64,000 bases of DNA from Pseudomonas sp. DG56-2 (GTDB lineage: Bacteria; Pseudomonadota; Gammaproteobacteria; Pseudomonadales; Pseudomonadaceae), in the NCBI RefSeq assembly GCF_004803755.1, contig NZ_CP032311.1, forward strand, positions 822,501-886,500, given 5' to 3'. Shown here one piece after another: positions 1 through 64,000 of this stretch. The notes beneath the pieces were generated by a model. The model was not told the origin of the DNA, ran no database searches, and saw nothing but the letters and a program-made list of their open reading frames with translations. The first letter of the stretch is position 1. Every line of letters begins with the position of its first letter. Both the position numbers and the translations under genes were made by a program.

Positions 1-543
<543 letters not shown>

Positions 544-683
544 ATATAACACCCAAGCAATTTGCGTCGAACGACCAGATTGCGGTGTTGTGAAGACGAA
601 ACGAACCGAAAGTTTGCAGCTCACAAGCATCACATACCCGATTCGCTGGAGTGTCTGAACAAGACCTTCTGGCAACAGAATTT

Positions 684-799
684 CTTGACGACCATAGAGC
701 ATTGGAACCACCTGATCCCATCCCGAACTCAGTAGTGAAACGATGCATCGCCGATGGTAGTGTGGGGTTTCCCCATGTGAGAGTAGGTCATCGTCAAGA
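684..799 (+). rRNA. 5S ribosomal RNA
   Basis: A complete gammaproteobacterial 5S rRNA of about 116 nt. Its two ends, CTTGACGA and TCGTCAAG, pair as the terminal helix, and the internal CCGAACTCAG segment is characteristic. The ends are estimated to within 2 bases. It is the last gene of the rrn operon in view. Confidence 0.96.
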
Positions 800-808
800 T
801 TAAATTCC

Positions 809-843
809 GAAACCCCTATCTGCGCATGCAGGTAGGGGTTTTG
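809..843 (+). terminator. rrn operon terminator
   Basis: The stem AACCCCTA...TAGGGGTT lies just after 5S and is followed by TTG TCTTTT. Its position and shape fit a Rho-independent terminator of the rRNA operon. The next 200 bases, up to 1043, show no gene or clear signal. Confidence 0.85.
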
Positions 844-1043
844 TCTTTTCCGCGATCGAAAGTCCCGCCACTGTGGCGGCGGGCGTGCCCTGCAATACCC
901 TCGCCCCGACACCCCGCGAGGGCGGGCAAGTTCATTCCTGCACTTTGTAAACCACAAGACTGCCGCCTAGCTGATTTCACCACGCGAACCCAGCACCGTG
1001 TATCGGTTAGAATACCGGCCTTGTGTTGACTCAGAAGTTCACT

Positions 1044-1703
1044 ATGTCTGACCCTGTCGATTCCCATCAACTTGTTGACCTTCCTCTGGATCAACTGGTG
1101 GCGTGTCACGAGTGTGACCTGCTTATGCGCAAGCCTGCGCTAAAGCTGGATGAAAAAGCACATTGTCCGCGCTGCGGCTACGAGCTTTTCGCTCATCGCC
1201 ATAATGTTGTCCAGCGTAGCCTGGCATTGGTTCTCGCCGCGTTGCTGCTCTATATACCGGCGAATTTCCTACCTATCATGCAACTCCATCTACTGGGTCA
1301 GAGTGCCGACGACACGGTCTGGAGTGGCGTGGTGGGGCTGTTCAACACCGGGATGCCCGAAGTGGCGGTCGTTGTGTTTCTTTGCAGCATGGCCATCCCG
1401 TTACTCAAGTTGCTATGTCAACTTGCGGTGTTATTGAGCATTCGCCTCAACGTCGGACGCAGTTATGGCTTGTTGCTGTACCGGATTTATCACCACATGC
1501 GTGATTGGGGCATGCTCGAGGTGTACTTCATGGGCGTGCTGGTTGCGATGGTCAAGTTGGTCGACCTGGCAGAGCTTAGCCTCGGCCTTGGGCTTGCCTG
1601 TTTTATCAGTCTGTTATTGATCCAGGTGTGGTTGGAGGTAGTGATGTCGCCTCACCAGATCTGGAGTGCGTTATCGGGGGAAGATCTGCATGCGTGCGAT
1701 TGA
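1044..1703 (+). CDS. LetA/PqiA-type membrane protein, N-terminal half (split)
   Basis: 219-residue inner-membrane protein of the paraquat-inducible protein A (PqiA/LetA) family. Two CxxC pairs near residues 21-24 (CHEC) and 41-44 (CPRC) form a zinc-ribbon-like cytoplasmic domain, followed by about four hydrophobic segments. In Enterobacteria LetA is one protein of about 430 residues made of two such modules. Here each module is its own gene, and this is the first. The ATG at 1044 is preferred to the GTG at 1023 because it precedes MSDPVDSH, but its ribosome binding site is weak. Family knowledge: LetA/PqiA proteins work with an MCE protein in moving lipid between the two membranes. It overlaps the next gene by 14 bases. 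Confidence 0.9.
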   Translation: MSDPVDSHQLVDLPLDQLVACHECDLLMRKPALKLDEKAHCPRCGYELFAHRHNVVQRSLALVLAALLLYIPANFLPIMQLHLLGQSADDTVWSGVVGLFNTGMPEVAVVVFLCSMAIPLLKLLCQLAVLLSIRLNVGRSYGLLLYRIYHHMRDWGMLEVYFMGVLVAMVKLVDLAELSLGLGLACFISLLLIQVWLEVVMSPHQIWSALSGEDLHACD

Positions 1704-2313
1704 TGCCGGCATTTTAATTTGTGGTGAATGCCACGAGCTTAATCGTCAGGAGCCAGACAGTAATTCGCAAACCTGCACCCGCTGCGGTGCAATTGTGCAT
1801 GCGCGTAGGCCCAATAGCCTGACCCGTACATGGGCGTTGCTGCTTACCTCGGCCATTCTCTACGTTCCGGCCAACATACTGCCGATCATGACGGTCAACA
1901 CGTTAGGGCAGGGCGAGCCGGACACCATCATGTCGGGTGTCATTACGCTGATTAAGTTCGGCATGTTGCCGATTGCGGCGGTGGTGTTCATTGCCAGCAT
2001 TCTGGTGCCCACCTTCAAATTGGTGGGTATTGGCCTGCTGCTTTATTCGGTGCAGCGTAAGCAGCCGTTGTCGGCGCGGCAGCGAATATTGATGTATCGC
2101 TTCATTGAATTTATCGGACGCTGGTCGATGCTGGACATCTTCGTGATCGCCATTCTGGTGGCGGTGGTGAATTTCGGCAGGATCGCCAGTATCGAAGCTA
2201 ATCTGGGCGCCGTCGCCTTCGCCAGTGTGGTGATCCTGACGATGCTCGCTGCAGTAACTTTCGATCCCCGACTGATTTGGGATAACACGGAGTCGGATGA
2301 CGACCATGAGTGA
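1690..2313 (+). CDS. LetA/PqiA-type membrane protein, C-terminal half (split)
   Basis: 207-residue second half of the split LetA/PqiA pair. CGEC near residue 11 and CTRC near residue 29 form the zinc ribbon, then come PANILPIMT and four hydrophobic helices, mirroring the first half (PANFLPIMQ). The ATG at 1690 follows GGGGGAAG at a good distance. It overlaps the upstream gene by 14 bases and the MCE gene by 17 bases, so the three are almost certainly translated together and the two halves probably pair in the membrane. Confidence 0.9.
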   Translation: MRAIDAGILICGECHELNRQEPDSNSQTCTRCGAIVHARRPNSLTRTWALLLTSAILYVPANILPIMTVNTLGQGEPDTIMSGVITLIKFGMLPIAAVVFIASILVPTFKLVGIGLLLYSVQRKQPLSARQRILMYRFIEFIGRWSMLDIFVIAILVAVVNFGRIASIEANLGAVAFASVVILTMLAAVTFDPRLIWDNTESDDDHE

Positions 2314-4606
2314 TTTGCCTACGGCTAAAACCCGCCCAGCTTCAAACTGGTCGGCTATATGGATACTGCCCCTGATTGCCTTGGTAATTGGCGGTTGGCT
2401 TGGATGGCAGGCATACCGCGATGCGGGGGTGAGCATTCAGGTTCGCTTCGAAAGTGGCGAGGGTATTGTTGCCAACAAGACTGAAGTTGTCTTCAAGGGC
2501 ATGTCGGTGGGTAAGGTCAAAGAGCTGGTACTGGATGCCGAGGGCAGCAATACCGGTGTAGTAGCCACCATTGAAATGAACAAGGAAGCCGAGTCGCACC
2601 TGAACAGCGGTACACGCTTCTGGCTGGTCAAGCCAAGCGTCAGCCTAGCGGGTATCACTGGACTTGAGACGCTGGTGTCGGGCAACTACATCGCAATCAG
2701 TCCAGGAAAGGGGGAGCCGAGCAAGCGCTTCAAGGCGTTGGATGAAGCGCCGCCGCTCTCGGATAGCGAGCCAGGCCTGCACCTGACCCTCAAGGCTGAT
2801 CGACTGGGTTCGCTCAATCGCGATAGCCCGGTGTTCTACAAGCAGATTCAGGTCGGTAAAGTTAAAAGCTACCGGTTGGCCGATGACCAGGGCACGGTGG
2901 AGATCAAGGTCTTCATCGAGCCGGCCTATGCCGATCTGGTGCGCAAACACACGCGCTTCTGGAACGCCAGCGGCATCAGTATCGATGCTAATTTGTCCGG
3001 GGTGAAAGTACGCAGTGAGTCACTGGCCAGTATCGTTGCCGGCGGAATTGCATTCGCGACGCCTGAACACCGTAAAGACAGCCCGGCAACCGACCCGAAT
3101 CTGCCGTTCCGCCTGTTCGAAGATTTCGATGCCGCACAGGCGGGTATCCGCATCAAGGTCAAACTGGCCGATTTCGAAGGACTGCAGGCTGGTCGTACCC
3201 CGGTGATGTATAAGGGCATTCAGGTGGGTTCGCTGAAAACCCTGAAAGTCGATGCCGATCTTACCAGTGCAATGGCTGAGCTGACCCTGGATCCATTGGC
3301 CGAAGACTATCTGGTCGACGGAACCCAGTTCTGGGTGGTCAAGCCCTCGATTTCCCTGGCGGGCATCACGGGGCTGGAGGCACTGGTAAAAGGTAACTAC
3401 ATTGCCATCCGCCCGGGTGAGAAGGGTGCCTCTCCGCAGCGCGAGTTTGAAGCGCGGGCCAAAGCACCGCCGCTCGATTTGAAAGCGCCGGGTCTGCATC
3501 TGGTGTTGTTCAGTGACAACCTGGGTTCGCTGGAGGTGGGTAGTCCGGTGCTATACCGTCAGGTCAAGGTTGGCTCGGTGCAGAGCTACCAGTTCTCTAA
3601 AAAGAGCAAACGCCTGTTGATCGGTGTGCATATAGAGAAGGAGTACGCCAATCTGGTCAACGGTTCGACGCGTTTCTGGAACGCCAGCGGTATCACCCTT
3701 ACCGGTGGCCTGTCGGGCGTGCAGATCAAGAGCGAGTCGCTGCAGAGTCTGATGGGGGGAGGTATTGCGTTCGATACGCCAACGCCTGACGTGCCACTCA
3801 AGCGTCGTATCCCAAGTTTCCGCCTGCATCCGGACCAGGAGGCCGCCAACCGCAGTGGCACCACCGTGACTATTCGCGTGGAGCGTGCAGATGGCCTCAA
3901 GGTAGGCACGCCGATTCGCTTCAAGGGGTTGGATGTTGGCAAGGTCGAGCAGGTTGATCTGACCCGTGACCTGCAGGCTGTCCTGCTCAAGGCGCGCATT
4001 ACCGAAGTGCCTGAGCGCATCGCTCGTGAAGGTACGCAATTTTGGGTGGTCAAACCTGCTCTGGGCATCGTCAAGACTGCAAACCTGGAAACCCTGGTGA
4101 CGGGGCAGTACCTGGAAGTGCAGCCTGCAGCGAAGAGCTTGGGGCCGCAGACCACGTTCAATGCGCTACCCCAGGCTCCGGACTTCTCAGCGCGTGAAGC
4201 AGGCTTGGCATTGGTGCTCAGTGCACCACGGCGGGGTTCGATCAAGCCAGGGGTGCCGGTTACCTATCGTGAGATCCCGGTAGGTAAGGTCACTGGTTTC
4301 GAGCTGGGCCAAACTGCGGATCGAGTGTTGATCCACATTCTTATCGAGCCGCGCTACGCCGCGTTGGTAAGAAGCGGAAGCCGATTCTGGAACAGCAGTG
4401 GGTTCGGCTTCGAGGTTGGTTTGTTTAAGGGCGCTACGGTGCGTACAGAGTCTCTGGAGACGCTTATCGAGGGTGGCATAGCCTTCGCCACGCCGGATGG
4501 AGAAAAGATGGGCAATCCGGCCAGGCCGCAGCAGACGTTCGCCTTGTTTGATAAGTCTGAAGAGGAATGGCTGCAGTGGGCGCCAAAGATTCAGATCGGT
4601 AAGTAG
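2297..4606 (+). CDS. letB: MCE-domain intermembrane lipid transport protein (LetB/YebT-like, six MCE domains)
   Basis: 769-residue periplasmic MCE protein anchored by one N-terminal membrane helix (about residues 20-40). I count six MCE modules by the repeated pattern V.[FY][KR]...VGKV, near residues 61, 170, 290, 405, 530 and 640. E. coli PqiB has three modules and LetB seven, so this is an intermediate LetB-like form. Family knowledge: the modules stack as hexameric rings that make a lipid tunnel across the periplasm, fed by LetA. A start at 2306 (MSDLPTAK) is also possible; GGAG at 2289-2292 fits neither start perfectly. It ends the three-gene operon. Confidence 0.9.
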   Translation: MTTMSDLPTAKTRPASNWSAIWILPLIALVIGGWLGWQAYRDAGVSIQVRFESGEGIVANKTEVVFKGMSVGKVKELVLDAEGSNTGVVATIEMNKEAESHLNSGTRFWLVKPSVSLAGITGLETLVSGNYIAISPGKGEPSKRFKALDEAPPLSDSEPGLHLTLKADRLGSLNRDSPVFYKQIQVGKVKSYRLADDQGTVEIKVFIEPAYADLVRKHTRFWNASGISIDANLSGVKVRSESLASIVAGGIAFATPEHRKDSPATDPNLPFRLFEDFDAAQAGIRIKVKLADFEGLQAGRTPVMYKGIQVGSLKTLKVDADLTSAMAELTLDPLAEDYLVDGTQFWVVKPSISLAGITGLEALVKGNYIAIRPGEKGASPQREFEARAKAPPLDLKAPGLHLVLFSDNLGSLEVGSPVLYRQVKVGSVQSYQFSKKSKRLLIGVHIEKEYANLVNGSTRFWNASGITLTGGLSGVQIKSESLQSLMGGGIAFDTPTPDVPLKRRIPSFRLHPDQEAANRSGTTVTIRVERADGLKVGTPIRFKGLDVGKVEQVDLTRDLQAVLLKARITEVPERIAREGTQFWVVKPALGIVKTANLETLVTGQYLEVQPAAKSLGPQTTFNALPQAPDFSAREAGLALVLSAPRRGSIKPGVPVTYREIPVGKVTGFELGQTADRVLIHILIEPRYAALVRSGSRFWNSSGFGFEVGLFKGATVRTESLETLIEGGIAFATPDGEKMGNPARPQQTFALFDKSEEEWLQWAPKIQIGK

Positions 4607-4715
4607 TAGCCAATGGTTAGCCCCGCTTGCGCAGGATTATCACTGCGCAAGCGGTTGGCGAAGGTTCGGGAGGGGCGTTGCTAATGCTCCAACAGAAAAC
4701 ACCAAATCGCAGGCA

Positions 4716-4747
4716 ACAAAAAACCGACCCTAAGGTCGGTTTTTTAA
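4716..4747. terminator. bidirectional terminator between the MCE gene and rpsT
   Basis: AAAAAACCGACC TAA GGTCGGTTTTTT is a near-perfect hairpin flanked by an A-run on one side and a T-run on the other. It can end both the rightward MCE operon and leftward rpsT. Confidence 0.85.
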
Positions 4748-4759
4748 CAAGCGTGTCGC

Positions 4760-5038
4760 TTAGGCAGCTGCAGCGAGCTTCAGTGCCTTGATGTGGCCAT
4801 TCAGACGGCCTTTATGGCGAGCAGCCTTGTTCTTGTGGATGATACCTTTATCGGCCATACGGTCGATAACTGGAACAGCCAGGATGTAAGCAGCTTGCGC
4901 TTTTTCGGCGTCTTTTGCGTCAATGGCTTTAACCACATTCTTGATGTAGGTACGAACCATGGAACGCAGGCTGGCGTTGTGGCTGCGACGCTTCTCAGCC
5001 TGTTTTGCACGTTTTTTGGCGGAAGGTGAGTTGGCCAC
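4760..5038 (-). CDS. rpsT: 30S ribosomal protein S20
   Basis: 92-residue, very basic protein with the S20 signature [19 protein letters not shown]20 binds 16S rRNA in the small subunit. The start codon is GTG, preceded by GAGGAGCTCGAC, so the strong Shine-Dalgarno decides the start. Non-ATG starts are usual for rpsT; in E. coli the UUG start takes part in autoregulation by free S20, and the same may hold here (inference). It is transcribed away from murJ. Confidence 0.97.
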
Positions 5039-5289
5039 CGTCGAGCTCCTCGAAAGACTTGGTAAATAGCAAACAAAATAGGCCGCGAATCATGCCGATG
5101 AGTTGATCGGTTGTCAAGGGCACTTGCATGGATCCGCTGAGTGGTTGTTCCGAACAAGGGAGAGATTCCCTTCTGCGGTACGACCTGTAAACTCGGGAGC
5201 TTTTGCTCTGCTTGCGTTGCGGCGCGGAGTATCGCACAACTGCGCGCGTTGCGGCACAGCCCTTTATCTTTAGGCGTAAAAAACTTTCA

Positions 5290-6828
5290 ATGAATCTTCT
5301 GAAATCCTTGGCCGCCGTCAGCTCCATCACCATGATTTCGCGGGTGCTGGGCTTTGTGCGCGATACCATCCTGGCGCGAGTGTTCGGTGCCGGGGTCGCT
5401 ACCGACGCCTTCTTTATCGCCTTCAAACTGCCCAACCTGCTGCGACGAATATTCGCCGAGGGAGCCTTTTCCCAGGCTTTCGTGCCAATTCTGGCCGAGT
5501 ACAAGACTCAGCAGGGCGAGGAGGCGACGCGAACCTTCATTGCCTATGTCAGCGGCCTGCTGACCCTGGTGCTGGCCCTGGTCACCGCGCTGGGCATTCT
5601 GGCGGCGCCTTGGGTGGTATGGGTCACGGCACCTGGCTTTGTCGACGACGGTGACAAATACCAACTGACCACCGACCTTCTGCGCGTCACCTTCCCTTAT
5701 ATACTGCTGATCTCGCTTTCTTCGCTGGCCGGGGCCATTCTCAATACCTGGAACCGTTTCTCGGTACCAGCTTTTGTGCCAACCCTGCTGAACGTGGCGA
5801 TGATCGCCTTCACCCTGTTCCTCACTCCGTACTTCGACCCGCCGATCATGGCGCTGGCCTGGGGGGTACTGGCGGGTGGCCTGGCACAACTGTTGTACCA
5901 ACTGCCTCACCTCAAGAAGATCGGCATGCTGGTGCTGCCACGCCTGAACTTGCGTGACTCGGGGGTATGGCGGGTACTCAAGCAGATGCTTCCGGCAATC
6001 CTCGGGGTATCGGTCAGCCAGATCTCGTTGATCATCAATACCATCTTCGCCTCGTTCCTGGTGGCAGGCTCGGTTTCGTGGATGTATTACGCCGACCGTC
6101 TGATGGAACTGCCTTCAGGGGTGCTGGGCGTGGCTCTGGGTACCATCCTGCTGCCAACCCTGGCCAAGACCTACGCCAACCGTGATCGCCACGAGTATTC
6201 ACGAATCCTCGACTGGGGCCTGCGCCTGTGTTTCCTATTGGTGCTTCCGTGTACCCTGGCGATGGCGATTCTGGCCGAGCCATTGACCGTTGCGCTGTTC
6301 CAGTACGGCAAGTTCTCCGCCTTCGACGCAGCCATGACCCAGCGTGCGCTGATCGCATACTCGGTCGGTTTGCTGGCGATCATTCTGGTGAAGGTGCTGG
6401 CTCCCGGCTTTTATGCCCAGCAGAACATTCGTACCCCGGTTAAGATCGCGATATTCACCTTGGTCTGCACCCAACTGTTCAACCTGGCGTTCATTACGCA
6501 CCTGCAGCACGCTGGCCTGGCCTTGGCCATCAGCCTTGGCGCCTGCCTGAACGCCGGTCTGTTGTACTGGAAATTGCGTCAACAGAATCTGTTCGAGCCG
6601 CAACCAGGCTGGGCCAAGTTCCTGGCCAAGCTGGTACTGGCAGTGCTGTTGATGTCGGCAGTCCTGCTGGTGGGGATGCATTACATGCCGGCCTGGGCAG
6701 AAGGGCAGATGCTGGAGCGCTTTTTGCGCCTGGGCGTGCTGATTCTGGCGGGTGTGATGACGTATTTCGGCAGTTTGTTCGTGTTCGGTTTCCGCCCGCG
6801 TGACTTTGCACGCAAGGCACTGCATTGA
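5290..6828 (+). CDS. murJ: lipid II flippase MurJ
   Basis: 512-residue polytopic membrane protein of the MOP superfamily with about 14 hydrophobic segments. It starts [15 protein letters not shown] and carries the family segment SRVLGFVRD. MurJ flips the peptidoglycan precursor lipid II to the periplasmic side. The frame is open further upstream, but the ATG at 5290 gives the standard MurJ N-terminus. The rpsT-murJ-ribF-ileS neighbourhood is conserved in Pseudomonas. Confidence 0.96.
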
Positions 6829-6888
6829 GCCGAGAACACGGCCAGACGTCGGTTTTTTCTATTCCATGCTTCGGGGTTACGCTGCTGC

Positions 6889-6918
6889 CTGTCACCAGCG
6901 CCCGGGTGTGGTTATAAT
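6889..6918 (+). promoter_or_regulatory. sigma-70 promoter of ribF operon
   Basis: CTGTCA (6889-6894), an 18-base spacer, then a perfect TATAAT (6913-6918), just upstream of ribF. Transcription would begin near 6925, which supports translation from 6947 rather than from the ATG at 6929. Confidence 0.6.
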
Positions 6919-6946
6919 CGACCACTTTATGAGCAAGAAGCGCGTT

Positions 6947-7897
6947 ATGCAGCTGGTTCGAGGCCTTCAAAACCTGCGCCCCCTGCACCGGGGCTGTGTC
7001 GCCACTATTGGCAACTTCGACGGTGTTCACCGTGGCCACCAGGCAATCCTGGCGCGCCTGCGTGAGCGTGCGGTAGAGCTGGGTGTACCCAGCTGCGTGG
7101 TGATTTTCGAGCCGCAGCCGCGCGAGTACTTTGCCCCGGACACCGCGCCGGCCCGCTTGGCCCGCCTGCGTGACAAGGTCGCGCTACTGGCCGCTGAAGG
7201 CGTGGACCGGGTGTTGTGCCTGGCTTTCAACCAGCGTTTGAGCAAACTCAGCGCCGCCGAGTTCGTCGATACCATTCTGGTCGACGGCCTGGGCGTCAAG
7301 CACCTGGAAGTGGGTGACGATTTCCGCTTCGGTTGCGACCGCGTCGGAGACTTCGAGTTTCTCCAACAGGCGGGCTTGAGTCAGGGCTTCACCGTTGAAG
7401 CGGCGCAAACCGTCGAACTCGATGGCATGCGGGTGAGCAGCACGCAGGTGCGTGACGCACTGGCCAAGGCCGATTTTCCTCTGGCTGAACGACTGCTCGG
7501 GCGTCCATACCGCATTACCGGTACGGTGTTGCATGGACAAAAGCTGGCGCGCCAACTGGGCACGCCGACCGCCAACATACAGCTCAAGCGTCATCGCGTA
7601 CCGCTGACCGGTGTCTACCTGGTCAGTGTCGAACTCGATGGCAAGGCTTGGCCCGGCGTCGCCAACATCGGCGTGCGGCCAACCGTTTCAGGTGATGGCC
7701 GTGCCCACCTGGAAGTGCATCTCCTGGATTATGCCGGCGATCTTTATGGCCGGCGCCTGACGGTGGAATTCCACCACAAGCTGCGCGACGAGCAGCGTTT
7801 CGCCTCCCTGGAGGCGCTGAAGTCGGCGATCGATGCGGATATCGCCGCCGCACGTGCCCATTGGCACGCTCAACCGCTAACGAAGAGCCTGAAATGA
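6947..7897 (+). CDS. ribF: bifunctional riboflavin kinase / FAD synthetase
   Basis: 316-residue enzyme making FMN from riboflavin, then FAD. The N-terminal nucleotidyltransferase domain shows [12 protein letters not shown] (about residues 20-31), and the C-terminal flavokinase domain begins near residue 185 ([17 protein letters not shown]). The start MQLVRGLQ is chosen over MSKKRV at 6929 because the latter would sit almost on the predicted transcription start. It overlaps ileS by 4 bases (ATGA). Confidence 0.96.
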
Positions 7898-10725
7898 CCG
7901 ACTATAAAGCCACGCTAAACCTTCCGGACACAGCCTTCCCGATGAAGGCCGGCCTGCCACAGCGCGAACCGCAGATTCTGCAGCGCTGGGACAGCATTGG
8001 CCTGTACCAGAAGCTGCGTGAAATTGGTAAGGATCGCCCGAAGTTCGTGCTGCACGACGGCCCGCCCTATGCCAACGGCAAGATTCATATCGGTCATGCG
8101 CTGAACAAAATTCTCAAGGACATGATTGTCCGCTCCAAAACCCTGTCCGGTTTTGATGCCCCTTATGTTCCGGGTTGGGACTGCCACGGCCTGCCCATCG
8201 AGCACAAGGTTGAGGTAACTCACGGCAAGCACCTGACTGCCGACAAAACCCGCGAGCTGTGCCGTGCATACGCTGCCGAGCAGATCGAAGGACAGAAGAC
8301 CGAGTTCATCCGTCTGGGTGTGCTGGGTGACTGGGACAATCCGTACAAGACCATGAACTTTGCCAACGAGGCCGGTGAAATCCGCGCCCTGGCCGAGATG
8401 GTCAAGCACGGCTTCGTATTCAAGGGCCTCAAGCCCGTGAACTGGTGCTTCGATTGCGGTTCGGCCCTGGCCGAGGCCGAGGTCGAATACGCCGACAAGA
8501 AATCGCAAACCATCGACGTCGCCTTCCCGGTGGCCGATGAAGCCAAGCTGGCCACTGCGTTCGGTCTGGCTTCGCTGGCCAAGCCCGCTGCGATTGTGAT
8601 CTGGACCACTACGCCATGGACCATTCCAGCCAACCAGGCGCTGAACGTTCATCCGGAGTTCACCTACGCCCTGGTCGATATCGGCGACAAACTGCTGGTT
8701 CTGGCAGAAGAGCTGGTTGAGGCGTGCCTCAAGCGTTACGCGGTGCAGGGCTCGGTAATCGCCACTGCTCCAGGCTCGGCGCTGGAACTGATCAATTTCC
8801 GCCACCCGTTCTACGATCGCCTGTCGCCGGTTTACCTGGCTGACTACGTCGAGCTGGGTGCCGGTACTGGCGTGGTTCACTCGGCTCCTGCTTACGGTGA
8901 AGACGACTTCGTTACCTGCAAGCGCTACGGCATGGTCAACGACGACATTCTGACCCCAGTGCAAAGCAACGGCGTTTATGTGCCGTCGCTGGACTTCTTC
9001 GGCGGCCAGTTTATCTGGAAGGCCAACCCGGCCATCGTCGAGAAGCTGTCGGAAGTCGGTGCACTGATGCACACCGAAACCATCAGCCACAGCTACATGC
9101 ACTGCTGGCGCCACAAGACGCCGCTGATCTATCGCGCCACGGCGCAATGGTTCGTCGGCATGGACAAGCAGCCTGACAATGGCGACACCCTGCGCAAGCG
9201 TGCGGTCAAAGCCATTGAAGAAACCAAGTTCGTTCCGGCCTGGGGCCAGGCGCGCCTGCATTCGATGATCGCCAACCGTCCAGACTGGTGCATCTCGCGC
9301 CAGCGTAACTGGGGTGTGCCGATTCCGTTCTTCCTCAACAAGCAAACCGGTGAGCTGCACCCGCGCACTGTCGAGCTGATGGAAGAGGTTGCCAAGCGCG
9401 TCGAACAAGAGGGTATCGAAGCCTGGTTCAAGCTGGACGCCGCCGAGCTGCTGGGTGAAGAAGCGGGTCAGTACGACAAAATCAGCGACACCCTCGACGT
9501 CTGGTTCGATTCCGGTACCACTCACTGGCACGTACTGCGTGGCTCGCACAGCATCGGTCACGACACCGGCCCGCGTGCCGACCTGTACCTGGAAGGTTCC
9601 GACCAGCACCGTGGCTGGTTCCACTCCTCGCTGCTGACCGGCTGCGCCATCGACAACCATGCGCCGTACCGCGAGTTGCTGACTCACGGCTTCACCGTCG
9701 ATGAGAACGGTCGCAAAATGTCCAAGTCGTTGGGTAACACCATCGAGCCGCAGAAGGTCAACGACACCCTAGGTGCCGACATTTTGCGCCTGTGGGTATC
9801 GGCTACCGACTACTCCGGTGAAATGGCTGTTTCCGAGCAGATCCTGCAGCGCAGCGCCGATGCTTACCGCCGTATCCGTAACACCGCGCGGTTCCTGCTC
9901 TCCAACTTGTCCGGTTTCGACCCGGCCCGTGACCTGCTGCCGGCCGAAGACATGCTGGCGCTGGATCGCTGGGCGGTCGACCGTACCCTGTTGCTGCAGC
10001 GCGAGCTGGAAGAGCACTATGGCGAATACCGCTTCTGGAACGTCTACTCGAAGATCCACAACTTCTGTGTGCAGGAGCTGGGTGGCTTCTACCTGGACAT
10101 CATCAAGGACCGTCAGTACACCACCGGTGCCAACAGTGTTGCCCGGCGTTCCTGCCAGACCGCGCTTTACCACATCAGCGAAGCGCTGGTGCGCTGGATC
10201 GCGCCAATCCTGGCTTTCACCGCTGACGAACTGTGGCAGTACCTGCCAGGCGAGCGCAACGAATCGGTGATGCTCAACACCTGGTACCAGGGTCTGACCG
10301 AGCTGCCGGAAGGTTTCGAGCTGGGTCGCGCCTACTGGGAACGCGTGATGGCCGCCAAAACTGCGGTCAACAAAGAGCTGGAGAACCAGCGTTCAGCCAA
10401 GGCCATCGGTGGCAACCTGCAAGCCGAAGTGACCTTGTTCGCCGACGATGCCCTGAGCGCCGACTTGGACAAACTGGGTGACGAACTGCGTTTCGTGCTG
10501 ATTACCTCGGCCGCAAGTGTTGCGCCATTCGTCCAGGCGCCAGCCGATGCGGTCGAGACTGAAGTACCTGGCCTGAAGTTGAAAGTGGTCAAGTCTGCGC
10601 ACACCAAGTGCGGTCGTTGCTGGCACTTCCGCGCCGACGTTGGCGCGAACCCGGAGCATCCGGAAATCTGTGCCCGTTGCGCTGACAACATCAGCGGCAA
10701 GGGTGAGGTGCGCCACTATGCCTAA
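7894..10725 (+). CDS. ileS: isoleucyl-tRNA synthetase
   Basis: 943-residue class I synthetase that charges tRNA-Ile. Visible are the ATP-binding HIGH motif in [12 protein letters not shown], the KMSKS loop in [10 protein letters not shown], and the C-terminal zinc finger with CGRCWHF and CARCADN. Length and motifs fit the Pseudomonas enzyme. The start overlaps the ribF stop (ATGA), and the 3' end overlaps lspA by 8 bases, showing tight translational coupling. Confidence 0.98.
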
Positions 10726-11233
10726 CCCTGCTGTCGGGCGCTTCGGGCGCCTAGGCTGGCTATGGTTGAGCCTGCTGGTCCTGGTCATTGACCAGGCCAG
10801 CAAGTTCTATTTCGAAGGCGCGCTGAGCTTGTACCAACAGATCGTGGTCATTCCTGACTACTTCAGTTGGACCCTGGCCTACAACACCGGTGCAGCATTC
10901 AGTTTCCTGGCCGACAGCTCTGGCTGGCAGCGCTGGCTGTTCGCCTTGATCGCCTTGGTGGTCAGTGCAGTGCTGGTGGTCTGGCTCAAGCGCCTGGAGC
11001 GCAACGAGACCTGGCTGGCCGTGGCGCTGGCACTGGTGCTGGGTGGCGCGCTGGGCAACCTGTATGACCGTATCGTGCTGGGCCATGTCGTCGATTTCAT
11101 CCTGGTGCACTGGCAGAACCGTTATTATTTCCCGGCCTTCAACGTGGCCGACAGCGCCATTACCGTGGGTGCGGTGATGCTTGCGCTGGATATGTTCAAG
11201 AGCAAGAAGTCCGGAGAACCCGTCCATGACTGA
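10718..11233 (+). CDS. lspA: lipoprotein signal peptidase II
   Basis: 171-residue inner-membrane aspartic protease with four membrane helices that removes the signal peptide of diacylglyceryl-modified prolipoproteins. The two catalytic aspartates lie in [11 protein letters not shown] and FNVADSAI. It is translationally coupled to ileS (8-base overlap) and overlaps fkpB by 8 bases. BamD and the phage Rz1 protein in this window carry lipoboxes it would process. Confidence 0.97.
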
Positions 11234-11663
11234 GACCCGCATCGGCCAGAACACCGAAGTCAAATTGCACTTCGCACTGCATCTGGAAAACGGCGACACC
11301 GTCGATAGCACGTTCGACAAGTCGCCGGCTGTGTTCAAAGTTGGCGACGGCAACCTGCTGCCGGGCTTTGAAGCGGCAATCTTCGGCTTCAAGGCCGGTG
11401 ACAAGCGCACTGTTACCGTTCAGCCGGAAAACGCTTTTGGTCAGCCCAACCCGCAGAACGTACAGATCATTCCACGGTCGCAATTCAACGACATGGAGCT
11501 TTCCGAAGGTTTGCTGGTGATCTTCAACGACGCTGCCAATGCTGAGCTGCCAGGTGTGGTCAAGGCGTTCGATGACGCCCAGGTGACCATCGACTTCAAC
11601 CATCCACTGGCCGGCAAAACCCTGAACTTCGAGGTGCAAATCCTCGAAGTCACAGCGCTTTGA
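11226..11663 (+). CDS. fkpB: FKBP-type peptidyl-prolyl isomerase (SlpA/FkpB)
   Basis: 145-residue small FKBP with an inserted chaperone flap, SlpA type. Family residues are seen in [16 protein letters not shown] and in the C-terminal [11 protein letters not shown] motif. It isomerises X-Pro bonds and aids folding in the cytoplasm. GGAG lies upstream, and the start overlaps the lspA stop. Confidence 0.95.
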
Positions 11664-11677
11664 GCCCGGAGCCGAGC

Positions 11678-12625
11678 ATGCAAATCAAACTCGCCAACCC
11701 CCGCGGTTTCTGCGCGGGCGTGGACCGGGCGATTGAGATCGTCAATCGCGCGCTGGAGGTTTTCGGCCCGCCGATTTACGTACGTCACGAAGTGGTGCAC
11801 AACAAATTCGTGGTCGAAGACCTGCGCGCGCGCGGGGCGATCTTCGTCGAAGAGCTGGATCAGGTGCCGGATGACGTCATTGTCATCTTCAGTGCCCACG
11901 GTGTTTCCCAGGCTGTGCGCCAGGAAGCAGCAGGGCGCGGCCTGAAGGTTTTCGATGCGACCTGTCCACTGGTTACCAAGGTGCATATCGAGGTAGCGCG
12001 CTACAGCCGCGACGGTCGCGAATGCATCCTGATTGGCCACGAAGGCCATCCGGAAGTCGAAGGCACTATGGGCCAATACGACGCCAGCAACGGCGGTGCG
12101 ATCTATCTGGTCGAGGACGAGGAAGATGTCGCCCAGTTGCAGGTCAATGACCCAGATAAGCTGGCTTTCGTTACCCAGACCACCTTGTCGATGGATGACA
12201 CCGGTCGGGTTATCGATGCCCTGCGTGCACGCTTCCCGAACATCGGCGGCCCGCGCAAGGATGACATTTGCTACGCCACCCAGAACCGCCAGGATGCGGT
12301 CAAGCAGTTGGCCAACGAATGCGATGTGGTGTTGGTAGTGGGCAGCCCCAACAGTTCCAACTCCAACCGTTTGCGTGAGCTTGCCGAGCGCATGTCAACG
12401 CCGGCTTACCTGATCGACGGCGCCGAAGACCTGCAAAAAAGCTGGTTTGAAGGTGTCGAACGAATTGGTATCACTGCCGGTGCTTCTGCACCTGAAGTGC
12501 TGGTGCGCGGCGTGATCGAACAATTGCGTGCCTGGGGTGCCACGGGTGCCGAAGAGCTGGATGGACGCGAAGAGAACATCACTTTCTCGATGCCCAAGGA
12601 ATTGCGCGTGCGTTCATTGATCTGA
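11678..12625 (+). CDS. ispH: 4-hydroxy-3-methylbut-2-enyl diphosphate reductase
   Basis: 315-residue iron-sulfur enzyme of the last MEP-pathway step, giving IPP and DMAPP. The three cluster-binding cysteines are in NPRGFCAG (Cys12), [10 protein letters not shown] (about 96) and [10 protein letters not shown] (about 197). It is the last gene of the ribF-ileS-lspA-fkpB-ispH operon and runs into the convergent fimT-like gene with a 12-base overlap of the 3' ends. Confidence 0.97.
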
Positions 12626-13126
12626 CCCGGCAGCCGCGCAAAGCGGCTGTTCGCTCAGCGCATCACGCAGGCTGACTCTTCCGCTGCGTGACAGCACCAC
12701 CTGATAGTGACTCAGTGCTTCGGGACGTTGGCACACATGCAACGTCCCGGCCTGGAAGGCGCCGTTGTCCAGTAACGGCACGCCCAGGCCACTGAAGCTC
12801 ACTTGCCGGGCCACCGGCTGGTTGCCAACAACAATCACGCGTTCATTGCCATGCCATTGCTGCAGCAACTGCGGGCTGTCGTGCTCAACCACCATCCTCC
12901 AGCCCTGACTCCAGTCTGACCCCAGCGCTTGCAGGCGCACCACGCTATTGCGCAGCAGCGCTTCACTGCGTGCCGTGCGCAAGGCTTGGGCCAGGTCTGT
13001 GGCGACCATCTGCCGTTGTAGCCCGGCGCTCATCGCGCTGTAGGCCGGAACCCCAAGCTGTGTAAGCAGCCCCAGCAGGGCCGATGCGAACAAAATTTGT
13101 ATCAGTGTTACGCCCTGTTGCCTCAC
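12614..13126 (-). CDS. GspH/FimT family pseudopilin
   Basis: 170-residue minor pseudopilin. The start is the GTG at 13126, with AGGGAGG upstream, which places a short leader before [14 protein letters not shown] and a long hydrophobic helix as in type IV pilins. Position +5, glutamate in nearly all pilins, is glutamine here. FimT/FimU proteins help start pilus assembly and in some bacteria bind DNA. It is divergent from the pilV-pilE genes with 108 bases between starts. The ORF extends upstream to 13255, but that extension has no leader-like features. Confidence 0.85.
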
Positions 13127-13234
13127 CGTGCATTCCTCCCTGGAAGTGCTTCGCTGTAGGTTCAAGGCTCGCATTGCTGGCGTCCAGTCAGTCGGGTTGG
13201 CAAGGGACTGTGGAAAAATCTCGGGAGGTTGGCC

Positions 13235-13453
13235 ATGGATGGCTGGCAGCAACAAGGAATGACGCTGATTGAAGTATTACTGGCAATCGTAGTGCTCGGG
13301 ATGGGCTTGTTTACGGCAGCCGAGTTGCAACTGCGCGCCTTGCAGATCACTGAAAGTGCCTTGCGCAATACCCAGTCGGCGTATGGTGAGCACGCACTGC
13401 TGGAACAGGCCCGGGCAGCGGGCCTGCAGCTTGGCGAGAAAACGGGGTTGTGA
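13235..13453 (+). CDS. pilV: short PilV-like minor pilin
   Basis: 72-residue prepilin-like protein. The leader MDGWQQQG is followed by MTLIEVLLAIVVLG, a standard PilD cleavage site and N-terminal helix. PilV proteins are usually 120-180 residues, so nearly all of the globular domain is missing. The stop overlaps the GTG start of pilW by 4 bases, so the short form looks settled rather than a fresh frameshift. It may still be a decayed gene. Confidence 0.75.
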   Translation: MDGWQQQGMTLIEVLLAIVVLGMGLFTAAELQLRALQITESALRNTQSAYGEHALLEQARAAGLQLGEKTGL

Positions 13454-14121
13454 AAAGGCAGTCGGGCTTGAGCATGCTCGAGGTGTTGCTGGCGCTGAGC
13501 CTGGGAATGCTGTTGCTAGTGGCTGCCAGTCGCCTGTTCGTCGCCGCGAGCCAGTCCTGGCAGGCTCAAATGGCGGCTGCGCGAATGCAAGAGGACGCGC
13601 GCCTGGCCTTGCAGCGATTGGCTCAAAGCATTCGCATGGCCGGTGCTCTCGGTTGCCTGCGTTACGACGCTGTCGATTTTATCGACCCATTGGCTGCACA
13701 AGCGTTTGCACAGCCGATACACATCAGCCGTGATGCGCAGGGGCGCTTGCAGCGCCTGAGTTTGATAAGCGCCGAAGGCGCATACACCAGCGGCGAGCCT
13801 GACTGGACGCTGCTCACCGACTGCGTAACCCATGCGATGGTGCTCGCTGGCGCAAAAAAGCCGGCAGAGGGGCAGTTTGCGATACCCATCCGCCGCCAGG
13901 AGTACCGCCTGGTGGCAGACCAGCTTCGCCTGCGCAGCGCCGCGAGCAACGGCGTGCTGGTCGAGGGTGTCAGTGAGTTGCAGCTTGAACTGCTCAGAAC
14001 CAGCACCCTGGGAATCTCAGGCGTGCGTCTGAGCTTGACCTTGACCGACCCACAGCAACGCGTCAGGCCGCAAACCTATGGCATGAGCGTCGCCTTGGGT
14101 AACCCGGTAGGCCTGCAATGA
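13450..14121 (+). CDS. pilW: PilW-like minor pilin
   Basis: 223-residue prepilin with leader MKRQSG cleaved before LSMLEVLLALSLG. It is long, as expected for PilW. Minor pilins V, W, X and E form a priming complex at the pilus tip under the inner membrane. The GTG start overlaps the pilV stop, and the end overlaps pilX by 4 bases (ATGA). Confidence 0.85.
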   Translation: MKRQSGLSMLEVLLALSLGMLLLVAASRLFVAASQSWQAQMAAARMQEDARLALQRLAQSIRMAGALGCLRYDAVDFIDPLAAQAFAQPIHISRDAQGRLQRLSLISAEGAYTSGEPDWTLLTDCVTHAMVLAGAKKPAEGQFAIPIRRQEYRLVADQLRLRSAASNGVLVEGVSELQLELLRTSTLGISGVRLSLTLTDPQQRVRPQTYGMSVALGNPVGLQ

Positions 14122-14627
14122 AATCCAGGCAGCGCGGCCTCGTCCTGTTGCTCAGCCTGACGCTGATGCTGTTGTTGGCTCTGCTTGGGTTGTCGGCGAT
14201 GGGCAGTGCGATCCAGCAGGCGCGCATGTCGCGCAATTTGCTGAGCACCTTGCAGGTCTTCGAGCAGAGCCATCAGGTGCTGCAGTCGGGGGAGACCAGG
14301 CTACATACACAGGCATGGCCACTGTGCGCGTTCTGCTTGCCACCTCCCGAAGCTGGCAACGTCACCTCGAGCGGGGTTTATGCGGGGCAGGGTGAGAGTT
14401 CAGGGTTGAGCTGGCAGGCGGCGACTGGTGGTTTCTATCTGATCCAGTCACTGGGACGAAGTACCAAGGTCAGGCAGATGCCACAAGGGTTGGAGGCAAA
14501 CCTGTATCGAGTAACCGCGGTGAGTCGCCTCGGCACGGTGCGCGGCGTGATGGAGAGTGTGATTGCGCAACCTGTCGGCCCAGCACCGCAGCCAGGGCGG
14601 CGCATCTTCTGGCGCCAGGTCTATTGA
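14118..14627 (+). CDS. pilX: PilX-like minor pilin
   Basis: 169-residue protein with leader MKSRQRG and then LVLLLSLTLMLLLAL. It lacks glutamate at +5, which is normal for PilX, whose helix enters the tip last (by analogy with GspK and PilX). It overlaps pilW by ATGA. No PilY1-like adhesin follows, unlike in P. aeruginosa. Confidence 0.8.
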   Translation: MKSRQRGLVLLLSLTLMLLLALLGLSAMGSAIQQARMSRNLLSTLQVFEQSHQVLQSGETRLHTQAWPLCAFCLPPPEAGNVTSSGVYAGQGESSGLSWQAATGGFYLIQSLGRSTKVRQMPQGLEANLYRVTAVSRLGTVRGVMESVIAQPVGPAPQPGRRIFWRQVY

Positions 14628-14638
14628 GGAGCAGGTAA

Positions 14639-15046
14639 ATGAAGCAACAGCACGCATTGAGTCTGATCGAACTGTTGATTGTCATCGCTGTGGTCGGCAT
14701 TCTTGCGAGCATTGCCTACCCCGGTTACTCCGATCTGGTGAAAAAATCCGCACGCACGGAAATCGTCAGCCTGCTGATCGAGAGCGCGCAGCGCCTGGAG
14801 CTGCACTATTCACGTGCAGGACAGTACAGCGACGTCGAAGACCTTCAGGCCTCACTGGCGAGCGGCACCGCTCACTACAGTTTGCATGTCATGCGCGACA
14901 AGGAGTCGTTCACCCTTTCGGCACGTCGCCTTCCCGGCGGCTTGATGAGGGCTGATCGGTGTGGTGACTATGAACTTGACCAGGCAGGTAGGCGGGGCAA
15001 TCCCCAAGGCGCCGAAAATACTGACGGCGGGTGCTGGGGAGGCTGA
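14639..15046 (+). CDS. pilE: PilE-like minor pilin
   Basis: 135-residue prepilin, GAGGAG at a good distance. The helix LSLIELLIVIAVVGILAS and the PGYSDLVKKS segment are typical of PilE. The residue before the cleavage point is alanine (MKQQHA) instead of glycine. Two cysteines near the C-terminus could close a D-loop. It ends the five-gene minor-pilin cluster. Confidence 0.85.
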   Translation: MKQQHALSLIELLIVIAVVGILASIAYPGYSDLVKKSARTEIVSLLIESAQRLELHYSRAGQYSDVEDLQASLASGTAHYSLHVMRDKESFTLSARRLPGGLMRADRCGDYELDQAGRRGNPQGAENTDGGCWGG

Positions 15047-15083
15047 AGCCTTTCGCGATTTACTTCAGAAATTGGATCGATAG

Positions 15084-16181
15084 ATGACCAAGCAAGTAGT
15101 GATAGTCGGTGGCGGAGTGATCGGCCTGTTGACGGCGTTCAATCTGGCGGCAGAGGTCGAACAGGTGGTGTTGTGTGATCGCGGTGAACTGGGGCAGGAG
15201 TCGTCCTGGGCCGGTGGCGGCATCGTTTCGCCGCTCTACCCCTGGCGCTACAGTCCGGCTGTAACCGCACTGGCGCACTGGTCGCAGGATTTTTATCCAC
15301 AGCTGGGAGAGCGTCTGTTCGCCAACACCGGTGTCGATCCTGAGGTGCACACCACTGGGCTGTACTGGCTGGACCTGGACGACGAGGCCGAGGCGTTGGC
15401 TTGGGCTGAGCGTGAAGGGCGGCCCCTGAGTGCTGTGGATATTTCGGCAGCCTATGACGCGGTGCCGGTACTGGGTGCGGGCTTTGAGCGGGCGATCTAT
15501 ATGGCGGGCGTTGCCAATGTGCGTAACCCGCGTCTGGTCAAATCGCTGAAAGCGGCGCTGCAGGCACTGCCAAACGTAACCCTGCGCGAGCACTGTGAAA
15601 TCACTGGCTTTATCCGCGAAGGCGAAAAAATTACCGGCGTGCAAACCGCCGACGGTGCAGTTGCCGGTGATCGCGTGGTGCTGACGGCTGGCGCGTGGAG
15701 TGGTGACCTGTTGCGGCCGTTGGGCCTTGAACTGCCAGTGGAGCCGGTCAAAGGGCAGATGATTCTGTTCAAGTGCGCCGAAGATTTTCTGCCCAGCATG
15801 GTCCTGGCCAAGGGCCGCTACGCGATTCCGCGCCGCGATGGGCACATTCTGGTGGGCAGCACCCTGGAGCACGTCGGCTACGACAAGACCCCAACCGCCG
15901 AAGCGCTGGAAAGCCTGAAGGCATCAGCTATCGAATTGCTTCCAGCGTTGGCCGAGGCTACTCCGGTTGGTCATTGGGCGGGATTGCGTCCAGGATCACC
16001 CGAAGGTATTCCTTACATCGGTGAAGTACCGGGCTGGGAAGGTCTGTGGTTGAACTGCGGGCACTACCGCAATGGCTTGGTGTTGGCGCCAGCATCGTGC
16101 CAACTGTTTGCCGACCTGCTGCTGGGCCGCGAACCGATCATCGATCCACGGCCTTATGCGCCAGTAGGTCGATTGGTATAA
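15084..16181 (+). CDS. thiO: glycine oxidase ThiO
   Basis: 365-residue FAD-dependent oxidase. The N-terminal dinucleotide motif is VIVGGGVIGLLTAF, and the DAO-family C-terminus contains WAGLRPGSPEGIPYIG. It turns glycine into iminoacetate for the thiazole ring of thiamine. It follows pilE by 37 bases, as in P. putida, and has no obvious functional link to the pilins. Confidence 0.9.
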   Translation: MTKQVVIVGGGVIGLLTAFNLAAEVEQVVLCDRGELGQESSWAGGGIVSPLYPWRYSPAVTALAHWSQDFYPQLGERLFANTGVDPEVHTTGLYWLDLDDEAEALAWAEREGRPLSAVDISAAYDAVPVLGAGFERAIYMAGVANVRNPRLVKSLKAALQALPNVTLREHCEITGFIREGEKITGVQTADGAVAGDRVVLTAGAWSGDLLRPLGLELPVEPVKGQMILFKCAEDFLPSMVLAKGRYAIPRRDGHILVGSTLEHVGYDKTPTAEALESLKASAIELLPALAEATPVGHWAGLRPGSPEGIPYIGEVPGWEGLWLNCGHYRNGLVLAPASCQLFADLLLGREPIIDPRPYAPVGRLV

Positions 16182-16233
16182 ACGTTCGGTAGGCGCGGGC
16201 CTTGCTCCGCGATCGACCGCAGGTGCTGTAGGT

Positions 16234-16464
16234 TTAACGTTGCGCGCCCGGCCCTTGCTCCAGATGCGCCGGGCTGCAATACCACTGCGAGCCCCGGTGC
16301 AAGGCACGATCGCTGGGCAGGTGCACGCCACAATGGGCGCAGCGCACCATTTTCAGCGGGTCTTCAAGACTGTTGTCAGGCCTGGCAGCAGTGCTGGCCT
16401 TGAACTTGCGCCACAGCCAGAAAGCGGCGGCAATCAGGGCAATCCAAAAAAGTAGGCGAACCAT
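16234..16464 (-). CDS. PP0621-like small membrane/zinc protein
   Basis: 76-residue protein: one N-terminal membrane helix (LLFWIALIAAAFWLW), then CAHCGVHLP and WYCSPAHL, a likely four-ligand zinc knuckle at the cytoplasmic face. It resembles the small Pseudomonas family found next to bamD (PP_0621 type). Function unknown. The start at 16464 is the only ATG before the helix; the TTG at 16482 is less likely. Confidence 0.75.
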   Translation of the reverse strand: MVRLLFWIALIAAAFWLWRKFKASTAARPDNSLEDPLKMVRCAHCGVHLPSDRALHRGSQWYCSPAHLEQGPGAQR

Positions 16465-16512
16465 GGTGTTCAGCTTTATCAATGAAGAGCTTCAATTCTA
16501 GGGCTCAGGCAT

Positions 16513-16540
16513 AAAAAAAGGGAGGCCTGAGCCACCCTTT
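16513..16540 (-). terminator. terminator of bamD
   Basis: Read leftward, AAAGGG T GGC - TCAG - GCC T CCCTTT is followed by more Ts. This is a complete Rho-independent terminator 18 bases past the bamD stop. Confidence 0.85.
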
Positions 16541-16557
16541 ATCTGTTGCGTGATTGA

Positions 16558-17574
16558 TCAGTCAAACACGCCGAAGGTCATGTAGCTGAACCAGGAGCGG
16601 TCGTCGTTATTGCCTTCCGCTTCGTGTTCTTCTTCCTGCACGGCGTCGCCGTCTTTTGGCAGCAGGTCGGCTGGAATCGCTTCCTTGGCGTCTTCGTACT
16701 GGCGGATAACGTCCTGGTTTGCGCGGGTTTCACCCGGTGGCAGCGGCGTTTCGCTTTCGATCAGGCCCAGCGTGGCCTTGGACAGCCAGGAGCGGTTGTC
16801 GGCTTCATCCTGCTTGGGCTCGAACTGACCGTCCACCAGGCTTGGGTGATCCGGGTAGTTGAGCTTGAGGGTTTCCAGGCTGGTGGCGGCCAACTCGTCC
16901 AGGTGCAGACGCATATAGGCTTCGGTCATCACCGCCAGGCCGTCACCGACCGATGGGGTTTCCTGGAAGTTCTCGACTACATAACGACCACGGTTGGCGG
17001 CAGCTACATAAGCCTGGCGGCTCAGGTAGTAGTCGGCGACGTGGATTTCGTAAGCCGCCAACAGGTTGCGCAGGTAGATCATGCGCTGCTTGGCGTCTGG
17101 CGAGTAACGGCTGTTGGGGAAGCGGCTGGTGAGCTGGGCGAACTCGTTGTAGGAGTCGCGGGCAGCACCCGGGTCACGCTTGGTCATGTCCAGCGGCAGG
17201 AAGCGCGCCAGCAGGCCACGGTCCTGGTCAAAGGAGGTGAGGCCCTTGAGGTAGTAGGCGTAGTCGACGTTCGGATGCTGTGGGTGCAAGCGAATAAAAC
17301 GCTCGGCGGCTGACTTGGCAGCTTCGGGCTCGGCGTTCTTGTAGTTCGCGTAGATCAGCTCGAGCTGGGCCTGGTCGGCATAGCGACCGAACGGATAGCG
17401 CGATTCCAGAGCCTTGAGCTTGCTGGTGGCGCTGGTATAGCTGTGGTTGTCCAGATCGGCCTGCGCCTGCTGGTACAGCTCGGCTTCGCTCAGGTTTTCG
17501 TCGACGACTTCCTTCGAAGAACAAGCAGCGGTCAGTCCGAGGATGGCGATCAGCAGCAGGTGTTTCACTTGCAT
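16558..17574 (-). CDS. bamD: outer membrane assembly lipoprotein BamD
   Basis: 338-residue lipoprotein. The signal peptide [17 protein letters not shown] ends at Cys18 in the lipobox. TPR helices follow over about residues 30-260 ([28 protein letters not shown]), and the tail is acidic and low in complexity. BamD is an essential part of the BAM complex that folds outer-membrane barrels. The C-terminal extension is longer than in E. coli (245 residues). It is divergent from rluD. Confidence 0.95.
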
Positions 17575-17724
17575 GGCGGCTTGCGTCCCTATGACGGCCG
17601 CTGTCTTGGGCGTGGCCGTCCTGTTATGATGAGCACCCCGATGCAACACCCGGGGCAAAAGACGTCGTATTTAACCACAAGCGCGCAGTCGAAACCAAAG
17701 GCTGTGCCGCCCGCTGATTCGAGC

Positions 17725-18687
17725 ATGTCCGAGATCATTCAACTTAGCGCAGAGGTGCCGTCCGAATTGGGCGGGCAACGCCTCGACCAAGTCGCCGCCC
17801 AATTGTTCGCTGAGCACTCGCGCTCGCGCCTATCCACCTGGATCAAGGAGGGGCGCCTGACGGTTGATGGCGCCGTCCTGCGTCCACGCGATATCGTCCA
17901 TGGCGGCGCGATGCTGGCTCTCGAGGCCGAGCAAGAAGCCCAGGGTGAGTGGGTGGCCCAGGATATCGAGCTGGATATCGTCTATGAAGACGAACACATC
18001 CTGGTAATCAACAAGCCCGCAGGGCTGGTGGTTCACCCGGCTGCTGGCCACGCCGATGGCACCTTGCTCAATGCCTTGCTGCACCACGTACCGGATATCA
18101 TCAACGTCCCGCGTGCAGGCATTGTTCACCGTCTGGACAAAGACACCACGGGTCTGATGGTGGTGGCCAAGACCATTCAGGCGCAGACACAACTGGTTAC
18201 TCAGTTGCAAAGTCGCAGCGTCAGCCGCATCTATGAATGCATCGTAATTGGTGTAGTCACTGCAGGTGGCAAGATCAACGCACCTATCGGTCGTCATGGA
18301 GGCCAGCGTCAGCGCATGGCCGTGACCGAAGGCGGCAAGCCGGCCGTCAGCCATTACCGTGTACTGGACCGCTTCCGTTCCCATACCCATGTACGGGTAA
18401 AGCTGGAAACCGGACGTACCCACCAGATCCGCGTGCACATGGCTCACGTGAACTTTCCGTTGGTCGGCGATCCGGTCTACGGCGGACGCTTCCGCATTCC
18501 ACCCGCGGCCAGCGTCACCATGGTCGAGGCGCTCAAGACGTTCCCGCGTCAGGCCCTGCATGCACGTTTCCTGGAGCTGGATCACCCGGCAACAGGTGAG
18601 CGCATGGGGTGGGAGTCGCCGCTTCCAGACGATTTCGTCTGGCTGCTGTCGCTGCTCAAGCAAGACCGCGATGCGTTCGTCGGATGA
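17725..18687 (+). CDS. rluD: 23S rRNA pseudouridine synthase D
   Basis: 320-residue enzyme. The N-terminal S4-like RNA-binding domain (RLDQVAAQLF, SRLSTWIKEG) precedes the RluA-family catalytic domain with HRLDKDTTG, whose aspartate (about residue 138) is catalytic. It makes the pseudouridines of helix 69 in 23S rRNA. The start MSEIIQLSAE gives the standard N-terminus; the frame is open further upstream. It overlaps pgeF by ATGA. Confidence 0.95.
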   Translation: MSEIIQLSAEVPSELGGQRLDQVAAQLFAEHSRSRLSTWIKEGRLTVDGAVLRPRDIVHGGAMLALEAEQEAQGEWVAQDIELDIVYEDEHILVINKPAGLVVHPAAGHADGTLLNALLHHVPDIINVPRAGIVHRLDKDTTGLMVVAKTIQAQTQLVTQLQSRSVSRIYECIVIGVVTAGGKINAPIGRHGGQRQRMAVTEGGKPAVSHYRVLDRFRSHTHVRVKLETGRTHQIRVHMAHVNFPLVGDPVYGGRFRIPPAASVTMVEALKTFPRQALHARFLELDHPATGERMGWESPLPDDFVWLLSLLKQDRDAFVG

Positions 18688-19424
18688 GTGAGCTGGCGCG
18701 CGAACTGCTGATCCCCAACTGGCCTGCGCCAGCCGGGGTTCGCGCGTGCGTCACTACGCGGGCAGGGGGTGTTAGCCTGCCCCCATACGAAAGCTTCAAC
18801 CTTGGCGACCATGTGGGCGATGCGCCCGACGCGGTCGCCGAGAACCGTCGGCGCCTTACCGCCGAATTCGGTATCCAGCCTGCCTGGCTCAAGCAGGTGC
18901 ATGGCGTAGTGGTGGCTGATGCCGACCCGAGCATAATTGCCGAGGCCGATGCCAGCTGGACCGCCACTCCAGGCGTTGCCTGCACGGTGATGACCGCCGA
19001 TTGCTTGCCATTGCTGTTCTGTGATCGCGCCGGTACCCGGGTAGCCGCTGCTCATGCGGGCTGGCGTGGCCTGGCCAATGGCGTCATCGAGGCCACGCTC
19101 GATCGCCTGGCGTTGCCTCCAGAAGAGGTGCTGGTGTGGCTGGGCCCAGCTATTGGCCCGCAAGCCTTTGAAGTAGGTCTGGAAGTGCGCGATGCCTTCA
19201 CGACCGTTCATCCGGAAACTGCCCAGGCCTTCGTGCCCGGCGCAAGTGCGGATAAACTGATGGCCGATATCTACATGCTGGCTCGCCTGCGTTTGGCTGT
19301 CCGTGGTGTAACAGCAGTGTATGGCGGGGGTTACTGCACCGTCAGCGATCAGCGCTTCTATTCTTACCGGCGAACCCCCCAAGGCGGTCGCTTTGCCTCT
19401 TTGATCTGGCTCGCTCCACGCTGA
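18684..19424 (+). CDS. pgeF: PgeF/YfiH family (LACC1-like) enzyme
   Basis: 246-residue member of the DUF152 / multicopper-like purine nucleoside phosphorylase family. Metal and active-site segments are visible: LKQVHG, TADCLPLLF, AAHAGWRGL and GGYCTVSD. In E. coli YfiH edits wrongly incorporated residues in peptidoglycan precursors; related proteins act on purine nucleosides. The start is coupled to the rluD stop. Confidence 0.92.
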   Translation: MSELARELLIPNWPAPAGVRACVTTRAGGVSLPPYESFNLGDHVGDAPDAVAENRRRLTAEFGIQPAWLKQVHGVVVADADPSIIAEADASWTATPGVACTVMTADCLPLLFCDRAGTRVAAAHAGWRGLANGVIEATLDRLALPPEEVLVWLGPAIGPQAFEVGLEVRDAFTTVHPETAQAFVPGASADKLMADIYMLARLRLAVRGVTAVYGGGYCTVSDQRFYSYRRTPQGGRFASLIWLAPR

Positions 19425-19444
19425 CCTGAATCAACCCCGCTAAG

Positions 19445-19473
19445 CTTGAATCCTCCAGAATCATCCTTATCTA
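19445..19473 (+). promoter_or_regulatory. heat-shock (RpoH/sigma-32) promoter of clpB
   Basis: CTTGAAT (19445-19451), a 13-base spacer, then CCTTATCTA (19465-19473). This fits the sigma-32 pattern CTTGAAA / CCCCATNTA well and lies 76 bases before the clpB start. Confidence 0.8.
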
Positions 19474-19548
19474 ATGGGGTATCTCTGGCAGGTTTATCTT
19501 CATCAGGTGTGTCCATCGCTCCGGCCTGCCCAAAAAGGAAGGTAACTT

Positions 19549-22113
19549 ATGCGAATAGACCGTTTGACCAGCAAGCTACAACTGGCGTTATCTGATTCCC
19601 AATCCCTGGCTGTTGGTATGGACCATCCTGCCATCGAACCTGCGCACCTGCTGCAAGCGTTGATCGATCAGCAAGGAGGTTCGATCAAGCCGTTGCTGAT
19701 GCAGGTGGGCTTTGACGTCAATGGCCTGCGCAAGGCATTGAGCAACGAACTCGACCAACTGCCAAAAATCCAGAACCCTACCGGCGACGTGAACATGTCG
19801 CAGGACCTGGCGCGCCTGCTCAACCAGGCTGACCGCCTGGCCCAGCAGAAGGGCGACCAGTTCATTTCCAGTGAACTGGTGCTGCTCGCCGCCATGGACG
19901 AGAACAGCAAGCTCGGCAAATTGCTGCTGAGCCAGGGCGTAACCAAAAAAGCCCTGGAAAATGCCATCAGCAACCTGCGTGGCGGTGAGGCAGTCAACGA
20001 CCCGAACGCTGAAGAGTCGCGTCAGGCCCTGGACAAGTACACCGTCGACCTGACCAAGCGCGCCGAAGACGGCAAGCTCGATCCTGTGATCGGCCGTGAT
20101 GACGAAATTCGCCGCACCATACAGGTGTTGCAGCGTCGTACCAAAAACAACCCGGTGCTGATCGGTGAGCCTGGTGTGGGTAAAACCGCGATCGCCGAGG
20201 GCCTGGCCCAGCGCATCATTAATGGCGAAGTGCCGGACGGCCTTAAAGGCAAGCGTCTGCTCTCGCTGGATATGGGTGCGTTGATTGCAGGTGCCAAGTT
20301 CCGCGGTGAGTTCGAAGAGCGCCTCAAAGGGTTGCTCAATGAACTGTCCAAACAGGAAGGGCAGATCATTCTGTTCATCGACGAGCTGCATACCATGGTC
20401 GGCGCCGGTAAAGGCGAAGGCTCCATGGACGCTGGCAACATGCTCAAACCCGCCCTGGCGCGGGGTGAGCTGCACTGCGTCGGTGCTACAACCTTGAACG
20501 AGTACCGCCAGTACATCGAAAAAGACGCAGCACTTGAGCGGCGCTTCCAGAAAGTACTGGTCGAGGAGCCGAGCGAGGAAGACACCATCGCCATTCTGCG
20601 TGGCCTCAAGGAGCGTTACGAGGTTCACCACAAGGTGGCGATCACCGACGGTGCAATCATTGCCGCAGCCAAGCTCAGCCATCGTTACATCACCGACCGG
20701 CAATTGCCGGACAAGGCTATCGACCTGGTAGACGAAGCGGCCAGCCGCATTCGTATGGAGATCGACTCCAAGCCTGAAGTGCTCGATCGCCTGGAGCGCC
20801 GTTTGATTCAACTGAAGGTTGAATCTCAGGCACTGAAGAAAGAAGAAGACGAGGCCGCGCTCAAACGTCTGGAAAAACTGACTGAAGAGATTGCCCGTCT
20901 GGAACGTGAGTACGCCGATCTGGAAGAAATCTGGACTTCGGAAAAAGCCGAAGTGCAAGGCTCTGCGCAGATCCAGCAAAAAATCGAACAGTCACGCCAA
21001 GAGCTGGAAACCGCTCGACGCAAAGGCGACCTCAGCCGCATGGCCGAGCTGCAGTACGGGGTTATCCCGGATCTGGAGCGCAGCCTGCAGATGGTCGACC
21101 AGCATGGCAAGGCCGAGAACCAGTTGCTGCGTAACAAGGTAACTGAAGAAGAAATTGCCGAAGTCGTCTCCAAGTGGACCGGTATCCCTGTGTCCAAGAT
21201 GCTTGAAGGCGAGCGGGATAAATTGCTGAAAATGGAAAGCCTGTTGCACGAACGGGTGATCGGGCAGGAAGAAGCCGTGGTTGCGGTTTCCAACGCGGTA
21301 CGGCGTTCGCGTGCCGGGTTGTCCGACCCGAACCGGCCAAGTGGCTCGTTCCTCTTCCTCGGCCCAACCGGGGTAGGTAAGACCGAGCTGTGCAAGGCGC
21401 TGGCCGAGTTTCTGTTCGACACTGAAGAGGCAATGGTGCGTATCGACATGTCCGAGTTCATGGAGAAACATTCCGTGGCTCGCCTGATCGGTGCTCCACC
21501 AGGCTACGTCGGCTACGAGGAAGGTGGTTACCTGACCGAAGCGGTACGGCGCAAGCCTTATGCCGTTGTGCTGCTCGACGAAGTCGAGAAGGCGCATCCG
21601 GATGTGTTCAACGTGTTGCTGCAGGTGCTTGAAGATGGACGCCTGACTGACAGCCACGGTCGCACGGTAGATTTCCGTAATACCGTGATCGTGATGACCT
21701 CCAACCTGGGCTCGTCGCAAATCCAGGAGCTGGTAGGGGATCGCGAAGCGCAACGGGCTGCAGTGATGGATGCGGTGGGTTCACACTTCCGCCCCGAGTT
21801 CATCAACCGGATCGACGAAGTGGTGGTGTTCGAGCCTCTGGGCCGAGATCAGATCGCTGGCATCACTCAGATCCAGCTGGGCCGTCTGCGCAGCCGTCTG
21901 GCTGAGCGCGACCTGAGCCTTGAGCTGAGCGACGAAGCGTTGGATAAACTGATCGCTGTCGGTTACGACCCGGTCTACGGCGCACGGCCTCTGAAACGCG
22001 CCATCCAGCGTTGGATCGAAAACCCGTTGGCGCAGTTGATCCTGGCTGGCAAGTTCCTGCCTGGCACCGGAATCACCGCCAAGGTAGAGGGCGAAGAAAT
22101 CGTCTTTGCCTGA
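19549..22113 (+). CDS. clpB: ATP-dependent disaggregase ClpB
   Basis: 854-residue Hsp100 chaperone. It has an N-domain (about 1-145), AAA-1 with Walker A GEPGVGKT near 205, a coiled-coil M-domain (about 410-520, rich in KEEDE and RREY-like heptads), and AAA-2 with GPTGVGKT near 604. It pulls aggregated proteins apart together with DnaK. AGGAAGG precedes the ATG. It is monocistronic, between a heat-shock promoter and a strong terminator. Confidence 0.98.
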
Positions 22114-22132
22114 TTTTTCGGTGGGTTAAGTT

Positions 22133-22160
22133 AAGGCCTCGATTTCGAGGCCTTTTTTTT
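22133..22160 (+). terminator. clpB terminator
   Basis: AAGGCCTCGA TT TCGAGGCCTT followed by a run of Ts: a perfect 10-bp stem, 19 bases after the stop. Confidence 0.95.
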
Positions 22161-22282
22161 CTTTGCATTTTTTCTCAACTGCTTGTAAAGTGCGCCCCGC
22201 TGTATGTCACCCCGCAGGTTTCCGGCAAAATTGGGAATCTGAAAAAAAGTTGCAAATCAGTAAGTTGAATGCAAATTAAGGG

Positions 22283-22310
22283 TTGACAAGGGTTTTGAAA
22301 GTTGTAGAAT
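22283..22310 (+). promoter_or_regulatory. stable-RNA promoter of the tRNA cluster
   Basis: Consensus TTGACA (22283-22288), a 16-base spacer, TAGAAT (22305-22310), then the G+C-rich discriminator AGCGCGCC. This layout is typical of tRNA/rRNA promoters under stringent control. It lies about 100 bases before tRNA-Asn. Confidence 0.8.
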
Positions 22311-22408
22311 AGCGCGCCTCAGAGACATGAACGCAGCGATGCACAAGGTCGAAGAGTTCGAAGCGGTAGTGATACAGTTTTCGAAATTGCAGTACTTGAA
22401 GTTGTAGT

Positions 22409-22484
22409 TCCGCGATAGCTCAGTCGGTAGAGCAAATGACTGTTAATCATTGGGTCCCAGGTTCGAGTCCTGGTCGCGGAGCCA
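22409..22484 (+). tRNA. tRNA-Asn (GTT)
   Basis: 76 nt with encoded CCA. The anticodon loop CTGTTAA holds GTT, the acceptor stem is TCCGCGA/TCGCGGA, and GGTTCGAGTCC forms the T arm. Confidence 0.97.
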
Positions 22485-22494
22485 AATTTCAAAC

Positions 22495-22571
22495 CGGGGT
22501 ATAGCGCAGTCCGGTAGCGCGCCTGCTTTGGGAGCAGGATGTCAGGAGTTCGAATCCCCTTACCCCGACCA
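22495..22571 (+). tRNA. tRNA-Pro (TGG), copy 1
   Basis: 77 nt with encoded CCA. Acceptor stem CGGGGTA/TACCCCG, anticodon loop TTTGGGA with TGG. Identical to the copy at 22751. Confidence 0.97.
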
Positions 22572-22576
22572 TTTTT

Positions 22577-22652
22577 GGGTCGTTAGCTCAGTTGGTAGAG
22601 CAGTTGGCTTTTAACCAATTGGTCGTAGGTTCGAATCCTACACGACCCACCA
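22577..22652 (+). tRNA. tRNA-Lys (TTT)
   Basis: 76 nt with encoded CCA. Acceptor stem GGGTCGT/ACGACCC, anticodon loop CTTTTAA with TTT. Confidence 0.97.
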
Positions 22653-22715
22653 TTTTCGAATCCGGTTCGCTGGGTTTGGATCTTAAAAGGTTGGAACGCC
22701 ATTAGCGTCCAGCCG

Positions 22716-22748
22716 TAAAAAAGGCGCCTTAATCGGTGCTTTTTTTTT
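22716..22748 (+). terminator. terminator inside the tRNA cluster
   Basis: AAAAAAGGCGCC TTAATC GGTGCTTTTTTT is a stem with two G-U pairs and a long T-run, between tRNA-Lys and the second tRNA-Pro. It suggests partial termination after the first three tRNAs. Confidence 0.75.
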
Positions 22749-22750
22749 AC

Positions 22751-22827
22751 CGGGGTATAGCGCAGTCCGGTAGCGCGCCTGCTTTGGGAGCAGGATGTCA
22801 GGAGTTCGAATCCCCTTACCCCGACCA
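22751..22827 (+). tRNA. tRNA-Pro (TGG), copy 2
   Basis: 77 nt, base-for-base identical to the copy at 22495-22571. It starts 2 bases after a terminator T-run, so it is transcribed by readthrough or was added by duplication. Confidence 0.97.
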
Positions 22828-22836
22828 TATTCAGAG

Positions 22837-22868
22837 AAAAGGGCACCTTGAAAAAGGTGCCCTTTTTT
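22837..22868 (+). terminator. final terminator of the tRNA cluster
   Basis: AAAAGGGCACCTT GAAA AAGGTGCCCTTTTTT: a strong stem and T-run just after the last tRNA. Confidence 0.93.
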
Positions 22869-22927
22869 CGTTTCTGCAGCCCTGAATAATTGCCTGCTAC
22901 TATTTCGCTTTTGCAGGGAGCTGCGCT

Positions 22928-23449
22928 ATGACCCTCAAGGCATCCGTTTACATTGCCACCAGCCTCGATGGCTTCATTGCCCGCGAGAGCGGTGAACTGG
23001 ACTGGCTAATGGTCGCCACCACCTCCAGCGACGACCATGGCTATGCCGCTTACATGGCGTCGGTCGATACCCTGGTGATGGGCCGTAACACCTATGAGAA
23101 AGTCCTCACCTTTGGCGAATGGCCGTATCCGCACAAGCGAGTCGTGGTGCTGAGCAGCACCCTGGGGGCGGCGCAAGGGATTGAAGTTCATCCAGGACCG
23201 ATTGCCGACCTGATAGATCACCTGCGCGACACTGGCGCGAAAAGCCTGTACCTCGATGGTGGTCAGGTTGTGCAGAGCTTTTTGCGTGAGGGGCGGGTAG
23301 ATGAACTGACCATCACCCGCATCCCCGTATTGCTTGGCAGCGGCATTCCGCTGTTTGGAGCACTGAGCAAAGATGTGGCGCTGCAGCACATGCGCAGCAC
23401 CACCTTCGAGAACGGCTTTGTGCAGAGCACCTATCGAGTCATCAAATAG
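22928..23449 (+). CDS. dihydrofolate-reductase-like (RibD C-terminal) family protein
   Basis: 173-residue single-domain protein of the RibD_C/DHFR-like superfamily. Seen are SLDGFIARESGELDW, VMGRNTYEKV and LYLDGGQVVQSFL, and the C-terminal LLGSGIPLF. It probably reduces a pteridine- or pyrimidine-like substrate with NADPH; the substrate cannot be named. AGGGAG precedes the ATG. It stands alone between the tRNAs and the convergent ndh gene. Confidence 0.88.
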   Translation: MTLKASVYIATSLDGFIARESGELDWLMVATTSSDDHGYAAYMASVDTLVMGRNTYEKVLTFGEWPYPHKRVVVLSSTLGAAQGIEVHPGPIADLIDHLRDTGAKSLYLDGGQVVQSFLREGRVDELTITRIPVLLGSGIPLFGALSKDVALQHMRSTTFENGFVQSTYRVIK

Positions 23450-23501
23450 GGCTGCACGCAGCAGCCCCATCGCCAGCAAGACCGGCGCCCACAGGCAGGT
23501 A

Positions 23502-24797
23502 TCAGTGCAGTTTCAGGCGTGGCTCGGTGCCACGGCCAATGCGGCTCCCCAACATCAGCATCAAGGTGCGGAAGGTGCCATACAGCGCCATCTGGTGCAT
23601 GCGATACAGCGACACATAGAACATCCGCGCCAACCACCCTTCAAGCATTACGCTGCCGGTCAAATTGCCCATCAAGTTACCCACCGCCGAGAAGCGCGAC
23701 AGCGATACCAGCGAGCCATAATCACGGTAGGCGTAGGTCGGCAAGGGCTTGCCCTCCAGGCGCGCCTTCAACGACTTGGCCAGCATCGATGCCTGCTGGT
23801 GAGCCGCCTGGGCCCGTGGCGGTACGTTGCGATCGCTACCCGGCTGCGGGCATGCCGCGCAGTCACCGAAGGCAAAGATATCGTCATCCAGGGTTGTTTG
23901 CAGGGTAGGGCGAACCACCAGCTGATTGATCCGGTTAGTCTCCAGGCCATCGATATCCTTGAGGAAGCCCGGCGCCCGAATCCCCGCCGCCCAAACTTTG
24001 AGGCTGGCCGGAATCACATCACCATTGCTGGTTTTAAGCTCGGCCTCGGTTACTTCACTGACCGACGCATTGGTCATGACGGTAACGCCGAGTTTTTCCA
24101 GCGTCTGGTGTACCGGCACACTGATACGTTCCGGCAACGCCGGCAGAACCCGCGGGCCTGCTTCGATCAAGGTGATGTGCATGTCCTTGGGCTGGATACG
24201 GTCCAGGCCATAGGCGGCCAGCTCGTGCGCGGCATGGTGCAACTCGGCGGCCAGCTCGACACCCGTGGCGCCAGCGCCAACAATTGCCACGCTGATGGTT
24301 TCATTCGCCTGATCCCCGGCATGAGCGCGCAGGTAATGGTTGAGCAACTGCTGATGAAAACGTTCGGCCTGTTTACGAGTATCCAGAAACAGGCAGTTCT
24401 GGGCGGCCCCGAGGGTGCCGAAGTCGTTGGTGTTACTGCCTACGGCGATCACCAGCGTGTCATAACCCAAGGTGCGCGCAGGCAGCAGCTCGCGGCCCTC
24501 TTCGTCGAGGGTTGCGGCGAGCTGGATTTGCTTGCTCTCGCGGTCCAGGCCACTCATGCGCCCGAGCTGGAACTGGAAATGATTCCACTTGGCCTGGGCC
24601 ACGTAGTTCAGTTCGTCTTCCGAGGAGTTCAGCGAGCCGGCGGCTACTTCGTGCAGCAACGGCTTCCAGATGTGAGTCAGGTTGGCGTCGACCAGGGTAA
24701 TGCTGGCGCTGCCCTTCTTGCCCAGGGTTTTACCCAGGCGGGTCGCCAGTTCCAGGCCGCCGGCGCCGCCGCCGACAATCACGATACGGTGAGTCAT
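23502..24797 (-). CDS. ndh: type II NADH:quinone oxidoreductase (NDH-2)
   Basis: 431-residue membrane-bound flavoprotein. The FAD fold has VIVGGGAGGLELA (from residue 5), the NADH fold has IVGAGATGVELAAEL (about 170), and AFGDCAACPQ contacts FAD. It passes electrons from NADH to quinone without pumping protons. The C-terminal amphipathic part (LARMFYVSLYRMHQM) is the usual membrane contact. Alternative: another pyridine-nucleotide-disulfide oxidoreductase, but length and motifs fit NDH-2. Confidence 0.92.
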   Translation of the reverse strand: MTHRIVIVGGGAGGLELATRLGKTLGKKGSASITLVDANLTHIWKPLLHEVAAGSLNSSEDELNYVAQAKWNHFQFQLGRMSGLDRESKQIQLAATLDEEGRELLPARTLGYDTLVIAVGSNTNDFGTLGAAQNCLFLDTRKQAERFHQQLLNHYLRAHAGDQANETISVAIVGAGATGVELAAELHHAAHELAAYGLDRIQPKDMHITLIEAGPRVLPALPERISVPVHQTLEKLGVTVMTNASVSEVTEAELKTSNGDVIPASLKVWAAGIRAPGFLKDIDGLETNRINQLVVRPTLQTTLDDDIFAFGDCAACPQPGSDRNVPPRAQAAHQQASMLAKSLKARLEGKPLPTYAYRDYGSLVSLSRFSAVGNLMGNLTGSVMLEGWLARMFYVSLYRMHQMALYGTFRTLMLMLGSRIGRGTEPRLKLH

Positions 24798-24881
24798 GGA
24801 GATATCTCATAAGGTTTACGGAATTCGGGTATTGAGTGATAGGCCGCGCAGGGCGGGCGTAGTGGGCGAGCGCAAGGCAGC

Positions 24882-25055
24882 TCATAGCACCAGGGTACTC
24901 AAAAGGCGGCTCAACAGACCCAGGCCAATCGTCACCAGCACCACCATACAAAGGAGCAGCCAGGGCCTGAAAGGCTTGCGCTCGACTTGATGCTGGGGTG
25001 CTTGCAGGTATTGATCGACACGACGTTGGTCTTCGGGATTCAGGCGGCTGGTCAT
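24882..25055 (-). CDS. DUF3094 family small membrane protein
   Basis: 57-residue protein, too short for most gene callers. It starts MTSRLNPEDQRRVDQYL with GAGG eight bases upstream, and has one hydrophobic helix near the C-terminus (WLLLCMVVLVTIGLGLL). It matches the shape of the DUF3094 family found beside ndh in Pseudomonas. Function unknown. It lies 84 bases upstream of ndh on the same strand, so the two may share a transcript. Confidence 0.8.
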   Translation of the reverse strand: MTSRLNPEDQRRVDQYLQAPQHQVERKPFRPWLLLCMVVLVTIGLGLLSRLLSTLVL

Positions 25056-25221
25056 GAGGGCCTCGTCAGGTAGACGCTGGTGACTGATTGGAAGCTACAG
25101 GTTCACTGTAGTTGTTTGCACAGGACCCAGGGCGCAGTCACGCAGCAGCTTTATGACGAATGATTGCGCTTTGTATCACCGCCGCGCAATTTATGCCATT
25201 GCGCGTTGGCAGGGGGCCATC

Positions 25222-25851
25222 TCAAAGGCTGATACCCACGTCGAAGACAATGCTGCGGCCAAGGTTGCCACGCAAGAAATCGGGCGCATCGGGATGAGCG
25301 AACAACACCCGGGCAAAGGTCGGTCCCACCAGCGAGAGTGAACGCCAGCCCTGGCGAAGGTATTCGGTCGGCGGCGGAAAGTGGCTGTTCAGATCGAGCA
25401 CTTCGCGCTTGAGGCTGGCGAAAGCAATGATGTCCAGTTCGCTCAGATCCAGCCCACGCTCCTGATAGTTATGCGCCTTTTTGCGCAAAGTCGGCGCCAA
25501 ACGCTGCAGTAGCTCCTGGGCACTGATGCGCCGTGGCCGCGCTTCGCGGCGCACCAACTGGCTCAAGGAAAAAGCACTGCGTCGCCGTTGCAGCTCCTCG
25601 CGCCACTCATCATTGAGCCTTCGACCTTCATCGAGCACGAAAAAAACTTCAAACGCTGCATCGCGAAACAGCACGTCGGGCGGCTCTTGCCCAGCAGGGC
25701 TGAAGTCTTCGCTACGGTAAGGAATATTCAACCCTTGCAGCAGGCGTTGGCATACCCAACGCTCACGTTCCCACTTACGGGCATTGGATAAGAACGCATT
25801 GGCTTGTTCGGCCTGAATGGTTAGCAGGCGCAGGTAATCTGAGTCATCCAT
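25222..25851 (-). CDS. DUF1780 family protein (putative nuclease fold)
   Basis: 209-residue soluble protein starting MDDSDYLRLLTIQAE, with RKWERERWVCQRLLQ, PPDVLFRDAAFEVFFVLDEGR and YQERGLDLSELDIIAFASL. This fits DUF1780, a Pseudomonas-centred family. The D...E.F pattern hints at a PD-(D/E)XK nuclease-like fold, which is inference only. The gene is monocistronic. Confidence 0.82.
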   Translation of the reverse strand: MDDSDYLRLLTIQAEQANAFLSNARKWERERWVCQRLLQGLNIPYRSEDFSPAGQEPPDVLFRDAAFEVFFVLDEGRRLNDEWREELQRRRSAFSLSQLVRREARPRRISAQELLQRLAPTLRKKAHNYQERGLDLSELDIIAFASLKREVLDLNSHFPPPTEYLRQGWRSLSLVGPTFARVLFAHPDAPDFLRGNLGRSIVFDVGISL

Positions 25852-25938
25852 GAGGACAAGCTTAGCGTTCTATTGTGTCTTCATGAATAAAGTCTGGCGT
25901 AATCGACTCCCTTGGCAACCATTCACTATAAGGCCGAA

Positions 25939-25961
25939 AGCGACGTCGAAACGTCGCTAGC
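25939..25961 (-). terminator. possible terminator of the permease gene
   Basis: AGCGACGT/ACGTCGCT is a perfect 8-bp stem with a 4-base loop, 18 bases past the permease stop. Read leftward it is followed by only TTTCGG, so the T-run is weak. Confidence 0.5.
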
Positions 25962-25976
25962 TGGTTTCAGTGCTGG

Positions 25977-27491
25977 TCAGTGCACTGGCTCGACACGTTT
26001 TTTACCAAGCGCGGAGCCAGCGACGTGCTCCTCATCGGTGTCCACAATCGGCACCTCTTTACCTTCGCAGTCGTACAACTTGCCCTCGCGGAAAAAATCA
26101 CCCTCGTTGAGACCGGCAATATCGCGATAGCGCAAGGTGCGCTCGCTGGCGGCGACGAACACCGACTGCTGGTCAGAGTTGCCGGCACGCACATGGTTGA
26201 ACAACAGGTTGAGCAGAATGGCCATGATCGCGGCCGAGCTGATGCCCGAGTGGAAAATGGTCTCGAACCACACCGGGAAGTGCTGATAGAAGCTAGGCGC
26301 GGCGATGGGAATCATGCCGAAGCCAATCGAGGTGGCGACGATGATCAGGTTCATGTTGTTGCGATAGTCCACCTGCGCCAACGTACGGATACCACTGGCT
26401 GCAACCGTACCGAACAACACCAGACCGGCACCACCGAGTACAGCAGTGGGAACGGCGGCAACCAGTCGCCCCATCACGGGCAGTAAACCGAGGGTCACCA
26501 GAATCATCCCGGCTGACGCCACCACGTAACGGCTTTTCACACCGGTCACGGCCACCAGGCCAACGTTCTGGGCAAAGGCACTCTGGGTGAAAGAACCTAC
26601 CAGCGGCGCCAGTGCGCTGGAAATCATGTCTGCCCGCAGGCCGTTACCCAGGCGTTTGGAGTCGACCTTGGTGTCGATGATTTCGCCCACGGCGAGAATG
26701 TCTGCCGAGGTCTCGACCATGGTCACGATAATCACGATCAGCATCGACAAGATGGCGGCGATTTGAAATTGCGGCGCGCCAAAGTGCAGAACCTCGGGCA
26801 TTGCTACCCACGGGCCTTGAAGCGCCTGGGAAAAGTCGGCCATGCCCAGGGTCATCGCGGCCAGCGTGCCGATGACAATCGCAAGCAGGATCGACAGGCG
26901 CGAGATGCTGGCGCTGCCCAGCTTGCTCAACAACAGTACGGTGACCAGCGTGAATGCCGCCAGGGAAATGTTCGCCGTGCTGCCAAAGTCTGCGGCCTGG
27001 CTGTTGCCGCCCATGGCCCAGCGCGCCGTAACCGGCATCAGCGTCAGGCCGATGGTGGTGATAACAATGCCCGTCACCAGCGGCGGAAAGAATTTGATGA
27101 TGCGCGAAAACAGCGGCGTAATCAGCAGGCCGATCAACGACGACACGATCACCGCTCCGAACACCACCGACAAACCGCCCGTGCCATCACCGCCAATAAT
27201 CGTGACCATGGTCGCCACGCCGGCGAACGACACGCCCTGAACCAGCGGAAGGCGACAGCCGAAGAAAGGAATACCGAGGGTCTGCAGCAACGTAGCCAAG
27301 CCGCCCGCGAACAGCGAAGCGGCGATCAACAGGCCAACCTCGGCAGAGGAAAGGCCCGCCGCCTGACCGATGATCAAGGGTACCGCAATGATTCCTCCAT
27401 ACATCGTCAGTACATGCTGCAGGCCGTAGGCCAGGTTGGCGCCCACGCCGAGGTTCTCGTCTTCGGGACGAGTTGAAGCAGTAGAAGTCAT
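25977..27491 (-). CDS. nucleobase:cation symporter-2 (xanthine/uracil permease family)
   Basis: 504-residue polytopic inner-membrane protein of the NCS2 family with about 14 hydrophobic segments. YGLQHVLTMYGG near the N-terminus and QNVGLVAVTGVKSRYV are family motifs. It imports xanthine, uric acid or a related base with H+. Its neighbour (27625) deaminates an oxidised guanine, which points to purine uptake and breakdown, but the exact substrate is not visible. Confidence 0.92.
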   Translation of the reverse strand: MTSTASTRPEDENLGVGANLAYGLQHVLTMYGGIIAVPLIIGQAAGLSSAEVGLLIAASLFAGGLATLLQTLGIPFFGCRLPLVQGVSFAGVATMVTIIGGDGTGGLSVVFGAVIVSSLIGLLITPLFSRIIKFFPPLVTGIVITTIGLTLMPVTARWAMGGNSQAADFGSTANISLAAFTLVTVLLLSKLGSASISRLSILLAIVIGTLAAMTLGMADFSQALQGPWVAMPEVLHFGAPQFQIAAILSMLIVIIVTMVETSADILAVGEIIDTKVDSKRLGNGLRADMISSALAPLVGSFTQSAFAQNVGLVAVTGVKSRYVVASAGMILVTLGLLPVMGRLVAAVPTAVLGGAGLVLFGTVAASGIRTLAQVDYRNNMNLIIVATSIGFGMIPIAAPSFYQHFPVWFETIFHSGISSAAIMAILLNLLFNHVRAGNSDQQSVFVAASERTLRYRDIAGLNEGDFFREGKLYDCEGKEVPIVDTDEEHVAGSALGKKRVEPVH

Positions 27492-27584
27492 GGTGAGTAG
27501 CTCGCTTTTGTTATTTTGATGCGTCTAACAGCACGGTTTCAGTCGCAGTCGATGGTTTGCGGGGTGAATCAATTACAGTGGCCG

Positions 27585-27616
27585 AGCCGTTGCACTCCAT
27601 ACGCAGCGCAACGGCT
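27585..27616. other. inverted repeat downstream of the deaminase gene
   Basis: AGCCGTTGC and GCAACGGCT form a 9-bp perfect stem with a 14-base loop, just past the stop of the leftward deaminase gene. No T-run follows. It could be a Rho-dependent 3' end or mRNA stabiliser. Confidence 0.4.
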
Positions 27617-27624
27617 TGAGGGGG

Positions 27625-28983
27625 TTACTCGCCGCTGACCAACTGACGGGCCAGCTGATTGTGGCGCTCCAGCACCAGGGGCAGGTCGACGGTGGTGATG
27701 CGTCCGTCCTTGACCACCACGCGGCCGTTGATCACGCTGGTATCAACGTGCGTGGGGGTGCAGAACACCAGCGCCGCCAGCGGATCGTGAAGCGCGCCGG
27801 CATAGGCCAGGTGGCCCAGGTCGAAAGCGACGAAGTCGGCTACCATGCCTGGGCTCAGCGCACCGATATCATTACGGTTGAGGACCTTGGCGCCGCCCAG
27901 GGTGGCGATCTCCAGCGCTTCGCGTGCGGTCATGGCATCGGGCCCGAAGCCAACGCGTTGCAGCAGCAGGGCCTGGCGTACTTCACCGATCATGCTGGCG
28001 CCATCGTTGGAGGCTGAACCGTCGACGCCGAGGCCAACCGGTACGCCGTGGTCGCGCATCTTGCGAATCGGCGCGATACCCGAGGCCAGGCGCATGTTCG
28101 AGCATGGGCAGTGAGCTACACCGGTGCCGGTGCGGGCGAACAACTCGATACCGTGCTGGTCTAGCTGCACACAGTGGGCGTGCCATACGTCATGGCCGAC
28201 CCAACCCAGGTCCTCGGCGTACTCGGCCGGGGTCATGCCGAATTTCTCGCGGCTGTAGGCGATGTCGTTGACGTTTTCCGCAAGGTGGGTGTGCATCGAC
28301 ACCCCGTAGTTACGCGCCAGCACCGCGGCTTCGCGCATCAAATCACGGCTTACCGAAAACGGCGAGCAGGGCGCCACCACTACGCGCAGCATCGAACCAT
28401 GGCTGGCGTCGTGGTAGTCCTCGATCAGGCGCTGCGACTCCTTGAGAATATCGCTTTCCTTCTCTACTACCGAATCCGGCGGCAGGCCGCCCTGGCTACG
28501 GCCAACGCTCATGCTGCCGCGCGCGGCGTGGAAGCGCATGCCGATTTCCTCGGCGGCATGGATGCTGTCGTCGAGCTTGCAGCCGTTGGGGTAGATATAC
28601 AGGTGGTCGCTGGAGGTGGTGCAACCCGACAGAATCAACTCGGCCATCGCTGTTTGCGTCGACACCGAAATCATCTCCGGCGTCAGTCGTGCCCAGATCG
28701 GGTAGAGGTTGTTCAGCCAATTGAACAGCTCGCCGTCCTGGGCCGCCGGCACCACGCGGGTGAGGCTCTGGTACATGTGGTGGTGGGTGTTGACCAGGCC
28801 TGGAATGACCACTTTGCCGGTCATGTCCAAAATCACATCGGCGTGCTGCGGCAGCTCGTCGCTTGGGCCGACCTGTTTGATTACGTTGTCTTCGATGAAC
28901 ATACCGCCGCGTTTGATTTCGCGGCGCTGGCCATCCATGGTCACCAGAAGTTCGGCGTTCTTGACCAGTAAAGTCTTGGGCAT
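27625..28983 (-). CDS. 8-oxoguanine deaminase-type amidohydrolase
   Basis: 452-residue metal-dependent amidohydrolase (ATZ/TRZ/guanine deaminase superfamily). NTHHHMYQSLTRVVPA carries the HxH metal ligands, MHTHLAENVND and HAHCVQLDQHG the next histidines, and GLGVDGSASND the catalytic aspartate. These match the Pseudomonas 8-oxoguanine deaminase (PA0142 type), which gives uric acid from 8-oxoguanine. AGGAGAGGAA fixes the start at MPKTLLVKNAE. It lies upstream of the permease on the same strand, fitting a purine-salvage unit. Confidence 0.88.
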   Translation of the reverse strand: MPKTLLVKNAELLVTMDGQRREIKRGGMFIEDNVIKQVGPSDELPQHADVILDMTGKVVIPGLVNTHHHMYQSLTRVVPAAQDGELFNWLNNLYPIWARLTPEMISVSTQTAMAELILSGCTTSSDHLYIYPNGCKLDDSIHAAEEIGMRFHAARGSMSVGRSQGGLPPDSVVEKESDILKESQRLIEDYHDASHGSMLRVVVAPCSPFSVSRDLMREAAVLARNYGVSMHTHLAENVNDIAYSREKFGMTPAEYAEDLGWVGHDVWHAHCVQLDQHGIELFARTGTGVAHCPCSNMRLASGIAPIRKMRDHGVPVGLGVDGSASNDGASMIGEVRQALLLQRVGFGPDAMTAREALEIATLGGAKVLNRNDIGALSPGMVADFVAFDLGHLAYAGALHDPLAALVFCTPTHVDTSVINGRVVVKDGRITTVDLPLVLERHNQLARQLVSGE

Positions 28984-29085
28984 GGGGATTCCTCTCCTGT
29001 GGGGAGTCTGGTTTTCAGCTGGATTTTTAATCGGCACCCGATCTGCGACATGAGCAACGCTCGCGGCATCCGGTGCGGTGTCGAA

Positions 29086-29307
29086 TCAGTGAATTGCCTG
29101 GCGCATCAGCAAATAATCGCCCGCCTGGGTATTGCCCTCGATGGGGGCATCAACCAAGGGGTCGAAAAGGCGTTGGGCGGCGTTCTTGGCGAACGAGATA
29201 ATGGCGAACCCATTGCTGAGGCGATTACTGGAGCAAGTATCGCAGTCAGTGGCGTGCGGCATTTGGGAGTGACGCTCGATAAGCTCGAGCTGCTGTGGGT
29301 GTTGCAT
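29086..29307 (-). CDS. possible small conserved hypothetical protein
   Basis: A 73-residue frame with Pseudomonas-like codon use, beginning MQHPQQLELIERHSQ and containing DCDTC and SFAKNAAQRLFDP. A GTG start at 29331 is also possible. No good ribosome binding site and no recognised domain. If it is not a gene, the stretch from 28984 to 29532 holds nothing else I can identify except an A+T-rich patch at 29360-29400. Confidence 0.4.
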   Translation of the reverse strand: MQHPQQLELIERHSQMPHATDCDTCSSNRLSNGFAIISFAKNAAQRLFDPLVDAPIEGNTQAGDYLLMRQAIH

Positions 29308-29532
29308 GGCATTAACCGTCGCAATACGCACCGGCGATTACCGATGTCGTAGGCGTCGAATAATGTAAGCAGAATTATTTGTTTTTGTATACATGAAATC
29401 ACACGTTGCGCTTGAGGCTATCCTCGCACGGCTGCCCGCCAGTGCGATGACGAGCCCGTCCGCGCAAGCGGCACAGGCTGCTGCGTAGCGGTGTAGACTC
29501 CCAGCAAAGACGTTGCTGAAGGCTTCATTACC

Positions 29533-30222
29533 GTGATCGATGCACAAGTGCTGTCTGACCTCAGCCTGACCCTGGGTTGGGGCGGCTATGTTGTATTGCT
29601 GCTGTGGGCGGTGGCGCGTACGGGCTGGGTGGAGCTGTTCACCGACAGCCGGCGCCAGCACTTGCTGTTCGGCGCGGTGTTCGCGTTGTTCGCGCTGTGG
29701 CTGGTGCGCCGCGATTTCGACAACGGCGTGTCGTATCACTTCATTGGCTTGACCGCTGTCACCTTGCTGCTGGATTGGCCGTTGGCGATTGTGGCCGGGC
29801 TGCTGGCCCAGGTCGGGCTCATTTTGATGGGCCGTCAGGACCTTGCCGCCATGGGTGTCAACGGCCTGTTGTTTATCGGCCTGCCGGTGCTGGTGACCGA
29901 GGTGTGCGCCATTCTGGTCGAGCGCGCGCAGCCGAAAAACCTCTTCGTGTACATCTTCTGTTCGGGATTTTTCGCCGCAGCCCTGGCGGCACTGCTGTGC
30001 CTGCTGATCGGGCTGGGCTTGCTATGGATCGACGGGCGCTTTGTGATGCCGGAGTGGATCGAAGACTTTATCGGCTATCTGTGGCTGATCATTTTTCCCG
30101 AAGCCTTTATCAACGGCATGGTGGTCAGCGCCCTGGTGGTGTTTTGCCCGGAGTGGCTGGAAACCTTCAACCGCACCCGCTACCTGCAAGCACCCTGGAA
30201 GGACGACGACCCCGGGCGTTGA
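29533..30222 (+). CDS. CbiM-like energy-coupling-factor permease / integral membrane protein
   Basis: 229-residue membrane protein with six to seven hydrophobic segments. The histidine-poor CbiM-like core includes GVNGLLFIGLPVLV and the ending PEAFINGMVVSALVVF, usual for the Pseudomonas CbiM-like family. Such proteins resemble the S component of cobalt/nickel ECF importers, but no ATPase or T component is nearby, so transport is unproven. The start is GTG at 29533. It is convergent with yacG. Confidence 0.8.
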   Translation: MIDAQVLSDLSLTLGWGGYVVLLLWAVARTGWVELFTDSRRQHLLFGAVFALFALWLVRRDFDNGVSYHFIGLTAVTLLLDWPLAIVAGLLAQVGLILMGRQDLAAMGVNGLLFIGLPVLVTEVCAILVERAQPKNLFVYIFCSGFFAAALAALLCLLIGLGLLWIDGRFVMPEWIEDFIGYLWLIIFPEAFINGMVVSALVVFCPEWLETFNRTRYLQAPWKDDDPGR

Positions 30223-30223
30223 A

Positions 30224-30430
30224 TCAGTGGTGGGCGCGGGGGTCGAGTTCGCCGGAAAACAGCTCATCTTCTGCCTCGGGGGCCACCGGGATTTTATGCT
30301 CTTCAGCCGCCCAGGCACCGAGATCGATCAGCTTGCAGCGATCGGAACAGAAGGGCCGGAATGTACTGGCGGCGTTCCATTCAACAGGGGCGCCACAGGT
30401 CGGGCATTCTACGGTCATCGGTTGGCTCAT
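30224..30430 (-). CDS. yacG: DNA gyrase inhibitor YacG
   Basis: 68-residue zinc protein with [10 protein letters not shown] and [12 protein letters not shown], the four cysteines of the YacG zinc finger. YacG binds GyrB and blocks DNA binding by gyrase. Its start overlaps the coaE stop by 4 bases (ATGA). Confidence 0.93.
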
Positions 30431-31050
30431 GCTTGGCCTCCTCGCAAAGTCAGGTAAAAGTTGTGCAGGCGGTCGACCTGCGAATGCAGCCAGGTCAGGT
30501 CGCGGTCGTTGACCAGCACATCGTGGGCGTGGCGCAGGCGCTCTTCGCGGCTGGCCTGGGCCTTGAGAATGGCCTGCACCTGCTCGGGGCTGGTTTGATC
30601 GCGCAACAGCGTGCGTTGAACTTGCAGCTCCTGCGGCGCATCGATCACCAACAAACGTTGGGTGCGCTGAAACTGCCCCGACTCCACCATCAGCGGCGAA
30701 ACGAACACCGCATAAGGCGACTCAGCCTTGGCCAGGTAACTGAAAATCTCCTGACCGATCAACGGATGCAGCAGGGCTTCCAGCCAGCGCCGTTGCTCCG
30801 GATCGCTGAAGATCAGTTGGCGCAGCGCCGCGCGATCGAGTTGCCCATCTTCCAGCAACACACCCGGGCCGAAGCGCTCGACAATACTGGCCAATGCCGG
30901 ACGCCCTGGCTCCACCACCCAGCGCGCAGCCTGATCGGCATCCACCAGGTGCACACCCAGTTCGACAAAGCGCTGGGCGGCAGCGCTCTTGCCGCTGCCG
31001 ATGCCGCCTGTGAGGCCAAGAATCCACGGAGTGAAAGCAGCGGTGGTCAT
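30427..31050 (-). CDS. coaE: dephospho-CoA kinase
   Basis: 207-residue P-loop kinase with Walker [15 protein letters not shown] near residue 12. It phosphorylates dephospho-CoA in the last step of CoA synthesis. The start [10 protein letters not shown] overlaps the pilD stop by one base (TGATG), and the end overlaps yacG. The pilD-coaE-yacG order is widely conserved. Confidence 0.95.
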
Positions 31051-31919
31051 CACATTCCAAAGAGTTTCAGATAAGAAGTGGTTATTTGACCACCCCAGAG
31101 CAGTGCGATCCAGCCCGCGATGGCCAGATAAGGACCAAAGGGGATCGGCGTGCTGGCTTTCTCGCCTTTGAAACGCAGCATAATCAGCCCGATTACCGCG
31201 CCCAGCACCGACGACAGCAGCAGCGTAAGCGGCAAAATCTGCCAGCCGCCCCAGGCGCCGATCAGTGCCAGCAACTTGAAATCGCCATAGCCCATGCCTT
31301 CCTTGCCGGTGATGATCTTGAACAGCCAGAACACCGACCATAGGCTCAAGTAGCCCCCGACCGCACCCCACAAGGCATCTTCAAGCGGCACGAAAAGCTC
31401 GAACGCGTTAACGATCAGCCCAAGCCATAGCAGCGGCAGCACCAGAGCATCGGGCAACAGCCGGTGCTGCATGTCGATAAGGCTCATCGACAACAGCCCC
31501 CAACTGAACACCATCAATGCCAACGCGGCAATGCTCGCGCCCAGGTGCCAGGCGGCGAACACCGTCAACGCCGCACACAGCACCTCCACCAGCGGATAGC
31601 GAACACCGATGGCGCTTTGGCAACTGCTGCAGCGTCCGCGCAGCAGCAAATAACTCAGCAACGGAATATTTTCCCAAGCGCGAATGCGATGCCCGCAGTG
31701 CGGACAGTGAGAGGCGGGCAGAATCAGATCGTAGCGCTCGGCCGGTTCTTCGCTGGGCAAATCCAGCACCTCGCGTGCTTCCGCCTGCCATTGCTGTTGC
31801 AGCATGATCGGCAAGCGATGCACCAGCACATTGAGAAAGCTGCCGACAATCAGCCCCAGAACCAGGGCAAGGCACAGATAAAACAGCGGCTGGCTGGCCA
31901 GCGTATCCATCAAGTCCAT
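31050..31919 (-). CDS. pilD: prepilin peptidase / N-methyltransferase PilD
   Basis: 289-residue inner-membrane aspartic protease. The zinc-binding cysteines are Cys72/Cys75 (CPHC) and Cys97/Cys100 (CSSC), and the catalytic aspartates are Asp149 (SLIDMQ) and Asp213 (GYGDFK). It cuts prepilin leaders and methylates the new N-terminus, and would process PilA and all minor pilins of this window. It is 2 bases downstream of pilC. Confidence 0.96.
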
Positions 31920-31921
31920 GT

Positions 31922-33130
31922 TCAGATCACACTACCCAACTGAAAGATTGGCAGGTACATGGCGATCACCAGGCTGCCCACCAGCACCCCGAGAATCAAC
32001 ACGATCATAGGTTCGAGCAGGCTGGCCAGGTTGTCGAGCGAGCGTTCGACCGCGCTTTCATAATGGCTGGCGACTCTGGCGAGCATATCGTCCAGCGTGC
32101 CGCCTGTCTCGCCAATGGCGCACATCTGTTGCATCAAGCGCGGAAACAAATCACTGCCCGCCATCGCCCGACTCAACGACTGCCCACCGGCCAGATGCTT
32201 GCGCAGGCGCAGCACCGCTTGCTCATACAATGGATTGCCACAGGCAGCGGCCACCGGCCCTAACGCCTCCACCAACGGCACCCCGGCGGCAAACGACGTC
32301 GACAGCGTGCGAGCAAAACGCGCTAATGCCGCGTTGCTCAACAACGCCCCCAGCACCGGCAGCTTCAGCGCCAAGCGCAAACAGCCAAGACGAAACCCCG
32401 GTTGCCGCCGATACGCCTGACGCAACCCCCATAGCCCGGCGACCGCAGACAGCAACAACCAACCCAGGTAACGCCCCAACCAGTCAGACAAGGCGATTAC
32501 ACCCCGCGTAAACGCCGGCAGCTCTGCACCAAAACCACTGAACATCGCCTGAAACTGCGGCACAACCTCCAGCAACAACAAGCTGGAAACCCCCAACCCC
32601 GTCAGCAGCACAATCAGCGGATAGGTCATGGCCTTTTTCAACCGAGCAGCCATAGCCTGGCGTTGCTCCTGCAAGCGGGCAACGTGTTCGAGCACGCTCT
32701 CCAGGCTGCCGGACTGCTCCCCGGTGGCCACCAGATTGCAGTACAGCGCATCGAAGTAACGAGGATGTTTGCGCAAGGCATCCGCCAGATTGGCGCCGGC
32801 GCCAATATCCGTTTTAAGCGCTGCTATCAGAGTGATCAGCGCCGCGTTACTGCTGCTTTGGGCGATCACCTCAAGCGCCTGCAACAGCGCCACACCCGAA
32901 CACATCAAACTGGCAAGCTGGCGACTGAACTGACACAACTCACCAGTACCCAATGTGCTACGCCTGCGCCAAAGCCTGGCATGCACCCGCTCGACCCTTA
33001 CCGGCCGAATACCGCGTTTACGTAACCCTGCGCGCAGCAGGGCAGGGCTGCGCTCGCGGCATTCACCGCTTATGCGCGCCCCTTGTGCCGTGGTGCCTTG
33101 CCAGTGGTAGCTATAGGTTTTTTCGGTCAT
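31922..33130 (-). CDS. pilC: type IV pilus inner-membrane platform protein PilC
   Basis: 402-residue GspF-family membrane protein with two homologous T2SF repeats and three membrane helices. Motifs are [10 protein letters not shown] near the N-terminus, [13 protein letters not shown] and [14 protein letters not shown]. The start at 33130 ([10 protein letters not shown]) follows GATG-rich DNA, with an upstream in-frame alternative at 33160. The assembly ATPase gene pilB, normally between pilA and pilC, is absent here. Confidence 0.95.
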
Positions 33131-33349
33131 CGCGACATCCTTGCTGCGTGGCCTGCACAAACCCCGAAACAGCTTCGAGACCGGTGCAGCGAGCAGAGCT
33201 GCCCGCTGCTCACTAGAGTAGTCGAGCCGGCATCAACGAATAACCGGCGCAGGGTGACAAAAGGTGTCTATTCGGGCCTACTGGCGCGTCTGTTGGTGGC
33301 CGGCCCTGAACGCCACCGACCGGAACTGAAATTGCGAGGAACAACGTCC

Positions 33350-33778
33350 ATGAAAGGGCAACGCGGCATTACCTTGATCGAACTGATGATCGTCGTAGCA
33401 ATCATCGGCATCCTGGCGACCATCGCCTTACCCATGTACACCAACCACCAGGTACGCACCAAAGCCACCGCTGCCCTGGTGGAAATCTCCGCCTTGAAAA
33501 CCCCCTTTGACGTGCGCATCAACCAAGGCAAAGACATCACCGACGTAACCGCCCTGGGCGGCCAGGCCACCACCAGCAACTGCGCCATCACCGCCACCGG
33601 CACCGCAGCCACCGGCGTGGGCAGCATCGTCTGCACCCTGGTCGACGCCCCGGCCACCGCCGCCGGCAAAACCCTCAGCCTGACCCGCTCGGCCGCGGGC
33701 TGGGCCTGCACCAGCACCCTGGAAGAAGACCTTGCCCCGGCTGGCTGCAAACCTGCAGAAAGCGCCGCACAGAAGTGA
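33350..33778 (+). CDS. pilA: type IV major pilin PilA
   Basis: 142-residue prepilin. Leader MKGQRG is cut before [17 protein letters not shown], with Glu5 present. The Ala/Thr-rich globular domain has four cysteines that could form two disulfides. GAGGA lies 9 bases before the ATG. It is divergent from pilC; in the 219 bases between them I find no clear -24/-12 (RpoN) site. Confidence 0.93.
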
Positions 33779-33841
33779 TCAATACCTGTTATTAAACAGT
33801 GAATTGCGCAAGCGACTCGGCAGTGGTAGCGTTGGTTCCAC

Positions 33842-33917
33842 GCCGGTGTAGCTCAGTTGGTAGAGCAGCGCACTCGTAACGCGAAGGTCGCAGGTTCGAT
33901 TCCTGTCTCCGGCACCA
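33842..33917 (+). tRNA. tRNA-Thr (CGT)
   Basis: 76 nt with encoded CCA. The anticodon loop CTCGTAA holds CGT. Acceptor arms GCCGGTG and CTCCGGC pair except for a T-T mismatch at position 6-67. It is the integration target of the prophage that starts directly downstream. Confidence 0.95.
33893..33917. other. likely prophage attachment site attL (tRNA-Thr 3' end)
   Basis: The integrase gene begins 165 bases after the tRNA 3' end and reads away from it, the standard arrangement for a tRNA-targeting P4-type integrase. The core should be the T-arm to CCA part of the tRNA. The matching attR would lie past 64000 and cannot be checked here, so the exact core is inferred. Confidence 0.6.
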
Positions 33918-33961
33918 TGTACATTTCCGGGAAGGCCCAGCAGGTTCCGGAAACCCCATAG

Positions 33962-33984
33962 AAACCGCCACTTGGCGGTTTTCT
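33962..33984 (+). terminator. terminator between tRNA-Thr and integrase
   Basis: AACCGCCA CT TGGCGGTT followed by TTCTTTT: a clear intrinsic terminator shielding the integrase from tRNA or pilA readthrough. Confidence 0.8.
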
Positions 33985-33992
33985 TTTGTCCG

Positions 33993-34039
33993 GTATATTC
34001 CGAATTCTTCCGGTACATTCCATTCTTTTTTAGTACATT
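33993..34039 (+). repeat. three GTAYATT repeats at 20-bp intervals upstream of integrase
   Basis: GTATATT at 33993 and GTACATT at 34013 and 34033 stand exactly 20 bp apart; the first two share TCCGGTAYATTCC. A fourth copy is at 33919, and an inverted one (read GTACATC on the other strand) at 34072-34078. Position and phasing suggest arm-type integrase sites or operators. Confidence 0.6.
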
Positions 34040-34081
34040 ACGCAGCACATCCTAGATTCGAGTGCTCAGGTGATGTACTAA

Positions 34082-35290
34082 ATGCCTATCACAGACACAG
34101 CGGCCAGGCAGGCCAAGCCCAAAGAAAAGCCATACACGCTCAAGGACGGGGACGGCCTGTTCCTGTACATCGCCGAAGGCGGTACCAAGTCTTGGCACTT
34201 CCGGTTCAGCTGGCACGGGAAGCAGGCGCGCATATCGCTGGGCACCTATCCAGAGATAGGCTTGCGGGATGCGCGGGAGCGCCGAGACGAGGCAAGGTCG
34301 CTGGTGGCCAAGGGGATTGACCCGCGCACCGAGCGCCGGCAAGCGAAGGCAGAAGCGGCAGTACATCAGGAAAATACCTTTGAGGCGGTGGCCAACCGCT
34401 GGCATGAGTTCAAGTTGCCGCGCTGGTCCGCAGCCCGCAAGGGCGCTGCAGTGCAGGCGCGCTTCTACCTGGACAAGGACCTGATCCCCGAGCTGGGCAA
34501 GACGCCTATTGCCCAGGTGAAGCGCGGCGATGTACTAGCGGCCATGCGCAGGGTCGAACGCCGCGGCGCCCTGAACTCTGCCCGCAAGTGCCGGTCCTGG
34601 CTCAACGAGATATTCCGGTACGGGATGGCCGAGGGTTTACTCGACATGAACCCAGCGGCTGACCTGGACATCGTGGCCCAGCCTGAACCACCAGTTCAGC
34701 ACAACCCATACCTGCGGCGGGATGAACTGAAAGAGTTCTTGATCGTGCTGCGCGACTTCAAGTGCGCCGAGTACGTTCGGAGCGCCATCCGGCTGCTGTT
34801 ACTGACCGGCGTCCGGACAATAGAGCTCCGGAGCGCAACAGTTGATCAGTTCGACTTCGAGGATGGGCTGTGGTCAATCCCTGCCGGGATCGTCAAGCAG
34901 TTGCAAAAGAGGGTTCGAACGAAAAGCGGGGAGATTCCACCGTACCTGGTCCCGCTGTCGCGGCAGGCCGTGGAAGAAGCAAAGCGTGTGCACCAGCTGA
35001 CTGGCCGATATCGGCTGCTTATCGCGGGTCGCAATGACCCGCGCAAGCCGATAAGTGATGGCACTGTCAATTCAGCCGTTTCACGGATGGGGTACAAGGG
35101 GAGGCTTACCGGCCACGGAATCCGTGGAACGATCTCTACCGCCTTGAATGAGATGGGATACAACGAGAAGTGGATCGATGCTCAGCTCTCGCACATTGGC
35201 GATTCGTACAACCATGCTGAGTTCGTGGAGCAGCGCAGGGTGATGATGCAGGAATGGGCCGACTACCTGGACAGCCTGATGGTGGACTAG
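34082..35290 (+). CDS. int: P4-type tyrosine integrase
   Basis: 402-residue phage integrase. It has the N-terminal DUF4102 domain (TDTAARQAKPKEKPYTLKDG), a SAM-like core-binding domain (about 100-200), and a catalytic domain with Arg near 245 (TGVRTIELR), HGIRG near 346 and the nucleophile Tyr near 376 in SYNHAEF. The gap between the LSH motif and the tyrosine is a few residues shorter than I expect for P4 integrases. It would recombine attP with the tRNA-Thr end and overlaps the convergent AlpA-like gene by 4 bases. Confidence 0.95.
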   Translation: MPITDTAARQAKPKEKPYTLKDGDGLFLYIAEGGTKSWHFRFSWHGKQARISLGTYPEIGLRDARERRDEARSLVAKGIDPRTERRQAKAEAAVHQENTFEAVANRWHEFKLPRWSAARKGAAVQARFYLDKDLIPELGKTPIAQVKRGDVLAAMRRVERRGALNSARKCRSWLNEIFRYGMAEGLLDMNPAADLDIVAQPEPPVQHNPYLRRDELKEFLIVLRDFKCAEYVRSAIRLLLLTGVRTIELRSATVDQFDFEDGLWSIPAGIVKQLQKRVRTKSGEIPPYLVPLSRQAVEEAKRVHQLTGRYRLLIAGRNDPRKPISDGTVNSAVSRMGYKGRLTGHGIRGTISTALNEMGYNEKWIDAQLSHIGDSYNHAEFVEQRRVMMQEWADYLDSLMVD

Positions 35291-35499
35291 CCAGGGCGGG
35301 AAGCGCTGATGCGCTCCTTGACCCAGGCTTGCACCTCGGACTTGATCCAGGCCACAGCCTTGGGCCCCAGCTTCACCTGCCCTGGAAACTCCTTGGCCAG
35401 CATCCGCTCATAGATGGTGCTGGTGCCAAGGCCGGTGATGCGTCGAACCTCAGCGATCTTGATGAACTCAACGTCATCCGGGATTTTTGCAGCGTTCAT
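35287..35499 (-). CDS. AlpA-like phage regulator / excisionase candidate
   Basis: 70-residue winged-helix protein: IKIAEVRRITGLGTSTIYERM is a MerR/AlpA-type recognition helix region, followed by AWIKSEVQAWVKERI. AlpA of CP4-57 activates int; related small proteins serve as excisionases. GAGG precedes the start at MNAAKIPDD. It ends the leftward operon next to int. Confidence 0.8.
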   Translation of the reverse strand: MNAAKIPDDVEFIKIAEVRRITGLGTSTIYERMLAKEFPGQVKLGPKAVAWIKSEVQAWVKERISASRPG

Positions 35500-35509
35500 A
35501 GGTGACCTC

Positions 35510-35719
35510 TCAGAAGATGTAACGGATGTGGTTGGTGTTGGTGCGTGGCAGCCTGGCCAGCACCGGCCCTTCGCTGAACTGCTCGCCAGCAGGTGGTGGG
35601 TGTTGTTCATCGGCCTGCGTGATTCGTTGGTTTGTGGCGTAGATGGTGAGGACTACGCCGATGAGGAAGGCAAAGGCTGCCGCTGTGAGACAGGCCCAGA
35701 AGACGGCAATTGGTTTCAT
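35510..35719 (-). CDS. small phage membrane protein
   Basis: 69 residues, starting MKPIAVFWACLTAAAFAFL, one N-terminal membrane helix followed by a polar, proline-rich tail (HPPPAGEQ). GAGG upstream. No known domain. Member of the leftward prophage operon. Confidence 0.6.
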   Translation of the reverse strand: MKPIAVFWACLTAAAFAFLIGVVLTIYATNQRITQADEQHPPPAGEQFSEGPVLARLPRTNTNHIRYIF

Positions 35720-35729
35720 GGGTAAGGCC

Positions 35730-36566
35730 TCAGTAAGGAACGCATTTGCTGCAGGCTCCGGTCCATCCCGGTGTTCCGCAACTTGAGCAAGGTTCGGTTT
35801 CCGGCGTACCGCGCTCTTCCGGACGGATTTCAAGGTCTGGCAGCAGCATGGCCAGCGCCTTCTGGTAGTTCGGGTTATCGGCCAGCATTTTGGTCACGCT
35901 GTCGCAATCGCTGCCAAGTGCAGTGATCCTGTCGTACCCGGCCTGCACAACCGTCCGGTAGTCGTAGACCATGGATTGCAGAAGCTCACGTGCGCGGTCG
36001 AGCTCTTCATCCCGCGCCGTAAGGTCGGCCTGCAGATGGACGCAGATGGCGCGCATCCGGTCGAAACGCTGCTTGATCACGTCGGCCAGGTGCTTGCCAA
36101 GTTCTTCAGCCTTCGCCCCTTTCCGGGCCCATTGGCTCTTGTCGACCCACTCGTTGAAGGCCGCCTGCAGCTGGTCGCGCTCTGCGCGCATCCTGCCCAT
36201 GACTTCAAGCCGATCGGCATCGACGTCAAGCCATTGCCGCAGATTGCTTCGGAGCTGTTCAACCTCTCCAGGATCGGCGTGGGTGTAGAGCGGGCCAAGT
36301 TTTGCGATTTCATCGAGGCAGGCGTTCCAGCCGTCTGCCTTGGCATCCGTATGAGATAGACCCTGATGCACATGGCTCTTGCGCTCAGGCAGCGCCACCG
36401 GCTCGCCCTGGTGCTGGGCGGCTGGCTGGGAGATAAGGGTGCGCAGCAGGTCGGCGACAACTGGGTCTACCGGCATAGGCTTGCCATCTGCGTGCTGGAT
36501 CGCGTCAGCCATGGTCTTCAGCCATTCACGTTGATTATCGCTGACGATCTGTTCGGTGTTGCTCAT
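35730..36566 (-). CDS. hypothetical phage protein with C-terminal zinc knuckle
   Basis: 278 residues, largely helical. The middle (about 90-200) is rich in heptad-like Leu/Arg/Glu (EVEQLRSNLRQWLDV, RMRAERDQLQAAF), suggesting a coiled coil. The C-terminus has CSSCGTPGWTGACSKC, four cysteines of a likely zinc knuckle. No recognised family. The start overlaps the next upstream gene by 4 bases. Confidence 0.7.
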   Translation of the reverse strand: MSNTEQIVSDNQREWLKTMADAIQHADGKPMPVDPVVADLLRTLISQPAAQHQGEPVALPERKSHVHQGLSHTDAKADGWNACLDEIAKLGPLYTHADPGEVEQLRSNLRQWLDVDADRLEVMGRMRAERDQLQAAFNEWVDKSQWARKGAKAEELGKHLADVIKQRFDRMRAICVHLQADLTARDEELDRARELLQSMVYDYRTVVQAGYDRITALGSDCDSVTKMLADNPNYQKALAMLLPDLEIRPEERGTPETEPCSSCGTPGWTGACSKCVPY

Positions 36567-36730
36567 GCTCGTCTCTCCGCTTGATGTTTGGCCTGTCGTT
36601 TCTTCGAGCAGGCACGGTGGTTACCGCATGAGCGATGCCGGCCGCAGTACTCGCAGGTCGGGTTCAGCTCAAGGAAGGGCATTGGCGCGCCAGGGCGGCG
36701 CACCTCGGTGGTTCGGTAAAGGGCGGTCAT
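36563..36730 (-). CDS. small zinc-finger-like phage protein
   Basis: 55-residue basic protein, MTALYRTTEVRRPG, with CEYCGRHRSCGNHRAC, a compact Cys/His cluster. It is translationally coupled to both neighbours (ATGA at 36727-36730, 4-base overlap at 36563), which supports it as a real gene. Confidence 0.65.
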   Translation of the reverse strand: MTALYRTTEVRRPGAPMPFLELNPTCEYCGRHRSCGNHRACSKKRQAKHQAERRA

Positions 36731-38538
36731 GCGGCCTCCGCCTGCTGCTCGGCAACTTTCCACGGATCGTTGGCCCTGGCCAGCGCTGCCATCGGCGGCG
36801 GACTGACGCTGTTGCCGCACATATGCACCTGCTCGGTCTTGGTGAACGGCTTGCCGTCGGCGCCCTTGTCGATGATGTAGTCGGCCGGGAAGCCCTGGGC
36901 CCGGTACAGCTCGTGCGGCTGCAGCATGCGCAGGCAGATATCAACGATCACATACGGCGTGCCTTTGACGTGGACGGTCACCAGAGCGAGACGGTCCTTG
37001 GTGGTGATCGTGGGTGAAGGCTGGTCGGCACCGCTGACGTTCTCGGCCCCGTAGTAGCTGATCAGGAATGCCGCGACGCGCAGAGCGCCTGCCTGATGCT
37101 CGGGAGATAGCTTCAGCTCAACCAACGAACTCTTTCCTCCACCACCAGCAGTCACCGTTGGCGCTGGTTCATCGAGCTGCTGTCCAACGCTGGCGCCAAA
37201 TGAGCGTTCCATGAAGGCGGTTATCAACCCGTGATGGGTGCCGCCAGCGCTGATGGTGTGGAGTGGGAGGCCCAGGTCCCGCGCATCGCAGTTTCCGCGC
37301 AGGTGAACCAGGTTCGCGCTGACCAGTTGTTGCTGGCTGCCGGTATTGGTGACCGTGGTCATGGGTTCGTCCATGCCCTTTGCATGAGTAGTATTGAACC
37401 CACCATTGGCTTGGGCCATAAATGCGGTGGCTACGGCGCGATGGCTTTGGGTCATTAGGGTGCCGATAGGCTGATCAGATGGTACTGGCTTGCCGGCATA
37501 CATCGGACCGCCAGCCCCGACCATAATCGGGCTTGCCATGGCGAATGATCCGCCTCGAGGCCATGAGGTGACAGTTCGAAGCGGCTCATACGCGGACTGC
37601 ACACTTTCCCCGGACCAGTTCGCGATCGGCACGATGAAAGGTTGCGGGTTATCGAGGACGAACTTCTTCATTCCCTTGGCTACCCGGCGAAGGGTGGCCG
37701 CGGCCAGGTCCTTTTTCCTGCCGAAGATGCTTTTGCTCGGCACGGTCCAGTCGATGCACTCCGCGGCAGTCCGCCACTTCTGCTGACCCTTGGTAGGCTT
37801 CTGCGCGTGGGTTGGCTCGGGCCAGACGATTGGCTGGCCATCGCAACGGGCGATCATGAACAGCCGTTCCCGGCTGGTCGGTGCACCGAAGTCGCAGGCC
37901 TTGATGATGCGCCATTCGACTTGGTAACCCATCCCTTCGAGCAGTTGCACAAAGCGGCGCCAGGTGATGCCGCGGCGCTTTGGGTTTGGTATCAGGAATT
38001 GCTGGTTCACGGGGACGTACTCGCCGGGCGCAGCTACGGTTCCGTCCAGCTTCATCACGCGGCCGGTAACTTTGTCGCGCTTAGCAACCAGTGGGCCCCA
38101 TTGCAGGATCTGCTTCACGTTTTCCAGGCTGATCACCCGGGGCTTCTTCTTGCCTCCCCACTTCAAGCCGATCCAAGACAGGTTGCGGATCTCGCGCTTG
38201 CGTGGCTGACCGCCTGCGGCCTGACTGTGATGAGTGCAATCCGGGCTCATGTGAAACCAGCCTACAGGGCGGCTGCCGCATTCTTCGTCAGGATCACCCT
38301 CGAACACATCGGTGGTGTAGTGCCGGGCGTGCGGGTGATTGGCGGTGTGCATGCTGATCGCCGCCGGGTTGTGGTTCTTGGCCACCGTCACCGGGCGACC
38401 CAGGCCCATCTCAAGGCCGGTACCGGCGCCGCCACCACCGCAGAAGAAGTCGACCACGATCTCGTCATCTTGCGGGTCGAGGCCCAGGCCGTACTGGGTT
38501 TTGAAATCGAAAGTGGGTTTTTTCTGAAATGCAGACAT
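36727..38538 (-). CDS. DNA (cytosine-5-)methyltransferase
   Basis: 603-residue C5-methyltransferase. Motif I is VDFFCGGGGAGTGLE (about 29-43), motif VI is SLENV, and motif VIII is GAPTSRERLF. Motif IV reads SPDC with Cys101 as the expected nucleophile, rather than the usual PPC. A long variable part (about 290-480) holds the target-recognition region. No cognate restriction enzyme is next to it, so it probably protects or marks phage DNA. Confidence 0.9.
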   Translation of the reverse strand: MSAFQKKPTFDFKTQYGLGLDPQDDEIVVDFFCGGGGAGTGLEMGLGRPVTVAKNHNPAAISMHTANHPHARHYTTDVFEGDPDEECGSRPVGWFHMSPDCTHHSQAAGGQPRKREIRNLSWIGLKWGGKKKPRVISLENVKQILQWGPLVAKRDKVTGRVMKLDGTVAAPGEYVPVNQQFLIPNPKRRGITWRRFVQLLEGMGYQVEWRIIKACDFGAPTSRERLFMIARCDGQPIVWPEPTHAQKPTKGQQKWRTAAECIDWTVPSKSIFGRKKDLAAATLRRVAKGMKKFVLDNPQPFIVPIANWSGESVQSAYEPLRTVTSWPRGGSFAMASPIMVGAGGPMYAGKPVPSDQPIGTLMTQSHRAVATAFMAQANGGFNTTHAKGMDEPMTTVTNTGSQQQLVSANLVHLRGNCDARDLGLPLHTISAGGTHHGLITAFMERSFGASVGQQLDEPAPTVTAGGGGKSSLVELKLSPEHQAGALRVAAFLISYYGAENVSGADQPSPTITTKDRLALVTVHVKGTPYVIVDICLRMLQPHELYRAQGFPADYIIDKGADGKPFTKTEQVHMCGNSVSPPPMAALARANDPWKVAEQQAEAA

Positions 38539-38582
38539 GGGCGTTCCTCGCCGAGGGCGGCGTGATTCATTGGCGTTGAGGG

Positions 38583-39737
38583 TTATCGCTTCTGGTAGGT
38601 CTTAGTCAGTTCGCCGTTGACTACGTGTCCGCGCTGAAGCACCAGATTGGCGAGCGCAGCACGATCCTTCTGGCTGTGACTGGCCTGGGTGAATAGGCCG
38701 AAGTAGCTGTTGGCGGTCTCGCGCAGCTGCTCGGTGGATACTTGCGTAGTGCGCTTCATCGCCTGGGCTACTGACCGCTTCCGGGTTGTGCGCCGCCATG
38801 GCTTGATCACATGCCCGACAAAGTCGATACCACGGTCGATGGGTTGCAGGATCGTCTTCGACGGGTTGAGCCTGGCGCCCAGCTTCGGTAGGAAGGCTTC
38901 GATCTCGGCCTTCCAGGCGTTCAACTGTTGGGCTGATTCATGCAGCAGCACAAAGTCGTCGACGTACCGGACGTAGTGCTTGACGCCGAGCCGGTGCTTG
39001 CAGAACTGGTCCAGGGCGTCGAGGTAGACGTTGGCGAAGAACTGCGACGACAGGTTGCCTATAGGTAGGCCGAGATGCGCAGGCTGTGCGGTCAGACGCT
39101 TGTGCTGCGGAACCCGGTTGAACAGGTGCGCCGGGCTCCGAACTTGGTAGTCGGTGCGCGGATCGTGCATTAGCACCTGCAGAGCCAGGGCCCGCCACCA
39201 GGGATCGACGATCCTGGCCGACAGTTGGCCGGCCAGCACACGCTTGTCGATGGCTACGAAGAAGTTGGCCAGGTCGCACTTCAGATAGAAGGCTGGCCTC
39301 GACCAATTCTGCGTCTGGCTGCGGATCTTCGACTCAAGGCGCTTCGCGGCGTACAGCGTGCCACGCTCTCGGATACAGGCGCAGCTGTCCGCTATAAAGC
39401 TGCGCTCGATCCGTGGGCCAATGTGGTTGTACAGCAGGTGGTGCACGATGCGGTCGCGGAAGTCGGCGGCCCACACCTCGCGGGCCTTTGGCCGGGTGAC
39501 CACAAAACATATTGAGCGGCCTGGCCGGTATTGGCCGGTTATCAGGTCGCTGTGTAGCGCCGTCAGGTTCCGCTCCAGATCCATCTCGAAAGCCAGGGCA
39601 CTGGCGCTGTTGCGCTTGGAACGCCGGCAGTCGTAATAGGCCTGGACCAGATCGCTGAACGGGTAGGGCGTTGAAGCTGCGGACGGGGCGGACGCGGAGC
39701 TCGTTGTTCTTGTCGTTGTTGTTCTGATTGCCATCAT
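38583..39737 (-). CDS. DGR reverse transcriptase
   Basis: 384-residue reverse transcriptase of the diversity-generating retroelement. The palm motif YVRYVDDFVLL carries YVDD near residue 258, and motif 4 reads GLPIGNLSSQFF, the IGxxxSQ form typical of DGR enzymes. RPAFYLKCDLANFFVAID holds the first catalytic aspartate. Family knowledge: the enzyme with Avd copies TR RNA into cDNA with frequent errors at adenines. The only ATG codons in frame before the conserved domain (39737, 39734) lie inside the template repeat, so the first 21 or so residues (Thr/Ser-rich) are read from TR. There is no clear ribosome binding site. Confidence 0.93.
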   Translation of the reverse strand: MMAIRTTTTRTTSSASAPSAASTPYPFSDLVQAYYDCRRSKRNSASALAFEMDLERNLTALHSDLITGQYRPGRSICFVVTRPKAREVWAADFRDRIVHHLLYNHIGPRIERSFIADSCACIRERGTLYAAKRLESKIRSQTQNWSRPAFYLKCDLANFFVAIDKRVLAGQLSARIVDPWWRALALQVLMHDPRTDYQVRSPAHLFNRVPQHKRLTAQPAHLGLPIGNLSSQFFANVYLDALDQFCKHRLGVKHYVRYVDDFVLLHESAQQLNAWKAEIEAFLPKLGARLNPSKTILQPIDRGIDFVGHVIKPWRRTTRKRSVAQAMKRTTQVSTEQLRETANSYFGLFTQASHSQKDRAALANLVLQRGHVVNGELTKTYQKR

Positions 39738-39777
39738 CGAAGTTCATGTTGAATGCGTTGTTGGCGGAGCGCTGCGA
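39677..39777 (-). repeat. DGR template repeat (TR)
   Basis: 101 nt between avd and the reverse transcriptase, overlapping the start of the latter. Read leftward in the target frame it holds ten Asn codons (AAC/AAT), the classic adenine-loaded TR codon pattern. Its last 27 nt are G+C-rich and identical to both variable repeats, serving as the initiation (IMH-like) region. VR1 differs at 14 positions and VR2 at 17, all at TR adenines. The bases between 39778 and 39939 are non-coding spacer. Confidence 0.95.
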
Positions 39778-39939
39778 CCTGTCGTGCTATCTACGTCGGC
39801 CTATCGAATATTCAACGGGCAAACTGCGCTGGACCTACACGGACGCTTTAGACCGGTGGTATCCAGGGTGCGCATGGCGGTGACCAAAGGTCAGCGGCAC
39901 GACCAGGTTCAATTCGCACAGACCAGAAAGCCGTAACTC

Positions 39940-40296
39940 TCAGGTAGCGGGCGCGGCTGGGGTGGAACGCTTCCAGGCGTTGGCCTGTTTGCCGATAGAC
40001 GTGGTTAGTGCAATGGCTGATGCGTGTTGCGGGATACTGATGAAGCGTTTTTCCTTGAGAACGCGCACCAGGTACTCGATCACCTGAACCCGTTCTACGA
40101 GCGCCACCAAAGCAGGTCGCTTATCGGCTGCCATGTTGGCCCGACCAATCAGAACCATTACCTCCAGGCATTCGTCACGCAACTTAGCGCCGAGTAATGT
40201 CTTGAAGTCGCGCGGGATGTTTCGTGTCAGGTCGAGCGCCAAGTTCAGCAGGTCAAAGGCGACCTTGTGGATTGGCAGGCTGGTGTGCATTCCCAT
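39940..40296 (-). CDS. avd: DGR accessory variability determinant (Avd)
   Basis: 118-residue, basic, all-helical protein (MGMHTSLPIHKVAFDLL, NIPRDFKTLLGAKLRDE, RVQVIEYLVRVLKEKR). Length and predicted four-helix layout match BPP-1 Avd (128 residues), which forms a barrel-shaped pentamer, binds nucleic acid and partners the reverse transcriptase. GGAGG lies nine bases before the ATG at 40296. It sits between target gene 1 and TR, as in BPP-1. Confidence 0.88.
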   Translation of the reverse strand: MGMHTSLPIHKVAFDLLNLALDLTRNIPRDFKTLLGAKLRDECLEVMVLIGRANMAADKRPALVALVERVQVIEYLVRVLKEKRFISIPQHASAIALTTSIGKQANAWKRSTPAAPAT

Positions 40297-40319
40297 TGCG
40301 GAAAACCTCCAAACAGCAA

Positions 40320-40337
40320 CCGGCCGCAAGCGGCCGG
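40320..40337. other. hairpin downstream of variable repeat 1
   Basis: CCGGCCGC AA GCGGCCGG: an 8-bp all-G/C perfect palindromic stem, 30 nt past the 3' end of VR1. In BPP-1 a hairpin just downstream of VR is needed for efficient retrohoming; this is the obvious counterpart. It lacks a T-run, so it is not a typical terminator. Confidence 0.65.
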
Positions 40338-40351
40338 ATTAAATGAACGAA

Positions 40352-40960
40352 TTAATCAATAAGCGACCTGCGGACGGGGCGGACGCGGAGCTCGCCGTAC
40401 TTGCCGCTGCTGTCCTGACCGCCATCATCGAAGAGCATGTAGAATGCGCTGTAGGCGGAGCGCTGCGAAGACGACCAGTACCAGTCGATCTGGAAGGCTT
40501 CTGGCTCACCTTCAGCAAAGCCCGGCACCAGGGTCTTAGTCGGCGACTCCTTGGTGTACAGCAGGCCCACCGGCAGGCTACTGGGGTTGTCACCATCGCG
40601 GTTCCAGCAGTAGTTTTCACGGCTGGTCGGCTTGAGGTGGCGATATTGCAATTCCTGCACGTCGCGGGCTGGGATCGCCCAGTCAGTGAATCCGCCGATA
40701 TTCAGGGCCAGGACCTTCTGTGCCAGCTCGCTGCCGGACGCGGCCATGGCCTCCGTGTTGGCGCGGCTATCGGTGAAGCTGTCGGCGCCGTCGATCTTCA
40801 CGCCGCATTCGCCCCATTCGCCGGTCAGTTCATGCGCGGCACCAGCGGTGATGTTGGCGAAGCGCTGACCGTTCTCGACGGTGATGCCAGAGAAGAAGCC
40901 GCCACCGAAGGGCTGGCCGATTTCGGGAAGCTGTACTGCCAATTTCTCTACTGCGCTCAT
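40352..40960 (-). CDS. DGR target protein 1 (DUF1566/C-lectin-like, variable C-terminus)
   Basis: 202-residue protein whose last 38 residues start with the variable repeat. The core shows LPEIGQPFGGGFFSG, a HEL..EW segment and DWYWSSSQ, and the C-terminus ends in GELRVRPVRRS, the pattern of DUF1566/Lcl domains, which have a C-type-lectin-like ligand-binding fold. VR1 begins exactly at residue 165. No signal peptide or membrane helix. AAAGGAA precedes the ATG. The diversified residues (Y, S, Y, L, G, D, S, S, G, Y, G) sit where TR encodes Asn, plus one Asp. Function of the displayed surface is unknown. Confidence 0.88.
   Translation of the reverse strand: MSAVEKLAVQLPEIGQPFGGGFFSGITVENGQRFANITAGAAHELTGEWGECGVKIDGADSFTDSRANTEAMAASGSELAQKVLALNIGGFTDWAIPARDVQELQYRHLKPTSRENYCWNRDGDNPSSLPVGLLYTKESPTKTLVPGFAEGEPEAFQIDWYWSSSQRSAYSAFYMLFDDGGQDSSGKYGELRVRPVRRSLID
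40368..40468 (-). repeat. DGR variable repeat 1 (VR1)
   Basis: 101 nt aligned without gaps to TR. 14 differences, every one at a TR adenine (changes to G, T or C in the coding sense). The final 27 nt are identical to TR. It encodes residues 165-198 of target 1. Confidence 0.95.
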
Positions 40961-40984
40961 GTGATGTTCCTTTCTGAAGGCAAC

Positions 40985-41005
40985 AAAAAAGGCGCTGATG
41001 CGCCT
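40985..41005 (-). terminator. terminator/hairpin downstream of target gene 2
   Basis: Read leftward: AGGCGC ATCA GCGCCT then TTTTT, about 34 nt past VR2. It may be both an intrinsic terminator and the VR2 counterpart of the retrohoming hairpin. Confidence 0.7.
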
Positions 41006-41025
41006 CTGTTCGAATGAATGAAGGA

Positions 41026-41631
41026 TTAAATGAACAACCTGCGGACGGGGCGGACGCGGAGCTCGAGGTCCTTGACGCGGCTGTCCTGAAGGCCACCATC
41101 GAAGTACAAGCCGAATGCGTAGTAGGCGGAGCGCTGCGAAGACGACCAGTAGTAGCAGTCCTGGGCGAACACCTCAGGGCAGTTCACCCAGCCCCGGTAC
41201 AGCTCCGCAGCGGCAGGTAGGTAGAAGTCGTTATGGTTGTCGGCGGTGTAGTTGCTCGCAGCCTTGGCGGCAGGATGGCTGCCTTCCTCCAGCAGGACCG
41301 CGCTATTGGCCAAACCATCGGTTTTGCTCGTAGCCCCAGAGGCTTCGCCGCGGCGCCCCCATTCATGGCTACCAGCGTCTTCGATGGCAATGATCAGGTA
41401 ATGCTCCGGCACGTCGCCGCGGGCTGCGACCAGTCCGCCGTTGATGCCGCCCTGACCGGGCCAAGGCTTGCCGATAGCAGGGATATCGGTCTGCGCGATC
41501 GGCTGAACGCTGGCCGCTGGCGGTAGCACCTGAGCAAACACGCTGGCAATTGCGACCTTCGCCAGATGGGACGACGGCATCTTGATCGTGGCGTCGCCGT
41601 ACTTAAGGGTGATCATTTCAGGTTTGGACAT
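41026..41631 (-). CDS. DGR target protein 2 (DUF1566/C-lectin-like, variable C-terminus)
   Basis: 201-residue second target protein. It shares the plan of target 1 (IPAIGKPWPGQGG, HEWGRRGEASG, CYYWSSSQ, LELRVRPVRR), and VR2 also starts at residue 165. The middle contains FYLPAAAELYRGWVN, usual in DUF1566 proteins. No signal peptide. GAGGAAACCTCC precedes the ATG. The two genes look like an old duplication that kept the same repeat frame and distance. Confidence 0.88.
   Translation of the reverse strand: MSKPEMITLKYGDATIKMPSSHLAKVAIASVFAQVLPPAASVQPIAQTDIPAIGKPWPGQGGINGGLVAARGDVPEHYLIIAIEDAGSHEWGRRGEASGATSKTDGLANSAVLLEEGSHPAAKAASNYTADNHNDFYLPAAAELYRGWVNCPEVFAQDCYYWSSSQRSAYYAFGLYFDGGLQDSRVKDLELRVRPVRRLFI
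41039..41139 (-). repeat. DGR variable repeat 2 (VR2)
   Basis: 101 nt aligned without gaps to TR. 17 differences, all at TR adenines. It differs from VR1 at 15 positions, so the two were mutagenised separately. It encodes residues 165-198 of target 2. Confidence 0.95.
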
Positions 41632-41651
41632 GGAGGTTTCCTCAGGACATG

Positions 41652-41673
41652 AAAAAGGCGCCTTTCGGCGCCT
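41652..41673 (-). terminator. terminator before the DGR target genes
   Basis: Read leftward: AGGCGCC GAAA GGCGCCT TTTT, 16 bases past the stop of the 41689-42510 gene. It separates the recombination genes from the DGR unless antitermination occurs. Confidence 0.85.
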
Positions 41674-41688
41674 GCGGTGTAGGGACGG

Positions 41689-42510
41689 TTAAGCCACAAC
41701 TTCTTCCAGCGTGGCGCTGACCTTGTAGCTGTGGTCGAGCGCCGTCTCACCTTCGGTTTCTACGGTGATGACCTGGTCATCGAGCAGGCGCAGCAGGAGG
41801 GTGGTTGCTTGTTCGCTACTGACGGCCAGACGGCTCTGCACCCAGTGAGCCTTGAAGGGCTTGCCGCTGGCCTTGAGCACGATCAGTTGCTTGGCATCGT
41901 CGTAGTCGAAGTCTCCGAACTCCTTGCTTATCGCTACATCGCCAGTGGCTGGAGCGGTTTGGGGTGTCGGATCCAGGTCAACTGCCTGAGCCTCTGGCTC
42001 ATCTTCCTGCATGGGCGTGTTGCGGCGGTCCCGATACATGGCTTCGGCGATGGCGCCGGCGCTCAGCGGCAGCTCCCGTTGATCACGCTCAGCGCGGATG
42101 CCATCGATACCCTCGTTGTAGTCATTCGGGGCCAGCACCAGCAGGCAAAGCTTGCCGGCAACATCGATGAGGCCATGCCGGTTTGGGTCTTGGGCATCAA
42201 TCGCGGCGGTCACCGTGATGGCCTTCGCCTTGAACTTCGCATCTACAACGGTCACCGGGATGGTGTCCACGCTGCGCGAACTGATGATGCCAACCGCCGT
42301 CCAGACGACCTTTTCAGCCTGCTCGGTGAGGCGGTCGATCACCTCTTGCTGCTCGTCCTCGCCCAGGCGCCCAAACGGCACCTTGATGTTGCGCAGCTCA
42401 AAGAGCGCGGCTTCGACCATGTCGCGCACCATCAACTGATGAGCCAGCACCATGGGTTCAACGCCGTGCAACTTGGCGCGTTCGATTGCTTCTCGGTGTT
42501 CTACTTTCAT
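41689..42510 (-). CDS. phage protein with C-terminal FtsK-gamma-like winged helix
   Basis: 273 residues. The N-terminal half is of unknown type; the C-terminus (about 200-260) reads YDDAKQLIVLKASGKPF and SEQATTLLLRLLDDQ, resembling the DNA-binding gamma domain of FtsK. Such proteins are common in Pseudomonas lambdoid phages beside the exonuclease. Possible role in recombination or chromosome interaction (inference). Confidence 0.65.
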   Translation of the reverse strand: MKVEHREAIERAKLHGVEPMVLAHQLMVRDMVEAALFELRNIKVPFGRLGEDEQQEVIDRLTEQAEKVVWTAVGIISSRSVDTIPVTVVDAKFKAKAITVTAAIDAQDPNRHGLIDVAGKLCLLVLAPNDYNEGIDGIRAERDQRELPLSAGAIAEAMYRDRRNTPMQEDEPEAQAVDLDPTPQTAPATGDVAISKEFGDFDYDDAKQLIVLKASGKPFKAHWVQSRLAVSSEQATTLLLRLLDDQVITVETEGETALDHSYKVSATLEEVVA

Positions 42511-42519
42511 GAGGGTTCC

Positions 42520-42720
42520 TCAGTACTTGGCGATCTGTTCCAGCTTCTTCTGCTGGTGAACGCTCAAAAGGGTGCGCGGGCCGTGGCGCTTGAAGTGGGC
42601 CCGCAGGTTTTCGACGAACTCGTTTTCCCAAGCGCCGTCGGCATGAAGCTCGGCGGCGGCAAGCAGGGATTGGAATTCTTCGACGCGGTCGTAAAGCTCT
42701 TCAACGGTTTGGCTGGCCAT
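42520..42720 (-). CDS. small phage protein
   Basis: 66 residues, helical and charged: MASQTVEELYDRVEEFQ, HQQKKLEQIAKY. No known domain. It sits between the YqaJ nuclease and the FtsK-gamma-like protein in the recombination operon. Confidence 0.65.
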   Translation of the reverse strand: MASQTVEELYDRVEEFQSLLAAAELHADGAWENEFVENLRAHFKRHGPRTLLSVHQQKKLEQIAKY

Positions 42721-42735
42721 GGGCTGCGCTCCTGA

Positions 42736-44418
42736 TCAGGCAGCGGCTCGCTCTGCCTGAACTGCCTGGATGTGCTGGATAAGGGCGGCACAGATGAGTG
42801 GGAAGTCGCTGGCGCGGTACAGCTTGGCGCCGGCCTTCACCTCGGCTGGCAGGAAGCCAAGCGTGTGAAGGAAGTCAGCAGTAAGCGCGAAGCCCAAGCG
42901 GGCAACGATATCGCCCAGCTTGATGCGCTGGCCGTCGTCGGTTGATTGCTGGACTGCTGGCGCTGCGCTGGTGATCGGCGTGGCAGTTGGGGCAGGGTCG
43001 ACGGCCTGTTGCGTCACCGGTTTTTCCTGCACTGGCTCTTGAGCAGACTGCTGCGCGACTTGCTCTGCTGCCTGTTGCTTCCGCAGTTCTTCCTGTTGGC
43101 GTTGCTGTTCCGCTTTCTCATCTTGCTGACGCTTGAGCTCGGCCTGTTCCTTTTCATGCTCGTCGATTCGAACCTTGATCAGCGGGACCAGGTCGTCATT
43201 GGCCTTGAGCACCAGCTCTTGGAAGTCGTGGAACAGGAATTTATGGTCCTTCGCCAGATCGTTCATGGTCGCCTGGTTGACGCGGATGCCGTCGGCTATC
43301 CGGCTGGCCTCGATCTTCGCCCGGGCCAGTTCGGCGTCGGCTGCTTCCTGAAGGCTGGAAACCGACTTCTTGCCCTTGATTGCGCCAGCGAAGTCAGCAG
43401 CAACGCGCGGCATGCGGATGCGACCACCCAGGGTGCCGTCGATTTGGTCGATGTGCGCCTTCAAGGCCTTGGCCGCATCCATGACGATATCGGTACGGAT
43501 GCTTTCCTTGCGTGCCTTAACCAGATTTTCCAGCTCAAGACGCTTGCGCCGGGTTTCCGCTGTGATGTCATCGATCGCCTTGAACAGCACGTCGATGCTC
43601 TCGGTTTGGCTCAAGGCGTGCTCCTTGGCTGCCTTGAGCTTGTCTTCCACTTCGCCGCACCATTTAACGGTGGCATCAGCGTCCGCAAAGTCCTTGTCAG
43701 TGGACAGCTCGGTGTTGATGCTGCCGATCACAGCCAAAGCATGGGACTTGAAGGCGTCCAGGTTACTGGCGGTGACCATGCCTGTTACGTCGATGCGCAG
43801 CGCCGGCAGTTGATCAGGGGCAGCGCCGATAACCTCGACCTTGGCTTCCTTTACTTCGAAGTTGCCGAGGTCTTCCTCGAACTGGGCCCAGCCAGCTACA
43901 AGTTGTTCACGCCGACCTGCCACAGGCTGGTATTCCAGGTGAGCGAACTTCTCCTGCGTGCCATCGGAGCACACGAAGATGACCCGTTCGGCGCCGCTGA
44001 CAAGCAGCTGCTGTTCAAGCTGCCAGTAATAATGGGCCTCCAGATCGCCAGCGCGGATCTGTGCAACCACCTTCTCGTTCCACAGTTTGTGCTCGAACAG
44101 GGTGTCGCCCATCATCGTGGCCCCGTCCATCGAGGCCAGCAGGTTGCCGCTGGTACCGACGATTGGGTAGAGCTCTTCACCGATCATGTCCTCGACCAGG
44201 GGCCGGGCCAACTCTTCGGTAGCGTGGCCACGGTCGAAGATGGCCTGCTGCTGTGGCGTGACGTCCGGAACGATTCCGGTCTTCTTCATGGCCAGCAGGT
44301 CGTTGCGGGTTTGGTACTTCGAAGCGCCCATCATCGCGGGCGCCTCCGAAGCGGTGAAGTAGCTGGAGCGAAGGGCGTGCCATTCCACAGAACCCTGGAT
44401 AACGTTGTGAACTTTCAT
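42736..44418 (-). CDS. YqaJ-type viral recombinase / exonuclease with long coiled-coil tail
   Basis: 560 residues. The N-terminal part (about 1-170) has VEWHALRSSYFTASEAP, ATEELARPLVEDM and HYYWQLEQQLLVS, the YqaJ PD-(D/E)XK exonuclease pattern like lambda Exo. The rest is helical, with a Gln/Glu-rich coiled coil (about 420-470), and a DUF1351-like part. It resects double-strand ends so that RecT can load. The start abuts the HNH gene stop (TGATG overlap). Confidence 0.88.
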   Translation of the reverse strand: MKVHNVIQGSVEWHALRSSYFTASEAPAMMGASKYQTRNDLLAMKKTGIVPDVTPQQQAIFDRGHATEELARPLVEDMIGEELYPIVGTSGNLLASMDGATMMGDTLFEHKLWNEKVVAQIRAGDLEAHYYWQLEQQLLVSGAERVIFVCSDGTQEKFAHLEYQPVAGRREQLVAGWAQFEEDLGNFEVKEAKVEVIGAAPDQLPALRIDVTGMVTASNLDAFKSHALAVIGSINTELSTDKDFADADATVKWCGEVEDKLKAAKEHALSQTESIDVLFKAIDDITAETRRKRLELENLVKARKESIRTDIVMDAAKALKAHIDQIDGTLGGRIRMPRVAADFAGAIKGKKSVSSLQEAADAELARAKIEASRIADGIRVNQATMNDLAKDHKFLFHDFQELVLKANDDLVPLIKVRIDEHEKEQAELKRQQDEKAEQQRQQEELRKQQAAEQVAQQSAQEPVQEKPVTQQAVDPAPTATPITSAAPAVQQSTDDGQRIKLGDIVARLGFALTADFLHTLGFLPAEVKAGAKLYRASDFPLICAALIQHIQAVQAERAAA

Positions 44419-44912
44419 CAGTCTTTCCTCGCAAATTCACCGTAGTGATGACGTGCGGCGGTCATGTAGGCATCCGATGCTTCTAGCTCGGTAGGGAAAG
44501 CGCCCAAGCTAAGAAGCACTCCCTTCACCTTGATCCGCGCATTGAATTTTCCGCTTGGAAGCAGGCGCACACCCTTGGCAAATTGCTTGCCTGTGCGCCT
44601 TGCCTTGTTGGCTTGGTTCTGTGCTGGGGTGGCAAGCCGCAGGTTGTCGATGCGGTTATCCATTGGCTGCCCGTTGCGGTGGTCGATCTCTTTCTCTGGC
44701 CACTCACCATGCATAAGCAGCCATGCAAGGTGGTGGCCCTTGTACTTCCGACCATCAATCTTCACCAGCACATAACCCGTGGTGGTCGATCCCGCTGGCA
44801 GATTGAGAAGCTTTGGATGGGTTGGCGGAGGCGATTTCCAGGTCAAAACGCCGGTGGCAGGCTCATAATCCAGAAGTGCTGCCACCTGATCTCTATCCGG
44901 CCTGCTCGGCAT
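44418..44912 (-). CDS. HNH endonuclease with AP2 DNA-binding domain
   Basis: 164 residues. The HNH part shows GHHLAWLLMHGEWPEKEIDH and NRIDNLRLAT (about 60-95), and the C-terminal AP2 domain shows KGVRLLPSGKFNARIK and AARHHYGEFA. This pair of domains is typical of free-standing homing endonucleases. It lies between recT and the exonuclease, overlapping recT by 20 bases, so it probably invaded the operon. Confidence 0.9.
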   Translation of the reverse strand: MPSRPDRDQVAALLDYEPATGVLTWKSPPPTHPKLLNLPAGSTTTGYVLVKIDGRKYKGHHLAWLLMHGEWPEKEIDHRNGQPMDNRIDNLRLATPAQNQANKARRTGKQFAKGVRLLPSGKFNARIKVKGVLLSLGAFPTELEASDAYMTAARHHYGEFARKD

Positions 44913-45660
44913 CGGTGGCTTCTCCTTCGATGGGGGCCAAGGCGCGGATGCGCTCTTCTTGCTCAGGGGTGACGGTGTACTTGCTGGTGAGGTTGACCAG
45001 CAGGTGTTCGGGGCTGGTGCGGCCCTGCGCGATCATCCCGCGCCACTTGTCCGCGTTTTCGTCGAGCTTGCTGTCGGGGTAGGCCGGCAACTGCTTCGGC
45101 TCATCGGCCTTGCGGACGTGTGCCTGGTTGAGCTCGCGCTCGGTTGGGATGTCCTGGACTTCCTCGGCAACGGGCATGCCGCGCAGCACATCGGGGAAGA
45201 CGTCGCGCAAAGCGAATGCTCGAGCACGCATCTGCCGCATCCGCTTGGGGTACTGGCTCCAGGGGCCTGACTTACCAGCCAGGCCGGCCAACTTGGCGTC
45301 GGTCATGCTGAATGTGCGGACCTGTTCTTCCTCACCGCGGCGCTTGGCGCGGCAGGTGGCGGTCTCGCCGTCGTCGGTTTCGGTGATGTACTCGCACAGT
45401 GGCGAACTGCGGGCCAAGGCGATCACCGCGTCACCCCAAAGGGAAGGGCGACCGTTGATGACCGCGATGCTTTGCATGGCTTGCATCGGCTGCAGGCCCA
45501 GTTCCATGCCCCACTGCACAGCCACCAGGATGTTGGCCGGCTTGCGCTGGAAGTCCTTAGGGACGATGTCGGAGTTGGCCAGGTAGTCGGCGAACTTCAA
45601 AGCTTCGTCGAGGTTCTGCGGGGCCAGGCTGAATGTCTGTTTGACTGCAAGATCGCTCAT
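44893..45660 (-). CDS. recT: RecT family single-strand annealing protein
   Basis: 255 residues with the RecT core ILVAVQWGMELGLQPMQAMQ, INGRPSLWGDAVIALA and MRQMRARAFALRDVFPDVL. It anneals homologous single strands in phage recombination with the YqaJ exonuclease. The C-terminal end overlaps the HNH gene by 20 bases. Confidence 0.92.
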   Translation of the reverse strand: MSDLAVKQTFSLAPQNLDEALKFADYLANSDIVPKDFQRKPANILVAVQWGMELGLQPMQAMQSIAVINGRPSLWGDAVIALARSSPLCEYITETDDGETATCRAKRRGEEEQVRTFSMTDAKLAGLAGKSGPWSQYPKRMRQMRARAFALRDVFPDVLRGMPVAEEVQDIPTERELNQAHVRKADEPKQLPAYPDSKLDENADKWRGMIAQGRTSPEHLLVNLTSKYTVTPEQEERIRALAPIEGEATDAEQAG

Positions 45661-45815
45661 GAGCGGGGTTCCTGTCGGGTAATAGCGTCAGCCAGCCCGA
45701 TCAGCACAAGCCAACCGGTCCAGCCAAGGAGGGAATTGAAGGCGCCGCGCCAGATCAGATGGCGCGGCGCCGGCGTTGGATGGTGGTCATGGCCGAAGCG
45801 GCGCGCGGTAGCCAA
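45657..45815 (-). CDS. possible small membrane protein (TTG start)
   Basis: A 52-residue frame filling the gap exactly: its TTG start lies 28 bases inside the upstream gene and its stop overlaps the recT ATG by one to two bases. MATARRFGHDHHPTPAP is followed by one hydrophobic helix (LGWTGWLVLIGLADAI). Codon use is acceptable, but the ribosome binding site is weak and it contains an 11-bp inverted repeat. Confidence 0.35.
   Translation of the reverse strand: MATARRFGHDHHPTPAPRHLIWRGAFNSLLGWTGWLVLIGLADAITRQEPRS
45741..45771. repeat. 11-bp perfect inverted repeat
   Basis: GGCGCCGCGCC (45741-45751) and GGCGCGGCGCC (45761-45771) around AGATCAGAT. All-G/C stem without a T-run, between recT and the upstream gene. 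It could slow ribosomes or polymerase, or bind a protein. Confidence 0.6.
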
Positions 45816-46131
45816 GGTCGTACAGCTCGCCGAATGCCGCTATTCGCATTTCGACCGGGATGGCGGAGTCGGTCGAGAAGACCGCGTCTCGGATAAATTC
45901 CTCCCGTTGCTCTGCTTCAACCTGCTGCGGCGTTCGAACCATTTCAGCCCGGAAGCAGCAACAAATGCCTTCTTCTTGATGCTCCACGGCGACCATCAGC
46001 GTATCGCCGGTTTTAAACGTGGCGCAGAGCGTGCAGTCGGCGCCGATGAACTGCTCAGCATCAGGCCAGATCGGTAGGCCGATCTTCACGATCCGCACGG
46101 TCGAGCCAATAGCGGGAAGGAATTCGCTCAT
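45787..46131 (-). CDS. hypothetical phage protein
   Basis: 114 residues, start MSEFLPAIGSTVRIVKIG, with ICCCFRAEMV and a helical C-terminus (VEMRIAAFGELYDLGYR). The first half looks like a small beta-barrel of Tudor/SH3 kind (inference). Its start overlaps the preceding gene by ATGA. Confidence 0.65.
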   Translation of the reverse strand: MSEFLPAIGSTVRIVKIGLPIWPDAEQFIGADCTLCATFKTGDTLMVAVEHQEEGICCCFRAEMVRTPQQVEAEQREEFIRDAVFSTDSAIPVEMRIAAFGELYDLGYRAPLRP

Positions 46132-46277
46132 GGAAACCTCACAACAAGCATGTTCCGGCGCACCTCGATGTTGATTTGCTTTGGCAGATCGGTGACCAGA
46201 AAAAAGCCCTGCGATTGCAGGGCTCTGATCAGTCCGGGGATTGTTGGGGCGATGACCGCCCGGCATTTACTGGTCAT
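46128..46277 (-). CDS. small phage protein
   Basis: 49 residues, MTSKCRAVIAPTIPG, ending RRNMLVVRFP. GGAG lies 8 bases before the ATG, and ATGA overlap with the next gene supports it. The preceding acidic gene overlaps its start by 11 bases. Confidence 0.6.
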   Translation of the reverse strand: MTSKCRAVIAPTIPGLIRALQSQGFFLVTDLPKQINIEVRRNMLVVRFP

Positions 46278-46422
46278 AGCGGCGCTCCAGCTGGATGCAG
46301 CGCTCATCAGAGCGCCAGTCGCCGGCCTCGAACGGGTAAACGTCCGGTTCGGCATCGTCTTCGAAGGGTTCCGGCTCGTCGTCCAGGTCGGGCGGGTCGA
46401 GCCACATATCGTGGGCGGTCAC
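46267..46422 (-). CDS. small very acidic phage protein
   Basis: 51 residues from a GTG start that overlaps the upstream stop (GTGA): MTAHDMWLDPPDLDDEPEP, then more Asp/Glu. The charge suggests a DNA-mimic or a binder of a basic host protein, but that is only an idea. The coupling on both sides makes it likely to be translated. Confidence 0.55.
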   Translation of the reverse strand: MTAHDMWLDPPDLDDEPEPFEDDAEPDVYPFEAGDWRSDERCIQLERRYDQ

Positions 46423-46670
46423 TGCCGCGTCACTCGTTCGATACGTTCCTGGCGCAGGGTGCGGGCGAGAACACTGAACCGCGCCATGTCGATGCGCATG
46501 TTCATCAGTTTGTGTTCTTCATGGCCGATATCGCCACGGGCCAGAGCATAAGCCGCCATGCCAGCGGCGTAGCAGAGTTCGCTTTCGGTCGCCACCAGGT
46601 CAACCGGCGGCGTCTCCAGCACCTTGCGAACTCGTTCGTTGAAAAGGGGAAGGGCAGTCTGGTTGAACAT
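46419..46670 (-). CDS. small helical phage protein
   Basis: 83 residues, start MFNQTALPLFNERVRKVL with GAGGAAACCACC upstream; helical, ending RTLRQERIERVTRQ. No known domain. One of the first genes after the left promoter. Confidence 0.65.
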   Translation of the reverse strand: MFNQTALPLFNERVRKVLETPPVDLVATESELCYAAGMAAYALARGDIGHEEHKLMNMRIDMARFSVLARTLRQERIERVTRQ

Positions 46671-46727
46671 GGTGGTTTCCTCGGTTGATTCCCTGTCTGG
46701 CCCTCGGTGGAAGGCCAACCAGCGCAA

Positions 46728-46826
46728 TCAGGTCGTCAGTGCTTCCACCAGAAACCACATGGAAACGCCGAAGACTGCGAGGGGAGTAACGACAAAAAGC
46801 CATGCACCCAAAGTGAGCCTCGGCAT
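46728..46826 (-). CDS. 32-residue membrane peptide
   Basis: MPRLTLGAWLFVVTPL and more hydrophobic residues make one membrane helix over nearly the whole peptide. GGAG lies 7 bases before the ATG. It is the first possible gene behind the left promoter. Small membrane peptides at this place in temperate phages often affect host physiology or superinfection, which remains inference. Confidence 0.5.
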   Translation of the reverse strand: MPRLTLGAWLFVVTPLAVFGVSMWFLVEALTT

Positions 46827-47077
46827 GGTGCTTCTCCAATCGAAGGTAGGCGGTGTGGATCAAGCCTCCGTTTCACGCCACGGTGGGCTGGGCCGAACCA
46901 TGGCAAAAAATGCCAGGGTTCATCTCGGGGGCCCTGAGAGCCCAACAGCCGACCACGCCATGCATGCTGTCGGCTCTCGTTTATGCGGTGCTCGACGCTG
47001 CGCACCCGGGGTGAGGCTTCCCCTGTACCGGTTAGGCCGGCTCGCTTCCATCCGTTCAGCGGTGTGCTGTTCGGATG
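46827..47077 (-). promoter_or_regulatory. structured untranslated leader of the left operon
   Basis: About 250 nt between the left promoter and the first gene, with no ORF of note. It contains a 12-position stem at 47049-47060/47066-47077 right at the transcript start, and two mutually exclusive stems further on: 46936-46942 with 46972-46978, and 46947-46953 with 46969-46975. The layout suggests an antitermination or attenuation RNA. Confidence 0.5.
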
Positions 47078-47082
47078 AACGA

Positions 47083-47144
47083 ATTTAAGCGCACTGAAAA
47101 AGCGTGGTCAAGTGTGCTTAAGTAAATATTTTAAGCGCACTGAA
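47083..47144 (-). promoter_or_regulatory. left promoter PL with three operators (OL)
   Basis: Leftward promoter: -35 TTGACC (47106-47111), 17-base spacer, -10 TTAAAT (47083-47088). Three 14-bp operators of form TTAAGNNNNCTTAA lie at 47085, 47108 and 47131, exactly 23 bp apart; two read TTAAGCGCACTGAA. They cover the -10, the -35 and the upstream region, so repressor binding would shut the early left operon. Confidence 0.8.
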
Positions 47145-47162
47145 TTTTGCGGGCGACCTGAC

Positions 47163-47190
47163 ACAAAAAAGCCCGCTCTATGGCGGGCTT
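47163..47190 (-). terminator. terminator of the exported-protein gene
   Basis: Read leftward: AAGCCCGC CATAGA GCGGGCTTTTTTG: a strong intrinsic terminator 19 bases past the stop at 47209. Confidence 0.92.
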
Positions 47191-47208
47191 CGTACTTGGA
47201 CTGAAACT

Positions 47209-47544
47209 CTATAGCTTCATTTCAAGAGCCATGGAGGCGCTGTAGATGTTCTCCAAGGGGTTATCCGTGCAGTACTTCGTCAAAAAAGCACGGATAGACT
47301 CAGGGTCTGGCTGAATTTTCATGCTCTCGGAACCCCAGTGGCGCTGAGTATTCGTCCCGCTTAGAAATCCCTGAACCCACAGAGTCGCAAGGCGACCGTT
47401 CAGCTTGTCGCCTTCCTTTTCCAGTTCAAGATACTTGCCGCAAGACTGAGCTCCTTGCCCGGCAATGGCAAATCCCTCGGCATGGACAGAGCTTGCAGCA
47501 AGAACCATGAGTGCTGGGAAAATTGCATAAGCCTTCCATCGCAT
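47209..47544 (-). CDS. exported Rap1a/HdeA-like protein (lysogenic conversion candidate)
   Basis: 111 residues with a clear signal peptide, MRWKAYAIFPALMVLAAS, cut near VHA|EG. The mature part has two cysteines (SCGKYLE, KYCTDNP) and WVQGFLSGTN, resembling the Rap1a/Tai immunity family, small disulfide-linked periplasmic proteins. It lies just downstream of the repressor on the same strand, where lambda has rexAB, so it is probably expressed in the lysogen. Rap1a assignment is moderate. Confidence 0.7.
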   Translation of the reverse strand: MRWKAYAIFPALMVLAASSVHAEGFAIAGQGAQSCGKYLELEKEGDKLNGRLATLWVQGFLSGTNTQRHWGSESMKIQPDPESIRAFLTKYCTDNPLENIYSASMALEMKL

Positions 47545-47559
47545 GAAGAATGCTCCTAT

Positions 47560-48231
47560 TTAGATTCCGCCGCCGCGCCAAACTACGCGACCTATGATTT
47601 CCACATCCTGCATGCCCTGGTCGCTGATCGGCATATCCGGGTAACGCATCTTGTCCTGGTTGTCCGAGCGTATCAGCCATCCGCCAGTGAGGTCGCGGAT
47701 CAGGCGCTTGATGATGATCTCGCTGTCTGGATCGTACAGGGCGTACATGTTTCCGTTGCCTGGGTCGCGCCGGGACACATCGACAAGCAGCACCTCGCCG
47801 TCGCTCAGTGTCGGCCAATTGCTGTCGCCCTGGTTGTAGATGACTCGTAGGTTTTCGGCATTCAGCGACATGCGCTTGAGCCAGTCGCGTTTGAAGGCCA
47901 GGCCGCCAGTGATCTCTACATGGTCATTGAGGTATCCATTACCGGATGAGCCCTTGGCAGTGTATTGGGGAATCACTGCGTAGTCCTCTTCGTCAGGTTC
48001 GCCAGTCGTCTGGGCATCTTCTCGCTCAGGCCCAGTGCCAAAGGTCAACCACTCGGCCCGGTAACCCGTTGCCTTCGCCAGGGCGAAAACGCTTTCGGCC
48101 TTCAGCGTCTTGCTCTCGCCATTAATCCACTGTGTCACAGCCGATGGAGCGACATCGCATAGCTTGGCGATTTCGCTTTTTGACTTCCCGCTGGCCTGTA
48201 TGGCGCGGGCAATTCGTTCTGGTCTATTCAT
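47560..48231 (-). CDS. CI-type prophage repressor (HTH + S24 peptidase-like domain)
   Basis: 223 residues. XRE-type HTH over about 15-45 (KSEIAKLCDVAPSAVTQWIN) and a LexA-like S24 domain with Ser137 (GDSNWPTLSDGE) and Lys175 (IIIKRLIRD) as the catalytic dyad. I do not see a clear Ala-Gly or Cys-Gly cleavage bond in the linker. It should bind the TTAAGNNNNCTTAA operators on both sides. There is no ribosome binding site before the ATG, so the message may be nearly leaderless, as for lambda cI. Confidence 0.92.
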   Translation of the reverse strand: MNRPERIARAIQASGKSKSEIAKLCDVAPSAVTQWINGESKTLKAESVFALAKATGYRAEWLTFGTGPEREDAQTTGEPDEEDYAVIPQYTAKGSSGNGYLNDHVEITGGLAFKRDWLKRMSLNAENLRVIYNQGDSNWPTLSDGEVLLVDVSRRDPGNGNMYALYDPDSEIIIKRLIRDLTGGWLIRSDNQDKMRYPDMPISDQGMQDVEIIGRVVWRGGGI

Positions 48232-48240
48232 GAGGATATA

Positions 48241-48312
48241 TTAAGTTGGCTTAATTTAAGTGAGTGGAAATCTCGATGGCTTGTTGCGTAGTGTATTTAA
48301 GGGTGCTTAAAT
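48241..48312 (+). promoter_or_regulatory. right promoter PR with operators (OR)
   Basis: Operators TTAAGTTGGCTTAA (48241-48254), a weaker half-site TTAAGTGAGTGGAA (48256-48269) and TTAAGGGTGCTTAA (48297-48310). A rightward promoter TTGCGT (48284-48289), 17 bases, TTAAAT (48307-48312) overlaps the last operator in the same way as in PL. It controls cro and, leftward, the repressor. Confidence 0.75.
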
Positions 48313-48339
48313 CTGCCCATTGCCACGCGAGGATTCGCA

Positions 48340-48513
48340 ATGAACATCGACGATGCCGTTAAGTATTTCGGCTCCAAGACAAAGCTTGCCGAGGCCTTGG
48401 GAATCCGCCCGAGCGCCGTCACTCAATGGGGTTCAGACATCCCAGCAATCCGCCAATTTCAGATCCAGGTCATCAGCAAGAACAAGCTGAAGGCTGATCA
48501 GAAGGTGGCTTGA
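48340..48513 (+). CDS. Cro-type regulator
   Basis: 57-residue HTH protein, absent from standard long-ORF lists: MNIDDAVKYFGSKTKLAEAL and GIRPSAVTQWGSD form a lambda/P22 Cro-like HTH. GAGG precedes the ATG. It is the first gene from PR, divergent from the repressor, and would bind the same operators to favour lytic growth. Confidence 0.9.
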   Translation: MNIDDAVKYFGSKTKLAEALGIRPSAVTQWGSDIPAIRQFQIQVISKNKLKADQKVA

Positions 48514-48515
48514 CC

Positions 48516-48824
48516 ATGTCTACAACTCAATTAAGCCAGGACCAACTTGTAAGGTCCCGCAAGAACATGGCCGTTCTCATGCAGCGGCTTGCATCGGTCG
48601 GCAATGGCCCGGTTGCGCTTGCAGTCGGTTGCGATGAGGCAACCATCAGCCGCATGAAGCCTGAGAAGTTCCAGCAGTTCGCCGAGATATTGTCAGTGTT
48701 GGACTTGAAAATTGTTCCGATGGAGATGCGCTGCTTCAACCAGCGCGACATCGAGGCGATCCTTCATCAGGCCAAGCGCTGGATGGAGCATGTGCAGCAC
48801 GTCGACCAGCTGGACGAGGAATAG
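48516..48824 (+). CDS. CII-like activator
   Basis: 102 residues following cro by 2 bases. The HTH-like part GPVALAVGCDEATISRM and the basic tail resemble lambda CII family proteins, which activate repressor establishment and integrase promoters. Position supports the call. Confidence 0.8.
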   Translation: MSTTQLSQDQLVRSRKNMAVLMQRLASVGNGPVALAVGCDEATISRMKPEKFQQFAEILSVLDLKIVPMEMRCFNQRDIEAILHQAKRWMEHVQHVDQLDEE

Positions 48825-48827
48825 GCC

Positions 48828-49793
48828 GTGCCTGCCTTCCAGATCAATGTTGACGAGATAGAGGCCCTGCGCGGCCTGCCGCACATGGCGCGGATGATCT
48901 ACGTCTTCGGCTTGCGTCCGTTCATGGACTACAGCACCGGCCTGGTTGGCGTGAAACGTGGTGTATCATGGAAGTCCATCGCCGAAGAGCTGTACATCGA
49001 GCCACACCAGGGCATCAAAGGCGGCGATCCCTCCGAAAAAGAACTCAGACGCGCTGCCGTATGGCTTGAAAAAGCCGGCCTGATAGGCCCAAACCAAGCC
49101 GAAAGGCGCCTCGTTTTCCCCCTGCTTCTGGCGACACGGGATAAGTCCGCCCCAAATAAAGTGGGCATCAAGTGGGCAGATGAAGCGGGCAGACCTGAAA
49201 CACCATCAAACCCTAATGAATCCGGGGCTTTCGACCAAGTAGACCCATCCAAAGCCGGAGGGTATGAAACGCCGAAAGTGGGCACACCTCCGTTATCCGT
49301 TAAAAGCACTAGTACTGGTAACGCGCGCGGGGCTTTCGCCATGCCGCTGACCGACTGGGAGCCAGAGCTCAAAACCTTCAAGGCCTTCGCCTTCGCCAAC
49401 TCCGTTTCAGCCAATGCGCTGACGCCGGAGATATTGGCCGCTTTCCGCACCTACTGGCACGTCCGCCCAGAACGCGAGCAGACCCAGGCCCAGTGGGAGC
49501 AACAACTCGTCAGCCACCTGAAACACCACATACGCCAGGCCCAGGCCGGGGGGTACACCCATGGATCTTCCAAAGCAAACGCCAATTCGAAACGCACCAG
49601 GGGTCACGGACCTGATGGGCAAAGCGGTGGATACCAGCGCCAAGATCGTTCAGCACCCGGCCGCGTCCGCGCAGCAATCGCCGAGCGACAACAACGAGAA
49701 CAAGCTGCCTCAGCCGCTGCTGGACAAGCTGTGGTTGAAGATGTCGGAGATGTACGGCCACCGCTGGACGTCGAGTTTCGGCGAATCAGCTGA
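48828..49793 (+). CDS. phage replication protein O-like with DnaT DNA-binding domain
   Basis: 321 residues from a GTG start after GAGGAATAGGCC. The N-terminal winged-helix part is VDEIEALRGLPHMARMIYVF, and the central DnaT-like domain (about 175-235) has NALTPEILAAFRTYWHVRP and WEQQLVSHLKHHI. The C-terminal tail is APGRVRAAIAERQQ-like. It would open the phage origin and load the host helicase with the P-like protein. Its last 233 bases overlap the next gene in another frame. Confidence 0.8.
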   Translation: MPAFQINVDEIEALRGLPHMARMIYVFGLRPFMDYSTGLVGVKRGVSWKSIAEELYIEPHQGIKGGDPSEKELRRAAVWLEKAGLIGPNQAERRLVFPLLLATRDKSAPNKVGIKWADEAGRPETPSNPNESGAFDQVDPSKAGGYETPKVGTPPLSVKSTSTGNARGAFAMPLTDWEPELKTFKAFAFANSVSANALTPEILAAFRTYWHVRPEREQTQAQWEQQLVSHLKHHIRQAQAGGYTHGSSKANANSKRTRGHGPDGQSGGYQRQDRSAPGRVRAAIAERQQREQAASAAAGQAVVEDVGDVRPPLDVEFRRIS

Positions 49794-50307
49794 CCTGGAT
49801 CACAGCTGGGCAAAGATCCTCGGTGGACTGACTGGCCGTCAGCTCGCTGGTGGACTGCAACAGCTGATCGATCGTGCAGCTGAGTTCGACTGGCCACCTC
49901 CAGGGAACGTATTTCGCGGCATGTGCCTGCAAGTGCCCGGCATGCCAACGATGGATCAAGCCTGGACTGAGGCACTGATCGGCAAGTACAGCCATGAAGC
50001 CGTGAAGGTCGCAGCCGAAGCCACTGGCGCGTTTGATCTGCGTACCGCCAAGCACAGCGACAAGGCCCTGCGCCAAAACTTCGAACGCAACTACGCCATC
50101 GTCCAGCGTCGCGCACAGAACGCTCAGCCCTTGGACGGAAAGATCCCTGCGGGGATTGGCCACGAATCCAAGACGCCACGCCAAGTGCAACTGGCCGCAT
50201 CGCACCAGGAAGCACGCGACCTGATGGCCGCACAGAACATACCAACAGACCCAAAGGCTGCACGCGCTCTGCTGCTGGCCAAGATGGGCATCCGGAGGCC
50301 CGCATGA
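49561..50307 (+). CDS. lambda P-like replication protein
   Basis: 248 residues. The conserved part PLLDKLWLKMSEMYGHRW, GGLTGRQLAGGLQQLI and WPPPGNVFRGMC resembles the replication P family, helicase loaders. The frame opens at MDLPKQTPIR inside the O-like gene; a start at 49615 (MGKAVDTSAK) would shorten the overlap to about 180 bases. The C-terminus overlaps the next gene by ATGA. Confidence 0.8.
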   Translation: MDLPKQTPIRNAPGVTDLMGKAVDTSAKIVQHPAASAQQSPSDNNENKLPQPLLDKLWLKMSEMYGHRWTSSFGESADLDHSWAKILGGLTGRQLAGGLQQLIDRAAEFDWPPPGNVFRGMCLQVPGMPTMDQAWTEALIGKYSHEAVKVAAEATGAFDLRTAKHSDKALRQNFERNYAIVQRRAQNAQPLDGKIPAGIGHESKTPRQVQLAASHQEARDLMAAQNIPTDPKAARALLLAKMGIRRPA

Positions 50308-50594
50308 ACTACGAACCCAATGTCCGCTACTCCCGCGGCGTCGATCCTCAGGTCCGGCAGATGAGCGTGATCTGCGATGTGTGCGACAAGCCACGCAACA
50401 AGGGGCGTCACGACAAGTGCTCTAAAACCCGCCAGGCGGCTGGCTTCAAGTTCCTGGCCGACAAGCCTGCTGGCGCCCCGACCACCTGCGCAGGCTGCAA
50501 GCGCGTGTTTCGCTTCGACGCCATGGTCGGCAATACCTGCCGTGGCTGCCACGCACTCACGCTCCGGATGGTCATGGGCGGGGGTGAAGCATGA
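50304..50594 (+). CDS. zinc-ribbon phage protein
   Basis: 96 residues with ICDVCDKPRNKGRHDKC and TCAGCKRVF...TCRGCHA, two Cys clusters likely to bind two zinc ions. Coupled to its neighbours by ATGA overlaps on both sides. Function unknown; perhaps DNA binding in replication or recombination. Confidence 0.7.
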   Translation: MNYEPNVRYSRGVDPQVRQMSVICDVCDKPRNKGRHDKCSKTRQAAGFKFLADKPAGAPTTCAGCKRVFRFDAMVGNTCRGCHALTLRMVMGGGEA

Positions 50595-51031
50595 GTGACC
50601 TGAGTCCGGTGAGTTTCCGCGTTCCTGGTGAACCGCAAGGCAAGGGTCGCCCGCGTATAGGCAAGGTTGGGCAGCACTCCCGCATGTTCACGCCACAGAA
50701 GACCGTTGCCTACGAAGGCGTTGTAGCGCTGGCCGCTCAAACTGTCATGCAGGGCCGCGAGCTGCTGCAGGGCGCTGTCATGGTCGAAATGCGGATCATC
50801 GTAAGCATCCCTCAATCCATGTCGAAAAAGCGGAAAGCCATGGCCCTGGCAGGCGACATCTTCCCGATTAAGAAGCCCGATGTGGATAACGTCGAGAAGG
50901 CGATCTTCGACGCAATCAATGGCGTTGTCTGGAAAGACGATGTGCAGGTAGTGGACGTGTTCAAGCGCAAGCGCTACGGCGAAACCCCAGGCGTGCATGT
51001 GCGGATTGTCCAGCTGCAGGAGGCCGCGTGA
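50591..51031 (+). CDS. rusA: RusA family Holliday junction resolvase
   Basis: 146 residues with FRVPGEPQGKGRPR and KKPDVDNVEKAIFDAING, the conserved acidic motif of RusA, ending DDVQVVDV. It cuts Holliday junctions during late replication. It overlaps the previous gene by ATGA. Confidence 0.93.
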   Translation: MSDLSPVSFRVPGEPQGKGRPRIGKVGQHSRMFTPQKTVAYEGVVALAAQTVMQGRELLQGAVMVEMRIIVSIPQSMSKKRKAMALAGDIFPIKKPDVDNVEKAIFDAINGVVWKDDVQVVDVFKRKRYGETPGVHVRIVQLQEAA

Positions 51032-51074
51032 CCCGCAACGCAACGAACTACGCAGAACTACGCAAGGGGGCAGT

Positions 51075-51704
51075 ATGAAACTCGGGAGCGCTCGTTTGGC
51101 GTGGCACGATTGTTACTACACACCCTGGGACAGCGTGATGCACCACGGCCTGGAAGGGGCGAAGCTGGGTAAGCGCGGTTACGTGGCGAATGAGACCCGG
51201 CCTGAGCGTTGGGAGAACATTGGCAAGTGCGCCCACATGGCGCTGGCTGGGCGAGTGCAGAATGCCATTGCCAGCCTTCCCATGGATTACCAGCAGTTCG
51301 GTCACCACCTGTATGCCCCCGTCATCACGACCGAGGTGTCGAACAACTGGGAGGAAGTGGCGCTGGCAAAGCTGGCCGGGCACGTTCACCTGGAACTGGA
51401 GCGGCGCGGGGAGAAGCGGACCTGCAGGCCGTACAGCCGCGAGTGGTGGGTTGCCCGCGGCGTCCTGGTCCGGTACCGGCACATGGTGCAGGGCGGCATG
51501 GGCGCTAACCCGGACCCGATGGCTGCCCAGTGGGTGTTCCGGGAGTGGCTGGCCGACAATCACGGGCTTGAACTGGACAGCCGAAACTGGTCCCGGCAGT
51601 GGGGCTGGCTGGTGCAACTGATGTTCGATCAGGCTGGGATTATTGATGGTATTTGCTTGAGCCCGGTTGGGCGTGTACTCAGTGAAGAGCGGGAGGCGGC
51701 GTAG
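51075..51704 (+). CDS. hypothetical phage protein in the antiterminator Q position
   Basis: 209 residues, MKLGSARLAWHDCYYTPWDS, Trp-rich, ending SPVGRVLSEEREAA. I do not recognise the family. It is the last gene before the lysis genes, the place of lambda Q, so a late regulator is possible, but no zinc-finger or HTH typical of Q is seen. Confidence 0.6.
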   Translation: MKLGSARLAWHDCYYTPWDSVMHHGLEGAKLGKRGYVANETRPERWENIGKCAHMALAGRVQNAIASLPMDYQQFGHHLYAPVITTEVSNNWEEVALAKLAGHVHLELERRGEKRTCRPYSREWWVARGVLVRYRHMVQGGMGANPDPMAAQWVFREWLADNHGLELDSRNWSRQWGWLVQLMFDQAGIIDGICLSPVGRVLSEEREAA

Positions 51705-51803
51705 GCGATGGAATTTCTCAGATAATTGGTCACAAGCTTGTGATGTCTTCGTGCCTTCATGCTGCGTTATGCTCAATAGTCACTCAGCAATCAGGAATGC
51801 AGC

Positions 51804-52271
51804 ATGGAAAGTGAAGTTCAAAAGGATGAAGGCCTTACTATCGAGCAGTATGCAAAAGCCAAAGGTGAGCTTGAGAAAACTTGGCGAGGTAGAGGAATCG
51901 ATTGGTTTCTACAAGATCTGGCGCGCTGGGCAAACGATATGAGTCTCACGTTTGGCATAACCCTTCATACGCCTGCCGGGATTGTCTCTGGTACTGTGAT
52001 CTCCCATGAAACATATTTCAAAGAGTTCGCTAACCAATTTGCAGGCCCTTGGGCTGGGGAGAGTGAAGACTTGGTCCGAAAAATGATCACATCCCTCGGC
52101 GAGCCAATCCCAGCTAATGATAAGCCTGACTCAAACTTCCAGTTCATTCATCTGAAAGAGGCTCAGTTCTATGCGCCCGGTCAGAATCCAATGCCAGCGA
52201 AGGGCGTACTCTGGAGAGGAAAGATTTCCTCGGTGAGTAGCTTCAATCTGGGGTGCTTTTCTCCCGCTTGA
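51804..52271 (+). CDS. GvpU-like protein, possible phage moron
   Basis: 155 residues. The region FLQDLARWANDMSLTFGITL, AGIVSGTVISHETYFKEF resembles the fold of GvpU-type accessory gas-vesicle proteins: a helix, then strands with a G(V/T)ISG pattern. It is more A+T-rich than its neighbours, has 99 bases of free DNA before it and a strong terminator after it, the usual form of a moron gene. Weak assignment. Confidence 0.5.
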   Translation: MESEVQKDEGLTIEQYAKAKGELEKTWRGRGIDWFLQDLARWANDMSLTFGITLHTPAGIVSGTVISHETYFKEFANQFAGPWAGESEDLVRKMITSLGEPIPANDKPDSNFQFIHLKEAQFYAPGQNPMPAKGVLWRGKISSVSSFNLGCFSPA

Positions 52272-52331
52272 CAGAAATGTGCGGGTTTCGGCATGATTTA
52301 CCCACTGTGACAAGCAGCACCCAAACCAAAG

Positions 52332-52357
52332 AAACCCGCCATTGAGCGGGTTTTTTG
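52332..52357 (+). terminator. terminator after the GvpU-like gene
   Basis: AAACCCGC CATTGA GCGGGTTTTTTG: strong intrinsic terminator. A second, related hairpin ACCCCGC CACCGA GCGGGGT follows at 52379-52398 without a T-run. Confidence 0.9.
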
Positions 52358-52418
52358 TTGCCCACGATTTCATTCCAGACCCCGCCACCGAGCGGGGTTT
52401 CGTGTTTCTGGAGGCCAC

Positions 52419-52739
52419 ATGAAAGCCCCAGCAAGGAGTAAGCACATGCCCACAAACGCACCGGAAGGCATCGTTGAAGCAGTCGGCGCCTCCGTGGCGA
52501 ACAAGGGCATGCTCGTCGGTGCGACAACTGGGGTGGCCGGATGGCTGACCCAGGTCAATTGGATCGGCGTTGCCGGCGTCGTGATAGCGGCGCTGGGCTT
52601 CCTGGTGAACACATGGTTCCGCTGGCGGCAGGAACAGCGTGACATTGCCCTGCGCCAGTCGCAGGAGATGCGCGAGGCTGCTGAGAGCGCTGCCCGTATC
52701 TCGTACTACCTTGAGCGGCGCGAAGTTGAACGTCCGTAA
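52419..52739 (+). CDS. phage holin with two possible starts
   Basis: 106 residues from 52419, or 97 from 52446. One to two hydrophobic segments (MLVGATTGVAGWLTQ, IGVAGVVIAALGFLVNTW) and a charged C-terminal tail fit a class II/III holin. Each ATG has its own Shine-Dalgarno (GGAGG, AGGAG). The long form adds MKAPARSKH, with extra positive charge, as in the lambda S107/S105 antiholin-holin pair. It starts the lysis cassette. Confidence 0.75.
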   Translation: MKAPARSKHMPTNAPEGIVEAVGASVANKGMLVGATTGVAGWLTQVNWIGVAGVVIAALGFLVNTWFRWRQEQRDIALRQSQEMREAAESAARISYYLERREVERP

Positions 52740-53235
52740 GCGCATCGCTGCGGGCCTGCTGACCCTCAGCGCCTCGGGCTTCCTCGCATGGCAGGCCAAC
52801 GAAGGGTTCACCGACACGGCCGTCATCCCCACCAAGGGCGACATTCCAACCATCGGCCACGGCTCCACCAGGTGGGAAGACGGCACGCCCGTGAAGATGG
52901 GTGACACCATCACCCGCCAGCGCGCAGAGGTGCTGGCCCGCACCCTGAACAGCCAGGCCGAGAAACAGTTCGCCGCCAGCCTGCCGGGCGTGAAGCTGCA
53001 CCAGGAAGAGTTCGATCTGTACATGGACTTCGTTGGCCAGTACGGGATTGGCACCTGGCGCGCGGGCTCGCCTCGCCGCGATCTGCTGGCCGGCAACTAC
53101 GCCCAGGCCTGCAACGACTTGCTCAAGTACAAGTTCGCCGCCGGCTACGACTGCTCGACCCCGGGCAACAAGCGCTGCTGGGGCGTCTGGCAACGCCAGC
53201 TCAATCGCCACGCCAAGTGCATGGGCGCGCAATGA
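52726..53235 (+). CDS. SAR-type phage lysozyme (GH24)
   Basis: 169 residues from a TTG start that overlaps the holin end by 14 bases. The N-terminus RIAAGLLTLSASGFLAW is a weak, Ala/Gly/Ser-rich signal-anchor-release helix. The catalytic Glu is in NEGFTDTA, with the Asp/Thr of KGDIPTIGHG completing the GH24 triad. Such endolysins are exported by Sec and freed when the membrane collapses. No ATG is available before the SAR helix. Confidence 0.9.
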   Translation: MNVRKRIAAGLLTLSASGFLAWQANEGFTDTAVIPTKGDIPTIGHGSTRWEDGTPVKMGDTITRQRAEVLARTLNSQAEKQFAASLPGVKLHQEEFDLYMDFVGQYGIGTWRAGSPRRDLLAGNYAQACNDLLKYKFAAGYDCSTPGNKRCWGVWQRQLNRHAKCMGAQ

Positions 53236-53459
53236 GCAGGAAGCCGCTGTACACGCCCTGCAAGCTGTACGTCGATGGAGCCGATGGCATTGCGGTCGGT
53301 GACTTCATCACCACCGCTGCCGGCTCCGCTTACTTGGTTCAGACGCTTCGGCTGAGCCGCACACGGCCAGAGCGCAAGCACATGGATTGCCTGCGCTGGC
53401 CTATCGCGGAAGTGCCGCCAGAAGCCCGTTACTTCGAGCTGACCTGGTACAAGAGGTGA
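53232..53459 (+). CDS. small protein of the lysis cassette
   Basis: 75 residues, MSRKPLYTPCKLYVDGADG, soluble, beta-rich; coupled to lysozyme by ATGA overlap. Unknown function; it may belong to head completion or act in lysis timing. Confidence 0.6.
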   Translation: MSRKPLYTPCKLYVDGADGIAVGDFITTAAGSAYLVQTLRLSRTRPERKHMDCLRWPIAEVPPEARYFELTWYKR

Positions 53460-53463
53460 TCCG

Positions 53464-53913
53464 ATGACCAACTATCTGATTGCAGGCCTGCTGGCTTGCG
53501 GCGTCGTCATGTACGCCGGCTGGCAAAAAATCGAGCGTCAGACAACTCAGCTCGAGCAGGCCATCGGCAAGATCGAAACCCTTGAGGCCGCCTCCGAGTC
53601 CCGCCGCAACACCATCAAGCTGCTGGCCGAACTTGACACCCAGCACACCCAGGAGCGCGAACGTGCGAACCAGACCAATGCCAGCCTTCGTGCTGATGTC
53701 GCTGCTGGCAAGCGCCGGCTGTCAATTCTCGCCACCAGCTGTGCCGCAGGATCTTCCGCCCCCGGCCTGGATCATGCAGAAGCGCGAGCCGAACTTGACC
53801 CAGCGGCTGCTGAACGAATTGTCGTCATCGCCAACGACGGTGACGACGCCATCCGCCAACTGAACGCCCTGCAGGACTACGTCCGCACGGCCTGCCCTGG
53901 AGCAGTGCAATGA
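53464..53913 (+). CDS. Rz-like inner-membrane spanin
   Basis: 149 residues: N-terminal membrane helix (YLIAGLLACGVVMYAGW), then a periplasmic coiled coil (about 25-90) and a helical end. This is the i-spanin design. With the embedded Rz1 lipoprotein it fuses inner and outer membranes in the last step of lysis. Confidence 0.85.
   Translation: MTNYLIAGLLACGVVMYAGWQKIERQTTQLEQAIGKIETLEAASESRRNTIKLLAELDTQHTQERERANQTNASLRADVAAGKRRLSILATSCAAGSSAPGLDHAEARAELDPAAAERIVVIANDGDDAIRQLNALQDYVRTACPGAVQ
53678..53863 (+). CDS. Rz1-like outer-membrane spanin lipoprotein (embedded in Rz)
   Basis: 61 residues in the +1 frame wholly inside the Rz gene. MPAFVLMSLLASAGC is a short signal peptide with lipobox ASAGC (Cys15), followed by a Pro-rich stretch (SPPAVPQDLPPPAW), both diagnostic of Rz1. 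It would be processed by LspA. Confidence 0.85.
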   Translation: MPAFVLMSLLASAGCQFSPPAVPQDLPPPAWIMQKREPNLTQRLLNELSSSPTTVTTPSAN

Positions 53914-54161
53914 CCCAGTACGAAATCAAGGACACTGACGGACAGGTCCATCGCATCGAAGCTGTTACCCACGTCCTCGACTCGAACGGGCTGACTCTGT
54001 ACGCATCGGCGGGCGTCGTCGTGGCGATCTTCCCCAAGTTCGCCTGGATGCGTCAGGTGCAGGCCGTTGTTGCTGACTCCAGCGCTGATAGCACCAGCGC
54101 TCCGAGCGCTGAAGAAACCACCAGCGGCGAGGTTGTAGCCCCGGCCGCCACCGGCGAGTAA
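53910..54161 (+). CDS. hypothetical phage protein
   Basis: 83 residues, MTQYEIKDTDGQVHRIEA, beta-rich, one hydrophobic stretch (YASAGVVVAIFPKF) and a Ser/Ala-rich acidic tail. Coupled to Rz by ATGA. No known domain. Confidence 0.6.
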   Translation: MTQYEIKDTDGQVHRIEAVTHVLDSNGLTLYASAGVVVAIFPKFAWMRQVQAVVADSSADSTSAPSAEETTSGEVVAPAATGE

Positions 54162-54167
54162 TCCACC

Positions 54168-54674
54168 ATGGCCCTAACCGCCAAGCAGCAGCGCTTCGTC
54201 GTCGAGTACCTGGTCGACCTGAACGCAACGCAAGCGGCTATCAGGGCCGGATATGCAGCAGCAAGGGCCAGGGAGCAGGCCTACCAGCTCATGAAGAAGT
54301 CTGAGATCCAGGAATCGATCAACAAGGCTATGGACGAGCGCAGCAAGCGCCTGCAGGTCGATGCCGATTACGTACTCCAGCGGCTCACCGAGATTGACCA
54401 GCTCGACCTGGCTGACATCTTCGACCTAGACGGCAAACTGTTGCCTGTCCGGCAGTGGCCCCTGATCTGGCGCCAGATGGTCAAGGAAGTGGACATGAAG
54501 ACCGGCAAGGTCAAGTTCCACGACAAGTTGCGTGCGCTTGAGCTGATCGGTAAGCACGTCAACGTCAATGCGTTCCGGGAGCAGGTGAACCACACCGGGG
54601 ACATCAACTTCACGGACATGACGGACGAAGAACTTGAACGCCGTATCGCCAAGCTCTCCGGCAACCAGGGCTGA
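54168..54674 (+). CDS. terminase small subunit
   Basis: 168 residues with the Terminase_2 pattern LTAKQQRFVVEYLVDLNATQ AAIRAGYAA near the N-terminus (HTH), and a C-terminal helical tail binding the large subunit. It recognises the packaging site. It overlaps the large subunit gene by 41 bases. Confidence 0.92.
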   Translation: MALTAKQQRFVVEYLVDLNATQAAIRAGYAAARAREQAYQLMKKSEIQESINKAMDERSKRLQVDADYVLQRLTEIDQLDLADIFDLDGKLLPVRQWPLIWRQMVKEVDMKTGKVKFHDKLRALELIGKHVNVNAFREQVNHTGDINFTDMTDEELERRIAKLSGNQG

Positions 54675-56091
54675 AAAGCATGAGCTGCTTGCGCTGCTGG
54701 AGGAGCGAAAGCGGCGTAACGCGCAGCGCCAGTACTTGCTGCAGTTCGAATCGCTCTACGAATGGCAGCTTAAGTTCGTCAGGGCAACCGCGGAGTTCTC
54801 TTCGTGCATGCTCATGGCGGCAAACCGGGTGGGCAAGACCCGCACCGGCCTGACGATCGACGCTGTGCACCTGCTGGGCGACTATCCGGATGATTGGGAG
54901 GGCCACCGCTTCGAGGGCGCGCCGCTGTGCTGGCTGCTGGGTTTCTCGATGGAGAAGACCCGCGACCTGCTCCAGACGCCTCTATTTGGTCGTCTCCAGG
55001 TAGGGCAGTGGACAGGCGGCCTGATCCCGGCCGACCGCATTGTCGATTGGCGATCTGCCACCGGCACCAGCGGTGCGATGCGCGAAGTCCGCGTGCGGCA
55101 CGCCTCGGGCGACATAGCCACTGTGCAGTTCTGGTCCTACAGCCAGGGTCAGCACGCAATCATGGGTGACAGCGTCGACTGGTACCACATCGACGAAGAG
55201 CCCGAAGACAAAGAGATCTACCCGCAGGTCATCACCCGGACAGCCACAGGCGACCGAGGACGAGGCGGGCGGGGGATCCTGACCTTCACCCCAGAGAACG
55301 GGCGAACCGAACTGGTCGTCAAGTTCATGGATGATCCGGGCGAAGGCCAGTACATGCAGCGCGCCACCTGGGATGACGCACCGCACCTTTCCGAAAAGAC
55401 GCGTCGCGAGCTACTTGCCGCATACCCGGCCTGGCAGCGCGACATGCGTACGCGAGGCGAACCATTGCTCGGTACCGGCCTGATCTTCGATTTCAGCGAC
55501 GACGACATCAAGTGCGCGCCGTTCCCATGCCCCGATCACTTCTGGGTCATCAACGGCACGGACTTCGGTTGGGATCACCCGCAGGCGCACGTACAGCTGT
55601 GGATCGACATGGAGGCGGACGTTATCTACGTCGCCCATGCCTGGAAGCAGTCGAGGGTCACCCCGGTCACCGCCTGGGGATCGGTCAAGTCCTGGGCGCA
55701 GCACGTGCCCACCGCCTGGCCAAGTGACGGCCTGCAGTCCGAGAAGTCTTCGGGCGACGAGCAGAAGAAGGCCTACGTCGATGCGGGCTGGAACATGTTG
55801 CCGGAGCACGCCACATGGCCTGAGGGCGGCGTAGGCGTGGAAGCTGGCCTGGTCCAGATGTACGAGCGCATGACCACCGGCCGCTGGAAGGTGTTCAGCC
55901 ATCTCAGCGGCTTCTTCGAAGAGAAGATGAACTACCACCGCGATGAGAAGGGCCGGATCGTCAAGCTTCAGGACGACATCCTGTCAGCTGCTCGATACGC
56001 CTACATGATGCGGCGCTTTGCGCGTCAGCGGTTCCAGTGCAAGCCAATAATGCACGGAACCCACCAATCCCATTACGACCCATTCAACTGA
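54634..56091 (+). CDS. terminase large subunit
   Basis: 485 residues, DNA-packaging motor. Walker A AANRVGKTR (about 63-71), Walker B VDWYHIDEEP (about 182-191), and nuclease-domain acidic residues in GTDFGWDHP and LQDDILSAARYA. The start is TTG at 54634; the conserved part begins shortly after. Confidence 0.93.
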   Translation: MNAVSPSSPATRAEKHELLALLEERKRRNAQRQYLLQFESLYEWQLKFVRATAEFSSCMLMAANRVGKTRTGLTIDAVHLLGDYPDDWEGHRFEGAPLCWLLGFSMEKTRDLLQTPLFGRLQVGQWTGGLIPADRIVDWRSATGTSGAMREVRVRHASGDIATVQFWSYSQGQHAIMGDSVDWYHIDEEPEDKEIYPQVITRTATGDRGRGGRGILTFTPENGRTELVVKFMDDPGEGQYMQRATWDDAPHLSEKTRRELLAAYPAWQRDMRTRGEPLLGTGLIFDFSDDDIKCAPFPCPDHFWVINGTDFGWDHPQAHVQLWIDMEADVIYVAHAWKQSRVTPVTAWGSVKSWAQHVPTAWPSDGLQSEKSSGDEQKKAYVDAGWNMLPEHATWPEGGVGVEAGLVQMYERMTTGRWKVFSHLSGFFEEKMNYHRDEKGRIVKLQDDILSAARYAYMMRRFARQRFQCKPIMHGTHQSHYDPFN

Positions 56092-56102
56092 GGACTCATC
56101 CC

Positions 56103-56366
56103 ATGGGCGGAGCAATCAAACAGGCGGCCAACGTTGCAACGCTCGGGCTGAGCGATGCAGTGCTCGGCGACAGCTTCGACACCCCGAAGACCAACACCAC
56201 CGCCGCCGATGAGGTGAAGGGTAGCGAAGTGTCGACCGCCGACGCCGAGGGCAATGCCGCTGACAAGCGCCGCCGCGCTAAGGCTGCCGGCATCTCCTCG
56301 ACCATCCTGGGCGGAGCCAACGCGGCAGCAGCACCGACCGCCACCAAGACCTTGCTGGGGCAATAA
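56103..56366 (+). CDS. small structural protein of the head operon
   Basis: 87 residues, MGGAIKQAANVATLGLSDAV, Ala/Thr-rich; GAGG upstream. The N-terminus resembles ejection or internal virion proteins of podoviruses, which is only a hint. Between terminase and portal. Confidence 0.6.
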   Translation: MGGAIKQAANVATLGLSDAVLGDSFDTPKTNTTAADEVKGSEVSTADAEGNAADKRRRAKAAGISSTILGGANAAAAPTATKTLLGQ

Positions 56367-56368
56367 CC

Positions 56369-58063
56369 ATGGCCACCGACAGCCCACGCAAGCTGGCCGA
56401 GAAGCGGCTGTCAGCGTTGAAGAACGAGCGTTCATCCTGGGATACCAATGCAAAGGAGATCTCCGACTTCATCCTGCCCATGCGCTCCCGAGTGATGTGC
56501 GACAACACCAATCGTGGCGATCGACGCAATAACAAGATCATCAACAACCGAGCCACCATGGCCAGTCGCACCACCTCGTCCGGGATGATGAGCGGAATCA
56601 CCTCGCCGGCACGCCCATGGTTCAACCTGGCTCCCGTGGCCAGGGCCATCATGGAGTTCGGCCCGGTCAAATCGTGGTTCTACGAGTGCACCCAGCGCAT
56701 GCGCGACGTGTTCCTGCGCTCGAACCTGTACCAGGTGCTGCCTACCTGCTACCAGGAGGGGGCCACTTTCGGCACTGGGTGCATCTGGGTTGATGAACAC
56801 CCTGGCACCGTGATCCGTTGCGAGGCTTTCACCTGGGGCGAGTACTACCTGTCGAACGGGGCGGATGGCAAGGTTAATGCGATCTACCGCGAGTTCGAAT
56901 GGACTGTGAATCAACTGGCCGAGAAATTCGGAGTTGAGGCGCTCTGCCCTACATCCAAGGCGATGTACGAGAACAACAACGGCGACAAGTTCGTGAAGTG
57001 CGTCCAGCGCGTAGAGCTCAACATGAACTCCAACCCTGGCCGGGCAGGCAGCCAGAACCTGCCATTTAGCGCTATGACCTGGGAGGTGGGTGCGCCTGGC
57101 GACCAGGTTCTGGAGGACAAGGGCTACCACGAATTCCCTGCCATGGCTTTCCGCTGGGAGTCGCTTCCGGGCGATGCATACGGCAATGGACCTGGTCGCA
57201 TCTGTCTCGGCGACGTGAAGGCCCTGCAGCTGTACGAGCGCCAGGCGGCCCGCATGACCGAGACCGGGGCAAACCCGCCGCTGCAGGCTCCGGCCGAACT
57301 GCGTGGGCAGCCCAGCAGCACCATTCCGGGTGGCGTGACCTACGTCCCCATGGTTGGCGGCCAGAACCAGATGGCGCCGATCTACCAGCCCAATGCGGCG
57401 TGGCTGTCGCCCATCCAGGCGAAGATCCAGGAGCACGAAGGACGGATCAACGAAGCGTTCTTCGTCGACCTGTTCCTGATGGTCAGCCAGCTCGACACCG
57501 TGCGCACCGCCACCGAGATCGCGGCCCGAAAGGAAGAGAAGATGCTGATGCTGGGGCCGGTGCTTGAGCGTATCAACGATGAGTTGCTCGACCCGCTGAT
57601 CGACCGCACCTTCAACATCATGCTACGTCAGTCGATCCCGATCTGGGCCGGAATCATCGATGGCGACCCGTTGCTGCCACCACCACCCCAAGAGCTTATC
57701 GAGGCCAACAGCGAGATCCAGGCCGAGTACGTGTCGATCCTGGCTCAGGCTCAGAAGTCTCAGAACGTGCTGGGCCTGGAGCGGTTCGCGACCCTGGCCG
57801 GCAATCTGTCCGGGGCATTCCCTGAGGTGCTGGACAAGGTCAACTCCGACCAACTGATCGAGGAATACGCCGACGCCATTGGCGTGGTGCCAACCGTGGT
57901 CCGTGGCGCCGACGAGGTTACCGTCATCCGCGAGCAGCGCGCCCAGCAGCAACAGGCCCAGCAAGCCCAGCAGGCCATGGGCGCCGCCATCCAGGGGGCC
58001 AAACTCCTGTCCGAAACCGAAGTCACCCCGGATAACGTCCTGGGGCAGATGCTGGGAGCCTAA
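56369..58063 (+). CDS. head-to-tail connector (portal) protein, podovirus type
   Basis: 564 residues of the T7 gp8 / BPP-1 head-tail-connector family: TMASRTTSSGMMSGITSPAR and YQEGATFGTGCIWVDE. It forms the dodecameric portal through which DNA enters and leaves. A Gln-rich tail (QQQQAQQAQQAMG) is near the end. Indicates a short-tailed virion. Confidence 0.92.
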   Translation: MATDSPRKLAEKRLSALKNERSSWDTNAKEISDFILPMRSRVMCDNTNRGDRRNNKIINNRATMASRTTSSGMMSGITSPARPWFNLAPVARAIMEFGPVKSWFYECTQRMRDVFLRSNLYQVLPTCYQEGATFGTGCIWVDEHPGTVIRCEAFTWGEYYLSNGADGKVNAIYREFEWTVNQLAEKFGVEALCPTSKAMYENNNGDKFVKCVQRVELNMNSNPGRAGSQNLPFSAMTWEVGAPGDQVLEDKGYHEFPAMAFRWESLPGDAYGNGPGRICLGDVKALQLYERQAARMTETGANPPLQAPAELRGQPSSTIPGGVTYVPMVGGQNQMAPIYQPNAAWLSPIQAKIQEHEGRINEAFFVDLFLMVSQLDTVRTATEIAARKEEKMLMLGPVLERINDELLDPLIDRTFNIMLRQSIPIWAGIIDGDPLLPPPPQELIEANSEIQAEYVSILAQAQKSQNVLGLERFATLAGNLSGAFPEVLDKVNSDQLIEEYADAIGVVPTVVRGADEVTVIREQRAQQQQAQQAQQAMGAAIQGAKLLSETEVTPDNVLGQMLGA

Positions 58064-58363
58064 ATGTTCGAAGACGCCGAGATCCTGCAGAAGCGGGAGG
58101 ACGCCGCACGCCTGGAGCAAGAGCAGGCAGCCCTGGACTTCAAGTGGCAGATGGCTGATCCCCGGGGCCGGCGCCTGGTCTGGATGCAGCTTGAGGCCGC
58201 CCGCGTATTCCACCCGGTCTACGACCCGAAACCAATTCCGATGGCCTTCAACGAAGGTCGCCGCCAGCACGGCCTAAGCCTGCTGGAGCGCATCAACACC
58301 CTGTGTCCGCACCTGTACCAGGTGATGGTCGCGGAAAACACCACGGTCAAAAGCGAGGAATGA
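58064..58363 (+). CDS. Bbp19-like phage protein
   Basis: 99 residues, starting one base after the portal stop. DPRGRRLVWMQLEAARVFHP and EGRRQHGLSLLERI match the Bbp19 domain named after Bordetella phage BPP-1. Role unknown; in the same place in BPP-1-like phages. Confidence 0.82.
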   Translation: MFEDAEILQKREDAARLEQEQAALDFKWQMADPRGRRLVWMQLEAARVFHPVYDPKPIPMAFNEGRRQHGLSLLERINTLCPHLYQVMVAENTTVKSEE

Positions 58364-58365
58364 CC

Positions 58366-58722
58366 ATGAACGACAAAGTAATCGAGCAAGAAATTCAGGT
58401 CAAAGGACTCAATGCTCCGCGCATCCGTCCAGCTGACATCGAACTGAATATCGAAAGTGAGTGGTACATCAATGCCGCCACAGGTGTAGTGCCAAACGAT
58501 GTGCAGCCGCCAGTACCTGCAGACCATCCATTGCGCCTGCTGACATTCTGCGTTCTGGTTCTTCGCAACGGCTTCACAGTGTCCGGTGAAAGCGCTTGTG
58601 CCAGCCCGCAGAACTTCGACGCTGAGATCGGTAAGCGCATTGCCCGCGAGAACGCCGTTGCCAAGGTGTGGTCGCTGATGGGCTATGAGCTGCGCAGCAA
58701 GCTGGCTGGGGGTGAAGCATGA
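58366..58722 (+). CDS. Gp49-like phage protein
   Basis: 118 residues with VLRNGFTVSGESACASPQNF and the helical end RIARENAVAKVWSLMGYELR, typical of the Gp49/66 family. GAGGAA upstream. Role unknown. The stop overlaps the next start by ATGA. Confidence 0.8.
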   Translation: MNDKVIEQEIQVKGLNAPRIRPADIELNIESEWYINAATGVVPNDVQPPVPADHPLRLLTFCVLVLRNGFTVSGESACASPQNFDAEIGKRIARENAVAKVWSLMGYELRSKLAGGEA

Positions 58723-59399
58723 ACCTCTTCATCCACGGTCGTCTCGGCCACTTCCTCATGAACGAAGCCGACGCCGATGGCGGCCCGGGGGGTGGGGTAG
58801 CCGCTGCCGCGACCTCTGCCGAGCCGCAAAGCAACATCCTCGGCGGCGAACAGGCTGCGCAAGGCCAGCAGCAACAGCAGGAAGGTCAGCAGCAGAGCCA
58901 AAAGCAGGAAGGCGAGGGCGAGCAGGCTCAGAAGCCCGTTGTGCCCGAAGCCTACGCCTTCAAGGAGCTCCCCGAAGGTTACGCAATGAGCGACCAGCAG
59001 TTGGCCGAGGTCAGCCCGCTGTTCAAGGAACTCAACCTGACCCAGGAGCAGGCAGACAAGCTAGTCGCCTTTGACGCCAAGCGCGCCCTGGCTGCCGAGC
59101 AAGCCGGCCTGGAACAGCGCCAAGGCCTGGTCACTGGCTGGGAGAAATCCCTGCGCGAGGACGCAACCTTTGGGGGCGCCAACTTCGACGCCAACGTAGG
59201 CGTTGCACAGAAAGCCCTGGCCCAGTTCGGTACCCCCGAGCTGAGCACGATGCTCAAGGAGTCCGGCCTGGGCTCCCATCCCGAAGTTGTTCGGCTCTTC
59301 CACCGGATCGGCCAGCAGCTGGCCGAGGGCCAGCTGCATAGCGGTTCCGGCAATACCACCCGTAAGTCCAACGAAGAAGTCTTCTACGGAAAATCCTGA
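58719..59399 (+). CDS. putative scaffolding protein
   Basis: 226 residues directly before the capsid gene. The N-terminal half is low-complexity and Gln/Glu/Gly-rich (QQQQQEGQQQ), and the C-terminal half helical (FKELNLTQEQADKLVAF, FHRIGQQLAEGQ). Composition and place fit a podoviral scaffold, which shapes the procapsid and then leaves. Confidence 0.8.
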   Translation: MNLFIHGRLGHFLMNEADADGGPGGGVAAAATSAEPQSNILGGEQAAQGQQQQQEGQQQSQKQEGEGEQAQKPVVPEAYAFKELPEGYAMSDQQLAEVSPLFKELNLTQEQADKLVAFDAKRALAAEQAGLEQRQGLVTGWEKSLREDATFGGANFDANVGVAQKALAQFGTPELSTMLKESGLGSHPEVVRLFHRIGQQLAEGQLHSGSGNTTRKSNEEVFYGKS

Positions 59400-59409
59400 G
59401 GAGTAAATC

Positions 59410-60402
59410 ATGGCCGTTATCGCCAACACTGCGCTGACGCTGGCCGACTGGGCCAAGCGCCAGGATCCGGATAGCAAGCCGGCGCGCATCATCGAGATGC
59501 TGAACCAGACCAATGAAATCCTGACCGACATGCTGTGGCTGGAAGGCAACCTGGCGACCGGTCACCGCACCACCATGCGTACCGGCCTGCCATCCGGTAC
59601 CTGGCGTGCGCTGAACGCCGGTATCGCCCGTGGCAAGTCCACCACCGTTCAGGTCGACGAGACCTGCGCGCTGCTGGAAAACCTGGGCGTTGTCGACGAG
59701 AAGCTGGCAGACCTCAACGGCAACACCGCAGCCTTCCGCCTGTCCGAGAACGCCGCCTTCATCGAGGGCATGAACCAGGACATGGCCACCGCACTGTTCT
59801 ACTCCAACAGCGCGCTGGAGCCGGCCAAGCCACTGGGCCTGGCGCCACGTTACAGCGACAGCACCGCGAAGAACGGTCAGAACATCATCAAGATGGGAGG
59901 ATCCGGCTCAGACAACACCTCGGTGTGGCTGGTGGTGTGGGGTGACCAGACCGTGCACGGGATCTTCCCGAAGGGCTCGAAAGCCGGTCTAGACCACAAC
60001 GACATGGGCATCGAGCTGGTAGACGACGGTACTGGCAAGGTCTTCCGCGCCTACCGCGACCACTACAAGTGGGAAACCGGTGCGGCCCTGCGCGACTGGC
60101 GCTACGCCGTTCGCATTTGCAACATCGACATCAGCGACCTTGTGGCCGACACCAACGGCAGCACCGTGAAGTTGATCGAAGCGATGGTGCGTGCGGTGCA
60201 CCGCATCCCGAACCTGCGCATGGGTCGTGCCGCGTTCTACATGAACCGCACCATCGCCGAATGCCTGGACATCCAGGCGATGAACAAGAACAACGTCCGT
60301 CTCAAGATCCAGGAATACGACGGTGAGTTCATCACCAGCCTGCGCGGCGTGCCTTTCCGTACTTGTGACGCGCTGCTCAACACTGAGTCGCCGGTCATCT
60401 GA
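59410..60402 (+). CDS. major capsid protein
   Basis: 330 residues with strong GAGGAG. LTLADWAKRQDPDSKPARII, NEILTDMLWLEGN and RTGLPSGTWR are those of BPP-1-type major heads (HK97 fold by family knowledge). Followed by a cement protein gene as in BPP-1. Confidence 0.92.
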   Translation: MAVIANTALTLADWAKRQDPDSKPARIIEMLNQTNEILTDMLWLEGNLATGHRTTMRTGLPSGTWRALNAGIARGKSTTVQVDETCALLENLGVVDEKLADLNGNTAAFRLSENAAFIEGMNQDMATALFYSNSALEPAKPLGLAPRYSDSTAKNGQNIIKMGGSGSDNTSVWLVVWGDQTVHGIFPKGSKAGLDHNDMGIELVDDGTGKVFRAYRDHYKWETGAALRDWRYAVRICNIDISDLVADTNGSTVKLIEAMVRAVHRIPNLRMGRAAFYMNRTIAECLDIQAMNKNNVRLKIQEYDGEFITSLRGVPFRTCDALLNTESPVI

Positions 60403-60441
60403 CCGGCTCTTCCCAGCCAAACCCTTCTCCGGAGAAATCCC

Positions 60442-60888
60442 ATGATCACCGACAAGCTGAACCTGTTCAGCGGTTTGACTGGCCAGACAGTCACCGCGAC
60501 GGCGGCATCGACCGACGTTCTCGACCTGGGCCCGCTGACCCACGGAAACACCCGCCGCGACATCGGCGCCGGTGAGCCGCTGTATCTGGTCATCGCTGTT
60601 CTGGTTGCCGCCGCCGCTGCTGGTGCTGCCACCGTCAACTTCCAGCTGCAGACCAGTGACGACAACGCCACCTGGGTCACCCTGTTCGACTCCGGCGCCA
60701 CCGCACTGGCCGACATGGCAGCCGGCAAGCGCCCGGTGGCCGTTGCGGTCCCGCGCGGCGTCCGTCGCTACCTCCGCGTCAACTACACCGTTGGCACCGG
60801 CCCACTCACTGCTGGCACGTTCTGGGCTGGCCTGGTCAAAGATGTCCAGGACACCGCCTACTACGCCAGCGGCTTTACCATCGTTTAA
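60442..60888 (+). CDS. Bbp16-like capsid cement protein
   Basis: 148 residues, MITDKLNLFSGLTGQTVTAT, jelly-roll-like with many beta strands; it closely fits the Bbp16 cement protein that clamps BPP-1 capsomers from outside. Immediately after the major capsid gene. Confidence 0.88.
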   Translation: MITDKLNLFSGLTGQTVTATAASTDVLDLGPLTHGNTRRDIGAGEPLYLVIAVLVAAAAAGAATVNFQLQTSDDNATWVTLFDSGATALADMAAGKRPVAVAVPRGVRRYLRVNYTVGTGPLTAGTFWAGLVKDVQDTAYYASGFTIV

Positions 60889-60897
60889 GGAGCGACC

Positions 60898-61338
60898 ATG
60901 AAAGTTATCGCACTTGAACGCGGCTACTACGGCGGGAAGATCCAAGACCCACCTGAGGCCGGTGGCCAGCCGTTCGATATCCAAAGCGAAAGCCACCTGG
61001 GCAAATGGATGCAGCCCCAGGGCTGGAAGCCATCCGGCAAGGCCCAGGCATCGACCACCACTGGCACCGGCAGCCAGGCCAAGCAGTCCCTGGGCTACGC
61101 CGGCAAGTTCAACGGTGGAACCCGCTGGCGCGTCATAGATGCCAAAGGTGAGTGGTTCAGCGACTTCATCGGCGCCAGCAAGGAAGAGGCCCAGGCAGAG
61201 GCTGATCGCCTGAACGCCGGCGGCGAACCGTACGTGAAGCCTGAAGAGACCACCACTGGCACCGGCAGCCAGGACGGCGGAGCAGGTGAAGATGGTGACA
61301 ACACCGATGACGATGACGACGACGGCCCGGACGCCTGA
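60898..61338 (+). CDS. hypothetical structural-region protein with repeat linker
   Basis: 146 residues, MKVIALERGYYGGKIQDP. The linker TTTGTGSQ occurs twice, flanking the central GYAGKFNGGTRWRVID part, and the gene ends in a very acidic tail (DDDDDDGPDA). A 26-nt perfect DNA repeat underlies the two linkers. Unknown function; perhaps a head decoration or completion protein. Confidence 0.7.
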   Translation: MKVIALERGYYGGKIQDPPEAGGQPFDIQSESHLGKWMQPQGWKPSGKAQASTTTGTGSQAKQSLGYAGKFNGGTRWRVIDAKGEWFSDFIGASKEEAQAEADRLNAGGEPYVKPEETTTGTGSQDGGAGEDGDNTDDDDDDGPDA

Positions 61339-61352
61339 GTCAGCAACCCACC

Positions 61353-61375
61353 AAGGGCCCTTCGGGGCCCTTTTT
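61353..61375 (+). terminator. terminator inside the structural operon
   Basis: AAGGGCCC TTCG GGGCCCTTTTT: a perfect 8-bp stem, UUCG-type tetraloop and T-run. Late antitermination or a new promoter is needed to reach the tail genes. Confidence 0.93.
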
Positions 61376-61392
61376 CATGGAGTCAGCTTTCA

Positions 61393-62028
61393 ATGTCCTC
61401 GGTGATTGATATTTGCAACATGGCCATCTTCCGCATCGGTAACGGCACCCGTATCGATGACCTGGAGGAAAACAGCCAGCCAGCCCGAATCTGCAAGCAG
61501 TTCTACGAGAGCAGCCGTGACTTTGTGCTGCGTGCCGACTGCGACTGGGGCTTCGCCACGGCTTTTGTCCAGCTCGCCGAGGTGGCTGACAACCCGAACC
61601 CAGATTTTCAGTACGCCTACGCCGTGCCGAACGATTGCATGCGCGTGCGTCGAATCGTCAATCCTGGCTGGCCGCATGGCGCTATCCCGGTTAGCTACGA
61701 GTGCTACATGCCAGAGCTGCCGCGCATCCCGTTCCGTGTGGTCAACGGGTCGAGCCAGCGCCTCATCAGCACCAGTGTGAGCCCGGCCACCCTGGAATAC
61801 ACGCTCAAGGTCACATCACCTGAGCTGTTCGACCCGATCTTCGTGTCAGCCTTGGCCTGGTACCTGGCCAGCGAGATCGCCGGGCCGCTGGCCAAGGACG
61901 CCGGCACCGCCAGCGCCTGCTACGCCCAGTACAAGGCCACTGTGCTGGAGGCCGCTGCCACCGCGCTCAATGAGGGCACCACCCAGTACCAGCGCGAATC
62001 CACCTTCATCACGGGGCGCGGGGCATGA
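61393..62028 (+). CDS. tail adaptor / tail tubular protein A-like
   Basis: 211 residues: VIDICNMAIFRIGNGTRIDD, CKQFYESSRDFVLRADCDW is the signature of Gp11/Gp4-type adaptor proteins that join portal to tail in podoviruses. It overlaps the next tail gene by ATGA. Confidence 0.82.
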   Translation: MSSVIDICNMAIFRIGNGTRIDDLEENSQPARICKQFYESSRDFVLRADCDWGFATAFVQLAEVADNPNPDFQYAYAVPNDCMRVRRIVNPGWPHGAIPVSYECYMPELPRIPFRVVNGSSQRLISTSVSPATLEYTLKVTSPELFDPIFVSALAWYLASEIAGPLAKDAGTASACYAQYKATVLEAAATALNEGTTQYQRESTFITGRGA

Positions 62029-64000
62029 CTGAAGTTATCCAGCCGTCCTTCAGCGCTGGCGAAGTGTCGCCAGCCACCTACGCCCGGGTTGACCTGGGCC
62101 GCTACTACACCGCGCTCAAGACCTGCCGCAACTACCAGGTGCTGCCAGAGGGCGGGGCGCAGAACCGATCCGGCATGCGCTACATCGTCGAGACCAAGAA
62201 CAGCGCGGCAAAGTCCCGGCTGATCCCGTTCCAGTTCTCGACCGAGCAGACCTACATCCTCGAGTTCGGCAACCTGTACATCCGCTTCATCAGCATGGGT
62301 GGCCAGGTTGTGAGCGGGGGGCTGCCGTATGAGATCGTTTCGCCGTATACAGCAGCGCAGCTGGCGGACCTCAAGTTCACCCAGTCGGCCGACGTGCTTA
62401 CCATCGTCCACCCTGATCACCCGCCCCGCGAGCTATCGCGCCTTGGCCCAACCAACTGGACCTTGACGGCCATCGTGTTTGAGCCAGGCATCGCCGCTCC
62501 TACGGGTCTGACGGCATCTGCACGCTCTGGCGGCTCTGGCGACACCACCGAGTATCAGTACAAGGTGACCGCTGTCAGCAGCATTTCCGAGGGCTCCGTC
62601 GAGTCGAACGCCAGCAACACGGCCACCGTGAACAGCTTCGACAACAAGCCCGGGGCAAGCCTGAGCTGGACGGCATCAGCCGGCGCCGACCACTACAACA
62701 TCTACAAGAACAAATCTTCCGGGGTGTTCGGCTTCATCGGCCAGGCCACCGGCACTACCTTCACCGACATCAACATAACCCCCGAAACCGACAACACCGT
62801 ACCCATCGCGTACAACCCGTTCGCCGATAGCAACAATCCTTCAGTGGTGGGCTACTACCAGCAGCGCATGGTGTTCGCGGCCAGCAAGGCCAACCCGCAG
62901 ACTGTCTGGATGTCGCGCACAGGCGACTTCCACAACTTCGGCTATTCCGACCCGAACAAGGACGATGACGGTATCGAGTTCGTCATCGCCAGTCGCCAGG
63001 TCAACCAGATCCGCCACCTGGTATCACTGCGCGAGTTGCTGGCCATGACCTCCGGCGCAGAGATCGCCATCACCGGCTCGACCGATTCCGGGGTCACTGC
63101 CGCCAACGTGTCTGCCATCGAGCAGAGCTACTTCGGTACCAGCGACGTGCCGCCGGCCATCTATGCCAACACGGCGCTTTACATCCAGGCCCGCGGCGGA
63201 AAGTTGTCAACGCTGGCCTACAACTACGTCTCGGACGGCTTCCAGCCGCAGGACGTGAGCGTGCTGTCGTCGCACCTGCTGCGCGGCTTCACCATTCAAG
63301 ACATGGCATTCACCCTGCAGCCCAACGGCATTCTGTGGATGGTTCGCAACGACGGCATGCTGCTGGGCTTCACCTTCCTGCCTGATCAGCAGGTCTATGC
63401 CTGGCACTGGCACGACACCGATGGGCAGGTCGAGTCGGTGGCCTCGGTACCGGAGAACGACGAGGACGCCCTGTACCTGATCGTCAAGCGAACCATCAAC
63501 GATTCCACCAAGCGCTACATCGAGCGCATGTCCACCCGGCAACTGACCAAGTTCGGCAGCGGCGATTACTGGTTCGACCGGGCTTTCTTCGTGGATTGCG
63601 GGCTGACCTATGACGGCCGACGCACCGGTACCGCTGTGCTGAGCGGCGGAACCACATGGCAATACCCGAACCCGCTGACGCTGACCGTTTCCGCTTCAAC
63701 CTTTGATGCCGGCATGGTTGGCCGCAGCGTGATCCTGTACGGCGGGGGCAGTGAATACGCCATTGGCGACGTACTGACCGTGAAGATCACCGCGTTTGTC
63801 TCGGCAACCGTCGTTACGGTAGAGCCACAGTCCGTGGTGCCTGATTCGCTGCGCGGCGTATCTGCGACCCGCTGGGGGCTGGCGGCATCTGTGGTCAGCG
63901 GCCTTGCTCACCTGGAAGGCAAGACCGTGAGCATCCTGGGCGATGGCAACGTTATTCCGCAGCAGGTAGTCACAGGTGGAGCCATTACGCTGGACAGCCC
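62025..64000 (+). CDS. large tail protein (nozzle/tubular protein B-like), 3' end outside window
   Basis: At least 658 residues, open at the window edge. The start QPSFSAGEVSPATYARVDLG and LPEGGAQNRSGMRYIVETK is typical of BPP-1-like and T7 gp12-like tail nozzle proteins. A fibronectin-III-like insert lies at about 160-260 (PTGLTASARSGG ... YNIYKNKSSG), followed by a beta-propeller-like part. It forms the short tail tube tip. Confidence 0.85.
   Translation, partial: MTEVIQPSFSAGEVSPATYARVDLGRYYTALKTCRNYQVLPEGGAQNRSGMRYIVETKNSAAKSRLIPFQFSTEQTYILEFGNLYIRFISMGGQVVSGGLPYEIVSPYTAAQLADLKFTQSADVLTIVHPDHPPRELSRLGPTNWTLTAIVFEPGIAAPTGLTASARSGGSGDTTEYQYKVTAVSSISEGSVESNASNTATVNSFDNKPGASLSWTASAGADHYNIYKNKSSGVFGFIGQATGTTFTDINITPETDNTVPIAYNPFADSNNPSVVGYYQQRMVFAASKANPQTVWMSRTGDFHNFGYSDPNKDDDGIEFVIASRQVNQIRHLVSLRELLAMTSGAEIAITGSTDSGVTAANVSAIEQSYFGTSDVPPAIYANTALYIQARGGKLSTLAYNYVSDGFQPQDVSVLSSHLLRGFTIQDMAFTLQPNGILWMVRNDGMLLGFTFLPDQQVYAWHWHDTDGQVESVASVPENDEDALYLIVKRTINDSTKRYIERMSTRQLTKFGSGDYWFDRAFFVDCGLTYDGRRTGTAVLSGGTTWQYPNPLTLTVSASTFDAGMVGRSVILYGGGSEYAIGDVLTVKITAFVSATVVTVEPQSVVPDSLRGVSATRWGLAASVVSGLAHLEGKTVSILGDGNVIPQQVVTGGAITLDS

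Follow-up and report, generated by a model that had tools for sequence, protein, structure and literature searches.

To our knowledge, template choice by the reverse transcriptase (RT) and priming in diversity-generating retroelements (DGRs) have been worked out for Bordetella phage BPP-1 only. There, the template repeat (TR) lies directly after avd and is followed by a 144-nt spacer with the RNA family RF03022 (Phage_DGR) before brt; the family RT-15 is absent. In DiGReF, the DGRs described as group 3 have a TR overlapping the RT ORF at one of its ends, Pseudomonas fluorescens WH6 is entered among DGRs with two variable repeats (VRs), and the passages on gene order treat the arrangement as irrelevant and the transcription of TR and RT as separate (PMC3521204). 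A GC-rich hairpin with a 4-nt GRNA loop after the VR is the consensus described for BPP-1-type DGRs (PMC3240598). Retron noncoding RNAs, in the accounts drawn on here, are laid out as msr-msd-RT, with a structured 5' leader, a template, and the RT, together with closing inverted repeats and a conserved G alongside (PMC8989520, PMC8867640).

We analyzed a 64,000-nucleotide stretch of contig NZ_CP032311.1 of Pseudomonas sp. DG56-2 (the window), in which a complete DGR had been predicted at 38583-41631. These coordinates are correct, and the RT, Avd, one TR, and two VRs all lie on the minus strand (Table 1). The setting is a prophage with integrase, RecE, RecT, CI, O/P, terminase, head-tail adaptor, and capsid families. 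TR, VR1, and VR2 are the DNA-search matches in the whole 5.82-Mb genome, the next match having an E value of 0.126. An attR sought via the tRNA-Thr end was not found in the strain's own genome, with only a 78% match elsewhere, and a consensus search returned no promoters in 38500-42700.

Table 1. Features of the DGR, in window coordinates
Feature	Position	Strand	Remarks
DGR RT	38583..39737	-	384 aa; ORF start inside TR, 61-nt overlap
Tether, TR-end strand (predicted)	39671..39679	-	CAGCUUCAA; C.C mismatch 39676/39907
TR core	39677..39777	-	101 bp
RT-15 RNA (RF03018)	39775..39956	-	156.9 bits, cut-off 82, full-length match
RT-15 closing helix, 3' strand	39782..39787	-	Pairs with 39897-39902
RT-15 closing helix, 5' strand	39897..39902	-	Pairs with 39782-39787
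G directly 3' of tether strand	39903..39903	-	Nearly invariant; candidate branch nucleotide (inferred)
Tether, leader strand (predicted)	39904..39912	-	UUGAACCUG; covariation in relatives
avd (accessory variability determinant)	39940..40329	-	Pfam bAvd, PHROG Avd
Hairpin 3' of VR2	40320..40337	-	30 nt downstream of VR2, 7-bp stem, CTTG loop; role putative
Target gene 2	40352..40960	-	202 aa, DUF1566/Lcl_C-like, VR2 at 3' end
VR2	40368..40468	-	14 mismatches vs TR, all on TR adenines
Hairpin 3' of VR1	40988..41007	-	ATCA loop, then T run; role putative
Target gene 1	41026..41631	-	201 aa, DUF1566/Lcl_C-like, VR1 at 3' end
VR1	41039..41139	-	17 mismatches vs TR, all on TR adenines

The RT matches the PHROG RT profile at 395 bits, and its best match among solved structures is 8ub7 (E = 5.5e-34), the sequence of which aligns with BPP-1 bRT across all 328 residues. 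Both motifs named in the original prediction are present, YVDD at residue 258 and IGNLSSQ, which we take to be the DGR form of RT motif 4. Scores against NF038233, the sole retron model listed (40.7 bits, cut-off 235), and against the group II model (92.5 bits, cut-off 300) are far below cut-off, and with the best structural match on the DGR side, the proposed assignment away from the retron and group II clades stands. Judged by profile scores, structure match, and the two motifs, the enzyme is of the DGR type. The anticipated Avd-type protein was likewise recovered, above cut-off with Pfam bAvd (53.7 bits, cut-off 40) and with PHROG Avd (E = 5e-29), though under cut-off with the NCBIfam Avd model (47.7 bits, cut-off 80); a later ATG may be the true start of avd. 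The prediction of DUF1566-like targets with the VR at the C terminus is also supported, although both proteins fall short of the Pfam Lcl_C cut-off of 34.9 (30.2 and 21.4 bits). A VR that encodes the C-terminal region of a C-type-lectin-like protein, as here, is expected of a DGR. Fold searches gave no match for target 2 and none at an E value of 0.001 for target 1 (Foldseek alone).

All 31 TR/VR mismatches in the window fall on TR adenines, 14 of 14 for VR2 (31 A of 101 positions, p = 5e-9) and 17 of 17 for VR1 (p = 3e-11), and each of the 15 sites that differ between VR1 and VR2 is a template adenine. The adenine-directed pattern was thus predicted correctly, and it extends to relatives, where VR differences are nearly all at adenine sites. 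Where loci have identical TR cores, 305 VR pairs between them, which are mutually nonindependent, differ at 4832/9619 adenine sites versus 95/21382 other sites. After filtering to repeats of at least 85 nt with no more than 5 non-adenine mismatches, 284 VRs in 141 distinct sets contain 3761/8702 changed adenines versus 26/9818 for C, 69/6395 for G, and 27/3818 for T, an adenine share of 96.9%. The hairpins downstream of the two VRs have 4-nt loops of CTTG and ATCA, where the BPP-1-type consensus is GRNA. In 254 VR flanks, stems of at least 7 occur in 94, compared to a mean of 24% of mononucleotide shuffles.

The unusual part of this DGR is the combination of an RT-15 leader, a TR/RT overlap, and a tether, all absent from the original prediction. 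RT-15 takes up the whole interval from avd to the TR: its first 17 nt are also the last 17 of avd, and its last 3 nt are the first 3 of the TR core. It is the only conserved structured RNA adjoining the template. The family was reportedly defined by Weinberg in 2017. Its Rfam entry, RF03018, gives the name and "sRNA" only, whereas its place in the window makes RT-15 the 5' portion of the template unit in a DGR; in the literature searched, we found no mention of it in a DGR context, and an earlier remark is possible. At the places located by RT-15 alone and then inspected, this RT followed in 31 of 31 (window included) and a TR/VR in 30 of 31. At the gathering threshold, none of six other phage DGRs from outside the clade has RT-15, and RF03022 is absent from the window. 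On these sequence comparisons, adenine mutagenesis and the RNA layout of the DGR are well supported.

The RT-15 strand 5'-GAAUCUG is complementary to the TR 3' end, 5'-CAGAUUC, and the end of the predicted tether coincides exactly with the TR/VR homology boundary. Across 65 loci, 90.0% of cells are paired, and covariation is 0.212 versus 0.084 in shuffled and at most 0.056 in slid alignments. In fresh loci, the informative pair 7 is kept in 109 of 116, where 2000 shuffles gave a mean of 57.9 and at most 73. The shuffles behind these covariation values are blind to kinship among loci, and two of the five covariation measures fail against them (both-side-changed pairs, 56/500; further pair types, 204/500). 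Only half of the 10 independent contrasts show full compensation at pair 7, 45 of the 116 fresh loci carry A.C at pair 6, and pairs 1 to 5 are uninformative because they are nearly invariant. In the window, the tether is part of the minimum-energy fold, yet its pair probabilities of 0.16 to 0.24 make this a weak prediction; in the folds of three relatives, the values are 0.97, 0.0, and 0.54. A pairing of the tether with CAGA inside the TR, suggested by RNAalifold, was dropped in favor of the covarying TR-end pairing, the only one of the two scored by the covariation test. The G after the tether strand is found at 65 of 65 loci (alignment A2) and at 113 of 116 fresh loci. For seven other phage DGRs, duplex energies between the TR end and the spacer were computed, and the best case was equalled by 56 of 200 shuffles. 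BPP-1 itself has an AGGTGGT/ATCACCT match, seen from sequence alone.

In this DGR, template adenines are the only sites at which the two DUF1566-like targets depart from the TR. The TR itself lies directly behind RT-15, and a strand of RT-15 has a predicted pairing with the TR 3' end. This pairing suggests that RT-15 presents that end to the RT for priming, a reading that we consider probable. As the RNA ahead of the TR is predicted to pair with the far end of the TR, copying would likely start in a retron-like manner, unlike that of BPP-1. One transcript would serve as both RT mRNA and template, and its folded RT-15-TR unit would be bound by RT and Avd. The cDNA would start just 5' of the tether, between ...GTCCG and CAG, and the G adjoining the tether would, we infer, prime it as in a retron, with its 2'-OH as the likely primer. 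Adenine-mutated cDNA would then replace VR1 and VR2, by which the small lectin-like targets would gain new binding surfaces. A broader reading, which we put forward tentatively as possible rather than expected, is that a whole prophage DGR clade of Pseudomonas and Burkholderiales primes in this way, with RT-15 as an msr-like leader, the tether as a1/a2, the G as donor of the 2'-OH, mutagenic cDNA starting at the TR boundary, and the RNA doubling as messenger for the RT.

Other roles for the leader have to be weighed against priming. In the window, the only usable ATGs of the RT frame lie inside the TR, within the loop closed by the tether helix, and no Shine-Dalgarno-like GGAG was seen before them. 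Folding would therefore hide the RT start, so that RT-15 and the tether might control RT translation while another element primes. We regard this as unlikely, given that the tether stops precisely where TR/VR homology does and that the sole conserved structured RNA by the template is RT-15, such RNA being what other DGRs prime with in the account given in PMC12875486. Translation control and priming could also coexist. RT-15 sits, furthermore, where a cDNA extended toward the 5' side of the TR would end, and BPP-1 reverse transcription is described as terminating at a sequence within the avd 3' end (PMC12875486). RT-15 might, on these grounds, function solely in the processing or stability of the transcript, or as a cDNA stop 5' of the TR, with BPP-1-like priming from within the RT gene, but the tether links it to the TR 3' end and not merely the 5' end, and synonymous conservation in the RT gene 3' of the TR is not raised; we judge such a role very improbable. 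A candidate priming RNA within the RT gene was dropped on the same absence of raised synonymous conservation.

The RT frame is open across the TR in 58 of 139 distinct loci, and the RT of phage Magia is annotated from upstream of the TR, as would be expected if the RT-15 region encoded additional N-terminal residues of the RT and the TR lay entirely within the RT gene. We disfavor this reading and give it hardly any credence: leader length is not conserved with respect to the frame (63 loci; length modulo 3, 35, 15, and 13), and an in-frame stop lies within the TR in 81 of 102 Pseudomonas-like loci, including the window. That the DGR is an inactive relic has the least to commend it of all, as the reading frames of RT, Avd, and both targets are uninterrupted, the RT retains its catalytic YVDD, and within the TR core the repeats TR, VR1, and VR2 differ at adenines only.

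Priming with the help of the leader would mean that the RT-15 clade does the priming job of BPP-1 with a structured RNA on the opposite side of the template, as it appears to do. If true, this would give a role to RT-15, an Rfam family that is so far just a number, provide a second system in which to ask which parts of DGR priming are general, and open a possible link between DGRs and retrons. If the retron-like reading of the clade is also true, a single priming geometry would hold for DGRs and retrons, with the BPP-1 downstream spacer as a permuted form. The compact leader-template-RT unit may also be handy for directed evolution.

The window DGR resembles that of BPP-1 in its TR/VR logic, its adenine specificity, the presence of Avd, and the gene order avd-TR-RT, but it lacks RF03022, carries RT-15 in the interval from avd to TR, and has an RT ORF that begins in the TR. 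The two RTs share 30% identity, and the Avd proteins have no recognizable similarity in pairwise comparison (E = 0.3). In Bacillus phage BalMu-1, another RT-numbered orphan RNA, RT-14 (RF02921), stands beside a DGR, after the TR as does the RNA of BPP-1. The overlap of TR and RT ORF is shared with DiGReF group 3, for which the passages drawn on here mention no RNA leader, whereas the window has RT-15. With a leader, template, RT, closing repeats, and adjacent G, the window DGR also has the topology of a retron. The inverted repeats and conserved adjacent G of retrons have their counterparts in the covariation of the tether and the G of the relatives, a resemblance only, with a mismatched tether in the window. 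Unlike a retron, this DGR has an RT that is not of the retron type and a G that is only a candidate branch point, and its template passes into the VRs with mutated adenines.

The retroelement, on the minus strand, is a diversity-generating retroelement (DGR), and the original prediction to that effect was right: the template repeat (TR) and variable repeats (VRs) mismatch only at adenines, and the reverse transcriptase (RT) is closest to Bordetella phage BPP-1 bRT among solved structures. The RT is 30% identical to bRT, and its best solved-structure match, 8ub7, aligns with bRT over all 328 residues. In order of transcription, two DUF1566-like genes ending in VR1 and VR2 are followed by avd, the TR, and the RT gene. 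The TR core differs from VR1 at 17 sites and from VR2 at 14, every one a TR adenine. A search of the 5.82-Mb genome found no further TR or VR copies (best remaining match, E value of 0.126). Among named genomes, those with the most closely related RTs are Pseudomonas, in line with a Pseudomonas source.

Coordinates of the DGR and of features discussed with it (window positions unless a locus is named)
Feature	Position	Strand	Remark
DGR	38583..41631	-	
TR core	39777..39677	-	
Rfam RT-15 (RF03018)	39956..39775		last 17 nt of avd to first 3 nt of TR core
Cytosine-5 DNA methyltransferase gene	36727-38538		downstream of RT
tRNA-Thr gene adjoining integrase gene	33842-35290		
GAAA-loop hairpin	41656-41673		upstream of target gene 1
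Third-VR region, related locus L172	4495-4875		
Third-VR region, phage Cruim01 (L174)	266-865		
RT-14 (RF02921), Bacillus phage BalMu-1 (L206)	2295-2438		
Segment with UGGUC, BPP-1 spacer (L175)	2362-2370		

Relatives were collected by RT (80 genome loci and 80 viral loci, from at least 80 matches of each kind); adding the window plus two RT-15 loci gave a set of 163. A filter removed repeats below 85 nt and those with over 5 nonadenine mismatches, among them a few third repeats with 7 to 16 such mismatches; a TR with VRs was recovered in 153 loci. In 284 VRs from 141 distinct filtered sets, changes fell on 3,761 of 8,702 template A, 26 of 9,818 C, 69 of 6,395 G, and 27 of 3,818 T, an adenine share of 96.9% that is an upper figure because the filter favors adenine-biased repeats. 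The expectation that VRs of relatives vary only at template adenines held up in loci with a common TR core, where 305 VR pairs differed at 4,832 of 9,619 adenine sites versus 95 of 21,382 others. Across 166 VRs, TR adenines in K, Q, and E codons were changed in 0 to 2% of cases and those in AAC codons in 8 to 83%, which could reflect selection, context, or both. At the CAG, AAG, and GAG codons of the window TR, almost all of these 166 VRs keep the template adenines, and neighboring AAC codons are heavily altered. Some relatives (L172, L174, L058, L068, L071, L074, L079, and others) have a third VR in an additional DUF1566-like gene 3 to 9 kb away; in Magia it is near the repressor gene.

Phage genes surround the cassette (integrase, RecE, RecT, HNH nuclease, CI, replication O/P, terminase, head-tail adaptor, and capsid). 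It lies between recombination genes on the same strand and a cytosine methyltransferase gene, not among the tail genes, a location that by likeness to lambda would be the early-left operon. Phages Haboob, Cruim01, and QDWS also carry a cytosine-5 DNA methyltransferase gene downstream of the RT. The tRNA-Thr gene beside the integrase gene is a likely place of attachment, although a search with 131 bp around the tRNA end gave no second att copy. The GAAA-loop hairpin resembles reported hairpins of DGR targets in its loop type and does not stand behind a VR.

RT-15, an Rfam RNA between avd and the TR, is a marker of this DGR clade. It was upstream of the RT in all 11 loci scanned, ten picked by RT and one by RT-15. 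Searched alone, it was present in 3 of 398 genomes of the phylum, in 1 of 369 of the class (the window's own), and above the cutoff in 30 of 398 of the genus, at 35 places, with matches below the cutoff in 3 more. RT-15 marks the clade because all 31 places read from these searches (30 of the 35 in the genus and one phylum hit) carry its RT; 30 also have a TR and VRs within about 3 kb, the other, L178, having RT-15 and the RT but no VR within 3.2 kb. RT-15 occurs twice in five genus genomes (G1097, G935, G929, G964, and G1022); the similar scores of both copies in G1097 and in G935 suggest twin prophages there.

The RT-15 strand just ahead of the closing helix, 5'-GAAUCUG, is complementary to 5'-CAGAUUC at the TR 3' end, where TR-VR homology stops at CAG. 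This predicted tether of nine pairs was first noticed in 141 loci, those of 162 that were readable by a strict pattern. In an alignment of 65 diverse loci, including two (L167 and L078) without recognizable RT-15, 90.0% of tether cells were paired versus 82.5% shuffled and 18.7 to 46.2% slid, and the covariation score was 0.212 versus 0.084 and 0.011 to 0.056. Pairs with both sides changed (56 of 500) and further pair types (204 of 500) were no better than shuffles in these loci. Pair 7 was GC in 33, UA in 14, CG in 8, AU in 3, UG in 2, and other in 5, and 5 of 10 independent contrasts on the RT tree (64 of the 65 loci) were fully compensated. Three distant RTs fetched 175 fresh viral loci, of which 116 were left after removal of 13 repeats of earlier loci, 30 duplicates, 2 too short, and 14 unreadable. 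Pair 7 was kept in 109 (TA 49, CG 29, GC 23, TG 5, AT 3), whereas 2,000 shuffles, which ignore relatedness, averaged 57.9 and never went above 73. By the same shuffles, pairs 6 (55), 8 (92), and 9 (74) also exceeded every one, pair 6 barely; pairs 1 to 5 hardly vary and are hence uninformative. Across the entire structure, tether included, 41 of 64 pairs have both-side changes. The tether helix is nested and therefore closes one unit of RT-15 body and TR. The window is a weak example, with 8 of 9 pairs, one C.C mismatch, and probabilities of 0.16 to 0.24 within the minimum-energy fold; three relatives gave 0.97, 0.0, and 0.54.

Two ATGs inside the window TR are the only ATG, GTG, or TTG codons from an in-frame stop up to the conserved domain of the RT. 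Of 139 distinct loci, 130 have an in-frame ATG within the TR, including 101 of the 102 at RT identity of 71.9% or more and 29 of the 37 with less; for 81 of those 102, the RT frame is closed upstream by a TR stop codon. Unless the start codon is unusual, we firmly predict from sequence that the window RT starts in the TR, a prediction because annotators place the starts of four related phages differently: before the TR (Magia), inside it (Cruim01), or 14 to 16 nt (Haboob) and 91 nt (QDWS) after it. A TR overlapping the RT ORF has already been described as DiGReF group 3, in an account whose text on this point deems the arrangement irrelevant (PMC3521204).

The BPP-1 spacer, which follows the TR, is described as recruiting RT and Avd, with one of its adenines priming at the TR 3' junction (PMC12875486). 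This DGR has no noncoding stretch after the TR, and no extra constraint was found in the RT gene there. Because of this, and because the structure that covaries lies on the upstream side and reaches the TR 3' junction, we infer that RT-15 would recruit RT and Avd and position the template. A G directly follows the tether strand in all 65 aligned loci and in 113 of the 116 fresh ones. Published accounts have retron RNAs folding between two inverted repeats in a single msr-msd-RT transcript and priming from the 2'-OH of a conserved guanosine beside those repeats (PMC8989520, PMC8867640); since the G is likewise conserved beside the tether, cDNA priming may start from it.

RT-15 had no match in BPP-1 at E values up to 10, nor at the gathering threshold in six other phage DGRs that lie outside the clade. 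Each of these seven elements ends its TR 34 to 162 nt ahead of the annotated RT, and in BPP-1 the Phage_DGR RNA (RF03022) sits between TR and brt. The 5-mer UGGUC, possibly by chance, is common to the BPP-1 spacer and the RT-15 tether region, beside the reported priming site in the former, which we take to be A56, and the proposed one in the latter. The orphan RNA RT-14 fills the TR-RT spacer of the BalMu-1 DGR and therefore may be another DGR RNA, in the BPP-1 layout. The unusual part of the DGR in the window is its template RNA, which sets it apart as a variant of the known DGR kind.
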